Made by a program: the position numbers and the translations under genes
In this document: piece after piece, positions 1 to 40,271 of the stretch
Layout of the letters: each line of letters opens with the position of its first letter
Numbering within the stretch: position 1 is the stretch's first letter
Assembly (NCBI GenBank): GCA_003134435.1
Contig: PLBE01000098.1
Location: 1-40,271 of the forward strand
DNA: 40,271 bases
Direction: 5' to 3'
Source: Acidobacteriaceae bacterium
GTDB taxonomy: Bacteria; Acidobacteriota; Terriglobia; Terriglobales; Acidobacteriaceae
Notes under the pieces: generated by a model
What the model was told of the DNA's origin: nothing
Database searches by the model: none
What the model saw: the letters and a program-made list of their open reading frames with translations, nothing else

Positions 1-113
1 TCTCGCCACCGGCCGTCCCCGACAAACAGATCTTTAAGGTCTCGCCACCTTCCGTCCCCGACAAACAGATCTTCAAGGTCTCGCCACCGGCCGTCCCCGA
101 GCAGCAGGTCTTC
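1..113 (+). repeat. 39-bp tandem repeat in PPSVP gene
   Basis: Three consecutive 39-bp units, the first cut by the window edge, lie at about 1-35, 36-74 and 75-113. Each encodes KVSPPxVPxxQxF. The first two are nearly identical, which suggests recent duplication or gene conversion. Confidence 0.9.
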
Positions 114-362
114 AGAGTCCAGGGGAATCCTTCGACCAACCACTTCCACAACCACGCTGGTATCGGCAGCGAAAGCGATGAGTCGAATCCCCTGCTCCAA
201 GATTTCAACGAGGCGGCGCAGAACTCCACCGCGGGCGCTCTATCCCCCGTGCAACAGGCCTACGCTACATTGCAGCAGGATTTGCAGCCTTTTGCTCTCG
301 GGAGCAACTTCACTTCGGGGTCGAGCGCCCTGTTGACGCCACCCGTTTCCCTGGAAGCCTGA
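1..362 (+). CDS. C-terminal end of a PPSVP-repeat protein (5' truncated by window edge)
   Basis: The open frame enters at the left edge, with the first whole codon at 3, and ends at TGA 360-362. The visible 119 residues start with three 13-residue units of the form KV-SPP(A/S)VP-(D/E)(K/Q)Q-(I/V)F, encoded by 39-bp repeats. They continue through NPSTNHFHNH, a His-rich patch, into an Ala/Gln/Leu-rich tail ending in PVSLEA. The same architecture (PPSVP units, then NHFHHHIH, then a Pro/Ser tail) is seen in the protein at 31539-32612, so the two are paralogues on either side of the flagellar genes. No known enzymatic domain is recognised. The visible part has no cysteine or tryptophan. A secreted or surface role is inferred from composition only. 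The start and promoter lie outside the window. Confidence 0.85.
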   Translation, partial: SPPAVPDKQIFKVSPPSVPDKQIFKVSPPAVPEQQVFRVQGNPSTNHFHNHAGIGSESDESNPLLQDFNEAAQNSTAGALSPVQQAYATLQQDLQPFALGSNFTSGSSALLTPPVSLEA

Positions 363-371
363 TCCACCTGT

Positions 372-398
372 GAGGCGCGGACAATCTGTCCGCGCCTC
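372..398. terminator. Strong hairpin after the PPSVP-repeat gene
   Basis: A perfect 12-bp stem (GAGGCGCGGACA pairing with TGTCCGCGCCTC) with a 3-nt ATC loop starts 10 bases after the stop codon at 362. The tail (TCACTC) is not T-rich. It is therefore a probable, not classical, intrinsic terminator for the plus-strand gene, and might also stop flgL read-through on the other strand. Confidence 0.6.
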
Positions 399-692
399 TC
401 ACTCTGCCGATGTCCAAAAGTTGGTTCTTCGCTGCAAAACATCCTTGCCCTCGTGCCCGCCGGATATCCGACTCGGATTGTTGACTTTTCGTTTATTGAT
501 TGGCACTGAAGTCCGATTCGCGATGATTTCAGGAAGGGTCCGAGTGACACTCGCGCGGTTAAGAGCTGAAAATTGTGCTCTTTTCACGCCTCCGGTGAGC
601 GCTTAGCAGGCGCGACGGCTTTTCCACAGGCTGAAAGCAAAGCGAGTTCTTGGCCTGGATGCGTGTTTTACGCCAACTGCTTGCGTAGTGAA
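399..692. other. Intergenic stretch between convergent genes
   Basis: No credible gene was seen between the terminator hairpin and the flgL stop; the short open frames here have no ribosome site or recognisable product. Two small dyads occur: CGAGTG-A-CACTCG at 541-553, and AAGAGC/GCTCTT around a 10-nt loop at 561-582 followed by TTC. The second could be a weak plus-strand terminator. Confidence 0.6.
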
Positions 693-1586
693 CTACTTCA
701 GATAGTTCAGTAAGCTCTGAGGTATCACTTGCGCAAGTGCTGCCAGCGTCGCGCTCCGCTGCGTCTCCGCCTGTGACAAGTCGGTCGCCGCGGTGGCGAG
801 GTCGGCCCCCACCAGAGTGCTCTCTTGCGACTGTAGATTGACTTGCTCTGTTTGGAGCGACGACTGGTTGGAATTGAGCTGATCGACTGCATTGCCGTAA
901 TAAACCCGCTGCTGCGACAGATAACTGAGCGCCGTGCCCACTTGGGTCGTGGCTGCGCCAATGCTGGATGAGTTGCCGCTTTGCAAGGCGGTAACCAGCT
1001 GCTGCAGAGAACCCATCACGCTCGCCGTTGTGCTCATGAAGAGCTGGCTTCCGGGTACATTTGTTTGTATGCTTCTTCCCTGTGCAATCTCGACGCTGTT
1101 GACCCCGGTGTTTCCGTTATAAGCGACTCCCGAGGGCTGCGTTGAGTCAAGCGCAAACGGAGCCGATTGTGTCGCTGTCCCGCCAAACAGGTAACTCCCT
1201 TGATAAGAAGTGTTGGCTAACTGGACGATCTGACTCTGGATGGCCTGCACTTGTTGCGCAATCGCCTGCTGCGCGGACGCGGACACGCCACCATTCGCTC
1301 CCTGAGTTCCCAGGGAAACTGCCTGGTTGAGCGCAGTTACGACCAGGCTGAGTGCGGAATCGGCGGTCTGGAACATACCCTCCAGACTGCTAGTGTTCTG
1401 GAGATACTGATCATTCTGACTCTGGAGCGCCTGGTTTTGCACGTCCGCAGCCGCGGCTGACGGGTCATCGGAGGGCAGGTTTACCCGTCTCCCCGTCGCG
1501 AGTTGCTCAATATAAGTCTGCTCGAGTGTCTGCGACTGCGACAGATCGTTGAGAATGTCTGGTGTGAAATTTGGATTTACGCGCAT
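693..1586 (-). CDS. flgL: FlgL, hook-filament junction protein 3 (HAP3)
   Basis: FlgL forms the second ring of the hook-filament junction and is exported by the flagellar type III apparatus. The protein (297 residues) starts MRVNPNFTPDILNDL and carries the flagellin-type D0 helices, with QTYIEQLATGRRVNLPSDDPSAAAADVQNQ near the N terminus and a Leu/Gln-rich C-terminal helix ending SLLNYLK. The ATG at 1586 is preferred over the in-frame GTG at 1601. It falls 4 bases after the flgK stop and gives the usual FlgL N terminus, whereas the GTG would overlap flgK. It is the last gene of the flgM-flgN-flgK-flgL unit and is expected to be expressed late from the sigma-28 promoter in front of flgM. Confidence 0.93.
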   Translation of the reverse strand: MRVNPNFTPDILNDLSQSQTLEQTYIEQLATGRRVNLPSDDPSAAAADVQNQALQSQNDQYLQNTSSLEGMFQTADSALSLVVTALNQAVSLGTQGANGGVSASAQQAIAQQVQAIQSQIVQLANTSYQGSYLFGGTATQSAPFALDSTQPSGVAYNGNTGVNSVEIAQGRSIQTNVPGSQLFMSTTASVMGSLQQLVTALQSGNSSSIGAATTQVGTALSYLSQQRVYYGNAVDQLNSNQSSLQTEQVNLQSQESTLVGADLATAATDLSQAETQRSATLAALAQVIPQSLLNYLK

Positions 1587-1590
1587 AAGT

Positions 1591-2970
1591 TTACGGCGCA
1601 CCCGTTACGCCTGATCCCATATCCAAAACGGACTGGGTTAGTTCGTCCACCGTGGTTACCACGCGCGCGGCCGCTTCATACGCGCGCTGGTAGTTCATAA
1701 GGTTGGTCGTCTCCTCATCGAGATTGACTCCAGAGACCGCGCCTAATTGGTTGTTGAGCTGATTCAGACTGCCCGTGCTGGCAGTTACTTCGGCTTGAGC
1801 CTGAGCCGTGAGGCTTCCGCTTTGAGCCACCAGATTCGAATATGTGTTGAGCGGAGTGTCACCGGATGGCAACTTCTGGTTCTGCACCGCCAGCAGATTC
1901 GCGACATTGCCGTTGCTCCCCGCGGTTCCGTCAGAGCTGGCCGCGATCAGGCTCGGGTCGGTGATGGCAACCGTCAGATTGCTGGCGGCTCCGGCTCCGG
2001 AGGTATCGGTGAAAAGCGGTTGTCCAGCATTCCCGTTCAGGTCGTATCCCGATGCCTGCGCGGCATTGATACTGCTCGAGAACTGGCTGGCGAGGTTATC
2101 GATCTGACTGAGCAGGCCGGGAACCACATTATCTCGAATCTGGAGGTTGCCTCCCAATTGGCCGCCCTTGAGTGTACTGGTGATGTCCTGGCCTTGCGAA
2201 GACACATTCGTCATCCCCGAAGGCCCGGTCGTGGTCTGGAGCGCGAAGCTCTGACCCCCAACTACCAGCGGCGCCCCATTCCCAGTGGTCAGCGTCAGGC
2301 CGTTTTCGGTCTGGATCTGGTTCACGGTGGTCAACTGCGAGAGCTGCTGAATGAGCTGGGTTTCCTGGTCCCCAAGGCTGCCCGGATCCTGCCCCAACTT
2401 CTGCATCTCTCCAACCTGAACGTTGAGCTGCGCGATCTGCTGCGTCAACGTGTTGATCTGGGTCACGTTCTGCTGCACCGACTGATTCAGGCCAGACTGA
2501 ACCGTGTCCAGACTCTGTTCGGTAGAATGGAAATCACTGGCCAGGTTCTGAGCCGCGGTAAGCACCGCCTGACGATCCGGGACACTTGCCGGGTCAGTCG
2601 AGAGCTGGCTGATACTGTTGAAAAATGCCGTAAAGTCCGCCCCAATACCTTGTGTGGGATTGGAGAACAGACTCTGCACCTGTTGCAAAGCCGTGTATTG
2701 CGCCTGCGAACTGCCTTGTTGCTGATTCTGATCCGAAATTTGAATTTGCAGTACCTGGTCGCGCACACTCTGGATCTGCTGCAACTCCACGCCGTTGCCA
2801 TAGGTCACGCTTCCGTCCACCGAAGGTGTCGCTTCCGTAAGGACGGCTACCTCCCGGCTGTAGCCCGGAGTGTTCTGATTGGCGATGTTGTTGGACGTCG
2901 CATCGATCGCGCCCTGATCGGCCCCCAGAGCCTGCGATGCCATAAACAATATGGAGGATAACGATCCCAT
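1591..2970 (-). CDS. flgK: FlgK, hook-filament junction protein 1 (HAP1)
   Basis: FlgK forms the first junction ring between hook and filament. The 459-residue protein begins MGSLSSILFMASQALGADQGAIDATSNNIANQNTPGYSR, the standard axial-protein D0 motif (NNIAN-x-xTPGYSR). It ends NYQRAYEAAARVVTTVDELTQSVLDM, the standard C-terminal D0 helix. It is shorter than the enterobacterial protein (about 547), the difference lying in the variable middle. A ribosome site (CGAGGT) lies about 8 bases before the ATG. FlgN, the gene just upstream, is the likely export chaperone. As in most axial proteins, no cysteine is present. Confidence 0.96.
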   Translation of the reverse strand: MGSLSSILFMASQALGADQGAIDATSNNIANQNTPGYSREVAVLTEATPSVDGSVTYGNGVELQQIQSVRDQVLQIQISDQNQQQGSSQAQYTALQQVQSLFSNPTQGIGADFTAFFNSISQLSTDPASVPDRQAVLTAAQNLASDFHSTEQSLDTVQSGLNQSVQQNVTQINTLTQQIAQLNVQVGEMQKLGQDPGSLGDQETQLIQQLSQLTTVNQIQTENGLTLTTGNGAPLVVGGQSFALQTTTGPSGMTNVSSQGQDITSTLKGGQLGGNLQIRDNVVPGLLSQIDNLASQFSSSINAAQASGYDLNGNAGQPLFTDTSGAGAASNLTVAITDPSLIAASSDGTAGSNGNVANLLAVQNQKLPSGDTPLNTYSNLVAQSGSLTAQAQAEVTASTGSLNQLNNQLGAVSGVNLDEETTNLMNYQRAYEAAARVVTTVDELTQSVLDMGSGVTGAP

Positions 2971-2974
2971 GCTG

Positions 2975-3421
2975 CTATACCTCGATGCTTACTTGGCCGG
3001 GCCAAGATTGACGTTGTGACAGAGCGGAAGAACCCCGGTCGTAACCTGCTCCCTGGCTGCGATAGAGAGCAGCAATCAATGCGGCGGACTTGCGCACACG
3101 CTTCAGCAACGCGGCATAGGCGCGGTTGACCTGCGCGAGCCCCGTGTAGGCCTGGCGAATTTCCTGCAGCAATTGTCGATCCGAGCTATCGTCTGCTACC
3201 GTGTTTGGTCTGGCCGTTGAATTCGTTGTTGCGTGTAGCGCGGCCTTGGAACCTGCAAGCAGCGTGCAAGTCGCTTCCTGCAAGTACAAATTGGTCTCTA
3301 ACTGCTGCAGATCGTTCTTCTCGATCGCCGAGATCGCGGACGCAATCGCCCGCGACAAGGCATGCACCTGAGCAAGATGCTCAAGTTGCGCCCCTCTGCG
3401 GGTTGCATCTGATTTCGCCAT
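2975..3421 (-). CDS. flgN: FlgN-like export chaperone
   Basis: A 148-residue, mostly helical protein rich in Ala, Leu and Gln with no membrane segment. It is placed between flgM and flgK, as FlgN is in many bacteria. FlgN binds the C-terminal helices of FlgK and FlgL in the cytoplasm and delivers them to the export gate. The sequence shows long amphipathic stretches (LEHLAQVHALSRAIASAISAIEKNDLQQLETNLYLQEATCTLL, and LLQEIRQAYTGLAQVNRAYAALLKRVRKSAALIAALYRS) matching the helical-hairpin form of the family. Sequence identity in this family is always low, so position supports the call as much as sequence does. The stop is 4 bases before the flgK ATG. Confidence 0.72.
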   Translation of the reverse strand: MAKSDATRRGAQLEHLAQVHALSRAIASAISAIEKNDLQQLETNLYLQEATCTLLAGSKAALHATTNSTARPNTVADDSSDRQLLQEIRQAYTGLAQVNRAYAALLKRVRKSAALIAALYRSQGAGYDRGSSALSQRQSWPGQVSIEV

Positions 3422-3460
3422 GGTCGAGCTCAGTCGATCCCTGTACTGTTGCTCTTTCGA

Positions 3461-3736
3461 CTACCGGCCGAGGATCGCGTCGGCGATCTCGCTGGGATCG
3501 AGTTTGTACTGTCCACTGCCGATGCTCTCCCGCAAGCTGTCTACCTGACTCTGGCGCACTTCCGGCTGCGCAAGCGCTTGCGTCGCCAGACTGCTCAGGG
3601 TGACGGTGTCCTGCGTCAAACTCGTCTTATCGCTGGCCGCCGCCGACCCGGTCTGCCCCACCGGAGTCGTAGAGGACTTCGACGCCTGTTCGGCTGAGAT
3701 GGACTGCGGATCTGGTGTGTTGAGTTGTATTCTCAT
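3461..3736 (-). CDS. flgM: FlgM, anti-sigma-28 factor
   Basis: FlgM binds and inhibits FliA until the hook-basal body is finished, then is exported. The 91-residue protein has the disordered Ser/Thr/Gln-rich first half and the conserved C-terminal FliA-binding helices: TLSSLATQALAQPEVRQSQVDSLRESIGSGQYKLDPSEIADAILGR, including the family hallmark (Y-x-(I/L)-(D)P-x-x-IADAIL). A ribosome site, GGAGAG, lies about 7 bases before the ATG. It is the first gene of the late unit and has its own sigma-28 promoter upstream (3766-3793), which gives the familiar feedback in which FliA drives synthesis of its inhibitor. Confidence 0.93.
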   Translation of the reverse strand: MRIQLNTPDPQSISAEQASKSSTTPVGQTGSAAASDKTSLTQDTVTLSSLATQALAQPEVRQSQVDSLRESIGSGQYKLDPSEIADAILGR

Positions 3737-3765
3737 ATCGAACTCTCCAATTCACTGGCCCACTC

Positions 3766-3793
3766 TTATCGGCTCTTCAGGCGATAAACTTCA
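3766..3793 (-). promoter_or_regulatory. Sigma-28 (FliA) promoter of flgM-flgN-flgK-flgL
   Basis: Read on the minus strand, TGAAGTTT (3793-3786), 12 bases, then GCCGATAA (3773-3766). The enterobacterial consensus is TAAAGTTT-N11-GCCGATAA. The -10 box is perfect, the -35 box has one mismatch and the spacer is one base longer. Transcription would start near 3759, leaving a leader of about 23 bases with the flgM ribosome site. Confidence 0.85.
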
Positions 3794-3827
3794 GTCGCCC
3801 TTGACCCGTTTCACGTTACCCATGTAA

Positions 3828-4256
3828 CTACTTATTATTCTCAAACTTAGCGGCAGTAGTCGATGACAATTTGGTCGCGTCTACCTTCGAAGCGCCGTCC
3901 GAGGGCTGATTTGCTTCCGTGGCCGTCAGGTGCTTGGTAATCATCGCGGCAATGCCGAAACCGCCGTTCTTGCTTAGCCCCTGCGCCATGTATTGACAAG
4001 CGATGCTCTGAAACTGATCATGACCCGAATCGTTGCTCTGGTCAGGGTCGGTGCCGGGAACCGTCGCAAACGACTTCTCCGCTTTTTCCAGCCACTGGCC
4101 TACCAGGATGCTCTCAAAATCATGAGCCGCCTTGTCAATCTTCGCCTTTCGGTCCTTGGCGGTGTTGTTCCGCAGTTGCTGAACGGCCAGGTCCCCCTGC
4201 GCTTGGGTGAGGCTCGAAACACTGGTGCCGGGATTGGCGATACGCAAATCACCCAT
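3828..4256 (-). CDS. flgJ: FlgJ rod-binding domain protein (no muramidase domain)
   Basis: This 142-residue protein matches only the N-terminal rod-scaffold domain of FlgJ. KIDKAAHDFESILVGQWLEKAEKS is followed by DQFQSIACQYMAQGLSKNGGFGIAAMITKHL, equivalent to the E/D-F-E..f...L...m and the a..la..GG.Gia.ml...l motifs. The glucosaminidase domain of enterobacterial FlgJ is missing, so a separate peptidoglycan hydrolase must open the wall for the rod. Single-domain FlgJ is common outside gammaproteobacteria. The gene starts 3 bases after flgI ends and closes unit D. The tail after residue 115 is Ser/Thr/Asn-rich. Confidence 0.88.
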   Translation of the reverse strand: MGDLRIANPGTSVSSLTQAQGDLAVQQLRNNTAKDRKAKIDKAAHDFESILVGQWLEKAEKSFATVPGTDPDQSNDSGHDQFQSIACQYMAQGLSKNGGFGIAAMITKHLTATEANQPSDGASKVDATKLSSTTAAKFENNK

Positions 4257-4259
4257 GAC

Positions 4260-5441
4260 TTAGAGAACCTCCAACTCAGCCTGCAACCCGCCCGCAGCTT
4301 TGATCGCCTGCAAGATGGCAACGATGTCCCGGGCGGTCGCTCCCATGGCGTGCAGGCCGTTAATCAACTCCTCGACGTTCGCTCCTTCTTTCAACTGGAA
4401 CGAACGCGCCGGCTTGTCGCTTGCCTTTACTTCGGTTTCGGGTACCACTTCCGTCTTTCCCTTGGACAGCGGCCCTGGCTGAGAGACATCGAATGTCGTG
4501 GTAACCTCAACTGTGAGATCGCCGTGCAGCACCGAAACGGGAGAGAGTTTCACGTCGCCTCCCATCACGATCGTCCCGGTCCGCTCGTTCATGACTACCT
4601 TCGCTGGAGGATGAATGGCAATGCTCAAATTCTGAACTTGTGCGATCAAGGTTGGGACCGTGGCGACTCCCGCCTGGTCAATATTGATGTCCACGCGGCG
4701 ACTGTCCAGCGCTGATGCCAGTTCCTTCCCAAACTCCTTATTGATGGCGTCGGCAACGTCGCGAGCAGCCGTAAAATCCGGTTCACGCAAGGCAAGCGAC
4801 AAAGTCTTGAGATGCTTTAAATCGATCGAGGTATCGCGTTCCACAATTCCGCCCGATGGCACTCGCCCGACCGTCACATGGTTCACTTCTTTGGAGTTAC
4901 CGCCGCCGCCAACTGTGTAGCCACCCAGAGTAAGTGGGCCCTGGGCCTGCGCATACACCTGTCCATCCGCGCCATGCAACGAAGTGAGCAGCAGCACACC
5001 TCCCTCCAGGCTTTTGGCGTCACCAAGCGAAGATACGGTTACGTCGAGTGCAGTCCCGGGCCGCGCAAACGGAGGCAGGGAGGCAGTGACCATCACGGCG
5101 GCGACGTTCCGAACTTGAATCGATGCCGCGGTAATCTGGGCACCCAGTCGTTGCAGCACATTGGCCAGAGCCTGGGTGGTGAATTGGGTTTGCTGGCTGT
5201 CCCCAGTGCGCTTCAGGCCCACTACAATGCTGTAGCCGATCAGGGGATTGTCCCGTATGCCTTCGATGGTCGTGATATCTCGCAGCAAAACACGACGACT
5301 GTCCTGCGCCGCCGCCGGACGCTGCCCGGCGACAATTAGAGAAGTAAGAAACACACCGACGACAAGCCACGGAGACGGCAGGCGCAGCCACAACCAGAGC
5401 CAGAGCAATCGGTGTCTCGCATCTACCAGGTGAGTAGCCAT
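4260..5441 (-). CDS. flgI: FlgI, flagellar P-ring protein
   Basis: FlgI assembles the periplasmic P ring around the rod. The 393-residue product carries a Sec signal (hydrophobic segment about 11-40, Ala-rich region QRPAAAQ before the mature start DSRRVLLRDITTIEGIRDNPLIGYSIVVGLKRTGDSQQT, the FlgI hallmark). Further family blocks are PPFARPGTALDVTVSSLGDAKSLEGGVLL and VVMNERTGTIVMGGDVKLSPVSVLHGDLTV. It ends GLHAMGATARDIVAILQAIKAAGGLQAELEVL, as FlgI does. The start at 5441 overlaps the end of flgH by 19 bases, which indicates translational coupling. FlgA, encoded in the same unit, is its assembly chaperone. Confidence 0.96.
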   Translation of the reverse strand: MATHLVDARHRLLWLWLWLRLPSPWLVVGVFLTSLIVAGQRPAAAQDSRRVLLRDITTIEGIRDNPLIGYSIVVGLKRTGDSQQTQFTTQALANVLQRLGAQITAASIQVRNVAAVMVTASLPPFARPGTALDVTVSSLGDAKSLEGGVLLLTSLHGADGQVYAQAQGPLTLGGYTVGGGGNSKEVNHVTVGRVPSGGIVERDTSIDLKHLKTLSLALREPDFTAARDVADAINKEFGKELASALDSRRVDINIDQAGVATVPTLIAQVQNLSIAIHPPAKVVMNERTGTIVMGGDVKLSPVSVLHGDLTVEVTTTFDVSQPGPLSKGKTEVVPETEVKASDKPARSFQLKEGANVEELINGLHAMGATARDIVAILQAIKAAGGLQAELEVL

Positions 5442-6136
5442 AGCAACCCCCTGATGATCGGATTTTGCCGGCCAATATAATCGTTCACGACCCCTTTTCC
5501 CTTGAGTTCGATTTCCAGGTCGGCCAGGGCCGTGGCAGGAGCAGAGTTGTTGGGGCCAACATCGCCGGGACGCAGCACGCCGCGCACGATCAGGTCTTCA
5601 TGCTGGCTATTGATCTGGATTTTCCGCTCCGCCTCCACAATCATGCTTCCGTCAGTCAACAGCGCAATCACGCGAGCGGACACGGTCGCCGTCACACTGG
5701 AACCCGCCGACGTTTCTCCTTGCCCCTTTAACGTCTTCGACGATGTCATGCCCAGCAGTGGGTTGGCCGGGTTTGACTGGAATCCGGGCAGGCTGGTGAT
5801 GGCCGAGCTTGCCTGGAATGTTCTTGAGTTATTCACATCGCCGGTGGATGACGCAGCCGTCGTCTCGGACACCAACAGAGTAACGACATCGCCTACACGG
5901 CGCGCCTTATAGTCCGCGCTCATGTCAGTGTAAGCGCCATTCGGAATATAAAGGCTGCCTAACGTCGTGGCGCCCGGTGCGGCGGGCTGCAACTGCATTC
6001 GAGCGATATAATCGGAACGCAGCTTTTGCGAATCTTGTTTTGATTTCGCATTGGCCAGCGCGCAAGGCAGGGCAGGCAGCAGGCCGAGGGCGACTGACAA
6101 GATAACTGCCCACCTGCTTCCATGTCGCACTCTCAT
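5423..6136 (-). CDS. flgH: FlgH, flagellar L-ring protein
   Basis: FlgH forms the outer-membrane L ring. The ATG at 6136 was chosen: it yields a signal peptide (MRVRHGSRWAVILSVALGLLPALPCALANA) and lies 14 bases after flgA, whereas the longer open frame would run through the flgA end. Diagnostic blocks are GSLYIPNGAYTDMSADYKARRVGDVVTLLVSE, LKGQGETSAGSSVTATVSARVIALLTDGSMIVEAERKIQINSQHEDLIVRGVLRPGDVGPNNSAPATALADLEIELKGKGVV and the ending NPIIRGLLWLLTW. E. coli FlgH is a lipoprotein. Here the only signal-peptide cysteine follows ALP, a poor lipobox because of proline at -1, so the protein may be cleaved by ordinary signal peptidase at ANA-KS. Confidence 0.94.
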   Translation of the reverse strand: MRVRHGSRWAVILSVALGLLPALPCALANAKSKQDSQKLRSDYIARMQLQPAAPGATTLGSLYIPNGAYTDMSADYKARRVGDVVTLLVSETTAASSTGDVNNSRTFQASSAITSLPGFQSNPANPLLGMTSSKTLKGQGETSAGSSVTATVSARVIALLTDGSMIVEAERKIQINSQHEDLIVRGVLRPGDVGPNNSAPATALADLEIELKGKGVVNDYIGRQNPIIRGLLWLLTW

Positions 6137-6150
6137 AGGCTTCAGATGAC

Positions 6151-6711
6151 TCAAAGGGTACCCTTCAGTATTCCAGCCGCAACTACTTCCGCATCGTAGA
6201 ATCGCTTCCGATCCAGGCTGGTTACACGGATCCTTTGCCCGCGACCTCCACTGTGCAAGCAAATCACGGGAAAACTCATTCGAGAATCCTTGGTTTCAAC
6301 AATCAACATTGCATGATCGCCGTCACGAACCACGTTCTCGATCGTACTAGTCGTAACTGCCGGCGCCGGGCGCATTGCGAGTTCGCTCCCGGTCAACCCA
6401 TCGAAGCCGTGCACCAGGACGTAGAACGGTAAGCACTCGCGATTATCGCGGCACCGCAACTTCGCTTTAACCGTCCCTGCCGTCCCCTTGCTCACGCTCA
6501 CCACGCGCATGGTCGCACTTGGGCTGATATTGTCGAGGCTGGAGAGTATCTCTATCTGATCCGGACCCGCGACAATGCCCGCAAAACCCATGGCATCAGC
6601 GATGCGCTGATTCGAGATGTCGCTTCGAGACACGGCCGCGTGGCTTACGGCGAACGGCATGGCCGTTACAATTAGAACCGACACGACGAATTTGCGGGCG
6701 CCATTTAGCAT
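6151..6711 (-). CDS. flgA: FlgA, P-ring assembly chaperone
   Basis: FlgA is a periplasmic chaperone that helps FlgI form the P ring. The 186-residue protein has an N-terminal signal (KFVVSVLIVTAMPFAVSHA, cleavage near residue 25), a diverged middle, and a C-terminal SAF-type domain. That domain runs IENVVRDGDHAMLIVETKDSRMSFPVICLHSGGRGQRIRVTSLDRKRFYDAEVVAAGILKGTL, matching the FlgA pattern in which a Gly-rich turn precedes IRV and a final V-x-x-x-G. It sits between flgG and flgH, the usual neighbours in many phyla. Two cysteine pairs in the middle (LRCRDNREC) could form a periplasmic disulphide. Confidence 0.9.
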   Translation of the reverse strand: MLNGARKFVVSVLIVTAMPFAVSHAAVSRSDISNQRIADAMGFAGIVAGPDQIEILSSLDNISPSATMRVVSVSKGTAGTVKAKLRCRDNRECLPFYVLVHGFDGLTGSELAMRPAPAVTTSTIENVVRDGDHAMLIVETKDSRMSFPVICLHSGGRGQRIRVTSLDRKRFYDAEVVAAGILKGTL

Positions 6712-6723
6712 TGCTGTGCCGTC

Positions 6724-7515
6724 TTACCGGCCGATGCTGGCAAGATCTTGCAACATCTGATCTGCTGATGTAACAACTCGTGAATTCGCTTCGTACGAAC
6801 GCTGCGCCACGATCATGTTGACAAACTCCGCCACCACATCCACGTTCGACTGTTCCAACATCCCCTGCTGCAGGGTCCCCATCCCTTCGGCTGATCCAGG
6901 AGCGCCTACGATAGGATCGCCCGATGCCGTGGTCGCGAGATACAAATTGTTGCCGATGCTGTTCAACCCGCCAGGATTCGGGAACATCGCCAACTGAATG
7001 CTCCCCACCTGCTGCGCGGCGGTCTGCCCCGCCTGGGTTACGGAGATCGTGCCATCGGAGCCGATCGTGACCGTAGTCGAGTTCGCTGGGACAGTGATGC
7101 TCGGTTGCAGTGGAGTCCCGTTGGCAGTGACGATGTTCCCCGTCGAGTCCAGATGGAACGAACCGGCTCTCGTATACGCGATAGAACCGTCCGGCAAGGT
7201 TACTTGAAAGAAACCGAGCCCCTGAATCGCGATATCCAAAGGATTGCCGGTCGAACTGAAGTTGCCCTGCGTCTGCATAATCTCTGAGGCGGCGCCCATC
7301 GTACCCAGTCCGACCTGGAGTCCCGCGGCGATGGTAGTCTGTTGTGTCGCCGCGGCGCCTGGCATGATCACATTCTGGTATACCAGATCGGAAAATTGCA
7401 GGCGGCGTGAGTAAAAGCCGGCGGTGCTAGAGTTAGCAAGGTTGTTGGCGATGTTATCGAGGTTCAATTGCTGCGCCGACATCCCGCTGGCCGCTGTATA
7501 GAGTGCACGAAGCAT
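6724..7515 (-). CDS. flgG: FlgG, distal rod protein
   Basis: FlgG forms the distal rod of the flagellar drive shaft. Its 263 residues equal the usual family length. The N terminus MLRALYTAASGMSAQQLNLDNIANNLANSSTAGFYSRRLQFSDL and the C terminus LEQSNVDVVAEFVNMIVAQRSYEANSRVVTSADQMLQDLASIGR are the D0 helices of the rod/hook family. GNPLDIAIQGLGFFQVTLPDGSIAYTRAGSFHLDSTGNIVTANGTPLQPSI is the conserved D1 segment. A strong ribosome site (AAAGGAGCG) stands 5 bases before the ATG. It follows flgF by 11 bases. No cysteine is present. Confidence 0.97.
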   Translation of the reverse strand: MLRALYTAASGMSAQQLNLDNIANNLANSSTAGFYSRRLQFSDLVYQNVIMPGAAATQQTTIAAGLQVGLGTMGAASEIMQTQGNFSSTGNPLDIAIQGLGFFQVTLPDGSIAYTRAGSFHLDSTGNIVTANGTPLQPSITVPANSTTVTIGSDGTISVTQAGQTAAQQVGSIQLAMFPNPGGLNSIGNNLYLATTASGDPIVGAPGSAEGMGTLQQGMLEQSNVDVVAEFVNMIVAQRSYEANSRVVTSADQMLQDLASIGR

Positions 7516-7526
7516 TTCTCGCTCCT

Positions 7527-8276
7527 TTAAGAATTATTGGGAACTCGTGGCAGGTCTTGAGTCGCAACCTGGTTCATCTCCGTATGGAACATGGTCAGCG
7601 CCCGCTGCATCAGTTCCGCGTATCGTTGTACCGTAATCAATTCGATAGAACTGGCAACGGCGTTTACATTGGAACTTTCCAGCATTCCCTGCTGGATGCT
7701 GGCCTGGGTCGCCGGGACGGCGCTCTTGTCGGGCGCTGAGTAATAGTTCTTCCCAACGCTTTCCAAAGGTGTTCCGGCCGGGAAATCGACCATCTTCACT
7801 TGGCCCGCCAAGGCTCCATTGACCGAAATCGTCCCGTCCGCACTCACCGACACCGGCGCTCCCACGATCGGTATGGGACGGTTGTCGCCTCCAAGAACCA
7901 AGTCGCCTTCGGACGTTACCAATTCGCCCTTTGCCGACACGTGGAAATTTCCATCGCGGGTATAGAGCTGACCGTTCGCTGTCTTTATCGCAAAAAAGCC
8001 GCTGCCCTGTATGCCCAGATCGAGATCGTTGCCCGTCTTCTCCAGATTTCCTTGCGAAAGGTCGAGTTGGCCGCCGCCCTGAACCGAATAGTCGTTTACC
8101 GCCTGATTTAAGCCTGAAAGAGCTGTGCCGGCGGACGTGGCCAACACGGAACGAAATGAATCGTGCCGCGCCCGATATCCCGGTGTACTTACGTTGGCGA
8201 GGTTGTTGGCAACCAGATCCAGTGTCTCGCTGCGCGCCATCAATGCCGTGCAAGCCGCGTAGAACCCGCTATCCAT
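7527..8276 (-). CDS. flgF: FlgF, proximal rod protein
   Basis: FlgF is a proximal rod subunit. It is 249 residues long (the family is about 240-250). It starts MDSGFYAACTALMARSETLDLVANNLANVSTPGYRARHDSF, has the core GNDLDLGIQGSGFFAIKTANGQLYTRDGNFHVSAKGELVTSEGDLVLGG, and ends LESSNVNAVASSIELITVQRYAELMQRALTMFHTEMNQ with the D0 helix. It is the first gene of unit D (flgF-flgG-flgA-flgH-flgI-flgJ), with GGGAG about 5 bases before the ATG and a possible sigma-54 promoter at 8298-8313. It differs from FlgG by its shorter length and order in the operon. Confidence 0.93.
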   Translation of the reverse strand: MDSGFYAACTALMARSETLDLVANNLANVSTPGYRARHDSFRSVLATSAGTALSGLNQAVNDYSVQGGGQLDLSQGNLEKTGNDLDLGIQGSGFFAIKTANGQLYTRDGNFHVSAKGELVTSEGDLVLGGDNRPIPIVGAPVSVSADGTISVNGALAGQVKMVDFPAGTPLESVGKNYYSAPDKSAVPATQASIQQGMLESSNVNAVASSIELITVQRYAELMQRALTMFHTEMNQVATQDLPRVPNNS

Positions 8277-8297
8277 GGAGACTCCCGTAGGAGAACA

Positions 8298-8313
8298 AGC
8301 ACGGGTGGGGCCA
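8298..8313 (-). promoter_or_regulatory. Possible sigma-54 promoter of flgF unit
   Basis: Read on the minus strand: TGGCCCC-ACCC-GTGCT, with GG and GC exactly 10 bases apart (consensus TGGCACG-N4-TTGCA). The start point would be near 8287, leaving an 11-base leader that just contains the GGGAG ribosome site. The match is weaker than for the other units. Confidence 0.45.
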
Positions 8314-8396
8314 CACTAACCTTGCGGCGTCGGTTGCAAGTGATTGACGATTCGTGGATGGCCGGTGGACCAAATGAGAGGACGATTAAATGGAAC

Positions 8397-8411
8397 CGCT
8401 ATAAGATAGCG
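8397..8411 (-). terminator. Small hairpin after the HDOD gene
   Basis: A perfect 6-bp stem CGCTAT/ATAGCG with a 3-nt loop, 44 bases after the HDOD stop codon on the minus strand. The following bases (GTTCCATTTAATC) are only mildly T-rich. It may end unit C before the flgF promoter. Confidence 0.35.
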
Positions 8412-8455
8412 CCGAACTCGGCTGCATTGGTATCTCTAACCAACCCCGCGCGCTC

Positions 8456-9229
8456 TTACATCACGGAGGTCTCAGACTTCATCGCGCCACGAGCCGACAG
8501 CAATTCGAAGCGTGAGGCCCAATTGTCGGCGGACTCCGCTAGTTCGAGCAGCTTGCGCGAATCGTCAGTGCGGCCAATTTCGCCATAACCACCGATCACA
8601 TCTGCCAGGCCACGAGGGAATTCCCATGCCTTTGCCATTTGATAGCCGATATGGTGGAAATCCGTGCCGCCTGAACCTGTGGTGGTCCATCCCAGCACTG
8701 AGGGAAGGTCGCCGACACGGTATAAGAGGCCCGCCACGTATGCCTCTTCCGGGCTGACCTCCCAGGACCGGCTGGCGAGTTCTTCAGCAATCAGGGCCGA
8801 CAACCTGGCGTGCGTCCAAAACCGCACGCATCGACTCGCTCCCACCTGGCCTCTGAAATAGTCCGGCAGAGGCTTGGTTTGGGTTGCCAGTTCTCCCAGT
8901 CGAACCACTCCAAGCTGGATCGCGATCTCGCTAACAGCGTGGATCTTTCCCGTCGGACTCTCTGCCTCCCGGGCCGCGAGTCGCAATATCTGCACCATGA
9001 GTCCGACGTCGCTTCGTATGATGTTAGTAATATCTTGCAGATCAACTACGTATGCGGACAAGCACAATTCCAGCTGCAGTAGCGCATGGGGCATGGCTGG
9101 AGGGCCGGGAAACTGTGCTTCGCCCGGCAGGGGATATGGCGCGGGGCGTCCGCTTCCAACCGGAGATTGTTGGCCGACGGCCACTAGCTGGAGTTTTGGA
9201 TTTGTCCGGTTCGGAAACATCGAGACCAC
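8456..9229 (-). CDS. HDOD-domain protein at the end of the fliA unit
   Basis: The 257-residue protein matches the HDOD fold, a relative of HD phosphohydrolases used in bacterial signalling. The pattern is visible from about residue 45 (MPHALLQLELCLSAYVVDLQDITNIIRSDVGLMVQILRLA), through AIQLGVVRLGELATQT and FWTHARLSALIAEELA, to EEAYVAGLLYRVGDLPSVL. In catalytic HD proteins the last block reads GLLHDIG; here it is GLLYRVG, so the metal-binding HD pair is absent and catalysis is not expected. A GTG at 9229 or an ATG at 9220 could be the start. It lies about 60 bases after the MshEN gene. Its role in motility is unknown; HDOD proteins often pair with c-di-GMP or chemotaxis modules. Confidence 0.75.
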   Translation of the reverse strand: MVSMFPNRTNPKLQLVAVGQQSPVGSGRPAPYPLPGEAQFPGPPAMPHALLQLELCLSAYVVDLQDITNIIRSDVGLMVQILRLAAREAESPTGKIHAVSEIAIQLGVVRLGELATQTKPLPDYFRGQVGASRCVRFWTHARLSALIAEELASRSWEVSPEEAYVAGLLYRVGDLPSVLGWTTTGSGGTDFHHIGYQMAKAWEFPRGLADVIGGYGEIGRTDDSRKLLELAESADNWASRFELLSARGAMKSETSVM

Positions 9230-9285
9230 CCTGCCTGCTATCTATCGGCAGTGGATGGTCCGAGCATTAGCACGCTCACAATCTC

Positions 9286-10161
9286 CTAATCGCTTCCCAC
9301 CCTGAACAGCAAATCCATTTCCTGCTTCTTTCCCCAGATCCGCGTCCACACATAGTCGCGACACTTCCCAATCCGCATCCGTTCTGCCCCAAGCTGAACC
9401 ACGTAGTTGGTCGTGAGACGCGCCATCTCGGCGCTCTCGAGAATCTCGTCGACAGCCAGCTCGTAGTCACGAGGACATGGGGTAAGTGAAGACTTCAGCT
9501 GTGACTCGTATTCGCGCATAGTTATGAAACACGGTACGACAGTACACGACGTTATGTGCCCGATCGTAGAAAGAATCTGATGCTGGACACCGCTAACAAA
9601 ACCGATTAGAAGCCGCCGCTCATTCTCGGTATAGTGAACGGGGAGCATTTTATACAAATTCAGTAGTTGCCGCGGAATTCGGATCTTAACATCCAGCGGA
9701 CGGTCTCCCAACGGAAAGACAGGACAAGCCCATTGCGCGGCCACCGCTGCGGTCACCTGCTCCTGGGTGGCAAAACCAAGCTGTTGCACGGCATCCCCAA
9801 AGTTCACCGCGTTCAAGCGCTGGTAATCGAGTGCCGCCTTAAGTTGCTCCGAGGTCAGAATTCCTCGCGACAGGAGCAGCAATCCCATGGGAACCCGCGA
9901 ACCGCGCGCTTTTGCCGGCGGGTTCTGAGAAGCCAGCAATTCCTCGATCTTCCCCTTGACCACCTGCTCAAAGCAATTCGTGTCACAATACCATTCGCCT
10001 TCGACTCTCATTCCGCGGTGGCTATGAGTAAAAGCTTGCAGCCAGGACTTCTTCGAGCATGTCGGATTGCCGCACTTCGCCACCCAGTCTCTCCAGACCG
10101 ATTGGACCTTCGCGCCGGAGTGCCTGAAGAGCACGTTCGTTCCTGCCCCAGACCTTTTCAC
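9286..10161 (-). CDS. MshEN-domain protein with N-terminal Cys motifs, coupled to fliA
   Basis: This 291-residue protein resembles the N-terminal (MshEN/GspE-N) domain of type II secretion and type IV pilus ATPases without any ATPase domain. Two 24-residue motif copies are visible, MGLLLLSRGILTSEQLKAALDYQ (92-114) and FGDAVQQLGFATQEQVTAAVAAQ (121-143). They are followed by the usual IPRQLLNLYKMLPVHYTENERRLLIGF block. The arginine that opens the c-di-GMP-binding RLG motif is replaced by Pro and Asn. Ahead of this are two Cys pairs (C30-x4-C35 and C59-x3-C63), suggesting a small metal site. The GTG start overlaps the fliA stop as GTGA, so it is translated with sigma-28. Binding of c-di-GMP is possible but uncertain. 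Confidence 0.72.
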   Translation of the reverse strand: MKRSGAGTNVLFRHSGAKVQSVWRDWVAKCGNPTCSKKSWLQAFTHSHRGMRVEGEWYCDTNCFEQVVKGKIEELLASQNPPAKARGSRVPMGLLLLSRGILTSEQLKAALDYQRLNAVNFGDAVQQLGFATQEQVTAAVAAQWACPVFPLGDRPLDVKIRIPRQLLNLYKMLPVHYTENERRLLIGFVSGVQHQILSTIGHITSCTVVPCFITMREYESQLKSSLTPCPRDYELAVDEILESAEMARLTTNYVVQLGAERMRIGKCRDYVWTRIWGKKQEMDLLFRVGSD

Positions 10162-10922
10162 GCCAACGCTTCCTGCAGAGCCGGGTCCGGGAAAGTAGCC
10201 CGAAGCTTAGATAGAGCCAGGCTGTGGATTTGAGAGATGCGCGACTCGCCAAGTTGCATCACCTCGGCGATCTCCTTCATCGTCAGCTCTTCTTTGTAAT
10301 ACAGAGAGATCACCATTTGCTCTTTTTCGGACAGCGTCGCGATAGCCTTCGCGAGCTTCTCCCTGACTTCCGACTTCATGCACAAATCAAATGGATTCGC
10401 ATCGCGGCTTGGCGCTGACTCAATAAGGTCGTGCTGGCCTGAACGGTCGTATACAGAACTAACCTGTTGGCCGACCAGAATCGCTCCGTCGATGCTGTGG
10501 GCGATGGCATACAATTCGTCCAGGGGAATGCCCATTTCGGCGGCAATTTCCTGTTCCTCTGGCTGCCGGCCCAGCTTCTTTGACAGCTGTGACACTACCT
10601 CGTCAATCTGCCGTCCTTTATGACGAAGCCGTCGCGAGCCCCAGTCAAGTTCCCGTATGCTGTCGAGTATGGCTCCGCGAATACGGAACTTGGCGTACGA
10701 CTTCAATGGAACTGACTTCGTTGGGTCGTAGCTCCCAAATGCCTCAATTAGTCCGATGACCCCAGCGTTTACCAGGTCCTCGAAGGGCACCTGCTGAGGC
10801 AAACGCTCATGAATCCGCCGGGCAATGTAATAGACTTGCGGCAGGTTGCTCATGATAAGTTTGTCGCGGTCTTCTTTTTCGTCTACCTGCTGTTCTTTAT
10901 ATGCGGTTTGTGCCTGTAGCAT
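10158..10922 (-). CDS. fliA: FliA, sigma-28 flagellar sigma factor
   Basis: FliA directs RNA polymerase to late flagellar promoters. From the ATG at 10922 the protein is 254 residues. Region 2 is DKLIMSNLPQVYYIARRIHERLPQQVPFEDLVNAGVIGLIEAFGSYDPTKSVPLKSYAKFRIRGAILDSIRELDWGSRRLRHKGRQ, typical of FliA/WhiG (RIRGAILDxLRxxDW). Region 4 is IATLSEKEQMVISLYYKEELTMKEIAEVMQLGESRISQIHSLALSKLR. The open frame continues upstream into flhA, but ATG 10922 has GAGG in front and fits the family length. FlgM in unit E is its antagonist. Targets visible here are the flgM promoter and probably the repeat-protein gene at 31539. Unusually, flhF and flhG do not separate it from flhA. Confidence 0.96.
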   Translation of the reverse strand: MLQAQTAYKEQQVDEKEDRDKLIMSNLPQVYYIARRIHERLPQQVPFEDLVNAGVIGLIEAFGSYDPTKSVPLKSYAKFRIRGAILDSIRELDWGSRRLRHKGRQIDEVVSQLSKKLGRQPEEQEIAAEMGIPLDELYAIAHSIDGAILVGQQVSSVYDRSGQHDLIESAPSRDANPFDLCMKSEVREKLAKAIATLSEKEQMVISLYYKEELTMKEIAEVMQLGESRISQIHSLALSKLRATFPDPALQEALA

Positions 10923-10960
10923 GGGGCCCTCAACTTGTCTATCCTGCAACTGATTTACAG

Positions 10961-13036
10961 CTACCTTAAAGCTCCAATCGATTGAACCGACGTAAACGGG
11001 GGAATCTCCGCCGGCGCAAGTACGATTACTTTGGGCAGAAACGGCTCCAGCAAGCGCCGCAGTTGGAAGCGTGCCGGAGATTGACACAGCAAAATTGGTG
11101 GCGCCGTTACTACCTGTTCGCCAAAGAGCGCCCGCAAGCCATCGCACACCCGCCTCGCGGTATTTGGCTGTAATGCTCCCTGGCTGGCGGTGGCTGGCTG
11201 CGGATTCAAGCTGCGCGCGCATTCTTCTTCAATGCTGCGATCCACCGTAACCACCTTGAGATCTCCATGCTCATCCAGTAACGGTCGGACTAACGCCCGC
11301 CCGAGGGTCTGTCGTACCGCTTCGACCAGAATGATTGGGTTTTTATTAATCGGCGCACTTTCCACCAGCGTCTCCAGGATCGATCCCAGATCGCGGATCG
11401 AGACTTGCTCGCGCAATAACTGTTGGAGCACTTTTTGCACCTCGCCCAAGGTCATCAGCTTCGGAACAAGCTCCTCCACCAGTTTGGGATGAGAATCGGC
11501 CATACGGTCCACGAGGCGCTTGGTTTCGTGGCGGGTCAGCAGTAGGTGCGCGTTCTGCTTCACCACTTCGCTCAAGTGCGTGGCGAGCGCCGAGGTATGA
11601 TCGACGACCACATAGCCGGCGGCTACCGCCTGGGGTTGTAAGTCGGGCGTGATCCACTTCGCCGCAGCATTGAATGCCGGCTCACGAGTGTCCTGACCCG
11701 GCAACGATGGCGGCGAGGATTGGGAACTGATCGCGAGGAGGCAATCACGCCGCATCTCCCAGCGTGCAATTTCGACTCCGCGCAGATAGATGACGTACTC
11801 CCGTTCCTTCAATGTAAGGTTGTCGGTAATGTGGATTGATGGCACCAGGAATCCAAGTTGCTGCGCCAGTTGCTTGCGTAACGAGCGCACCTTGCCGAGC
11901 AACTGCCCGCCCTGTTTGCTGTCGACCAGTGGCACCAGCCCCAATCCAACTTCCAGCATGAGTTCATCCAGTTTGAGAACCGAGTCCAGGGGCTCGGACG
12001 CCGGCGCAACCGCCGACTGCGGCTTGGCGGCGTCGGTCGTCGCCAACGCGTCCGCCACTTCCGGTCCGGCCCGGCGCGCCAGGTAGATGAGCAGCGATGC
12101 CATCAGAACAAACGAAAACTTTGGCAAACCCGGAATGATTGCGAGTCCACCCATGACACATGCGGCGATCCACAGCGGGCGACTCTTGCGAAACAATTGC
12201 CGGCCTAAGTCCGTCCCCAGCGTGCTGTCGGAAGACGCTCTGGTAAGAACGATCGCTCCCGCAACCGAAACCAGCAGAGACGGAATCATGGTTACTAAGC
12301 CGTCCCCCACGGTCAGCACAGTGTAGGTTTTCAAAGCCTCCATGAAAGGAATGCCGTGCTGAAACACGCCAATCAGGAAGCCAGCGATGATGTTGATGGC
12401 GGTGATCAGAATGGTTGCCAGGGAGTCGCGCTGGCTGAATCGCGCGGCGCCGTCCATGGCTCCGTAAAATTCCGCCTCCCGCGCAATCTGCTCCCGGCGG
12501 GCGCGGGCCTGTTTTTCGTCAATCAACCCGGCATTCATGTCCGCGTCGATTGCCATTTGCTTGCCTGGCATTGCGTCCAAAGTGAAGCGCGCCGTAACCT
12601 CAGCCGTGCGCACCGCACCGTGGCTGACCACCATGTACTGAATCGCGATCAATGCCAGAAACAGGACAAAGCCGACGACATAATTACCGCCAACGACGAA
12701 CTGTCCAAAAGACTCGATAACTCGACCCGCCGCTGACGCACCTTCGCTACCGTGTAACAGGATCCGGCGGCTGCTAGCCAGGCCAAGCGACAGACGAAAT
12801 AAAGTTAATAAGAGTAACAAGCTTGGAAACACTGAAAACTGCACCGGCTTAAGAATCTGAATGGCGACAAGCATTACCAGGACGGATGCAGTAATACTCA
12901 CCGCGAGCAACAAGTCAACCACCAATGCGGACAACGGAATCAGCATGACGAAGACCATGCTCACCGCCAGCGCCGGAACAATCCAGTCCCCGGCGCTTCC
13001 AGCAACGGAATTCAGGAATTTTGGCTTAGCTGCCAT
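10961..13036 (-). CDS. flhA: FlhA, export gate protein
   Basis: FlhA is the large integral-membrane subunit of the flagellar type III export gate. It is 691 residues (family about 690-700). Eight hydrophobic segments fill the first 330 residues (for example DWIVPALAVSMVFVMLIPLSALVVDLLLAVSITASVLVMLVAI). The segment FSVFPSLLLLLTLFRLSLGLASSRRILLHG is strongly conserved, and a long cytoplasmic domain follows that docks chaperone-substrate complexes. The conserved loop FTLDAMPGKQMAIDADMNAGLIDEKQARARREQIAREAEFYGAMDGAARFSQRDSLATILI is present. It lies 27 bases after flhB. Confidence 0.97.
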   Translation of the reverse strand: MAAKPKFLNSVAGSAGDWIVPALAVSMVFVMLIPLSALVVDLLLAVSITASVLVMLVAIQILKPVQFSVFPSLLLLLTLFRLSLGLASSRRILLHGSEGASAAGRVIESFGQFVVGGNYVVGFVLFLALIAIQYMVVSHGAVRTAEVTARFTLDAMPGKQMAIDADMNAGLIDEKQARARREQIAREAEFYGAMDGAARFSQRDSLATILITAINIIAGFLIGVFQHGIPFMEALKTYTVLTVGDGLVTMIPSLLVSVAGAIVLTRASSDSTLGTDLGRQLFRKSRPLWIAACVMGGLAIIPGLPKFSFVLMASLLIYLARRAGPEVADALATTDAAKPQSAVAPASEPLDSVLKLDELMLEVGLGLVPLVDSKQGGQLLGKVRSLRKQLAQQLGFLVPSIHITDNLTLKEREYVIYLRGVEIARWEMRRDCLLAISSQSSPPSLPGQDTREPAFNAAAKWITPDLQPQAVAAGYVVVDHTSALATHLSEVVKQNAHLLLTRHETKRLVDRMADSHPKLVEELVPKLMTLGEVQKVLQQLLREQVSIRDLGSILETLVESAPINKNPIILVEAVRQTLGRALVRPLLDEHGDLKVVTVDRSIEEECARSLNPQPATASQGALQPNTARRVCDGLRALFGEQVVTAPPILLCQSPARFQLRRLLEPFLPKVIVLAPAEIPPFTSVQSIGALR

Positions 13037-13063
13037 TTGTGATCCACCGCCCTGCCTGCGTTT

Positions 13064-14140
13064 TCATAAGGCCGGGCCTGTCCTTGCCTGCTGCCGGGCT
13101 TGAGCTTGCGCGCGGAACACAAACGCGAGGATCTCGGCTACTGCAGCATAGAGTGCCCCCGGAATGGGATGTCCAACCTCGACCGTGCGGTACAGCGCTT
13201 GCGCCAGAGGCGGATTCTCGAGAATCGGGATGTCATGCCAACGCGCCACTTCCTTAATTTCCTGCGCTAGAAAGTCTCGCCCTTTCGCGATCACAATGGG
13301 GGCGTCCATCGTGACTTCATAGCGCAGCGCGACCGCAAAGTGCGTGGGGTTCGTTATCACAACACTGGCCTTCTGCGTGTCGCGAAGCATCTGGCGTCTT
13401 CGCAGGCTGCGCTGCAGGCGTCGAATTCTGCCCTTGTTCGTGGGGTTACCTTCCGTTTGCTTCGCCTCATCTCGCAGGTCCTGACGACTCATCTTGAGGT
13501 CGCCTTCGAGTTTCTGCCGCACCAGCAGATAATCGATGCCGGACCAGGCCACCATCACCAACCCGGACTTCCAAACCAGTTCCCCGATCACTCCGATCAG
13601 GAAACCTGCATAGGCCCGCACTCCCAGTTCAGAGGCGCGAACCACCGTTTGCCAATGCTTGGTAATGGTCGAGATGCCAATCCACACAATCACGCTGAAG
13701 GGCAGCAGCGACTTAAGCAATCCGCTGAGCCCAGCCAGGGAAAACATCTGTTTGAGTTTCGCCGCTGGACTCATCCTTTCCGGTTTGAGCGACAAGGCCT
13801 CGGGAGCAAATACCAATCCGCCCTGCGCCACGCCCGCCGACACCGAAAGCATCCAAGCGGTCGCTACCACGGGTACAATCCAACGCATTACGCTGCCTGC
13901 CATCCAGAATAAAATCGGTCCCCCTGGCCGGAGCGGTTCGCGGATCGAAAGATCCAAGGCGTTCTGAAACAGACCTCGCCATAGTCGCGGCACATCGGAA
14001 ACCTGCCATGCGATCACTGCCAGCGCGCCGCCCCACGCCAAAGAACTGGAGAGTTCCCTGGTCCGCGCAACTTGCCCTTGTTCGCGGGCTTTCTTGCGTC
14101 TTTGCGGTGTCGCTTTTTCCGATTTGCTCGAATCAGCCAT
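13064..14140 (-). CDS. flhB: FlhB, export apparatus specificity switch
   Basis: FlhB switches export from rod/hook to filament substrates after autocleavage. The 358-residue protein starts MADSSKSEKATPQRRKKAREQGQVARTREL (the conserved E-K-T/A-E/P-x-(P/A)T-x-K/R-K pattern), has four membrane segments within about 32-215, and contains the autocleavage site NPTH (residues 264-267) in VVITNPTHFAVALRYE. The C-terminal domain is DAPIVIAKGRDFLAQEIKEVARWHDIPILENPPLAQALYRTVEVGHPIPGALYAAVAEILAFVF. Its partner FliK is in unit B. The stop lies 27 bases before flhA. Confidence 0.97.
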   Translation of the reverse strand: MADSSKSEKATPQRRKKAREQGQVARTRELSSSLAWGGALAVIAWQVSDVPRLWRGLFQNALDLSIREPLRPGGPILFWMAGSVMRWIVPVVATAWMLSVSAGVAQGGLVFAPEALSLKPERMSPAAKLKQMFSLAGLSGLLKSLLPFSVIVWIGISTITKHWQTVVRASELGVRAYAGFLIGVIGELVWKSGLVMVAWSGIDYLLVRQKLEGDLKMSRQDLRDEAKQTEGNPTNKGRIRRLQRSLRRRQMLRDTQKASVVITNPTHFAVALRYEVTMDAPIVIAKGRDFLAQEIKEVARWHDIPILENPPLAQALYRTVEVGHPIPGALYAAVAEILAFVFRAQAQARQQARTGPAL

Positions 14141-14146
14141 GTTCTT

Positions 14147-14914
14147 CTAGCGCGCCAGGTGCAACAAATGCTCGGTATAAACAATCGATTCGGAAAAGTA
14201 TTTTTCGAATAAGTGGGGCCAGTAACGCATCGTCCCCGCCAGAACCATGACTCCCAACATGCTTTTCACGGCGGGTCCCATCAGCATGAGTGGCATTTGC
14301 GGCGACGCTTTCCCCAACAAGCCCAACACCATGTCCGTCAGCAGCGTTGCGGATAACACCGGTGCGGCGATCTGAATTCCAAGCTCCATCACGATTGCGC
14401 CCTCATGCAGCAATGCTTGGACAAACATCGGGTTCAGAGTGGCGGAGCCGGGGGGAAGATATTCAAAACTATGCGCGACCGCGCGTAAGATCCAGTGGTG
14501 AACATCCAGTCCGAGAAAGATCAGCAAAGCCAGACTCTGGTGCAGGAAAGCAACCACCGTGCTGTCGACCTGCGTATTGGGGTCGAGGATGTTCACCAGC
14601 GAATATCCCATTTGCACGCTCAACACCTGACCCGCCATTTGTGCCGCCTCAAACACGATATTGGTTGCCACTCCTAGGGCCACCCCGACTACGGTTTCGC
14701 TGGCCACCAACAAAGGCCAATTGGATATGGCCACCGCCGGCAAATGCGGCGAATAAACCGGATACAAAACCGTCGTAATCGCGATCACCAGCACCGCCTT
14801 GATTCTCGGCGGAATCGAGGCATTGCTGAAGAAGGGAGCAAACAACATCAGCCCCGAGACCCGCAGTCCAATTACCAGGATCGAACTTATAATGTGCGCG
14901 AATGATATTTCCAT
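14147..14914 (-). CDS. fliR: FliR, export gate protein
   Basis: FliR is a membrane subunit of the FliPQR export pore. It is 255 residues with about six hydrophobic segments, starting MEISFAHIISSILVIGLRVSGLMLFAPFFSNASIPPRIKAVLVIAITTVLYP. This matches the conserved FliR beginning (R.sg.....P.f....iP..vr..la). AAQMAGQVLSVQMGYSLVNILDPNTQVDSTVVAFLHQSLALLIFLGLDVHHWILRA and the late GLLGKASPQMPLMLMGPAVKSMLG are further family blocks. It follows fliQ by 6 bases and precedes flhB by 6. Confidence 0.95.
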   Translation of the reverse strand: MEISFAHIISSILVIGLRVSGLMLFAPFFSNASIPPRIKAVLVIAITTVLYPVYSPHLPAVAISNWPLLVASETVVGVALGVATNIVFEAAQMAGQVLSVQMGYSLVNILDPNTQVDSTVVAFLHQSLALLIFLGLDVHHWILRAVAHSFEYLPPGSATLNPMFVQALLHEGAIVMELGIQIAAPVLSATLLTDMVLGLLGKASPQMPLMLMGPAVKSMLGVMVLAGTMRYWPHLFEKYFSESIVYTEHLLHLAR

Positions 14915-14920
14915 GTCGTA

Positions 14921-15193
14921 TCAACGCAAGTACGGGTGCAAATCACCCAGAAGTTGCACCGTGAACTGGCTCAGTTGTCTCCACATCCAGGGCATCAGAA
15001 AAAACACGGCGGAGGAAACGGCCAGCAGCCGCGGCACCGCCGAGATGGTTGTCTCCTGCAACGACGTCAGCACCTGAATGATGTTGATCGTCAAACTGAC
15101 TACAACCGCGATCACCAGAATCGGACTGGCCAGTAGAAATACTTCCTTCATGGTCATGCGGCCTAGGTCGGTCACTAACTCGACGGGCATCAA
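14921..15193 (-). CDS. fliQ: FliQ, export gate protein
   Basis: A 90-residue protein with two membrane helices (VFLLASPILVIAVVVSLTINIIQVLTSLQE and LLAVSSAVFFLMPWMWRQLSQFTVQLL), the standard FliQ size and shape. Conserved features include the early ALRTMLEVFLLASP-like block (LGRMTMKEVFLLASPILV) and the loop Q-x-x-T-SLQE-x-T-I-x-x-VPR. It stacks with FliP and FliR in the export pore. Its ATG overlaps the fliP stop by 4 bases. Confidence 0.95.
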   Translation of the reverse strand: MMPVELVTDLGRMTMKEVFLLASPILVIAVVVSLTINIIQVLTSLQETTISAVPRLLAVSSAVFFLMPWMWRQLSQFTVQLLGDLHPYLR

Positions 15194-16035
15194 CTGAAAC
15201 TCCTCATCAGAGATCCGACTACAAGATTCCAGCCATCCACCATTACGAACAACATCAGCTTCAGGGGTGTTGAAATAACGACGGGCGGCAACTGCAGCAT
15301 TCCGACCGATGTAGTAATCGAAGCAACAACCATATCGATCACCAGAAACGGCAGAAACAAGACGGTACCAATCTGAAATCCCATTCGCAGTTCGGAAAGC
15401 ACGTAGGCCGGAGCGATCACTCGAAGCGACAGATCATCCGAATTTCGAGGCCGTGGTTCTTTGGATAACTCGACAAAGAGAGCAACATCCTTTTCGCGCA
15501 CAAAGTGCAGCATAAACTTTCGCACGGGAACCGAACCTCGAGCGAGCGCGTCCATGGCGTTGATTCGTCCTTCTTCCAGGGGCAGCACCGAGGTCTGATA
15601 GATGTTGGCGCCTACAGGTTGCATCAGGAAGAAAGTAAGCACCAGGGACAGGCCAATCAAGGTCTGGTTAGTTGGAGTGGTTTGCAGTCCAAGCGCCTGG
15701 CGCAGGAAGTGGAACACAATCAGCAAGCGCGCGAACGGCGTCATGCACAGCAACAGTGAAGGGATCAGCGTCAGGAACGTTAACAAAACGATGATCGTCC
15801 ACGAAGTCGATCCTTTTCCAACCCCCGTGATGCGAATTTCGTTGGGATCGATTTGCGCGGGAGCGTTCGTCTGCGCGAGCGACGAGGATTGTGCGGAACT
15901 CGACTGCGACGCGCCGCCCGAAGGCTGATAAGGCACTGCGGCCCGCAGCAAGGGCACGTTCATCATCAATACGAGCAGCGCTACGATCGTGCTTAGGATG
16001 CTCACGCCTCGAAATGAAAATGGATTGGCCATCAT
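15190..16035 (-). CDS. fliP: FliP, export gate protein
   Basis: FliP forms the core ring of the export pore. The ATG at 16035 overlaps the fliO stop (ATGA), and a second ATG follows directly at 16032. After a signal-like segment (GVSILSTIVALLVLMMNVPLLRAAV) and a Ser/Gln-rich linker come the diagnostic blocks WTIIVLLTFLTLIPSLLLCMTPFARLLIVFHFLRQALGLQTTPTNQTLIGLSLVLTFFLMQPV and YVLSELRMGFQIGTVLFLPFLVIDMVVASITTSVGMLQLPPVVISTPLKLMLFVMVDGWNLVVGSLMRSF. The length, about 281 residues, is a little above usual because of the Ser/Gln linker. Confidence 0.96.
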   Translation of the reverse strand: MMANPFSFRGVSILSTIVALLVLMMNVPLLRAAVPYQPSGGASQSSSAQSSSLAQTNAPAQIDPNEIRITGVGKGSTSWTIIVLLTFLTLIPSLLLCMTPFARLLIVFHFLRQALGLQTTPTNQTLIGLSLVLTFFLMQPVGANIYQTSVLPLEEGRINAMDALARGSVPVRKFMLHFVREKDVALFVELSKEPRPRNSDDLSLRVIAPAYVLSELRMGFQIGTVLFLPFLVIDMVVASITTSVGMLQLPPVVISTPLKLMLFVMVDGWNLVVGSLMRSFS

Positions 16036-16793
16036 GCCTGAACTGGATCCTGCGACCATCTCCGTTTCAACACTTCCGCGAATTGCCTAGCAGGTTCGAG
16101 ACGGGCCAGCGTCGCCACCGAACTGGAGGCTCCGCCGACGAGAAACTGCTCTCCGTCAACTTCGATGACTGCCACAAAGCGCTTTTCTCCCAGCGAAACG
16201 CTTTCGCATACCCGCAGCCGCTTTCTGGTCTGGCTCGATCGCAGCTGTTTACAAACCCAATTCCATACTCCCGCGAGCCAATGCACGGAGGTTTTCCTCC
16301 GCGCACTTGTCGATTGTCCCGTCTCATCCAGTTCCGGCGAGGCAGCCGTCTCTTGCGCGGGGCCACCGATCGCTTCGACTCCGAAGGTGGTAGGGGGCAA
16401 CATTTCCGATGGGCAAGCAGTGTCGCTGGTTGAGCTCGGCCACACCTTTCGACTTACTTCCACAGCTGCACTTATGTCTTCATTGGTTACGACCTTGTCA
16501 GCGAACTTACTCTCCTTTCTTGTCTCCTTCGGTTTAACCAGCTGGCAATTGTCCACCGCTCTAGTCCTCGCCTGCGCCTTGCTTGTTTTCTTGGACTTGG
16601 TTGTACGGGCCATGCCTCTGGCATTCGCGCTGAACGGCGTCTCTTTGCGTGCGGCTCTTTTGGTTAGCCGCTTGCTCTTTTTCGTATCGCTGTGCTTCTT
16701 GTTGACGACCGCTGCGGCGGCTACAGATGCGGCGGGATCGCTTCCGAGTGCGATTGGGTTTTCCAAGTCTATCTCCTCTGTCTTCTTGCTCAA
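16032..16793 (-). CDS. fliO: FliO-like protein lacking a membrane helix
   Basis: FliO normally is a small single-pass membrane protein that helps FliP assemble. This 253-residue protein has the FliO cytoplasmic domain near its C terminus (about 191-233: KRLRVCESVSLGEKRFVAVIEVDGEQFLVGGASSSVATLARLE, the family L-x-V-x-E-x-x-x-LG-x-x-x-x-L/V-x-x-I-x-V-x-x-x-x-x-L-V-G pattern) and lies in the canonical fliN-fliO-fliP place. However, no segment long and hydrophobic enough for a membrane helix is visible. Instead about residues 30-100 are extremely rich in Lys, Arg, Ala, Ser and Thr, like histone H1 tails. The start overlaps the fliN stop by 4 bases and the stop overlaps fliP. Confidence 0.78.
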   Translation of the reverse strand: MSKKTEEIDLENPIALGSDPAASVAAAAVVNKKHSDTKKSKRLTKRAARKETPFSANARGMARTTKSKKTSKAQARTRAVDNCQLVKPKETRKESKFADKVVTNEDISAAVEVSRKVWPSSTSDTACPSEMLPPTTFGVEAIGGPAQETAASPELDETGQSTSARRKTSVHWLAGVWNWVCKQLRSSQTRKRLRVCESVSLGEKRFVAVIEVDGEQFLVGGASSSVATLARLEPARQFAEVLKRRWSQDPVQA

Positions 16794-17080
16794 GCGAGCT
16801 CCGTGATGCGCAGCGCCAGGCGGTTGCCGATGACTTCGAACTCGCTCCAGGCGACCAGCAGTCCGTTTACTCTGACTGGAATATCACTTGTGGAAGGGCA
16901 ACCGGTTTCCACGATCGAATCCTTGCCCAGACGGATTAAGTCTCCGACGGTAAAATCAACAATTGGGATCTGCAGCGACAAATGGCAAGGAAGCCAGCCG
17001 AATCGTTCTGCCAGATCGTTCCCCACCTCGACTGCGGGTGGGGACTGCGGCTCCCGGGCGACCTGTACAGCTGCATCCAT
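16790..17080 (-). CDS. fliN: FliN, short C-ring switch protein
   Basis: FliN is part of the cytoplasmic C ring, where it helps control rotation and recruits FliH-FliI. From ATG 17080 the protein is 96 residues with one SpoA (FliN C-terminal) domain: LPCHLSLQIPIVDFTVGDLIRLGKDSIVETGCPSTSDIPVRVNGLLVAWSEFEVIGNRLALRITELA. This matches V-x-D-L-L-x-L-x-x-G-x-V-x-x-x and the VNG-x-L-V-A-x-(G/S)E block. The frame is open upstream to a GTG at 17212, but that lies above the sigma-54 promoter at 17111-17126, so the ATG is preferred. It heads unit C. A second FliN-type gene is at 30518. Confidence 0.82.
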   Translation of the reverse strand: MDAAVQVAREPQSPPAVEVGNDLAERFGWLPCHLSLQIPIVDFTVGDLIRLGKDSIVETGCPSTSDIPVRVNGLLVAWSEFEVIGNRLALRITELA

Positions 17081-17110
17081 GCAAACGTAGCTAGACCTCA
17101 AGCCCACAGG

Positions 17111-17126
17111 TGCAAGTGGCGTACCA
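17111..17126 (-). promoter_or_regulatory. Sigma-54 promoter of fliN unit C
   Basis: On the minus strand the sequence reads TGGTACG-CCAC-TTGCA. It matches the consensus TGGCACG-N4-TTGCA at all but one fixed base, with GG and GC 10 bases apart. The predicted start near 17100 gives a leader of about 20 bases to the fliN ATG. The CTAGGCA palindrome is not seen next to it. Confidence 0.78.
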
Positions 17127-17274
17127 AGCAGGCACCGCAGTTCCGCTCCTTCGCTTCGGAGGCTTAGTCGACAAAGAATGTGCGTTGACAATAACTTGGA
17201 AGCCGCGAACACGGGAGTACATGTACGCCCACGGCCCGAACCAATTAGAGATGGAGTAGAAGAAAAGGATGCGC

Positions 17275-17297
17275 GGCGCGGCCTGAGCAGCCGCGCC
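17275..17297 (-). terminator. Terminator after flgE
   Basis: A perfect 8-bp GC stem (GGCGCGGC/GCCGCGCC) around a 7-nt loop begins 21 bases after the flgE stop on the minus strand. It is followed by ATCCTTTTCTTCT. It separates unit B from the fliN promoter. Confidence 0.65.
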
Positions 17298-17318
17298 TTC
17301 GCGCCCTCTAATTACGCG

Positions 17319-18569
17319 TTAATTCCCCGGGCTAGCCTGTAGGTTAATCGTCTGACTGCTGACGGAATCGAACGTCGTCACCACGCGAGAGTCCGCCTCA
17401 AAGGCGCGCTGCACCACAATCAGGTTCGTGAACTCTGTGGAGATGTCTACGTTCGACAACTCCACCGATCCTCCCGTGAGGGTTCCTCGTCCCCCGCTGC
17501 CCGCAGTCCCGACCACCGCTGCTCCCGAGGCCAGCGTGGCCTGGTAGCTGTTGCCCCCGGCCAACTGCAAGCCCTGGTTATTCGCGAAACTCGCCAGGGC
17601 GATCTGCCCGATTGGCTGCGTCTCGCCATTGCTGAACTGGCCCTGGATAGTCCCGTCCTGCATGATCGAATAACCCTGCAGAGTGCCAGCGGCATAGCCG
17701 TTCTGGTTGGTGGTGGCGGTTGTGCTCGGCGATGCCACTTGCGTGATCAGCGAGTTGCCGGTGGGACCGGTAAGGTTCCACGCGACACTCATGTTCGCCG
17801 CACCGTCCGCCAGTCCCGTAATGTTTACCGCGATCGGGCCGGTCGGCGATGTCAAATTGCCACTGCTGTCGAAATTCATGGTGCCACTGGCGAGCACGGT
17901 CGGAGCGCCCGTACCTCCCGTATCGGCGGCGGGCAACGTGACCTGGTAAGTCCACGTATTGGGAGCGGTCATCGTGTAGTCGAAAGTCAGCACATGAGGT
18001 TCGCCCAGCGAATCATTGGTCGCAAGTGTCGTGGAGTAGCTTGTGCCTACGGTTGCCGCCGCGTCTAAGTTGGTCTGTTGTTGCATAGTTGTGGTTGCCG
18101 ACGGAGGGTTGGTTTCTCCCGGCCCAACTTGGAGGGGCGATAAGGCTGCCCCCGCGTTGATGACACCGTTCACCGCAGGGTAGCCCATGACCAGCTGGCC
18201 GTTCGAGGCTACCAAATCTCCTGCGGAGTTAACCGTAAAGTCTCCGGCGCGCGTGTATTCAATGGCGCCGTTGGCCTGTTCTGTAATGAAGAAGCCGTTG
18301 CCGGTTATCGCCGCGTTTGAACTCACTCCCGTACTCTGCAGGGTTCCATTGCTCTGGTTGGTAGCGACCGAACCTACCGATGATCCCGCGCCGACTTGAA
18401 TCGGATCGCCAGCACCATCGCTGCCATAGTTCTGATAGAACAGATCCTGAAAATTGGCCGTCTGATCCTTGTAGCCGACCGTATTCATGTTGGCAAGGTT
18501 ATTCGAAATGATATCCAGCGCCTCAGTACTGGCCGCCAGACCGGAAAGGGGAATCGAAAATGAAGCCAT
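17319..18569 (-). CDS. flgE: FlgE, flagellar hook protein
   Basis: FlgE polymerises into the hook, the universal joint. It is 416 residues with the N-terminal ASFSIPLSGLAASTEALDIISNNLANMNTVGYKDQTANFQDLFYQ motif and the hook-type block NGFFITEQANGAIEYTRAGDFTVNSAGDLVASNGQLVMGYPAVNGVI. A variable Thr/Asn/Gly-rich middle follows, and the end is GGSVELSNVDISTEFTNLIVVQRAFEADSRVVTTFDSVSSQTINL. Its ATG shares one base with the flgD stop (TAATG). No cysteine is present. It is the last gene of unit B and a terminator hairpin follows. Confidence 0.97.
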   Translation of the reverse strand: MASFSIPLSGLAASTEALDIISNNLANMNTVGYKDQTANFQDLFYQNYGSDGAGDPIQVGAGSSVGSVATNQSNGTLQSTGVSSNAAITGNGFFITEQANGAIEYTRAGDFTVNSAGDLVASNGQLVMGYPAVNGVINAGAALSPLQVGPGETNPPSATTTMQQQTNLDAAATVGTSYSTTLATNDSLGEPHVLTFDYTMTAPNTWTYQVTLPAADTGGTGAPTVLASGTMNFDSSGNLTSPTGPIAVNITGLADGAANMSVAWNLTGPTGNSLITQVASPSTTATTNQNGYAAGTLQGYSIMQDGTIQGQFSNGETQPIGQIALASFANNQGLQLAGGNSYQATLASGAAVVGTAGSGGRGTLTGGSVELSNVDISTEFTNLIVVQRAFEADSRVVTTFDSVSSQTINLQASPGN

Positions 18570-18976
18570 TAGTTTACTCCTGTCAGTAATTGCTGCGCAT
18601 ACGAAACCGAAGCCTGCGTGGGTTTGGTTGCGGCGTTTGCCAGCGTAGCGCCGAGGACGGTTGGCGCCGCTGTCGCCGATGAAGCGCTGCTGCTGGAGGA
18701 GGAGGAGGGGGCTCCGCCCAAGGCATTTGAGAGCGTCTGATTGATGTCAATCAACTGCTGCAGTTGATTCATGGAGAACATTTGTCCCACCATGGTCGTC
18801 GGATCCATTGGCGAAGTGGGATCCTGGGATTGCAGTTCGGTCACCAACAACTGAATGAAGGTCTGCTCCGCGCTGTTTGAGTTTAGTGTTGCCCCTCCGC
18901 TGGTTGAAGTGTTGGCACTCACGGAACTCGTGGGGGCGGTAGCCAATCCCGTGCTCGGTAGTCCTTGGATGTTCAT
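18569..18976 (-). CDS. flgD: FlgD, hook-capping protein (short form)
   Basis: FlgD caps the growing hook. The ATG at 18976 is preceded by a very strong ribosome site (AAGGAGG, 7 bases away), which decides the start although the frame runs on upstream. The 135-residue protein contains the FlgD N-terminal motif EQTFIQLLVTELQSQDPTSPMDPTTMVGQMFSMNQLQQLIDINQTL. The C-terminal beta-domains of longer FlgD proteins (about 230 residues in E. coli) are absent and replaced by a Ser/Ala/Thr-rich tail (about 86-110). Short FlgD proteins of this kind are known in other phyla. It overlaps flgE by one base. Confidence 0.92.
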   Translation of the reverse strand: MNIQGLPSTGLATAPTSSVSANTSTSGGATLNSNSAEQTFIQLLVTELQSQDPTSPMDPTTMVGQMFSMNQLQQLIDINQTLSNALGGAPSSSSSSSASSATAAPTVLGATLANAATKPTQASVSYAQQLLTGVN

Positions 18977-19025
18977 TGCTTTTCCTCCTTGCTGCTGGTC
19001 GATCAACTCTGCTTTCGATAACCAC

Positions 19026-20618
19026 TTACATGTGAATATCAAGTCGTGATGCCGGCTCGGTTACTTCTAAAGCGGCGAACGCGGGTATCACGCTTTCGTC
19101 GCGCCCGCTTGCGGGAGTCGTTGCGTAAACCTGTCGTCCGTCGTTCGATTTCTGTTGCTCGGATGCAGTAGAGTGGCTGTCACTGTGATTTTGCAGGGTA
19201 ATATTCGCCACTGCTACCCGTTGTTCCGTGAGGCGGCTCTGCAAGCTGGGAAGTTCCGCCGCCAAGGCCCGTCCGAGTTCTCCGTGCTCAGTGGAAATCT
19301 CGGCGGTGAACTGGCTGTGAATCATCGATGTCCGTATATCAACACTGCCGAATTCACCAGCCCGGATTCCGAGCCGCAATTCGGACTCTCCCATGCGCTC
19401 GACCAGCCTTGCTGAGTTGACTAACGATGTGGGATAGGCGACTGGACTCTCCACTTGTGCCTGACTCTGCGTAGCGCCCATCGAATCCTGGCTCAGGTGG
19501 CTGGCTTGCCGGTCACTGGCGTCCGAGGACGAGCCGAGGCTCACGTTCTTGCCGTCAGCGCCTGTCGCTGACGGTTGCGTCCCTGCCAGAGAAAAGGCCG
19601 CGGCAAAAGATGGAGAAGCATCGGTGGGTTTTGCTGGAGCAATGCCGCCACCCTGGTCCGCAGCCGAAGAACTCGTCGACGAGGTCGAGTCATCCCTGCG
19701 AGACTGAGCCTTTGCTCCCCCGCTGGCATCCACATTTTTCCGCGTCGTTCCCGTCACGTCGTCTGTCGAGTTACCTCGCGGTGCGTCCAATCCAGGCTTT
19801 CCCTGGGTTCCTTGTGCATTGCCGATTTCCAGGTTCCAGGGAGTCGGAACCAGGGGAGCTGGCGCCGGGGAAAGCAGTGTCGCGGCAACACCACTGAGTG
19901 GCACGGCCAGCGGATCGGAATCAACCTTTGCCCCGGACTGAGCCTCGCGATCGTCGCTGATATCGGCGCGACCGTGCGAACTGTCATGCGGTTGTGTCGC
20001 ACCACCGGGCTGTGGTTTCGAATCGGAGGTCGGCAGTTCCGTCAATGCGGAACTGGAAACGGCACTCTTGGTTACGGTGGGCAAGGTTGAATCTTCAACA
20101 CCATCCCGTTGGGCTGTTCCGTCTGCCGCAGTTGGACCTGTGGACCCGGTCGAATCGACCTGAAAAGCATTCTCCTGCTGCGTAGCCCCTGCCAAAGAAC
20201 CTGCGGCTTCGACCCCGCTGGTTGAATCGATCGCTGCATTGGCCGAGGAGGTTGTATCACCCTTCAGGTCTTTGCCCGCATTCCAAGAGAGAGCTGGCGG
20301 CGCTACCGCTACCGGAACAATCTTGTCCGATGCGACCGGGCTGGGTAAGGGCTTTTCGCCCGAGATGCTGGATCGACCCTTGCCATCGCTGGCTCTGGAG
20401 TCTGAGGACTTCGCTTCGCGCCTGGTCGTCCCATGAACCGCAGGGCCATCTCCTCTCGAGGTTCCCTGACTCTCGTCCGCCTGAATTCCCGCTGACTGTC
20501 GCGGCGATGAAGCTTTCTCCAGCACGGCCGAAAATGTCTGCACGCCCTCGGGGTTCGCGGTCGAGGCTGAGGCCACGGGAGGCGCTGCGGGCATCGGACT
20601 AGGAGCGGCTTGGGGCAT
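19026..20618 (-). CDS. fliK: FliK, hook-length control protein
   Basis: FliK measures hook length and triggers the FlhB specificity switch. From the ATG at 20618 it is 530 residues; an in-frame GTG lies at 20630. The first 380 residues are low-complexity, rich in Ser, Ala, Thr, Asp and Pro, as expected for the flexible ruler. The C-terminal switch domain is SARLVERMGESELRLGIRAGEFGSVDIRTSMIHSQFTAEISTEHGELGRALAAELPSLQSRLTEQRVAVANITLQ, matching the FliK (Flg_hook) pattern L-x-L-x-P-x-x-LG-x-(V/I)-x-(V/I). It heads unit B (fliK-flgD-flgE), with a sigma-54 element 40-55 bases upstream and a CTAGGCA palindrome further up. The gene contains no cysteine codon. Confidence 0.9.
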   Translation of the reverse strand: MPQAAPSPMPAAPPVASASTANPEGVQTFSAVLEKASSPRQSAGIQADESQGTSRGDGPAVHGTTRREAKSSDSRASDGKGRSSISGEKPLPSPVASDKIVPVAVAPPALSWNAGKDLKGDTTSSANAAIDSTSGVEAAGSLAGATQQENAFQVDSTGSTGPTAADGTAQRDGVEDSTLPTVTKSAVSSSALTELPTSDSKPQPGGATQPHDSSHGRADISDDREAQSGAKVDSDPLAVPLSGVAATLLSPAPAPLVPTPWNLEIGNAQGTQGKPGLDAPRGNSTDDVTGTTRKNVDASGGAKAQSRRDDSTSSTSSSAADQGGGIAPAKPTDASPSFAAAFSLAGTQPSATGADGKNVSLGSSSDASDRQASHLSQDSMGATQSQAQVESPVAYPTSLVNSARLVERMGESELRLGIRAGEFGSVDIRTSMIHSQFTAEISTEHGELGRALAAELPSLQSRLTEQRVAVANITLQNHSDSHSTASEQQKSNDGRQVYATTPASGRDESVIPAFAALEVTEPASRLDIHM

Positions 20619-20657
20619 GATTGCGATCACAATACTAGTTATCTCGTACAGAACAAT

Positions 20658-20673
20658 TGCAAATTGGAGTCCA
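20658..20673 (-). promoter_or_regulatory. Sigma-54 promoter of fliK-flgD-flgE
   Basis: Minus strand TGGACTC-CAAT-TTGCA, with GG and GC 10 bases apart and a perfect TTGCA -12 box (consensus TGGCACG-N4-TTGCA). The predicted start is near 20647, and the fliK ATG is at 20618. The palindrome at 20813-20831 lies about 175 bases upstream of the start, a normal distance for an NtrC-type activator site. Confidence 0.65.
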
Positions 20674-20798
20674 ACAATTCCGCATTAGAGACTGATTCCG
20701 GATGTGGCACCGGGCCTTAGGGAAACTAAAGAGTTTCAGGGATTATGCCGATTAGAGTTGAACGAGGTTTGTCGGGAAACCGATGAACTGGGTAACGA

Positions 20799-20831
20799 TT
20801 GCCTAGACCGCGCTAGGCAAAGTCTGCCTAC
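20799..20831. promoter_or_regulatory. Triple TGCCTAG half-site cluster upstream of fliK (probable operator)
   Basis: Three alternating half-sites: TGCCTAG (20800-20806), CTAGGCA (20813-20819) and TGCCTA (20825-20830). The last two make CTAGGCA-N5-TGCCTAC. Read along fliK transcription this is GTAGGCAGACTTTGCCTAG, 16 of 19 bases identical to the palindrome found at the two sigma-54 promoters near 29.7 and 30.4 kb. The fliJ stop codon lies inside it. It is a probable binding site for the cluster's NtrC-type regulator. Confidence 0.65.
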
Positions 20832-21268
20832 TTGCCGCGTCCACGCCGCGACAGAAAGATGTCATCGATCACAGCCTGTTCCCGCTTGGCTTGCTCCCGA
20901 GTGTACGCATCGAGTTGCTTTTCGCGGAGTTTTCCCAGAGTCTCGCGGTTGCGTCGAGCCCGCTCGTAGGACAAAAGTTGCTCCCGCCACTTCACCTTTA
21001 GCTCCAGCAACAGAGCTTGCAGCGCCTCGATCTGTTGTTCGAGAGCTTTCTGGTATTCATATGCGGATTGCACCGACGCGGCGCGCATGCCGCGGGCAAG
21101 TTCCTCGCTTCGATGTTGGCTGGCCAGAGAAACTTCGCTTTCGATTTGAGCAATCGTCAGTTCAACGCGAACAATGTCCTGCTGGATCTTTTCCAGAGCA
21201 AAATACTCGCGCTGCTCGATGCTTTCCCGGTATCGCAGGACCGCCGCCAAAGGAAAGTGAAAAGCCAT
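20828..21268 (-). CDS. fliJ: FliJ, export chaperone-escort stalk protein
   Basis: FliJ is a cytoplasmic coiled-coil protein that inserts into the FliI ATPase ring and contacts FlhA. The 146-residue product starts MAFHFPLAAVLRYRESIEQREYFALEKIQQDI, the family opening (F-x-F-x-L-x-x-x-L-x-x-R). It is almost entirely two long charged helices (to about residue 140), with a basic C-terminal end RRGRGK. It starts 2 bases after fliI and is the last gene of unit A. The next gene, fliK, has its own promoter in the 209-base gap. Confidence 0.93.
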   Translation of the reverse strand: MAFHFPLAAVLRYRESIEQREYFALEKIQQDIVRVELTIAQIESEVSLASQHRSEELARGMRAASVQSAYEYQKALEQQIEALQALLLELKVKWREQLLSYERARRNRETLGKLREKQLDAYTREQAKREQAVIDDIFLSRRGRGK

Positions 21269-21270
21269 AA

Positions 21271-22575
21271 CTAACTGGGAAGAGCAAGCAATTGTTCTAT
21301 GTTCGCAGCCAACGCAGCCGGTTCATCGGGCTTCTGCTGCAGATACTTCTCGATTTGCGGCAAGGCTGCCAGCGCTTTGTCGAGTGTTGCATCCGTACCC
21401 CTCTGGTAGGCCCCAATGCGAACCAGGTCTTCGGCCCGGGCGTAGGCTGCCAGCAACATGCGCAAGGCACCCGCTTTCTGCATGTGCTCGGGCGAGCTAA
21501 CGCTCGGCATCAACCGGCTCAGGCTGTCTAACACTGAAATTGGAGGATAGTGATTGCGCAGCGCCATTCGGCGATCGAGAACGATGTGGCCATCCAACAA
21601 AGAACGAACTGTATCGACAATCGGATCCTGCTGATCGTCGCCTTCCATCAGCACCGTGTAGAACGCCGTGATACTACCCTGGGAAAAGCGCCCCACTCTT
21701 TCCACCAGCCGCGCCAGCATGGAAAGCACGGACGGAGTGTAGCCCTTGGCGGTCGGAGGTTCTCCGGCCGCCAAGCCAATTTCTCTTTGCGCCATGGCGA
21801 ATCGAGTCAGGGAATCCACCACCAGCAAAACATTCTTTCCGTGGGCGCAGAAATACTCGGCAATCGCTGTGGCCGCTAATGCAGCCCGTATCCTCAGCAA
21901 CGGCGATTGGTCGGACGTCGATACCACAACTACCGAACGCCTGCGACCCTCGGGCCCCAGAGTCTCCAGAAACTCTCCGACTTCCCGGCCCCGTTCTCCA
22001 ATCAGCGCCAGCACGGTCATATCCGCCGCGGTGCCCCGCGCCATCATGCCGATCAGCGTGCTCTTGCCAACTCCGCTGCCGCCAAAGATTCCCATCCGTT
22101 GGCCGCGCCCGCAAGTCAGAAAACCATCTACGGCCCGCACTCCGCAACCAATTGGTTCACTGATCAGCGTCCGGTCCAGCGCTTGCGGCGCCGCCCCGTC
22201 GATCAGGCGCGATCTCGTAGCGCGATACTCCCCAAGTGAGTCCAATGGCTGGCCAGCCGCATCGATCACTCTGCCCAGCATTTCCGGCCCCACCCGAAGC
22301 GACGGCCGCGCACCCCAGGTAACAATCTGGTCCCCAAACCGAATTCCTTGCGGCGTCTCCAGGATCATCGAGAGCACCTTGGAACCTCGGAATCCAACAA
22401 TCTCACCCGGAAATCTCAGGCCCGCCGAATCGATGATTTCGCACGATTCGCCTACCGAACAAAACGGGCCGGAAGATTCGACCAGATTGCCTACGACCTC
22501 GGTCACACGCCCCGTCCAGCGGATGGTCGAACTACTCCGCAGCCAGTTCACGTAAGGATCAAGGGCAGGATTCAT
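21271..22575 (-). CDS. fliI: FliI, flagellar export ATPase
   Basis: FliI is the F1-beta-like ATPase of the export apparatus. It is 434 residues. The Walker A loop is GGSGVGKST (about 165-173), the Walker B region is NVLLVVDSLTRFAMAQREIGLAAGEPPTAKGYTPSVLSMLARLVERVG, and the export-ATPase signature RTLISEPIGCGVRAVDGFLTCGRGQRMGIFGGSGVGKS is present. FYTVLMEGDDQQDPIVDTVRSLLDGHIVLDR is also diagnostic. It overlaps fliH by 4 bases and precedes fliJ, the usual fliH-fliI-fliJ order. Confidence 0.97.
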   Translation of the reverse strand: MNPALDPYVNWLRSSSTIRWTGRVTEVVGNLVESSGPFCSVGESCEIIDSAGLRFPGEIVGFRGSKVLSMILETPQGIRFGDQIVTWGARPSLRVGPEMLGRVIDAAGQPLDSLGEYRATRSRLIDGAAPQALDRTLISEPIGCGVRAVDGFLTCGRGQRMGIFGGSGVGKSTLIGMMARGTAADMTVLALIGERGREVGEFLETLGPEGRRRSVVVVSTSDQSPLLRIRAALAATAIAEYFCAHGKNVLLVVDSLTRFAMAQREIGLAAGEPPTAKGYTPSVLSMLARLVERVGRFSQGSITAFYTVLMEGDDQQDPIVDTVRSLLDGHIVLDRRMALRNHYPPISVLDSLSRLMPSVSSPEHMQKAGALRMLLAAYARAEDLVRIGAYQRGTDATLDKALAALPQIEKYLQQKPDEPAALAANIEQLLALPS

Positions 22576-23255
22576 TTGGGATCTGGTCTTTGCGCCAGAA
22601 GGTCGAAAAAGCCCTGTTCGACCTCTTTCAGTTGGGCGTCCAACGCCATATTGGCAACTCCCAGATCGGTCTCAAGCAGGCACGCTTTTGGTTCCAGCGC
22701 GGGGTCGGTTACCACTTGCACGTTGCTTTGATCGCGGAAGTAAAGCGTCCAGCGTTCCCCATCTTCCGGTCGCACTCGTACGACTACTTTTGTGTTTTGT
22801 TGAAATCTCTCCAACATCACCTTTACCAGTCCCGCGACTACCATGCCATCCACTTGCGACTCGCGATGCAGAATCTTGGCGGCAATCGCCAGCGCGAGGT
22901 GAACTAACTCGATCTCGACTTTGGAGTAGTAATCGGCTCGCTCGCGCTGAAACTCGCGCACCAGTTCGGTCACGCGTTTGCGCTCCTGCGCCAACTCCTC
23001 CTCAAAACGGGCAGCCGATTGGCGAGCCCCCTCGGCTCGAGCTTCCGCTAATAGGCGCGTCATTTCTTCCGGCGCAACACGCGACGAGTTGTCCGGACGC
23101 GCGCCTTCTCCACTGGCTTGCTCTCCCGGCCCCGGTTCGCCCGGATTCCCTGACGGAGTGTCCGAGTCCGATCGCGGTCCGAATGTATCGTGGTAGCGGA
23201 ATGCTTCCACCACCGGGATCAGGCTTTCGGCAGTTTGGTCATACAACGAACTCAT
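22572..23255 (-). CDS. fliH: FliH, export ATPase regulator
   Basis: FliH binds and restrains FliI and anchors it to the C ring through FliN. The 227-residue protein has a variable, Gly/Pro/Ser-rich N terminus (to about 60) and a long charged coiled coil (EEMTRLLAEARAEGARQSAARFEEELAQERKRVTELVREFQRERADYYSKVEIELVHLALAIAAKILHRE). A C-terminal domain follows with VVVRVRPEDGERW and CLLETDLGVANMALDAQLKEVEQGFFDLL, matching the FliH/YscL pattern. It overlaps fliG by 17 bases and fliI by 4. Confidence 0.9.
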   Translation of the reverse strand: MSSLYDQTAESLIPVVEAFRYHDTFGPRSDSDTPSGNPGEPGPGEQASGEGARPDNSSRVAPEEMTRLLAEARAEGARQSAARFEEELAQERKRVTELVREFQRERADYYSKVEIELVHLALAIAAKILHRESQVDGMVVAGLVKVMLERFQQNTKVVVRVRPEDGERWTLYFRDQSNVQVVTDPALEPKACLLETDLGVANMALDAQLKEVEQGFFDLLAQRPDPK

Positions 23256-24261
23256 CGTCTCCCTCAGCAGTTAAGGTCACTTTGCCTTCGGCTTCCAGCT
23301 TGCGCAATAGTGCCACCGACTCCTGCTGCGCCTTGGTTACATCCTTGGCGCGCACCGGACCCAGCGCTTCCATATCTTCTTTCAGCATTTCAACCGCGCG
23401 TGACGACATGGCTCTGAAAATGTGGTCTTTCAGATCCGCACTCGCGCCCTTAAGTGCCAGCGCCAGTGTCTTCTTGTCCATCGACCCTTGCCACTCGCGG
23501 ACCGAAACATCGGCGACTCCCAGTAGATCCTCGAACGTGAACATCAAGTTGCGGATGCTGATGGCAGCTTTGGGATCCTCTTGTTCGATAGTTTCGAGAA
23601 TTGTCTTGGCGGCAGCCGGATCGAGCCGGTTCATCACCTCGGCAACGCCTTTAAAGCCGGCATAGGTTTTCCGGCTTTGCTCGCCCAACGAAAGCAACCG
23701 CCGGTTCAGAACCACCGAGACTTTCTCGGCAATCTCCGGCGAAAACTGCCGCAATTGCGCCAGGCGCTTGACCGACTCGGCTCGAACCTGCTCGGGCAGT
23801 TTCATCAGTAGCGCTGACGCCTGCTTGCCGTCGAAGTGTGCCAGAATAAGCGCGATGGTTTGAGGATGCTCGCCTTCCAGAAATTTCGCCAGCTGCTGCG
23901 GATCAGCTTTTTGCAGAGAGTCTAACTGAGCGGAGCTGAGTTGCTGTAGCCGCACCACTTTTTGCAGCAAGTTGTTCGCAGTATCTTTCCCAAAGGCCTT
24001 CACCAGCAGGCGAGTGGCAATTTCGAGCCCGCCTTCCGTCAAGTAATCCTGGGTTAGAGCCAGCTGGCTGTATTCCTCCAAAACCCCGTGCACAACCTCG
24101 GGCGGCACTTTGCCCAACTCCGCTAGTTCTTTGGTGACCGCTTCGACCTCTTTCTCCGCAAGAGTCCGATATACCGCACTGGCCGCTTCTTCTCCCATCA
24201 CTGCCAATAGAATCGCTGCCTTGCGGGCACCGTTTATATGCGTAGGGGCGCTGCTCGTCAT
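23239..24261 (-). CDS. fliG: FliG, rotor/switch protein
   Basis: FliG is the C-ring protein that contacts the stator and the MS ring. It is 340 residues. The first domain opens NGARKAAILLAVMGEEAASAVYRTLAEKEVEAVTKELAELGKV. The middle domain has the EHPQTIALILAHFDGKQASALLMKLPEQVRAESVKRLAQL block. The C-terminal torque domain (IRNLMFTFEDLLGVADVSVREWQGSMDKKTLALALKGASADLKDHIFRAMSSRAVEMLKEDMEALGPVRAKDVTKAQQESVALLRKLEAEGKVTL) carries the charged helix that faces MotA. It overlaps fliF by 4 bases. The stator genes motA and motB are not in the window. Confidence 0.97.
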   Translation of the reverse strand: MTSSAPTHINGARKAAILLAVMGEEAASAVYRTLAEKEVEAVTKELAELGKVPPEVVHGVLEEYSQLALTQDYLTEGGLEIATRLLVKAFGKDTANNLLQKVVRLQQLSSAQLDSLQKADPQQLAKFLEGEHPQTIALILAHFDGKQASALLMKLPEQVRAESVKRLAQLRQFSPEIAEKVSVVLNRRLLSLGEQSRKTYAGFKGVAEVMNRLDPAAAKTILETIEQEDPKAAISIRNLMFTFEDLLGVADVSVREWQGSMDKKTLALALKGASADLKDHIFRAMSSRAVEMLKEDMEALGPVRAKDVTKAQQESVALLRKLEAEGKVTLTAEGDDEFVV

Positions 24262-25856
24262 TGCGCTCCCTCATTCAGCCAGGATTGTATGAGTTTTCCC
24301 GTCGCCGCCGGTTCACTCTTCACTTTTTCGACAAGCTGCTTCTTGATGGCAGCGGCACGCTGCTGCTCCTCCGACAACACTCCCTGATTTTGCCCGGGAC
24401 TAAGTTCCGCGCCAGCGCCCGACTTCTGGTTGGCGAGGCGCGCCGGCAGCTCTTTGAAGGTGGTTAGCAACTGTTTTTTCATCGGCCGGAGCAGCAGGAC
24501 ATACGCCAGCAAGAACAACAGGATCAATGCCGCATACCGAACCATGCTCGACCAGTCGTTCAGAGTGACTCGTATGCGCTCAGCCGCGCTAGGCTTAGCC
24601 GGTGTCTCCACCGGCGTTTGTTCAAAAGAAAGATTCTCGATGGTCAGGCTGTCTCCGCGACTGACATCGACTCCGATCGCCGCTTTGGCCAGATCTTCAA
24701 TTTGCTTCAGTTCATCCGGCGTGCGCTTGCGGCGGGACTCGGTTCGTTTCCCGTTCTCCTGCTTTACGTCGATCGCATCGTCCACCAGCAATGCGGCTGA
24801 GATCTTTCGGATTCGACCGGCAGGTTCCACTGTATGCCGGACCACCTTGTTAACCGCGAAGGTATTGCTCTCGCTGCTGGAAAGTTGCGCCCCGTCTCCA
24901 CCATCAACCGTCGCCGTTTTGGCGCCGCCGTTCCCGCCCGGGACATTACTGGATGTCCCCGGAACGCCGCCGGCCATGCTGCCGCCAACCTGTTCTTCCG
25001 ATTTTTGGGTAGCCACGGCAACCGCGCTTTTCGGATCGTACGTCTCTTGACTCTCCTCGCTGCTGCTGGGGTCATACTCTACATTTACGCTCGCCCGCAC
25101 ATGCTGTGGACCCACCACCGGCTCGAGCGTCTGCAGCAGTCTGGCGGTGTATTCCTCTTCCAGGCTGCCATCCGCCGAAAACGAGCCGTGCCTCGGGCCG
25201 CCCAAAGGCCGGTTTGTATCGGAATCGATCACCGTGACGTTCTCCGGACTGAGCTTGTCGACCGCCCCGGAAACCAGTCGCGCAATTCCAATCTGCGTCT
25301 CCTGCGAAAGCCGCCCGGAACGCAACTTGAGAATGACCGACGCTTTGGCTGGACGCTCCCGGTCCAGAAACACGGAATCCGTGGACATGACAAGGTGGAC
25401 GCGCGCACTTTCGACATCTCTGAGCGTCTGAATCGAACGCTCCAACTCGCCTTCCAAAGCGCGTTGGTAGTTCACCTTCTCGTCGAACTCGGTTTGCCCC
25501 CAGTTGAGCTTGTCGAACAACTCAAATCCCAGTCGACCGCTGTGCGGCATCCCGTCCGAAGCGACTTCCATGCGACTCGAATCAAGTTTGTCGCTCGGCA
25601 CGTTGACACCTTTGCCATCCGTCGAAATCTGGTAAGCGATATTTTTTGCCGCCAGCTTCGCGCCCAGAGCTTGAGCATCGGCTGGCTCCATGCCCGTCAT
25701 CAGAGGAACATAGTCCGGTGTGGAGATCAGATGCGCAAAGGCAGCCAGGATCCCAATCGTCAGCACCACGGCGCCAGCCAGCAACAATCGCTGCTTACCA
25801 GTGAGTCCGACGACAAAATCGGTCAGTTGCTTCTGTACCTGGTTCAGTGACGGCAT
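24258..25856 (-). CDS. fliF: FliF, MS-ring protein
   Basis: FliF forms the MS ring in the inner membrane. It is 532 residues. The first membrane helix is LLLAGAVVLTIGILAAFAHLIS (about 24-45). The ring-building motif SRMEVASDGMPHSGRLGFELFDKLNWGQTEFDEKVNYQRALEGELERSIQTLRDVESARVHLVMS is classic, and the second helix is YAALILLFLLAYVLLLRP (about 440-458). The cytoplasmic C-terminal tail that binds FliG ends IQSWLNEGA. It follows fliE by 29 bases and overlaps fliG by 4. A Gly/Ser-rich insert lies at about residue 285-330. Confidence 0.97.
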   Translation of the reverse strand: MPSLNQVQKQLTDFVVGLTGKQRLLLAGAVVLTIGILAAFAHLISTPDYVPLMTGMEPADAQALGAKLAAKNIAYQISTDGKGVNVPSDKLDSSRMEVASDGMPHSGRLGFELFDKLNWGQTEFDEKVNYQRALEGELERSIQTLRDVESARVHLVMSTDSVFLDRERPAKASVILKLRSGRLSQETQIGIARLVSGAVDKLSPENVTVIDSDTNRPLGGPRHGSFSADGSLEEEYTARLLQTLEPVVGPQHVRASVNVEYDPSSSEESQETYDPKSAVAVATQKSEEQVGGSMAGGVPGTSSNVPGGNGGAKTATVDGGDGAQLSSSESNTFAVNKVVRHTVEPAGRIRKISAALLVDDAIDVKQENGKRTESRRKRTPDELKQIEDLAKAAIGVDVSRGDSLTIENLSFEQTPVETPAKPSAAERIRVTLNDWSSMVRYAALILLFLLAYVLLLRPMKKQLLTTFKELPARLANQKSGAGAELSPGQNQGVLSEEQQRAAAIKKQLVEKVKSEPAATGKLIQSWLNEGAQ

Positions 25857-25885
25857 ACTTTCAATTTCGACACACTAGAATGCAA

Positions 25886-26191
25886 CTAGAACTGCAACTT
25901 GGACACTTCCTGGTACGCGTTCACGATCTTGTTGCGTACCTGCATCATGAGTTGAAAAGCGATGTCCGCTTTCTCTACCGCAATCATGACATTGTGAACA
26001 TCCTGCCGGTCGCCCTGTACTAATTCCGTGACTTTCTGATCTGAGTTATCGCTGAGGTCGTTCACCTGACGGATCGCGTCTTTCAATGTGTCCCCAAAGC
26101 CGCCGCCAGTTCCCGAACTCGACGGTGTCGTTGGGTTAGTCGGCGAAGTTCCGGGAAAAGCCGGCAGACCGGGAGTAATTGTGTTGTTCAT
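25886..26191 (-). CDS. fliE: FliE, MS ring-rod adaptor
   Basis: FliE joins the MS ring to the rod and is among the first proteins exported. The 101-residue product has the family C-terminal half, VNDLSDNSDQKVTELVQGDRQDVHNVMIAVEKADIAFQLMMQVRNKIVNAYQEVSKLQF, with the hallmark H-x-x-M-I-A-x-E-K-A-x-x-A-F-x-L-x-x-x-V-R-N-K-x-x-x-A-Y-x-E. The N terminus is Pro/Thr/Gly-rich and disordered. It lies 21 bases after flgC in the conserved order flgB-flgC-fliE. Confidence 0.96.
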   Translation of the reverse strand: MNNTITPGLPAFPGTSPTNPTTPSSSGTGGGFGDTLKDAIRQVNDLSDNSDQKVTELVQGDRQDVHNVMIAVEKADIAFQLMMQVRNKIVNAYQEVSKLQF

Positions 26192-26212
26192 CTGCGTTAT
26201 CCTTGAAGAACC

Positions 26213-26656
26213 CTATTTCAACAATTCGATCGATTGCTGGATCATCTGCTTGGACGCCGTGATGGCGGAAGCATTAAGCTGGTAGGAGCGCACCGCTCCC
26301 ATCAAGTCCACCATCTCCTGAATCGGGTTGATCGCTGGGTACGCCACATATCCCTCTTTGTTAGCATCCGGATGTCCAGGGTCATACCGCATCAACGACG
26401 GTGTAGGATCGTCCACGACACGTTGCACTCGCACGGCGGGCTGAGCGTTGCCAAGCGTCGGATGGAACCCAGCCAGCATCATCCGGAAAGGCAGATTCCC
26501 CGAGGTTGAGAATACGACCTCTTTCCGGCGGTAGGGACCGCCCGCCGGAGTGTGCGTGGTTTCCGCATTGGCCATGTTCGCAGCCACGACCTCGGCCCGC
26601 TGCCTTTCCGCAGCTAATGCCGATCCACTGATCTCAAGCGTCGAAAACATGCTCAT
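26213..26656 (-). CDS. flgC: FlgC, proximal rod protein
   Basis: FlgC is a proximal rod subunit. It is 147 residues with the D0 start STLEISGSALAAERQRAEVVAANMANAETTHTPAGGPYRRKEVVF and the conserved middle GHPDANKEGYVAYPAINPIQEMVDLMGAVRSYQLNASAITASKQMIQQSIEL, the FlgC signature. Its ATG overlaps the flgB stop by 4 bases. No cysteine is present. Confidence 0.96.
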   Translation of the reverse strand: MSMFSTLEISGSALAAERQRAEVVAANMANAETTHTPAGGPYRRKEVVFSTSGNLPFRMMLAGFHPTLGNAQPAVRVQRVVDDPTPSLMRYDPGHPDANKEGYVAYPAINPIQEMVDLMGAVRSYQLNASAITASKQMIQQSIELLK

Positions 26657-27015
26657 ACCTTGCCTCCCTCATTGATCGCACTTAGTAGGTTGTGAAACTC
26701 ATGCTGCAGTAGCTGAATACCTAGGCCAAACTGCATCTGCGTTTCCGCCAGCAGCAACCCTTCGCGGTCCAGGCTGACGTTATTTCCGTCCGGCCGTTCC
26801 AGAAGCCCGGGAACCGAGCGCGCCACCGGCAGGAAAGTGTCGTCGCCGCCTGCCGACGCCGCCCGTTTCAACTCGCTGCGAAAATCCAGATCCTTGGCGT
26901 GGTATCCCGGAGTGTCGATATTCGCCATATTTGCAATCACCAGTTTGTGGCGCTGCGAAGTTACATCCAGCGCCTTCTCCAGCAGGTTCATCATGGGAGT
27001 CGATACGTCGTTCAT
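26653..27015 (-). CDS. flgB: FlgB, proximal rod protein
   Basis: FlgB is a proximal rod subunit. It is 120 residues: LEKALDVTSQRHKLVIANMANIDTPGYHAKDLDFRSELKRA is the N-terminal D0/D1 motif, and ETQMQFGLGIQLLQHEFHNLLSAINEGGKV is the C-terminal helix. Its ATG overlaps the stop of the response-regulator gene by 4 bases. The first structural gene of the locus is thus translated directly with its likely transcriptional activator. Confidence 0.95.
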   Translation of the reverse strand: MNDVSTPMMNLLEKALDVTSQRHKLVIANMANIDTPGYHAKDLDFRSELKRAASAGGDDTFLPVARSVPGLLERPDGNNVSLDREGLLLAETQMQFGLGIQLLQHEFHNLLSAINEGGKV

Positions 27016-28412
27016 GCATACCTCCTCGGTGGCAGACCATGTTCGCGAATCTTGTTGCGGATCGTCCGCAGACTTACACCCAGCATCTCGGCGGTGCGCG
27101 TACGGTTGCCGCCGGTAGACTGCAGAGTTGCTTCCAACAAACGGCGCTCGACTTCGCGCATCGAAGATCCGGGCGGAGGCAGTGCCGCCGAAACCAGGGG
27201 CTTGGTCCGCGAACCCGCCACACCCGGGAGCTCGCTCTCCAGATATTCCGGGCCAATCTCACGACTGTCGCTTAAGGTGATCACCCGGCGCACGAAGTTT
27301 CCCAACTCCCGCACGTTTCCGGGCCAGTTGTGCGCTTGCAGGCCGGCTACGAACTCAGGATGCAGGAGCGGCACAGGCCGTCCAGCTTCGCGGGCGAACT
27401 TTCGCGCGAAGAAATCCGCCAGCTCAGGTATATCCTCCCGGCGCTCGCGCAGCGGCGGCAACGACAGTGGAATTACGTTCAGGCGATAGTAAAGATCGGC
27501 GCGAAATTTTCCCTGTTCGATCATGCCTGGCAGCGAAACATTGGTCGTGGCAACGATGCGGATGTTCACATGCGTGGTACGCGTATCTCCAAGCCGTTCA
27601 AACTCGCGCTCCTGCAGGGCCCGCAGCAACTTCGGCTGCAGCTGAAGTGGCATTTCGCCGATCTCATCCAGCAGCAAGGTCCCGCCGTCGGCTAACTCGA
27701 ATTTGCCCGCCTTGGAAGCCGTGGCACCGGTGAACGCCCCGCGCATGTGGCCGAAGAGTTCGCTTTCAAGGAGATGCTCCGGCACCGCAGCACAATTCAC
27801 CGCGATGAACGGCCGGTCCCGCCGGTCGCTATTCTCGCAGATATAGCGCGCAAAGAGCTCTTTCCCCGTGCCGCTCTCAGCCTCGATCAGAACGTCGGCG
27901 TCGGTTCGAGCAGCGTGGCGTGCGCGCTCCAATGCCCTTAACAGGTTGGCGGAACTGCCGATAATCGCTCCCGACGGAATCGCTCCGTCTGTTTGCCCCC
28001 CCGAGTAACTGACTGCGCGCCGCATAACTCGTTCAACAGCCGACTCCAACTCTTCAAACGAAATTGGCTTGGTCAAGTAATCGCAAGCGCCGCCGCGCAT
28101 CGCTTGCACTGCTTCCGGAACACTGCCAAAGGCGGTTAGTACGATGACGGCAGTCGATGGGCTGGAAGACTGCAGCGAGCGCATCAACTGTAAGCCATCC
28201 CCATCCGGCATGCGTACGTCTGTGACCACCAGCGGAAAGCGCCGAGATTCCAGCTTGCGCAAGGCCTCTGTACTTCCCCCGGCAACCTCCACATCCCAAC
28301 CCGCGCGCTGGAAATTTGTGCGCAGCGCCATGCGCATGCCGGGCTCATCGTCCACCACCAAGACGGACTTCGCGGTTTGGCCGATCCCTTGCCTGTTCAC
28401 CAGTTCCGTCAT
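27012..28412 (-). CDS. NtrC-family sigma-54 response regulator (FlrC/FleR/FlgR-like)
   Basis: A 466-residue activator with three domains. The receiver domain (about 16-125) has DDE at 21-23, phospho-acceptor Asp65 in [10 protein letters not shown], and Lys115 in LTKP. The AAA+ domain (about 150-390) has Walker A ESGTGKE, the sigma-54-contacting GAFTGA loop at 225-230, and Walker [13 protein letters not shown] Fis-type helix-turn-helix (about 418-462) reads [34 protein letters not shown]. It activates sigma-54 promoters when phosphorylated. Located between the histidine kinase and flgB with 4-base overlaps, it is most likely the flagellar regulator corresponding to FlrC, FleR or FlgR. The CTAGGCA-N5-TGCCTAG palindromes are its likely sites (inferred). 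Confidence 0.93.
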
Positions 28413-29650
28413 AGGACCGGAAACTCCATACGGAACGTCGTGCCGCGTCCCAATCGGCTTTGCACCTTGATAGTGCCGCGGTGTTGCTCCACAATTCGCT
28501 GGCAGACCGCAAGACCCAGGCCGGGAGTCTGCCCGGTGGTAGTGAATCCCATCTCGAAAATATGCGGCAGATTCTTCGGCTCAATCCCACAGCCTGTGTC
28601 AGCAAACTCGATCACGGCGCTTCGCCCGATCTCCCCTACTTCGATCCCAGCCGAAATGTCTATTTGGCCACCCAGCGGTGTATGTCGTAACGCATTGCAA
28701 GCCAGGTTGAGTAAGATTTGTCTCAAGCCACTGAAATTGCCGGCAATCTGCGCGTCCTGCAGAGTTTCTCGTAAGCGGAGCTGCACCCCTTTTTGCTGGG
28801 CCAAAGGAAGGATAAATTCCACCGCGCCCCGAAGCGCCGAGCCAAGTTCCAAAGGTCCCATTTCCTGGGCCGCAGGATTGTGGAAGCACAGTACGTTATT
28901 CACAGTGGCGGAAAGCGACCGCACTCCGGCTCTAAGGTGCTGCACGCACCGCTTCGAATCGTCACCCAGCCCCGGATCGCCCGCCAGGCAACCGGTCAAC
29001 AACTCCAGGCTTCCCAACGGATTGCGGATCTCATGGGCGAGAACAGTTGCCATTTCAGCGAGCGCCACTACGTTCCGTGAGTTTTCGCGCTGCCGCTCCA
29101 TGTCTTTCTGCGCCGTCACATCACCGATGATCAGAACCAGACACGAAGACTCGGCCTTACTGTTTCTTCTCCCAGAGTCCCTGACGGGGCTCGTCATTCT
29201 GCTATAGCGAATCGACAGACACAGTCTTCGTCCGTCGTTATCGACCGTGACTTCCTGTTCATAGTGCTCCCACGGTTCGCGACAGATATTCTTCACCGCG
29301 GCTTGCACGCACCCGGGAAGGCTGCCCCATTCGGCCGGTTCCGCGGCATTGAACAAGCGTCGCGCCTCCGGATTCAACAGAATCACTTCCTCGTTTTCGG
29401 TCTCAAGTACGGCCACGCCACAAGGCGAGGCATCCAGAATTTGTCGCAGCATAGCCCGCATGCGTTCGGTTTCCGCTACGCTGGAGGCAAGTGCGCGATT
29501 CCGCTCCTCGAGTTGCCGGCGCAACTCCGCCACCTCTTCGTGTAACTGCCGATGAGAATCCTCCAGCCGGTTCGCCGCCCCAATGAACGCGGTAAACGCA
29601 TCCGCGAGCTGACTCTCCTCGATTTGTGGCGTCTGCCTCGTGACTTGCAT
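28409..29650 (-). CDS. Cytoplasmic PAS histidine kinase (FlrB/FleS/FlgS-like)
   Basis: The cognate kinase of the NtrC-type regulator. From ATG 29650 it is 413 residues. An N-terminal coiled coil (about 28-70) and a PAS domain (about 70-180) are followed by the phosphorylation box VLAHEIRNPLGSL (His at about 206). The catalytic domain has the N box LNLACNALRHTPLG, the G1 box DTGCGI, the F box FEMGFTTTG and the G2 box TPGLGLAV. No membrane helix is seen, so it senses a cytoplasmic cue, as FlgS (export apparatus state) does. The frame is open to 29713, but that start would precede the predicted transcription start near 29681. The start has only a weak GAGA ribosome site. Confidence 0.9.
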   Translation of the reverse strand: MQVTRQTPQIEESQLADAFTAFIGAANRLEDSHRQLHEEVAELRRQLEERNRALASSVAETERMRAMLRQILDASPCGVAVLETENEEVILLNPEARRLFNAAEPAEWGSLPGCVQAAVKNICREPWEHYEQEVTVDNDGRRLCLSIRYSRMTSPVRDSGRRNSKAESSCLVLIIGDVTAQKDMERQRENSRNVVALAEMATVLAHEIRNPLGSLELLTGCLAGDPGLGDDSKRCVQHLRAGVRSLSATVNNVLCFHNPAAQEMGPLELGSALRGAVEFILPLAQQKGVQLRLRETLQDAQIAGNFSGLRQILLNLACNALRHTPLGGQIDISAGIEVGEIGRSAVIEFADTGCGIEPKNLPHIFEMGFTTTGQTPGLGLAVCQRIVEQHRGTIKVQSRLGRGTTFRMEFPVL

Positions 29651-29665
29651 TGGATTCTCGTGAGA

Positions 29666-29686
29666 ACTAGGCAACATCTGCCTAGT
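29666..29686 (-). promoter_or_regulatory. CTAGGCA palindrome over the kinase-operon start site
   Basis: A 21-bp perfect inverted repeat with 8-base arms (ACTAGGCA and TGCCTAGT) and a GATGT centre, read in the direction of transcription. It begins 6 bases after the -12 GC of the sigma-54 promoter, so it covers about -5 to +16. Its inner 19 bases are identical to the copy at 30386-30404. Confidence 0.82.
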
Positions 29687-29691
29687 CGATA

Positions 29692-29707
29692 TGCAACAGC
29701 TCTGCCA
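29692..29707 (-). promoter_or_regulatory. Sigma-54 promoter of kinase-regulator-flgB unit A
   Basis: Minus strand TGGCAGA-GCTG-TTGCA, matching TGGCACG-N4-TTGCA with two differences and GG-N10-GC intact. The predicted start is near 29681, within the palindrome, leaving a leader of about 30 bases to ATG 29650. Confidence 0.82.
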
Positions 29708-29820
29708 AAACACTGCAACTGCCGCAGGGCAATGTCGAACGTAACGCGAGGCGTGAGAAAAACCCGCCAGTGGAAGTGAGGATAACGCTTCTAAATGCCG
29801 ATGGTAGCCAGGACATGTCG

Positions 29821-29860
29821 TCAGAGATCGTTAGAGGTCGTTAGAGATCATTGAGCTGAC
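29821..29860. repeat. Four 10-bp tandem repeats upstream of the PilZ gene
   Basis: Consecutive decamers TCAGAGATCG, TTAGAGGTCG, TTAGAGATCA and TTGAGCTGAC, with consensus TTAGAGATCG; the first three are close copies. Period 10 puts each copy on the same face of the helix. They lie between the divergent kinase and PilZ genes and could be an operator array, but this is inference. Confidence 0.6.
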
Positions 29861-29928
29861 CCATTGCTTGTTAGTTGGAAATGAGAGCGCCGACGTGGTT
29901 CCTGTTTGGAAATAGTCGTGCTACTAAG

Positions 29929-30288
29929 ATGAATCTACTTATGGAGAGCAAGCCAAGAGTGACGGACAAAATATACAACTACGGTTACAGGACGCCGCGT
30001 TTCCCCATGGATTTCAGCCTACTGCTGCAGACTAACGATCGGCTTCCTGCGCTCTTGGAAGCGCACTGCTCAGATCTTAGCGAGGATGGGTTGGCAGCTG
30101 AGATCGCGGCTCCTCTCGAGATCGGCGCTAAGGTGACACTCATACTGACGTTGCCTGGAAATCCTACTGCTATCAGACTCAGCGCGACCGTGACCAATCA
30201 GAACCCCGGCGGATACGGCTTCGCTTTCATCTTCTCTTCTCCAAGCCAGCGTAACTATATTTCTGACTATCTCGCAGCCGAGCGCTAG
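29929..30288 (+). CDS. PilZ-domain protein
   Basis: A small (119-residue) PilZ domain, the fold that commonly binds c-di-GMP. Motifs: YRTPRFPMDF near residue 21, and CSDLSEDGLAAEI near residue 48, which fits (D/N)-x-S-x-x-G. A beta-barrel segment follows, KVTLILTLPGNPTAIRLSATVTNQNPGGYGFAFIF. The N-terminal arginines are spaced RxxR instead of the canonical RxxxR, so c-di-GMP binding is likely but not certain. Three in-frame ATGs (29875, 29929, 29941) are possible and none has a good ribosome site. 29929 is a compromise. It is transcribed divergently from the kinase operon and may act as a YcgR-like brake or a regulator of motility. Confidence 0.72.
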   Translation: MNLLMESKPRVTDKIYNYGYRTPRFPMDFSLLLQTNDRLPALLEAHCSDLSEDGLAAEIAAPLEIGAKVTLILTLPGNPTAIRLSATVTNQNPGGYGFAFIFSSPSQRNYISDYLAAER

Positions 30289-30363
30289 CGCTTGTTTGTT
30301 CAGCGGAAGCGTCTCAAGGCCATCGTCCGAAATAAGCCGGTTACCCAATCTTCTCTTCCACTT

Positions 30364-30379
30364 TGGCAAGTCCCGTGCA
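30364..30379 (+). promoter_or_regulatory. Sigma-54 promoter of the CheC-like/FliN gene
   Basis: Plus strand TGGCAAG-TCCC-GTGCA, with GG-N10-GC intact (consensus TGGCACG-N4-TTGCA). The predicted start near 30390 lies inside the palindrome at 30385-30405. The leader to ATG 30518 is about 128 bases. Confidence 0.8.
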
Positions 30380-30384
30380 TCGCA

Positions 30385-30405
30385 GCTAGGCAGATGTTGC
30401 CTAGC
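30385..30405 (+). promoter_or_regulatory. CTAGGCA palindrome over the CheC-like/FliN gene start site
   Basis: GCTAGGCA-GATGT-TGCCTAGC, a 21-bp perfect inverted repeat starting 6 bases after the -12 GC. The orientation and spacing are the same as at the kinase-operon promoter, and the inner 19 bases are identical, including the non-symmetric centre. Confidence 0.82.
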
Positions 30406-30420
30406 GCTCATGCTGGTCTA

Positions 30421-30516
30421 ATGAAAATCCTAGGGATGAGGTATCGGGTGCCACCGTTCAACGCCACCCAACTCGGAACGGCAATGACTCTCTCCGGCCA
30501 GCAAAGGAAGCAATAA
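30421..30516 (+). CDS. Possible leader peptide before the CheC-like/FliN gene
   Basis: A 31-codon frame (MKILGMRYRVPPFNATQLGT and 11 further residues) lies entirely within the predicted 128-base leader. Its TAA stops one base before the ATG of the next gene. No good ribosome site precedes it. It may couple translation to the next gene or be chance. Confidence 0.25.
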   Translation: MKILGMRYRVPPFNATQLGTAMTLSGQQRKQ

Positions 30517-30517
30517 C

Positions 30518-31342
30518 ATGGCCACCATTACTCCGGGAACGCCGCCGTACATTCTGGTGGAATCTCTTCGGCAGGCAACCAGCGACCGATTCTCCCAGAC
30601 TATGGGCACGAATTGGACCGTCGAGATCGATGCCAGCGCTGTTCTCCCACCTGGGGAGGATACCGTTCTATGCTTTCAGCTGTCGACCTCCGGAGAACTT
30701 GAAGGCAATGCCTTTATCAAGATTGGAACCACGGACGCAATCTACTTGGCTCAAAAATTACTTGCGGAACCGGTCGATCCGTCTGCGGGATTGAATCAGG
30801 ATCGAAAAGAAGCGCTTCGGAAACTGCTGGGGCAGGTCGCAAACCAGGCCGCTAACAGCCTGGGTATTCGGTTCGGTGAGGCCAAGATAGAAGTAGAAGT
30901 AAGCGCGATCGAGCCTCCCCTGTCACAGGGTACGAGCATCGCAATGCTGGCCGCGGAAGCCTCGTCCAAGGTGACCATGTACTTGGAGCTGAGTCCGGAA
31001 CTCCTAGCCAGCCTGGCATCCGCAGAGACCGCGGCGCCGGCACCGGTGGCAAGCGCCAAGGAGTACATTGACGTGGCGCCTCATGAACCGAACCTCGGCC
31101 TCTTGCTTGGAGTCAATCTGAGTCTCACCCTTCGTTTCGGGCAACGCGTTCTGCCGCTGCGAGAGGTACTGGACTTAAATGCCGGCGCCATCGTTGAGCT
31201 TGATCGCGAAGTACGGGAACCGGCCGATCTTCTTTTGGGCGATAAGGTCATCGCTAGAGGAGAAGTGGTCCTCGTCGATGGGAATTACGGTCTTCGAATC
31301 ACCGAGGTAGCGGACGCGCGCCAGCGAATCGGAACGCTATAG
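30518..31342 (+). CDS. fliN: FliN/FliY-type switch protein with CheC-like N-terminal domain
   Basis: A 274-residue protein of two parts. Residues 1-165 resemble CheC/FliY phosphatase-family folds: GELEGNAFIKIGTTDAIYLAQKLL, then DRKEALRKLLGQVANQAANSLGIRFGEAKI, analogous to the E-x-x-N helix. The CheC catalytic Asn/Glu pattern is not clearly kept (LLGQVANQ). Residues about 192-268 are a SpoA domain: NLGLLLGVNLSLTLRFGQRVLPLREVLDLNAGAIVELDREVREPADLLLGDKVIARGEVVLVDGNYGLRITEV, the FliN signature. An AGGAAG ribosome site is present. With its own sigma-54 promoter it is probably a C-ring subunit. It may work with the short FliN at 16790 and, without a local fliM, could take over part of FliM's role (inferred). 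Confidence 0.82.
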   Translation: MATITPGTPPYILVESLRQATSDRFSQTMGTNWTVEIDASAVLPPGEDTVLCFQLSTSGELEGNAFIKIGTTDAIYLAQKLLAEPVDPSAGLNQDRKEALRKLLGQVANQAANSLGIRFGEAKIEVEVSAIEPPLSQGTSIAMLAAEASSKVTMYLELSPELLASLASAETAAPAPVASAKEYIDVAPHEPNLGLLLGVNLSLTLRFGQRVLPLREVLDLNAGAIVELDREVREPADLLLGDKVIARGEVVLVDGNYGLRITEVADARQRIGTL

Positions 31343-31449
31343 ATTGACACTGACCATCCCCAACCGATCCGTCCGTCCATGTACGTACAGCTTAAGGGTC
31401 GCACTCTTGGGACATCTTCGTCGTTGACCCTTGGTAACTCTACTTTCAT

Positions 31450-31476
31450 TAAGCCAATCTCTGGTACTGCCGATAA
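31450..31476 (+). promoter_or_regulatory. Sigma-28 (FliA) promoter of the repeat-protein gene
   Basis: GCCGATAA (31469-31476) is a perfect sigma-28 -10 box. Eleven bases upstream is TAAGCCAA (31450-31457), which shares only TAA and position with the consensus TAAAGTTT. The predicted start is near 31483, 56 bases before the ATG at 31539. Confidence 0.6.
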
Positions 31477-31538
31477 GGTTACCGCAGGATCTGAGTCCAG
31501 ATTATGAGTCAGGCGCAAGGGCGCCTCGGGAGAAAGCC

Positions 31539-32612
31539 ATGTCGACAACCGCAGTTTCCAGTTCATCGATTTTTCAGGAGCTTCAAAGCTTCTACCAGAG
31601 CCGCCAGACCGATTTGAACGAGCTTGGCAGCGCTCTCCAGAGCGGCGATTTGAAAACCGCCCAGTCAGCCTTCAGCGCTCTGACCACACTGGGACAGGAC
31701 GGCCCCTTCGCCAATTCCGAACCGTTTGCCAAGTCCAGCCGCGCCCAGGCGTTTGACACACTCGGACAGGCTCTGCAATCCGGCGACTTGGCGGGAGCGC
31801 AGGCCGCCTTTGCTACGCTTACCGCCCAGCAAAGCAAGTCTTCAAGTTCAACGCAGGAGACTCCGGCCACGGTCGTGAGTCTCACCAGCGCACAGCCGAC
31901 CGGCACCGCCGCAACAGGTCCGACCGCGAGTGCTTCCGCCTCAACCCAGCCGACTCAGGCCGATGCCACATCTTCGATCTACCAGCAGATCAAATCCTTC
32001 GATCATCAGCGTAAGGCGGACCTGGACCAACTGGGAAAGGACCTGCAGGCGGGCGACCTGACGGCGGCGCAGCAGGATTTCACTAACCTGACCACACTCG
32101 GCCAGACCGGCCCCTTCAAGAATGGGCAAACATTCCAGCGGGCCGATCGCGCGCAGGATTTCCAGGCGATCGGTTCGGCGCTGCAATCGGGCGACCTCGC
32201 CACGGCCCAGTCAGCCTTCGCAACTCTTTCCGCGACCTTCGGCGCTCAAGGCCCGGCGAACGGTGGCCCGGTACCTGCCTCGACGCCGCTACCCGTTGAC
32301 AAAGTCACGCCGCCTTCCGTCCCCGCTCAACAGGTTCAAAACGTCACACCGCCTTCCGTCCCTGACCAACAGGTCCAAAAGGTCACGCCGCCCTCCGTCC
32401 CTAACCAACAGGTCTTCAAAGTTCCGGTGCCAATTGTGCCCGACACTACCGTGCTCAAAGCGCAAGGGGGTCCTTCACCGAACCACTTCCACCATCACAT
32501 CCATCGTGGCAGTGCCCACCAAGCTTATGCTACCGGGCAGCAGGATCCGCGAAGGATCGCGCCCGAGTCGAGCACTGCGGCAAAGCCATCTCCCGTCTCC
32601 GTGCAAGCCTGA
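31539..32612 (+). CDS. LG-x-ALQSGDL / PPSVP repeat protein, putative late flagellar-linked secreted protein
   Basis: Unrecognised function; 357 residues, rich in Ser, Thr, Ala and Gln, no cysteine or tryptophan, no Sec signal or membrane helix. An 85-residue module occurs twice (about 11-97 and 147-233). Each holds two copies of a motif like DLxxLGxALQSGDLxxAQxAFxxL (about 25-48, 68-94, 161-184, 204-230), with LTTLGQxGPF between. Then come three 13-residue KVTPPSVPxQQV units plus a degenerate fourth (255-306), a His cluster HFHHHIH (316-322) and a Pro/Ser tail. ATG 31539 has GGGAG in front. The paralogue is cut by the window's left edge. The sigma-28 promoter and Cys-free, Ser-rich N terminus fit a type III-exported late protein (hypothesis). 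Confidence 0.85.
   Translation: MSTTAVSSSSIFQELQSFYQSRQTDLNELGSALQSGDLKTAQSAFSALTTLGQDGPFANSEPFAKSSRAQAFDTLGQALQSGDLAGAQAAFATLTAQQSKSSSSTQETPATVVSLTSAQPTGTAATGPTASASASTQPTQADATSSIYQQIKSFDHQRKADLDQLGKDLQAGDLTAAQQDFTNLTTLGQTGPFKNGQTFQRADRAQDFQAIGSALQSGDLATAQSAFATLSATFGAQGPANGGPVPASTPLPVDKVTPPSVPAQQVQNVTPPSVPDQQVQKVTPPSVPNQQVFKVPVPIVPDTTVLKAQGGPSPNHFHHHIHRGSAHQAYATGQQDPRRIAPESSTAAKPSPVSVQA
32301..32456 (+). repeat. 39-bp tandem repeat in PPSVP gene
   Basis: Three clear units at 32301-32339, 32340-32378 and 32379-32417, and a degenerate fourth at 32418-32456. Each encodes (K/N)VTPPSVPxQQVx. The unit is the same as at 1-113. Confidence 0.9.
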
Positions 32613-32615
32613 TAC

Positions 32616-32655
32616 GCTCCGGTGGCGTGGACATTCTTGCCCACGCCACTGGAGC
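32616..32655. terminator. Bidirectional terminator between convergent genes
   Basis: A 15-bp stem (GCTCCGGTGGCGTGG with CCACGCCACTGGAGC, one G-T pair) and 10-nt loop, followed by TTCTTTCTC on the plus strand. It lies 3 bases after the repeat-protein stop and 7 bases before the methyltransferase stop on the other strand. Confidence 0.8.
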
Positions 32656-32662
32656 TTCTTTC

Positions 32663-33478
32663 TCAATACGGCTCGGGGACCAATTCCCTCGAATCACGCG
32701 AATAACCAATCAAGTAAGTAATCGGCACTCGCCCCGTGGACTGCTCACCGACATCCCACTGATATCCACTCGCCGCAAGTCCTGCGATGAATACCCGCAG
32801 TTCCTCTGGCCGATAGGTTCGAAGGCAAGACACCACGCCATCGAATAACAGCACCAGAGGAATGATTGGCACAACACATGTCCAGAGCAACCGTGACCAG
32901 CGGAACGGACGTATCCAGGGAGTGCAGGCCAACAGTAAAAGAACCCAAGCGAACATGAGAGCGATGGTTGAAGGCGAGCGCCTCGTGAGTTCAAATATGC
33001 CAATGCCTTCGCCAGCGGTGACCGCGTCCTGCAGTATGGCTCGAGCCTTTTCCGGCGAGAAATGATGAAACGAAGTGAACATGGTGCGAAACCCCCGCAA
33101 CTCCCGAGGGACCTTCATCGCGTCCACCGAACTCGGATAGTAAGCAAACTGATTCTCCGAATCCGCCACAACCTTCTGGAACGCACCGAGGTTCGGGTAT
33201 TTGTCGGTGAGCCAAATTCGAAGCCCGGGCTGGACACCGGCAACCGCCGACGAAGTGAGCCTTCGCGAGAGATCCAACCACGGACCGCCGCCGCCTGAAC
33301 ACAGATCGACCACCGATCGGCACCGAGTAGCGTCAAACGCTCTTTGCAGCAACGGAGCGACGGGCCCATAGGCATTCAAAAGATGAAACCCGAACTGCAA
33401 GGCTTCGGTGATTTGGTCTCGAATCGACGGCGGGAACCACGCTTGTTCGTGGATTTCGATAAACTGGATGCGACGCAT
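32663..33478 (-). CDS. Class I SAM-dependent methyltransferase with C-terminal membrane segments
   Basis: A 271-residue protein with the SAM-binding motif I SVVDLCSGGGGPWLDLSR (about 55-72) and motif II region GLRIWLTDKYPN. It ends each strand as in Rossmann methyltransferases (FRTMFTSFHHFSPEKARAILQDAVTAGEGIGIFELTRRS). After this come two hydrophobic segments, TIALMFAWVLLLLACTPWI (about 170-188) and LWTCVVPIIPLVLLFDGVV (about 199-217). A soluble end follows. The substrate is unknown. Membrane attachment at the C-terminal side suggests a lipid or membrane-protein substrate, but this is inferred. Convergent with the repeat-protein gene and divergent from hisS. Confidence 0.78.
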   Translation of the reverse strand: MRRIQFIEIHEQAWFPPSIRDQITEALQFGFHLLNAYGPVAPLLQRAFDATRCRSVVDLCSGGGGPWLDLSRRLTSSAVAGVQPGLRIWLTDKYPNLGAFQKVVADSENQFAYYPSSVDAMKVPRELRGFRTMFTSFHHFSPEKARAILQDAVTAGEGIGIFELTRRSPSTIALMFAWVLLLLACTPWIRPFRWSRLLWTCVVPIIPLVLLFDGVVSCLRTYRPEELRVFIAGLAASGYQWDVGEQSTGRVPITYLIGYSRDSRELVPEPY

Positions 33479-33495
33479 GCAATGTGGCCTTGATA

Positions 33496-33540
33496 ATGAG
33501 TGTCACCGTAATGAATATCAATGTCATGAGTATCAATGGC
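33496..33540. repeat. Three 15-bp tandem repeats between methyltransferase and hisS
   Basis: Units ATGAGTGTCACCGTA, ATGAATATCAATGTC and ATGAGTATCAATGGC follow each other without gaps (33496-33510, 33511-33525, 33526-33540). They lie just upstream of the methyltransferase start on one strand and of hisS on the other. Confidence 0.65.
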
Positions 33541-33671
33541 GCGAACCTCCCCGTCCATTTGCCCAAATCCGCCGGCACAACGGTAAACTAATCAAGGCCA
33601 CAATCTGTCTTTAGAGACGGGGCATGTCCCGCCTCATTCCGCATAGCGAGCAGCGAACAGCGAACGACCAG

Positions 33672-34949
33672 ATGATTAAATCTCCCCGAGGCACTCGCGA
33701 CCTTCTCCCGCCCGACACCGCTCTCTGGAACTTCGTCGAGACTGCGGTCCGCGACGTCTTCCGCGCCTATAATTTCCACGAAATCCGCACTCCGATTTTC
33801 GAGTCCACCGAGCTTTTCGCCCGAGGCGTAGGCGAGGAGACCGATGTGGTAATGAAAGAGATGTTTACGTGGGAAGACCGCGGTCGCGCCGAAAGCGACC
33901 GAGGACAATCGCTCACCCTCCGCCCCGAAAACACAGCCGGCGTGGTTCGCGCCTACATCGAGCACAAACTCTGGGACCGCGGCCTCAACAAGCTTTTTTA
34001 CATCGGTCCGCAATTTCGCCGCGAGCGCCCGCAAAAAGGTCGCTACCGCCAGTTCTATCAAATCGGAGCCGAAGTTATCGGTCCCGCCGCCGCTGGCAGC
34101 CAGTCTCCCGCCAGAGACGCGGAGATCCTCGAACTCCTCGCCACCCTGCTCGACCGCGTAGGCATCACCCAATGGACCCTTGAACTGAACTCGGTGGGCT
34201 CGCCTGCCGATCGCGCAAAATTCAACGACACCCTGCGTCAGGCGCTTGCACCGGCGGTAGAAAAAATGTGCGCCGACTGCCAGCGCCGCGCCATCACCAA
34301 TCCGCTACGAGTCTTCGACTGCAAGGTTCCGGAGGACCAGCCCATCATCGAAACTCTCCCTACGATCACGCAATTTCTGAACGACGATAGCCGCGCCCAC
34401 TTCGAAGCGGTAAAGCAAATCCTGAACGCCGTGAGCATCCCTTACGTCGAAAACCCTCGCCTCGTGCGGGGATTGGATTATTACACTCACACCGCATTTG
34501 AATTTACCCATGGCGCGCTCGGGGCTCAGAATGCGATTCTTGGCGGAGGCCGATACGACGGTTTGTCGGAAGCCCTCGGCGGGCCCCCGGCCCCAGGGAT
34601 TGGTTTTGCCATCGGAGAAGATCGGCTGGTGCTTTCGCTCACCGCGTCGGCTGAGTCGGTGCTGCGCAAACCCGACGCTTATATTGCTCCGCTAGGGGCG
34701 GGCATGAATCGCGAAGCGGCACGCTTGGCTCGCGAGTTGCGGCGCCACGATTTGGTGATCGACCTGGGCGACGAATCGTTCCGCTTGAAAAAGTCTTTTG
34801 AGACAGCTGACAAAATGCGAGCGCGCTACATTCTCATCGTCGGCGAAAACGAAGTCGCGGCCAATGCGTTCTCCCTCAAGCATCTGGCCTCCGGCGAACA
34901 AGTGACGGTTCCACGCGCGGAGCTGGCGCAACAAATATTACGCAAGTAG
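33672..34949 (+). CDS. hisS: Histidyl-tRNA synthetase
   Basis: HisRS charges tRNA-His in the cytoplasm. ATG 33672 (MIKSPRGTRDLLPPDTALW) gives 425 residues and the usual N terminus; the frame also holds an ATG at 33624. Class II motifs: motif 1 around FRAYNFHEIRTPIFESTELFARGVGEETDVV, motif 2 FRRERPQKGRYRQFYQIGAEVIG, the His-specific LVRGLDYYTHTAFEF, and motif 3 GGGRYDGLSEALGGPPAPGIGFAIGEDRL. The C-terminal anticodon-binding domain ends QVTVPRAELAQQILRK. No T-box-like leader was recognised. Unrelated to motility. Confidence 0.97.
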   Translation: MIKSPRGTRDLLPPDTALWNFVETAVRDVFRAYNFHEIRTPIFESTELFARGVGEETDVVMKEMFTWEDRGRAESDRGQSLTLRPENTAGVVRAYIEHKLWDRGLNKLFYIGPQFRRERPQKGRYRQFYQIGAEVIGPAAAGSQSPARDAEILELLATLLDRVGITQWTLELNSVGSPADRAKFNDTLRQALAPAVEKMCADCQRRAITNPLRVFDCKVPEDQPIIETLPTITQFLNDDSRAHFEAVKQILNAVSIPYVENPRLVRGLDYYTHTAFEFTHGALGAQNAILGGGRYDGLSEALGGPPAPGIGFAIGEDRLVLSLTASAESVLRKPDAYIAPLGAGMNREAARLARELRRHDLVIDLGDESFRLKKSFETADKMRARYILIVGENEVAANAFSLKHLASGEQVTVPRAELAQQILRK

Positions 34950-35054
34950 CGAGAGCAATAGAAGGATTGTTAATCTCAGCAAACGGTTTTCAGCTTTCTC
35001 GAATTTGCACTTCCGTTGACGGTACAGGAAATAAGACATAGTTCGGAGGCGATC

Positions 35055-35510
35055 ATGCGAAGCGTTCTTCTATGGTTGGTGGCGGTTCTGATCAGCTCGA
35101 CCCTGATTCATTCTCAATCTCCCGCGGCAAATCCGGCCTCCACCTTCGACCAGCAACTCATTGATCAGGAGAAGCAGTTCCTTGAAGCCAGTCTCACCAG
35201 GAACCCGGCTGCCGTCGAGCGCGCCATCGCCGATGATTTCCAGGGCATCGCCGTCAATGGCGACTTTTACGACAGGGGCGAAGTCCTCGAAACAGCGCAC
35301 GAGGGAATGCCCAAGGACACGCGCGCCTACGATTTTCGCGTTGTCAAACTGAACAATGATTCCGCCATTGTTGCCTACAATTTCATCGTTCCCGGAGACC
35401 ACCCGCGCTATAGCCACATGGCCGACACTTGGGCGAGAATTAATGGCCGTTGGAAGCTAAAATTCCGCCAGATCACGCCCAACCTGTGGAGTGCCAACGA
35501 TCTGGACTAA
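35055..35510 (+). CDS. Secreted NTF2-like (DUF4440/SnoaL-type) protein
   Basis: From ATG 35055, chosen for the GGAGG ribosome site 5 bases upstream, the protein is 151 residues. It has a signal peptide (MRSVLLWLVAVLISSTLIHSQS) followed by an NTF2-like fold of the DUF4440 type: QQLIDQEKQFLEASLTRNPAAVERAIADDFQGIAVNGDFYDRGEVLE, then DFRVVKLNNDSAIVAYNFIVPG and DTWARINGRWKLKFRQITP. Such proteins bind small ligands or act as simple enzymes; the ligand here is unknown. Predicted to be exported to the periplasm or outside. A TTGACG near 35018 may be part of its promoter. Confidence 0.75.
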   Translation: MRSVLLWLVAVLISSTLIHSQSPAANPASTFDQQLIDQEKQFLEASLTRNPAAVERAIADDFQGIAVNGDFYDRGEVLETAHEGMPKDTRAYDFRVVKLNNDSAIVAYNFIVPGDHPRYSHMADTWARINGRWKLKFRQITPNLWSANDLD

Positions 35511-35555
35511 TTTCGCGCCACCACCCTCGCGCTCCGAACTGGCACGCCGAACTCG

Positions 35556-35584
35556 TTGACATTTACCGCCGCGCGGGGTAGAGT
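35556..35584 (+). promoter_or_regulatory. Sigma-70-type promoter of the 35628 gene
   Basis: TTGACA (35556-35561), 17 bases, TAGAGT (35579-35584). The -35 box is perfect and the -10 box matches 4 of 6. The predicted start is near 35591. Confidence 0.65.
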
Positions 35585-35627
35585 TCCGCCCGCAAACCAA
35601 TACATTGATCTCGTGGAGGAAGTGACA

Positions 35628-36407
35628 ATGCAGAAACAAGTGTGGGGTAGTCTGGCGGGTATGTGCACACTCGCCCTGATTTTCGTCTGCAGCACGGCGG
35701 CAAGCGCGCAAGACGAACCAAAAGAGAAGCCACCAATGTACAGTTACGTCTCCAATTGGAGCATTCCCCGCGCCCAGTGGGCGGAGATGGCCAAAGCTGA
35801 CGCTGCGGATCAATCCATTCTCGAGAAAGCGCTGGCCGACGGAACGATTATCGGCTACGGCAGCGACACCAACCTGGTGCATCAGGCGGACGGCCCCACC
35901 CACGACGACTGGTGGTCCGCGATGTCCATGGCCGGAGTCTTGAACGTGCTCGACAAATTTTACAAATCCGGCGCCTCCACTTCACCCGCACTCGAAAGCG
36001 CCACCAAGCATTGGGACAATATTTGGGTCAGCCATTATTACAACTGGCATTCGGGCTCGATCAAGGGCGCTTATACTCGCGTGGCAACGTACAAACTGAA
36101 GGCCGATGCGCCCGAAGACGCGGTTGAAAAACTCAGCCAGCATCTCTTGGTGCCGCTGATGGAGAAGTTGCTGGCCGACGGCACGATCGTCGAGTATGAA
36201 GTCGACACCCAAGCGATCCACAGCGACGCTCCCGGAACTTTTGCTGTCGTCTTCATCACGCCAGCCGCGGATGGCCTGGACAAATTCAATGCCGCTCTGC
36301 GAACCGCTGGTAAACTGAACCCGATGAATGGTCCGGCGTTCGATTCCATGGTGGACTTCACGCCCCACCGCGATTATCTGGCTCGAACAACCGCAACTTA
36401 CAAATAG
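35628..36407 (+). CDS. Secreted protein with internal duplication, function unknown
   Basis: ATG 35628 follows a good ribosome site (GGAGGAAGTGACA). The 259-residue product has a signal peptide (hydrophobic 8-25, cleavage at ASA-QDE). The mature part is a tandem duplication: residues about 37-115 and 149-228 share LADGTI(I/V)xYxxDTxxxHxxxP and a later A-x-G-x-L-(D/N)-KF block. Neither half matches a domain I recognise with confidence; the alpha/beta pattern resembles dimeric ferredoxin-like (ABM/EthD-type) folds, which often occur doubled. No lipobox. The location is probably periplasmic or extracellular. Confidence 0.7.
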   Translation: MQKQVWGSLAGMCTLALIFVCSTAASAQDEPKEKPPMYSYVSNWSIPRAQWAEMAKADAADQSILEKALADGTIIGYGSDTNLVHQADGPTHDDWWSAMSMAGVLNVLDKFYKSGASTSPALESATKHWDNIWVSHYYNWHSGSIKGAYTRVATYKLKADAPEDAVEKLSQHLLVPLMEKLLADGTIVEYEVDTQAIHSDAPGTFAVVFITPAADGLDKFNAALRTAGKLNPMNGPAFDSMVDFTPHRDYLARTTATYK

Positions 36408-36444
36408 TCCGCCCACCTCTGATCGTTCGATCTGCTCGCATCAG

Positions 36445-36480
36445 GGGCGCCCCATTTTTCGCATTGTGAAAAGGGCGCCC
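36445..36480 (+). terminator. Probable terminator after the 35628 gene
   Basis: Arms GGGCGCCC-C-ATTTT and AAAA-GGGCGCCC flank a 10-nt centre, starting 37 bases after the stop at 36407. The arms are also self-complementary. A run of T follows the first arm. Confidence 0.5.
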
Positions 36481-36599
36481 TCCGATGCCATCACCTAGCC
36501 GGCTGTTTCCGTCCCATCCACTCCCAGAACATCGGGGAATCGCCCTTCGCCGCGGATTCGCGCCCGTCATCGGCATCGCGGGCAACTCTAGCCACTTTA

Positions 36600-36629
36600 T
36601 TGCCGGTGGAAAATGCGGTAGCGTATCAT
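36600..36629 (+). promoter_or_regulatory. Possible sigma-70 promoter of the kinase gene
   Basis: TTGCCG (36600-36605), 18 bases, TATCAT (36624-36629). The -10 box matches 5 of 6. It is 69 bases before the ATG at 36698. Confidence 0.4.
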
Positions 36630-36697
36630 CGTGGCTCAGAATCGGATCCCTCTCCTTTTGCCAGCGCAAATCGCTGCTGGTGCAGGAAAGGATCCCC

Positions 36698-39409
36698 ATG
36701 GGGCACTCGATGTCTGAATCGACCGCCACCCTGTCCGCGGGAGATCTGGTCGGAAACTACAAGATCCTCGGCATGGCTGGAGCCGGGGGAATGGGCGTCG
36801 TTTATCGCGCGCTCGACATGAAACTGGAGCGCACGGTCGCGCTCAAATTCCTTCCCGAACACGTTGCGTCAAGCAACGAAGACAAGGAACGGTTTCTGCG
36901 CGAAGCGCGGACGGCCTCTTCGCTCGACCACCCCAACATTGGCGCTATCCACGGACTCGAGGAGACCAGCAACGGCCGCACCTTCATCGTGATGGCTTAT
37001 TACGCCGGGGAAACACTGGCGCGGAAGGTCCTCGGCGGCCCGCTGCCGCTGGCCGACGCGGTCGATATCGCCATTCAGATGGGCGAGGGGCTGGCGGCCG
37101 CCCACGCGGGCACGGTGGTGCATCGGGATGTCAAGCCTTCCAATGTAATCCTGACCCAGAGCGGAGTCGCAAAGATCGTGGACTTCGGCCTGGCGCGGCT
37201 GACCTCCACCACAGGCAGCACTCAAAGCGTCAGCACCGCCGGGACTATCGGCTATATGTCTCCGGAACAGACCATCGGCAAACTGGTCGACCAGCGTACC
37301 GATATCTGGTCCTTGGGGATCGTCTTGGCGGAGATGGTGACGGGTAAAAACCCCTTTCAGCGGGAAACCGCGGCGGCGACGATCTTCGCCATTCTGAACG
37401 AGCCGCCGCGAGCTTTGGGCGAACCGGACGAGGCCACGGGCCATATCCCAATCGCCCTGCTGCGCGTCATCTACCGCGCCCTGTCAAAAGAGCCAGCCAC
37501 GCGCTACCAGAGCTGCCGCGAGATGGTAGCCGACTTGAAGGAGGTTCGCGGTCAGCTTGCCCCGGCGGCAACCGAGCCCCAAACTGGCAGCTGCACAAGT
37601 TTGCGATCGTCAACTTCATCGCGATTGTCAGCATCCTCCAGGTCCCACCCCTCGTCGCTGCGGGAGCAGATTGAACAAGCGTCGCGGCCAGTATGGAACA
37701 CGGGAGTTGTCCCGGCACCCAGGTGGCACCGCTGGGTAACCGGTATCGGCGTGGCTGCGGGTTTGCTGGCATTGCTCTCATTTATTCCGCCGTTGCGTGA
37801 ACGCGTGACAGTTTGGTTCGGCGGCCCGGAGGAACACATCGCGGTCTTGCCGTTTGAGAATGTCGGCAATGACCCGGCAAACGAGGAGGTCTCCGCCGGA
37901 CTGATGGACAACCTCGCCAGCCGTCTGACCAACCTCGAGGCCGGCAAACAGTCGTTGTGGGTGATACCGTCCAGCGAGGTTCGGCAGCACAAAGTCGCCG
38001 ATGCGGGTTCGGCGCGGCGCGAACTCGGGGCTACCGTTGCGGTGGAAGGGAGCTTGCGGCGTGAGGGACAGTCCATCCATCTGACGGTGAACCTGGTCAA
38101 CACCAAGACCCTCCGCCAGATCGGGTCGGTAGCGTTAGAAGATCGCGCCGGGGACTTCTCGTCGCTCGAAGACGAGGTGGTGGCCCGCCTCGCCAAACTG
38201 TTGCACATCGAAGTCACGCCCGAGATGCTGCGCGCCACCGGCGGTGCCGTGAATGCCGGCGCCTACGAGTTGTATCTTAAGGCGCTCGGCTATACCCAGC
38301 GCTATGACAAGCCGGGGAATCTCGACTTGGCCATTGCGGCGCTCGACAATGCGGTGAAAACAGACCCGCGCTTTGCTTTGGGATTTGCACAACTGGGCGA
38401 CGCCTACCGCTTGAAGTACCAGTTGGATAAAGACAAAAAGTGGATCGACGAAGCGCTGGCAAATTGCCAAAAGGCGCAGCAATTGGACGATCGCTTGCCC
38501 GCGGTTTATGTCACCCTGGGAAGTCTCCACCGCTACACGGGGAAATACGATCTCGCCTTGCAGGAGTACCAGCGTGCGCTGGAACTGGACCCCCGCAACG
38601 CCGACGCGATCATCGGCCTGGCCCGCTCCTACGAAAGCGCTGGCCGCACCGCCGATGCCGAGGCTGCCTTCCGCAAGGCGATTGCCCTTCGTCCCGATTC
38701 CTGGGACGGCTACAACTCTTTCGGCGCCTTCCTCGACGACCATAGGCGCTACGACGAAGCCGTTGCGGAGTATCGGCACGCCATCGAACTCACTCCCGAC
38801 AACGCGGCCCTTTACTTGAATCTGGGTGCCGCTTACAGCGACATGGGAGACAAGCACTTCCCTGACGCCGAACAGATGCTCCGGAAATCGATCGAACTCG
38901 AGCCCAGCTACCCCGCCTATGCCAACCTCGGCTATCTCTATAACCAGGAACGGAGGTTTACCGAAGCCGCCGCCGCGACCGAGAAAGCCTTGCAACTGAA
39001 CGACAAGGATTACCCCGTCTGGGGCAACCTGGCAATCGCATACGAGGGCCTTCACGATAAAGAAAAAGCAGGAAAAGCATGGGACCACGAGACCCTTCTG
39101 CTCGAACAGGTCGCCCGTGACACTCCCCGCGACGCCAACGTTCAGGCCGTGCTGGGACTGCTCTACGCCAAGAAAAAGCTTCGCGAAAAAGCCATTCCGC
39201 GCCTACAATCAGCACTCGCGCTTTCGCCCGACGACTCCGACGTTCTGGAGAACGTCGGCGAAGCCTACGAAGACCTGGGTGATCGCGCTCAGGCACTGCA
39301 GTACATCGAAAAGAGCCTGCAAAAAGGCCACGTCCTTGCAGAGTTGAAAAATATCGAAGACCTGCAAGGCTTGCTCTCGGATCCAAGTTTTCGGCCCAGC
39401 GGTAAGTAA
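36698..39409 (+). CDS. Membrane Ser/Thr protein kinase with TolB/FlgO-like and TPR domains
   Basis: From ATG 36698 the protein is 903 residues. The N-terminal Hanks-type kinase has the Gly loop GAGGMGVVY (28-36), the catalytic lysine ALKF (about 50), VHRDVKPSN (Asp144), VDFG (162-164) and activation segment GTIGYMSPEQ. A Ser-rich linker leads to one membrane helix (about 346-366, GIGVAAGLLALLSFIPPL). Beyond it is a TolB/FlgO-like segment IAVLPFENVGNDPANEEVSAGLMDNLASRL (about 380-500), then about ten TPR repeats (520-890; for example YDLALQEYQRALELDPRNADAIIGLARSYESAG). All catalytic residues are present. This kinase-TPR architecture is very common in Acidobacteriota. The TPR part should lie outside the cytoplasm. 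The substrate is unknown. Confidence 0.92.
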   Translation: MGHSMSESTATLSAGDLVGNYKILGMAGAGGMGVVYRALDMKLERTVALKFLPEHVASSNEDKERFLREARTASSLDHPNIGAIHGLEETSNGRTFIVMAYYAGETLARKVLGGPLPLADAVDIAIQMGEGLAAAHAGTVVHRDVKPSNVILTQSGVAKIVDFGLARLTSTTGSTQSVSTAGTIGYMSPEQTIGKLVDQRTDIWSLGIVLAEMVTGKNPFQRETAAATIFAILNEPPRALGEPDEATGHIPIALLRVIYRALSKEPATRYQSCREMVADLKEVRGQLAPAATEPQTGSCTSLRSSTSSRLSASSRSHPSSLREQIEQASRPVWNTGVVPAPRWHRWVTGIGVAAGLLALLSFIPPLRERVTVWFGGPEEHIAVLPFENVGNDPANEEVSAGLMDNLASRLTNLEAGKQSLWVIPSSEVRQHKVADAGSARRELGATVAVEGSLRREGQSIHLTVNLVNTKTLRQIGSVALEDRAGDFSSLEDEVVARLAKLLHIEVTPEMLRATGGAVNAGAYELYLKALGYTQRYDKPGNLDLAIAALDNAVKTDPRFALGFAQLGDAYRLKYQLDKDKKWIDEALANCQKAQQLDDRLPAVYVTLGSLHRYTGKYDLALQEYQRALELDPRNADAIIGLARSYESAGRTADAEAAFRKAIALRPDSWDGYNSFGAFLDDHRRYDEAVAEYRHAIELTPDNAALYLNLGAAYSDMGDKHFPDAEQMLRKSIELEPSYPAYANLGYLYNQERRFTEAAAATEKALQLNDKDYPVWGNLAIAYEGLHDKEKAGKAWDHETLLLEQVARDTPRDANVQAVLGLLYAKKKLREKAIPRLQSALALSPDDSDVLENVGEAYEDLGDRAQALQYIEKSLQKGHVLAELKNIEDLQGLLSDPSFRPSGK

Positions 39410-39437
39410 GTGAATTCAAATTGAAAAGGAGCCAGCC

Positions 39438-40082
39438 ATGGCCGCACGCGTCATTCCATTTGAGAACAATGCCGCCGATCTAGGCATCAGTATCGACTCG
39501 ACCTTAACCCCGTCGCACCAGGCTTGTATCATCACTCCTCCCACAACCGGTGTCACCTTCACCAACAATTCCGGGGCCCCGATCAACATTACCTTTGAAC
39601 CCAGTCCCCTCACCCCCCCGACCCCGCCCGCGTTCAACAACGTAGCCAATCTCGACTACACGCCGGGCAACAACTCCATTACTCTGCCCGCGCTGGTCAC
39701 CAGCGGATTCGGTCTCTACAACATTTCGTCTGGGGCGGCGACCAACGGGCCTTTTGCCATCCAGGTAGGCCAAACCGGCTACCTCACGGTGCAGGTTGTC
39801 TATAACTCCGCACTGGGTATGCCCCAGGCCACTCCCGGCACGGTGGCGATGCCGATCGATGGCAATCTGCAGATGGTTTCCGGCGACGGCAACACCTATA
39901 GCGTCTCGTGGCCAGATGGCGATCCGTTTTCGCCAGCCATCTCACAGATCAACCCCACCGGCAATACGCCCTCGCAGGAGGATTTGTCCGCCCTGGTGAG
40001 CTACAGATACTTTGTCCAAAAGGTCTCACCCTTGGCAAACACGACTAATGGCGGGGGTAAGGTAATCGTCAGGAACGGCTAG
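39438..40082 (+). CDS. Hypothetical beta-rich protein
   Basis: A 214-residue protein not recognised as a known family. It has an AAGGAG ribosome site 7 bases before the ATG and follows the kinase by 28 bases, so it may share its transcript. The composition is Asn, Thr, Pro, Gly and Ser-rich. It has beta-strand patterns typical of Ig-like domains (GVTFTNNSGAPINITFEPS, GYLTVQVVYNS, NTYSVSWPDG). No signal peptide or membrane helix is seen. A possible surface or binding protein, or a kinase-linked sensor partner; this is a guess. Confidence 0.6.
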   Translation: MAARVIPFENNAADLGISIDSTLTPSHQACIITPPTTGVTFTNNSGAPINITFEPSPLTPPTPPAFNNVANLDYTPGNNSITLPALVTSGFGLYNISSGAATNGPFAIQVGQTGYLTVQVVYNSALGMPQATPGTVAMPIDGNLQMVSGDGNTYSVSWPDGDPFSPAISQINPTGNTPSQEDLSALVSYRYFVQKVSPLANTTNGGGKVIVRNG

Positions 40083-40114
40083 CGTCCCGGACGCGCCAAA
40101 TCACGCCGCAAGTG

Positions 40115-40147
40115 CCACGCCCAAGCCCTGCTTGGGCGTGGATTTTA
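40115..40147 (+). terminator. Rho-independent terminator
   Basis: A perfect 12-bp stem (CCACGCCCAAGC/GCTTGGGCGTGG) with a 3-nt CCT loop, followed by ATTTTAG, 32 bases after the stop of the preceding gene. No gene is seen from here to the right edge. Confidence 0.92.
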
Positions 40148-40271
40148 GTCGGCGAGAACTCCTGTCTTTTCGCTCCTCTCCTGAACACTCCTCTCTGACT
40201 GGTCAACGCTTTCATTCCATTTATAATCTTCAGTTCAGCTCACAAGCGTACTTTCAGCAACCCAAGGCGAA

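Follow-up and report, generated by a model that had tools for sequence, protein, structure and literature searches.

In Caulobacter crescentus, as excerpted from the cited accounts, FlbD acts through ftr sites both to activate the fliK/hook class of genes and to repress the early fliF operon at ftr4 (PMC3930126, PMC3096577), and the extract of a further source describes FlbD as having no linked histidine kinase (PMC7064773). In Vibrio (FlrA-FlrB-FlrC) and Pseudomonas (FleQ-FleS-FleR), the relevant section of the first of these sources places the two-component genes in an early tier that is followed by a regulator-dependent tier (PMC3930126), and the same section presents Helicobacter FlgR as a sigma-54 activator that lacks a DNA-binding domain and acts from solution (PMC3930126). 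Two more general points bear on the locus described here. According to the cited excerpt, sigma-54 polymerase must melt and load the DNA around the start in order to open a promoter (PMC7057263), and the part of the Sinorhizobium study cited here mapped 171 leaderless mRNAs, defined as starting at the AUG itself (PMC3616915).

The window analyzed in this work is a stretch of 40,271 nucleotides from an Acidobacteriaceae bacterium (assembly GCA_003134435.1, contig PLBE01000098.1). It carries a minus-strand operon in the order kinase, regulator, a gene in the flgB position without a Pfam hit, flgC, fliE, fliF, fliG, fliH, fliI and fliJ. The original prediction was that the same 19-bp palindrome lies over two divergent sigma-54 start sites, one of them that of the kinase operon, and the features concerned are as follows.

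27012..28412, minus strand: NtrC-type response regulator (receiver, Sigma54_activat with GAFTGA, HTH_8), the proposed palindrome binder
28409..29677, minus strand: histidine kinase with PAS, HisKA and HATPase_c domains, 422 aa when counted from the ATG of the palindrome; its position is FlrB/FleS-like
29667..29685, minus strand: palindrome at the kinase start site, proposed operator, centre at +6 of the predicted transcription start at 29681
29692..29707, minus strand: sigma-54-like promoter of the kinase-regulator operon, TGGCAGAGCTGTTGCA, score 9.0 of 10.7, with copies in relatives
30364..30379, plus strand: sigma-54-like promoter of the fliN operon, TGGCAAGTCCCGTGCA, score 9.2 of 10.7
30386..30404, plus strand: second start-site palindrome, centre at +6 of the predicted transcription start at 30390

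Both copies of the palindrome (CTAGGCAGATGTTGCCTAG) were found where they had been predicted, each starting 7 bases 3' of the GC in a GG-N10-GC element, and the flanking pairs 29666/29686 and 30385/30405 match as well, which makes both copies 21-bp inverted repeats. In the two promoters the GG at −24 and the GC at −12 are separated by 10 bp, an arrangement kept in the copies of relatives, and by a simple consensus score (the sigma-54 consensus being near TGGCACG-N4-TTGCW) they are the top two sigma-54-like sites of the window. Transcription from such promoters, which needs RpoN, is expected to start about 12 nt after the C of the −12 element; all predicted start sites, and all + and − distances given here, including the +6 at which both palindromes are centred, rest on this 12-nt rule. 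The exact pattern CTAGGCA-N5-TGCCTAG occurs at 2 places in the 5,749,602-base genome, both at strong GG-N10-GC sites, and its backward control at none, so that a mobile or genome-wide repeat is ruled out. Loose matching does not discriminate: with up to 3 mismatches there are 92 places in the genome vs. 295 for the backward control, which is uninformative as genome-wide evidence.

The predicted link between palindrome and sigma-54 element extends to relatives. A search of 398 family genomes for the palindrome core followed within 0–25 bases (26 spacings) by a reversed sigma-54 element gave 86 matches in 74 genomes; 22 of these matches have the spacing of the window, and the remaining 25 spacings share 64 matches, with at most 7 at any single one. 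Because the relatives peak at one spacing, chance placement of the palindrome is unlikely. The surroundings were inspected for all 22 same-spacing matches and, from the other 64, for those in G049, G052 and G060. Twenty-one of the 22 (18 genomes, 8 genera) are the start of the kinase-regulator-flgBC-fliEFGHIJ operon or of fliM/fliN, and one (L102 in genome G119) has no flagellar gene nearby. In two more genera the site is displaced by a single base, to +5 in L050 and to +7 in L052. The distribution is patchy, as 380 of the 398 family genomes, and 21 of the 24 in the same genus, have no flagellar match at the window's spacing under this strict pattern. Homologues of the regulator with at least 67% identity were found only in G001, G015 and G052 besides the source genome's own, and most genus mates compared carry only a regulator that is about 60% identical or less.

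A second scan covered 84,980 named species genomes with a pattern consisting of the palindrome centre plus CTCAT. It returned 61 stretches, 26 of which are kinase or fliM/fliN starts (16 of these, judging by length, are on contigs that had come up in the family search). All but one of the 26 bear acidobacterial titles (Terriglobia, Terriglobales, Acidobacteriaceae, Granulicella, Silvibacterium, Bryocella, Acidipila or plain Acidobacteria), the exception, L137, being titled Verrucomicrobia. Cultured strains that carry the element include Silvibacterium bohemicum S15 and Bryocella elongata DSM 22489. The other 35 stretches belong to unrelated genomes, none of them at a kinase start and none with a sigma-54 element at that spacing, and on a rough estimate their number is about that expected by chance. 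Among the 26, one (L149) is cut by a contig end, the centre lies at +5 in three (L150, L167 and L175), and in L117 and L134 the operator and its ATG are shifted to +16 and +17, about one helical turn further, with a longer leader in which AGGAG precedes the ATG. The resulting natural displacement series of +5, +6, +7, +16 and +17 could be used for studying how an enhancer-binding protein blocks or helps promoter opening.

The two-site picture of the original prediction proved incomplete, since both sites are part of a larger group that also includes an enhancer-like placement. Imperfect copies before fliK, at 20788 and 20813, had been overlooked in the first reading of the window:

19026..20630, minus strand: FliK (Flg_hook), followed by flgD and flgE
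20658..20673, minus strand: weak sigma-54-like site before fliK, TGGACTCCAATTTGCA, predicted transcription start 20647; relatives mostly match better at a similar distance
20788..20806, minus strand: enhancer-type palindrome CTAGGCAATCGTTACCCAG, centre at −150 of the predicted fliK start
20813..20831, minus strand: enhancer-type palindrome GTAGGCAGACTTTGCCTAG, centre at −175 of the predicted fliK start

We inspected the fliJ-fliK interval in 17 loci, namely L064 and 16 of the 20 kinase loci (the rest do not cover the interval). At least one GGYA-N5-TRCC precedes fliK in 17/17, and in 13 of them there is a pair 21–26 bp apart. The distal centres of the pairs lie at −158 to −175 and the proximal ones at −136 to −150, with the exception of L053 (−141/−119, weak promoter), and the four single sites fall between −128 and −175, according to which promoter is taken; since the fliK promoters were selected by their distance, these values lend support without being independent evidence. 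By its placement in the sequence, the same site is thus found at an enhancer distance from the hook genes and over the early promoters, as for an FlbD-like regulator. Another pair, 23 bp apart, occurs in L058 (contig C114, about 6259–6300), with centres at −150/−127 of the sigma-54-like site TGGAATCGAACGTGCA; this site precedes a 191-aa gene of unassigned function (6514–7089, plus strand), which is likely a further target of the regulator.

Contig C88 (L057) carries a palindrome pair 24 bp apart at 8293–8335, upstream of a GGDEF-EAL gene (6511–8127, minus strand) and close to the source genome's HTH-less sigma-54 activator (5244–6425, plus strand). Inspection by eye near this pair gave no convincing sigma-54 site for the GGDEF-EAL gene.

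The regulator has the receiver, the AAA+ domain with GAFTGA and the Fis-type HTH of an NtrC-type protein, and the HTH is nearly invariant within the group. It scores 347.9 bits against the NCBIfam FlbD model NF050807, which is below the cut-off of 750 for family membership, and it is best described as a protein that may work like FlbD, as distinct from being FlbD. The reading toward which we lean, and which we consider moderately probable, is one of dual use, in which this regulator activates the hook genes from a distance and represses the early operons at a start-site operator. The GGCA-N5-TGCC palindromes would be its binding sites in two placements. From enhancers that are mostly paired and lie at about −136 to −175, the regulator would activate the sigma-54 promoter of fliK-flgDE, and from the single site at about +6 it would block promoter opening at kinase-regulator-flgBC-fliEFGHIJ and at fliMN or fliN, so that its own operon and the C-ring genes would be shut off upon the switch to hook genes. 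Judged by the genes that follow them, the start-site copies mark early, basal-body and C-ring operons. A block at +6 seems reasonable given that the DNA around the start has to be melted and loaded. The original prediction had offered either this regulator or a repressor of open-complex formation as the binder. The first assignment is supported by the fliK cores in all loci inspected, by the linkage in one operon and by the near-invariant HTH, and stands as a prediction; the second is now the role preferred for the start-site copies, the repressor being the regulator itself.

A candidate activator of the early promoters is encoded close to the kinase in most relatives looked at. In 16 of the 20 kinase loci a second sigma-54 activator lies upstream of the kinase (within about 110 bp in 14, at about 0.4 kb in L096 and at 1.2 kb in L105), and 16/16 end at the AAA+ lid or no more than about 20 residues after it. 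A Pfam scan of four of them, the source genome's C88 copy included, found Sigma54_activat and the lid in each and HTH_8 in none, and GAFTGA was confirmed in the C88 copy; an AAA+ domain with GAFTGA and without a DNA-binding domain is the composition of an FlgR-like activator. As an FlgR-type protein can activate from solution, the early promoters may need no enhancer, which would leave the start-site palindrome free to serve as an operator. The HTH-less activator, with the genome's own homologue on C88, would probably be what opens them. The other four loci (the window, L046, L103 and L104) have a PilZ gene upstream of the kinase instead.

In this PilZ arrangement, GG-N10-GC sites are present before the divergent pilZ gene at 29876–29933 of the window and near 15280 in L046. 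The kinase palindrome of L046 would lie at −190 of a pilZ GG-N10-GC site and might double as a pilZ enhancer; across the four loci, the distances from palindrome to pilZ site vary from −108 to −323. The window also has three near-copies of a 10–11 bp unit (GATCGTTAGAG type) at 29818–29857, between the kinase promoter and pilZ, and inspection of L046, L103 and L104 by eye showed none of these.

The alternative that survives best is that the regulator, by itself or in a hetero-oligomer with the HTH-less activator, activates from the start-site palindrome, which would amount to positive autoregulation. Downstream flagellar enhancers are known, among them those of Pseudomonas FleQ and Vibrio FlrC, and such an enhancer was reportedly described, judging by their titles, by Gober and Shapiro in 1992 and by Mullin and Newton in 1993. 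A precedent for the hetero-oligomer is found in Rhodobacter, where, in the excerpt of the cited source, FleQ and FleT form a complex and fleT is in an operon with fliEFGHIJ (PMC7277832). It also fits that no other shared palindrome was recognised upstream of the kinase promoters in 17 loci, searched by eye and with a simple inverted-repeat listing; a shared upstream enhancer of this promoter was thus not recognised in a survey short of a full motif search. However, a dimer centred at +6 would occupy DNA that has to be melted and held by the polymerase, fliK in these genomes has its sites at ordinary enhancer distances, and an activator lacking the HTH needs no site. We consider activation from the start site unlikely.

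The original prediction also pointed to the conserved, non-symmetric GATGT centre of the palindrome. The conservation holds, but the centre is more than a property of an operator, as it contains the probable start codon of the kinase:

29675..29677, minus strand: ATG within the palindrome, probable kinase start codon at predicted +5

We gathered 20 kinase copies by position and not by centre sequence, and in 20/20 there is an ATG at predicted +5 (+4 in L050, +6 in L052) from which the kinase frame is open over the 80 codons inspected (58 in L103, where the contig ends). An in-frame stop lies within the 30 codons upstream of this ATG in 13 of the copies. The alternative ATG at codon 10 is present in only 8/20 and cannot be the general kinase start. 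It is therefore probable that the kinase starts MLPSSH on a near-leaderless mRNA, with about 3–5 nt between the predicted 5' end and the start codon. Within the dual-use reading, the ATG in the operator centre would start the kinase about 4 nt past the predicted 5' end, or open a leader ORF that ends at fliM/fliN.

Paralogous kinase promoters have an ATG at +2 to +4 in 4/4 loci (L063 and L065 being close relatives), and the near-leaderless kinase may therefore predate the placement of the operator. The second flagellar system of the source genome (contig C198, L056) has GGCAATTTRTGCC at −37 of the kinase sigma-54 site, as do L063 and L065; the core is thus at −37 in three of the four paralogous loci and absent near the kinase in the fourth. 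The palindrome itself was not found within 2 mismatches in L056, L062, L063 or L065.

At the second start site the ATG of the palindrome precedes a short frame:

30394..30516, plus strand: short ORF of 40 codons, possible coupled leader ORF, opened by the palindrome ATG and with its stop 1 nt before the FliN ATG
30518..31342, plus strand: FliN/FliY-type C-ring protein, the gene after the second start-site palindrome

In five fliM/fliN copies an ORF of 16–40 codons begins at the palindrome ATG (on contig C144, at an ATG in the following codon), and in 5/5 its stop falls between 17 nt inside and 4 nt before the ATG of the next gene, in the same relative frame. With shuffled intervening DNA, the single-case frequencies are 0.09–0.25 and their product is 1.4 × 10−4, a value that overstates the evidence since the accepted range was chosen with the cases already in view and the copies are relatives of one another. 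A FliM-like gene, judged by its N-terminus, comes first after the promoter in L046, L103 and L104, and the source genome has a second fliM-fliN pair on C144 (L059; FliM by Pfam) with the site at +6. The window copy (30386–31342) is without fliM, unlike these four.

Downstream of the palindrome a further element, CTCAT-N6-CYAAT, is shared by both kinds of start site:

29649..29666, minus strand: downstream element on the kinase side, TTCTCAC-N6-CCAAT (consensus TTCTCAT-N6-CCAAT)
30405..30422, plus strand: downstream element on the fliN side, CGCTCAT-N6-CTAAT

Among the 20 kinase copies, CTCAT is present in 17 (the window has CTCAC) and CCAAT in 16, with L050 and L052 lacking both and L110 and L111 lacking CCAAT; the fliM/fliN copies have CTCAT in 5/5 (with a one-base shift in L059), followed by CTAAT, CTAAC or TTAAT. 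A larger set of 29 kinase copies has TCT as codon 5 in 27 and CAT as codon 6 in 26, compared with a same-gene usage of 8% and 51%, although this set was picked for the ATG core and open frame, with some members found through a pattern that contains CTCAT, and the set gathered without that pattern is that of 20. Conservation of the protein is disfavoured as an explanation of the motif by this skewed codon choice, by its persistence at fliM/fliN and by the other frame in L059.

These elements bear on a second alternative, that we are dealing mainly with a translation-start or RNA element, in which a start codon in a hairpin loop is combined with CTCAT-N6-CYAAT and the palindrome is conserved because of mRNA structure rather than DNA binding. 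The ATG is centred in every kinase copy, CTCAT-N6-CYAAT lies within the transcribed part (fliM/fliN copies included), and in L117 and L134, where AGGAG is gained, operator and ATG move jointly and the whole palindrome would be transcribed. At the other copies, however, the left arm is partly upstream of the predicted +1, and when the RNA of the window copy is predicted from +1 the palindrome hairpin no longer folds, so that the dyad is more likely a feature of the DNA; a hairpin, which could form in L117 and L134, is accordingly disfavoured as the reason for the dyad. In addition, the core recurs upstream of fliK at −136 to −175, where its centre varies, and the C144 fliM copy has no ATG at the exact palindrome position. 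We judge an RNA element to be improbable as the main explanation. It is also quite doubtful that the start-site copies are bound by some other protein, be it a second Fis-type regulator or an unrelated repressor with a similar site, and that the regulator binds the fliK enhancers only. The start-site copies do differ by their fixed centre and extra downstream element, but both placements share the GGCA/TGCC half-sites and a 5-bp spacer, and the start codon explains the fixed centre; the search for further regulator genes covered relatives of this regulator.

The dual-use reading can be taken one step further, to a portable cassette of about 60 bp made up of a sigma-54 promoter, a repressor-type operator for an enhancer-binding protein at the fixed phase of +6 and a start codon in the operator centre, with an enhancer-free activator opening the early tier and an enhancer-bound regulator opening the hook tier and closing the early one. 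We put this forward tentatively, as possible, and in it CTCAT-N6-CYAAT would be a further, previously undescribed part. If it is true, about 60 bp would set the transcription start, the feedback shut-off and a near-leaderless translation start. The probable site of an enhancer-binding protein over a sigma-54 start, with the start codon centred in it, would be an unusual natural design. Among the papers listed in a literature search mainly outside subscription journals, none was by its title a dedicated study of acidobacterial flagellar regulation, and none was seen to describe start-site repression of a sigma-54 promoter by an enhancer-binding protein. The wiring proposed here for the flagellar hierarchy of soil acidobacteria is precise and testable, and it suggests FlbD-style early-off/hook-on logic outside the Proteobacteria with different hardware.

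Compared with the known systems, the presence of a sigma-54 activator together with a kinase and an NtrC-type regulator resembles Vibrio Flr and Pseudomonas Fle, but here the upstream activator has no HTH, the two-component genes head the flgBC-fliEFGHIJ operon, and the start-site palindrome has a start codon embedded in it. The activator upstream of the kinase is comparable in domain content to Helicobacter FlgR, which it differs from in coexisting with an HTH-bearing regulator; its targets would be those proposed above. Leaderless mRNAs resemble the predicted kinase transcript in that translation begins at the 5' end or very close to it; here such a start is predicted for sigma-54 promoters and within a proposed operator, and most sites would have a leader of about 3–5 nt. 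The closest likeness is to Caulobacter FlbD and its ftr sites, in which a flagellar NtrC-type regulator uses its sites in a hook-on/early-off manner, the repression being predicted in our case. Unlike FlbD, the regulator here is linked to a histidine kinase, the early promoters are sigma-54-type by sequence, and the site lies at +6 together with a start codon; the likeness is one of site placement.
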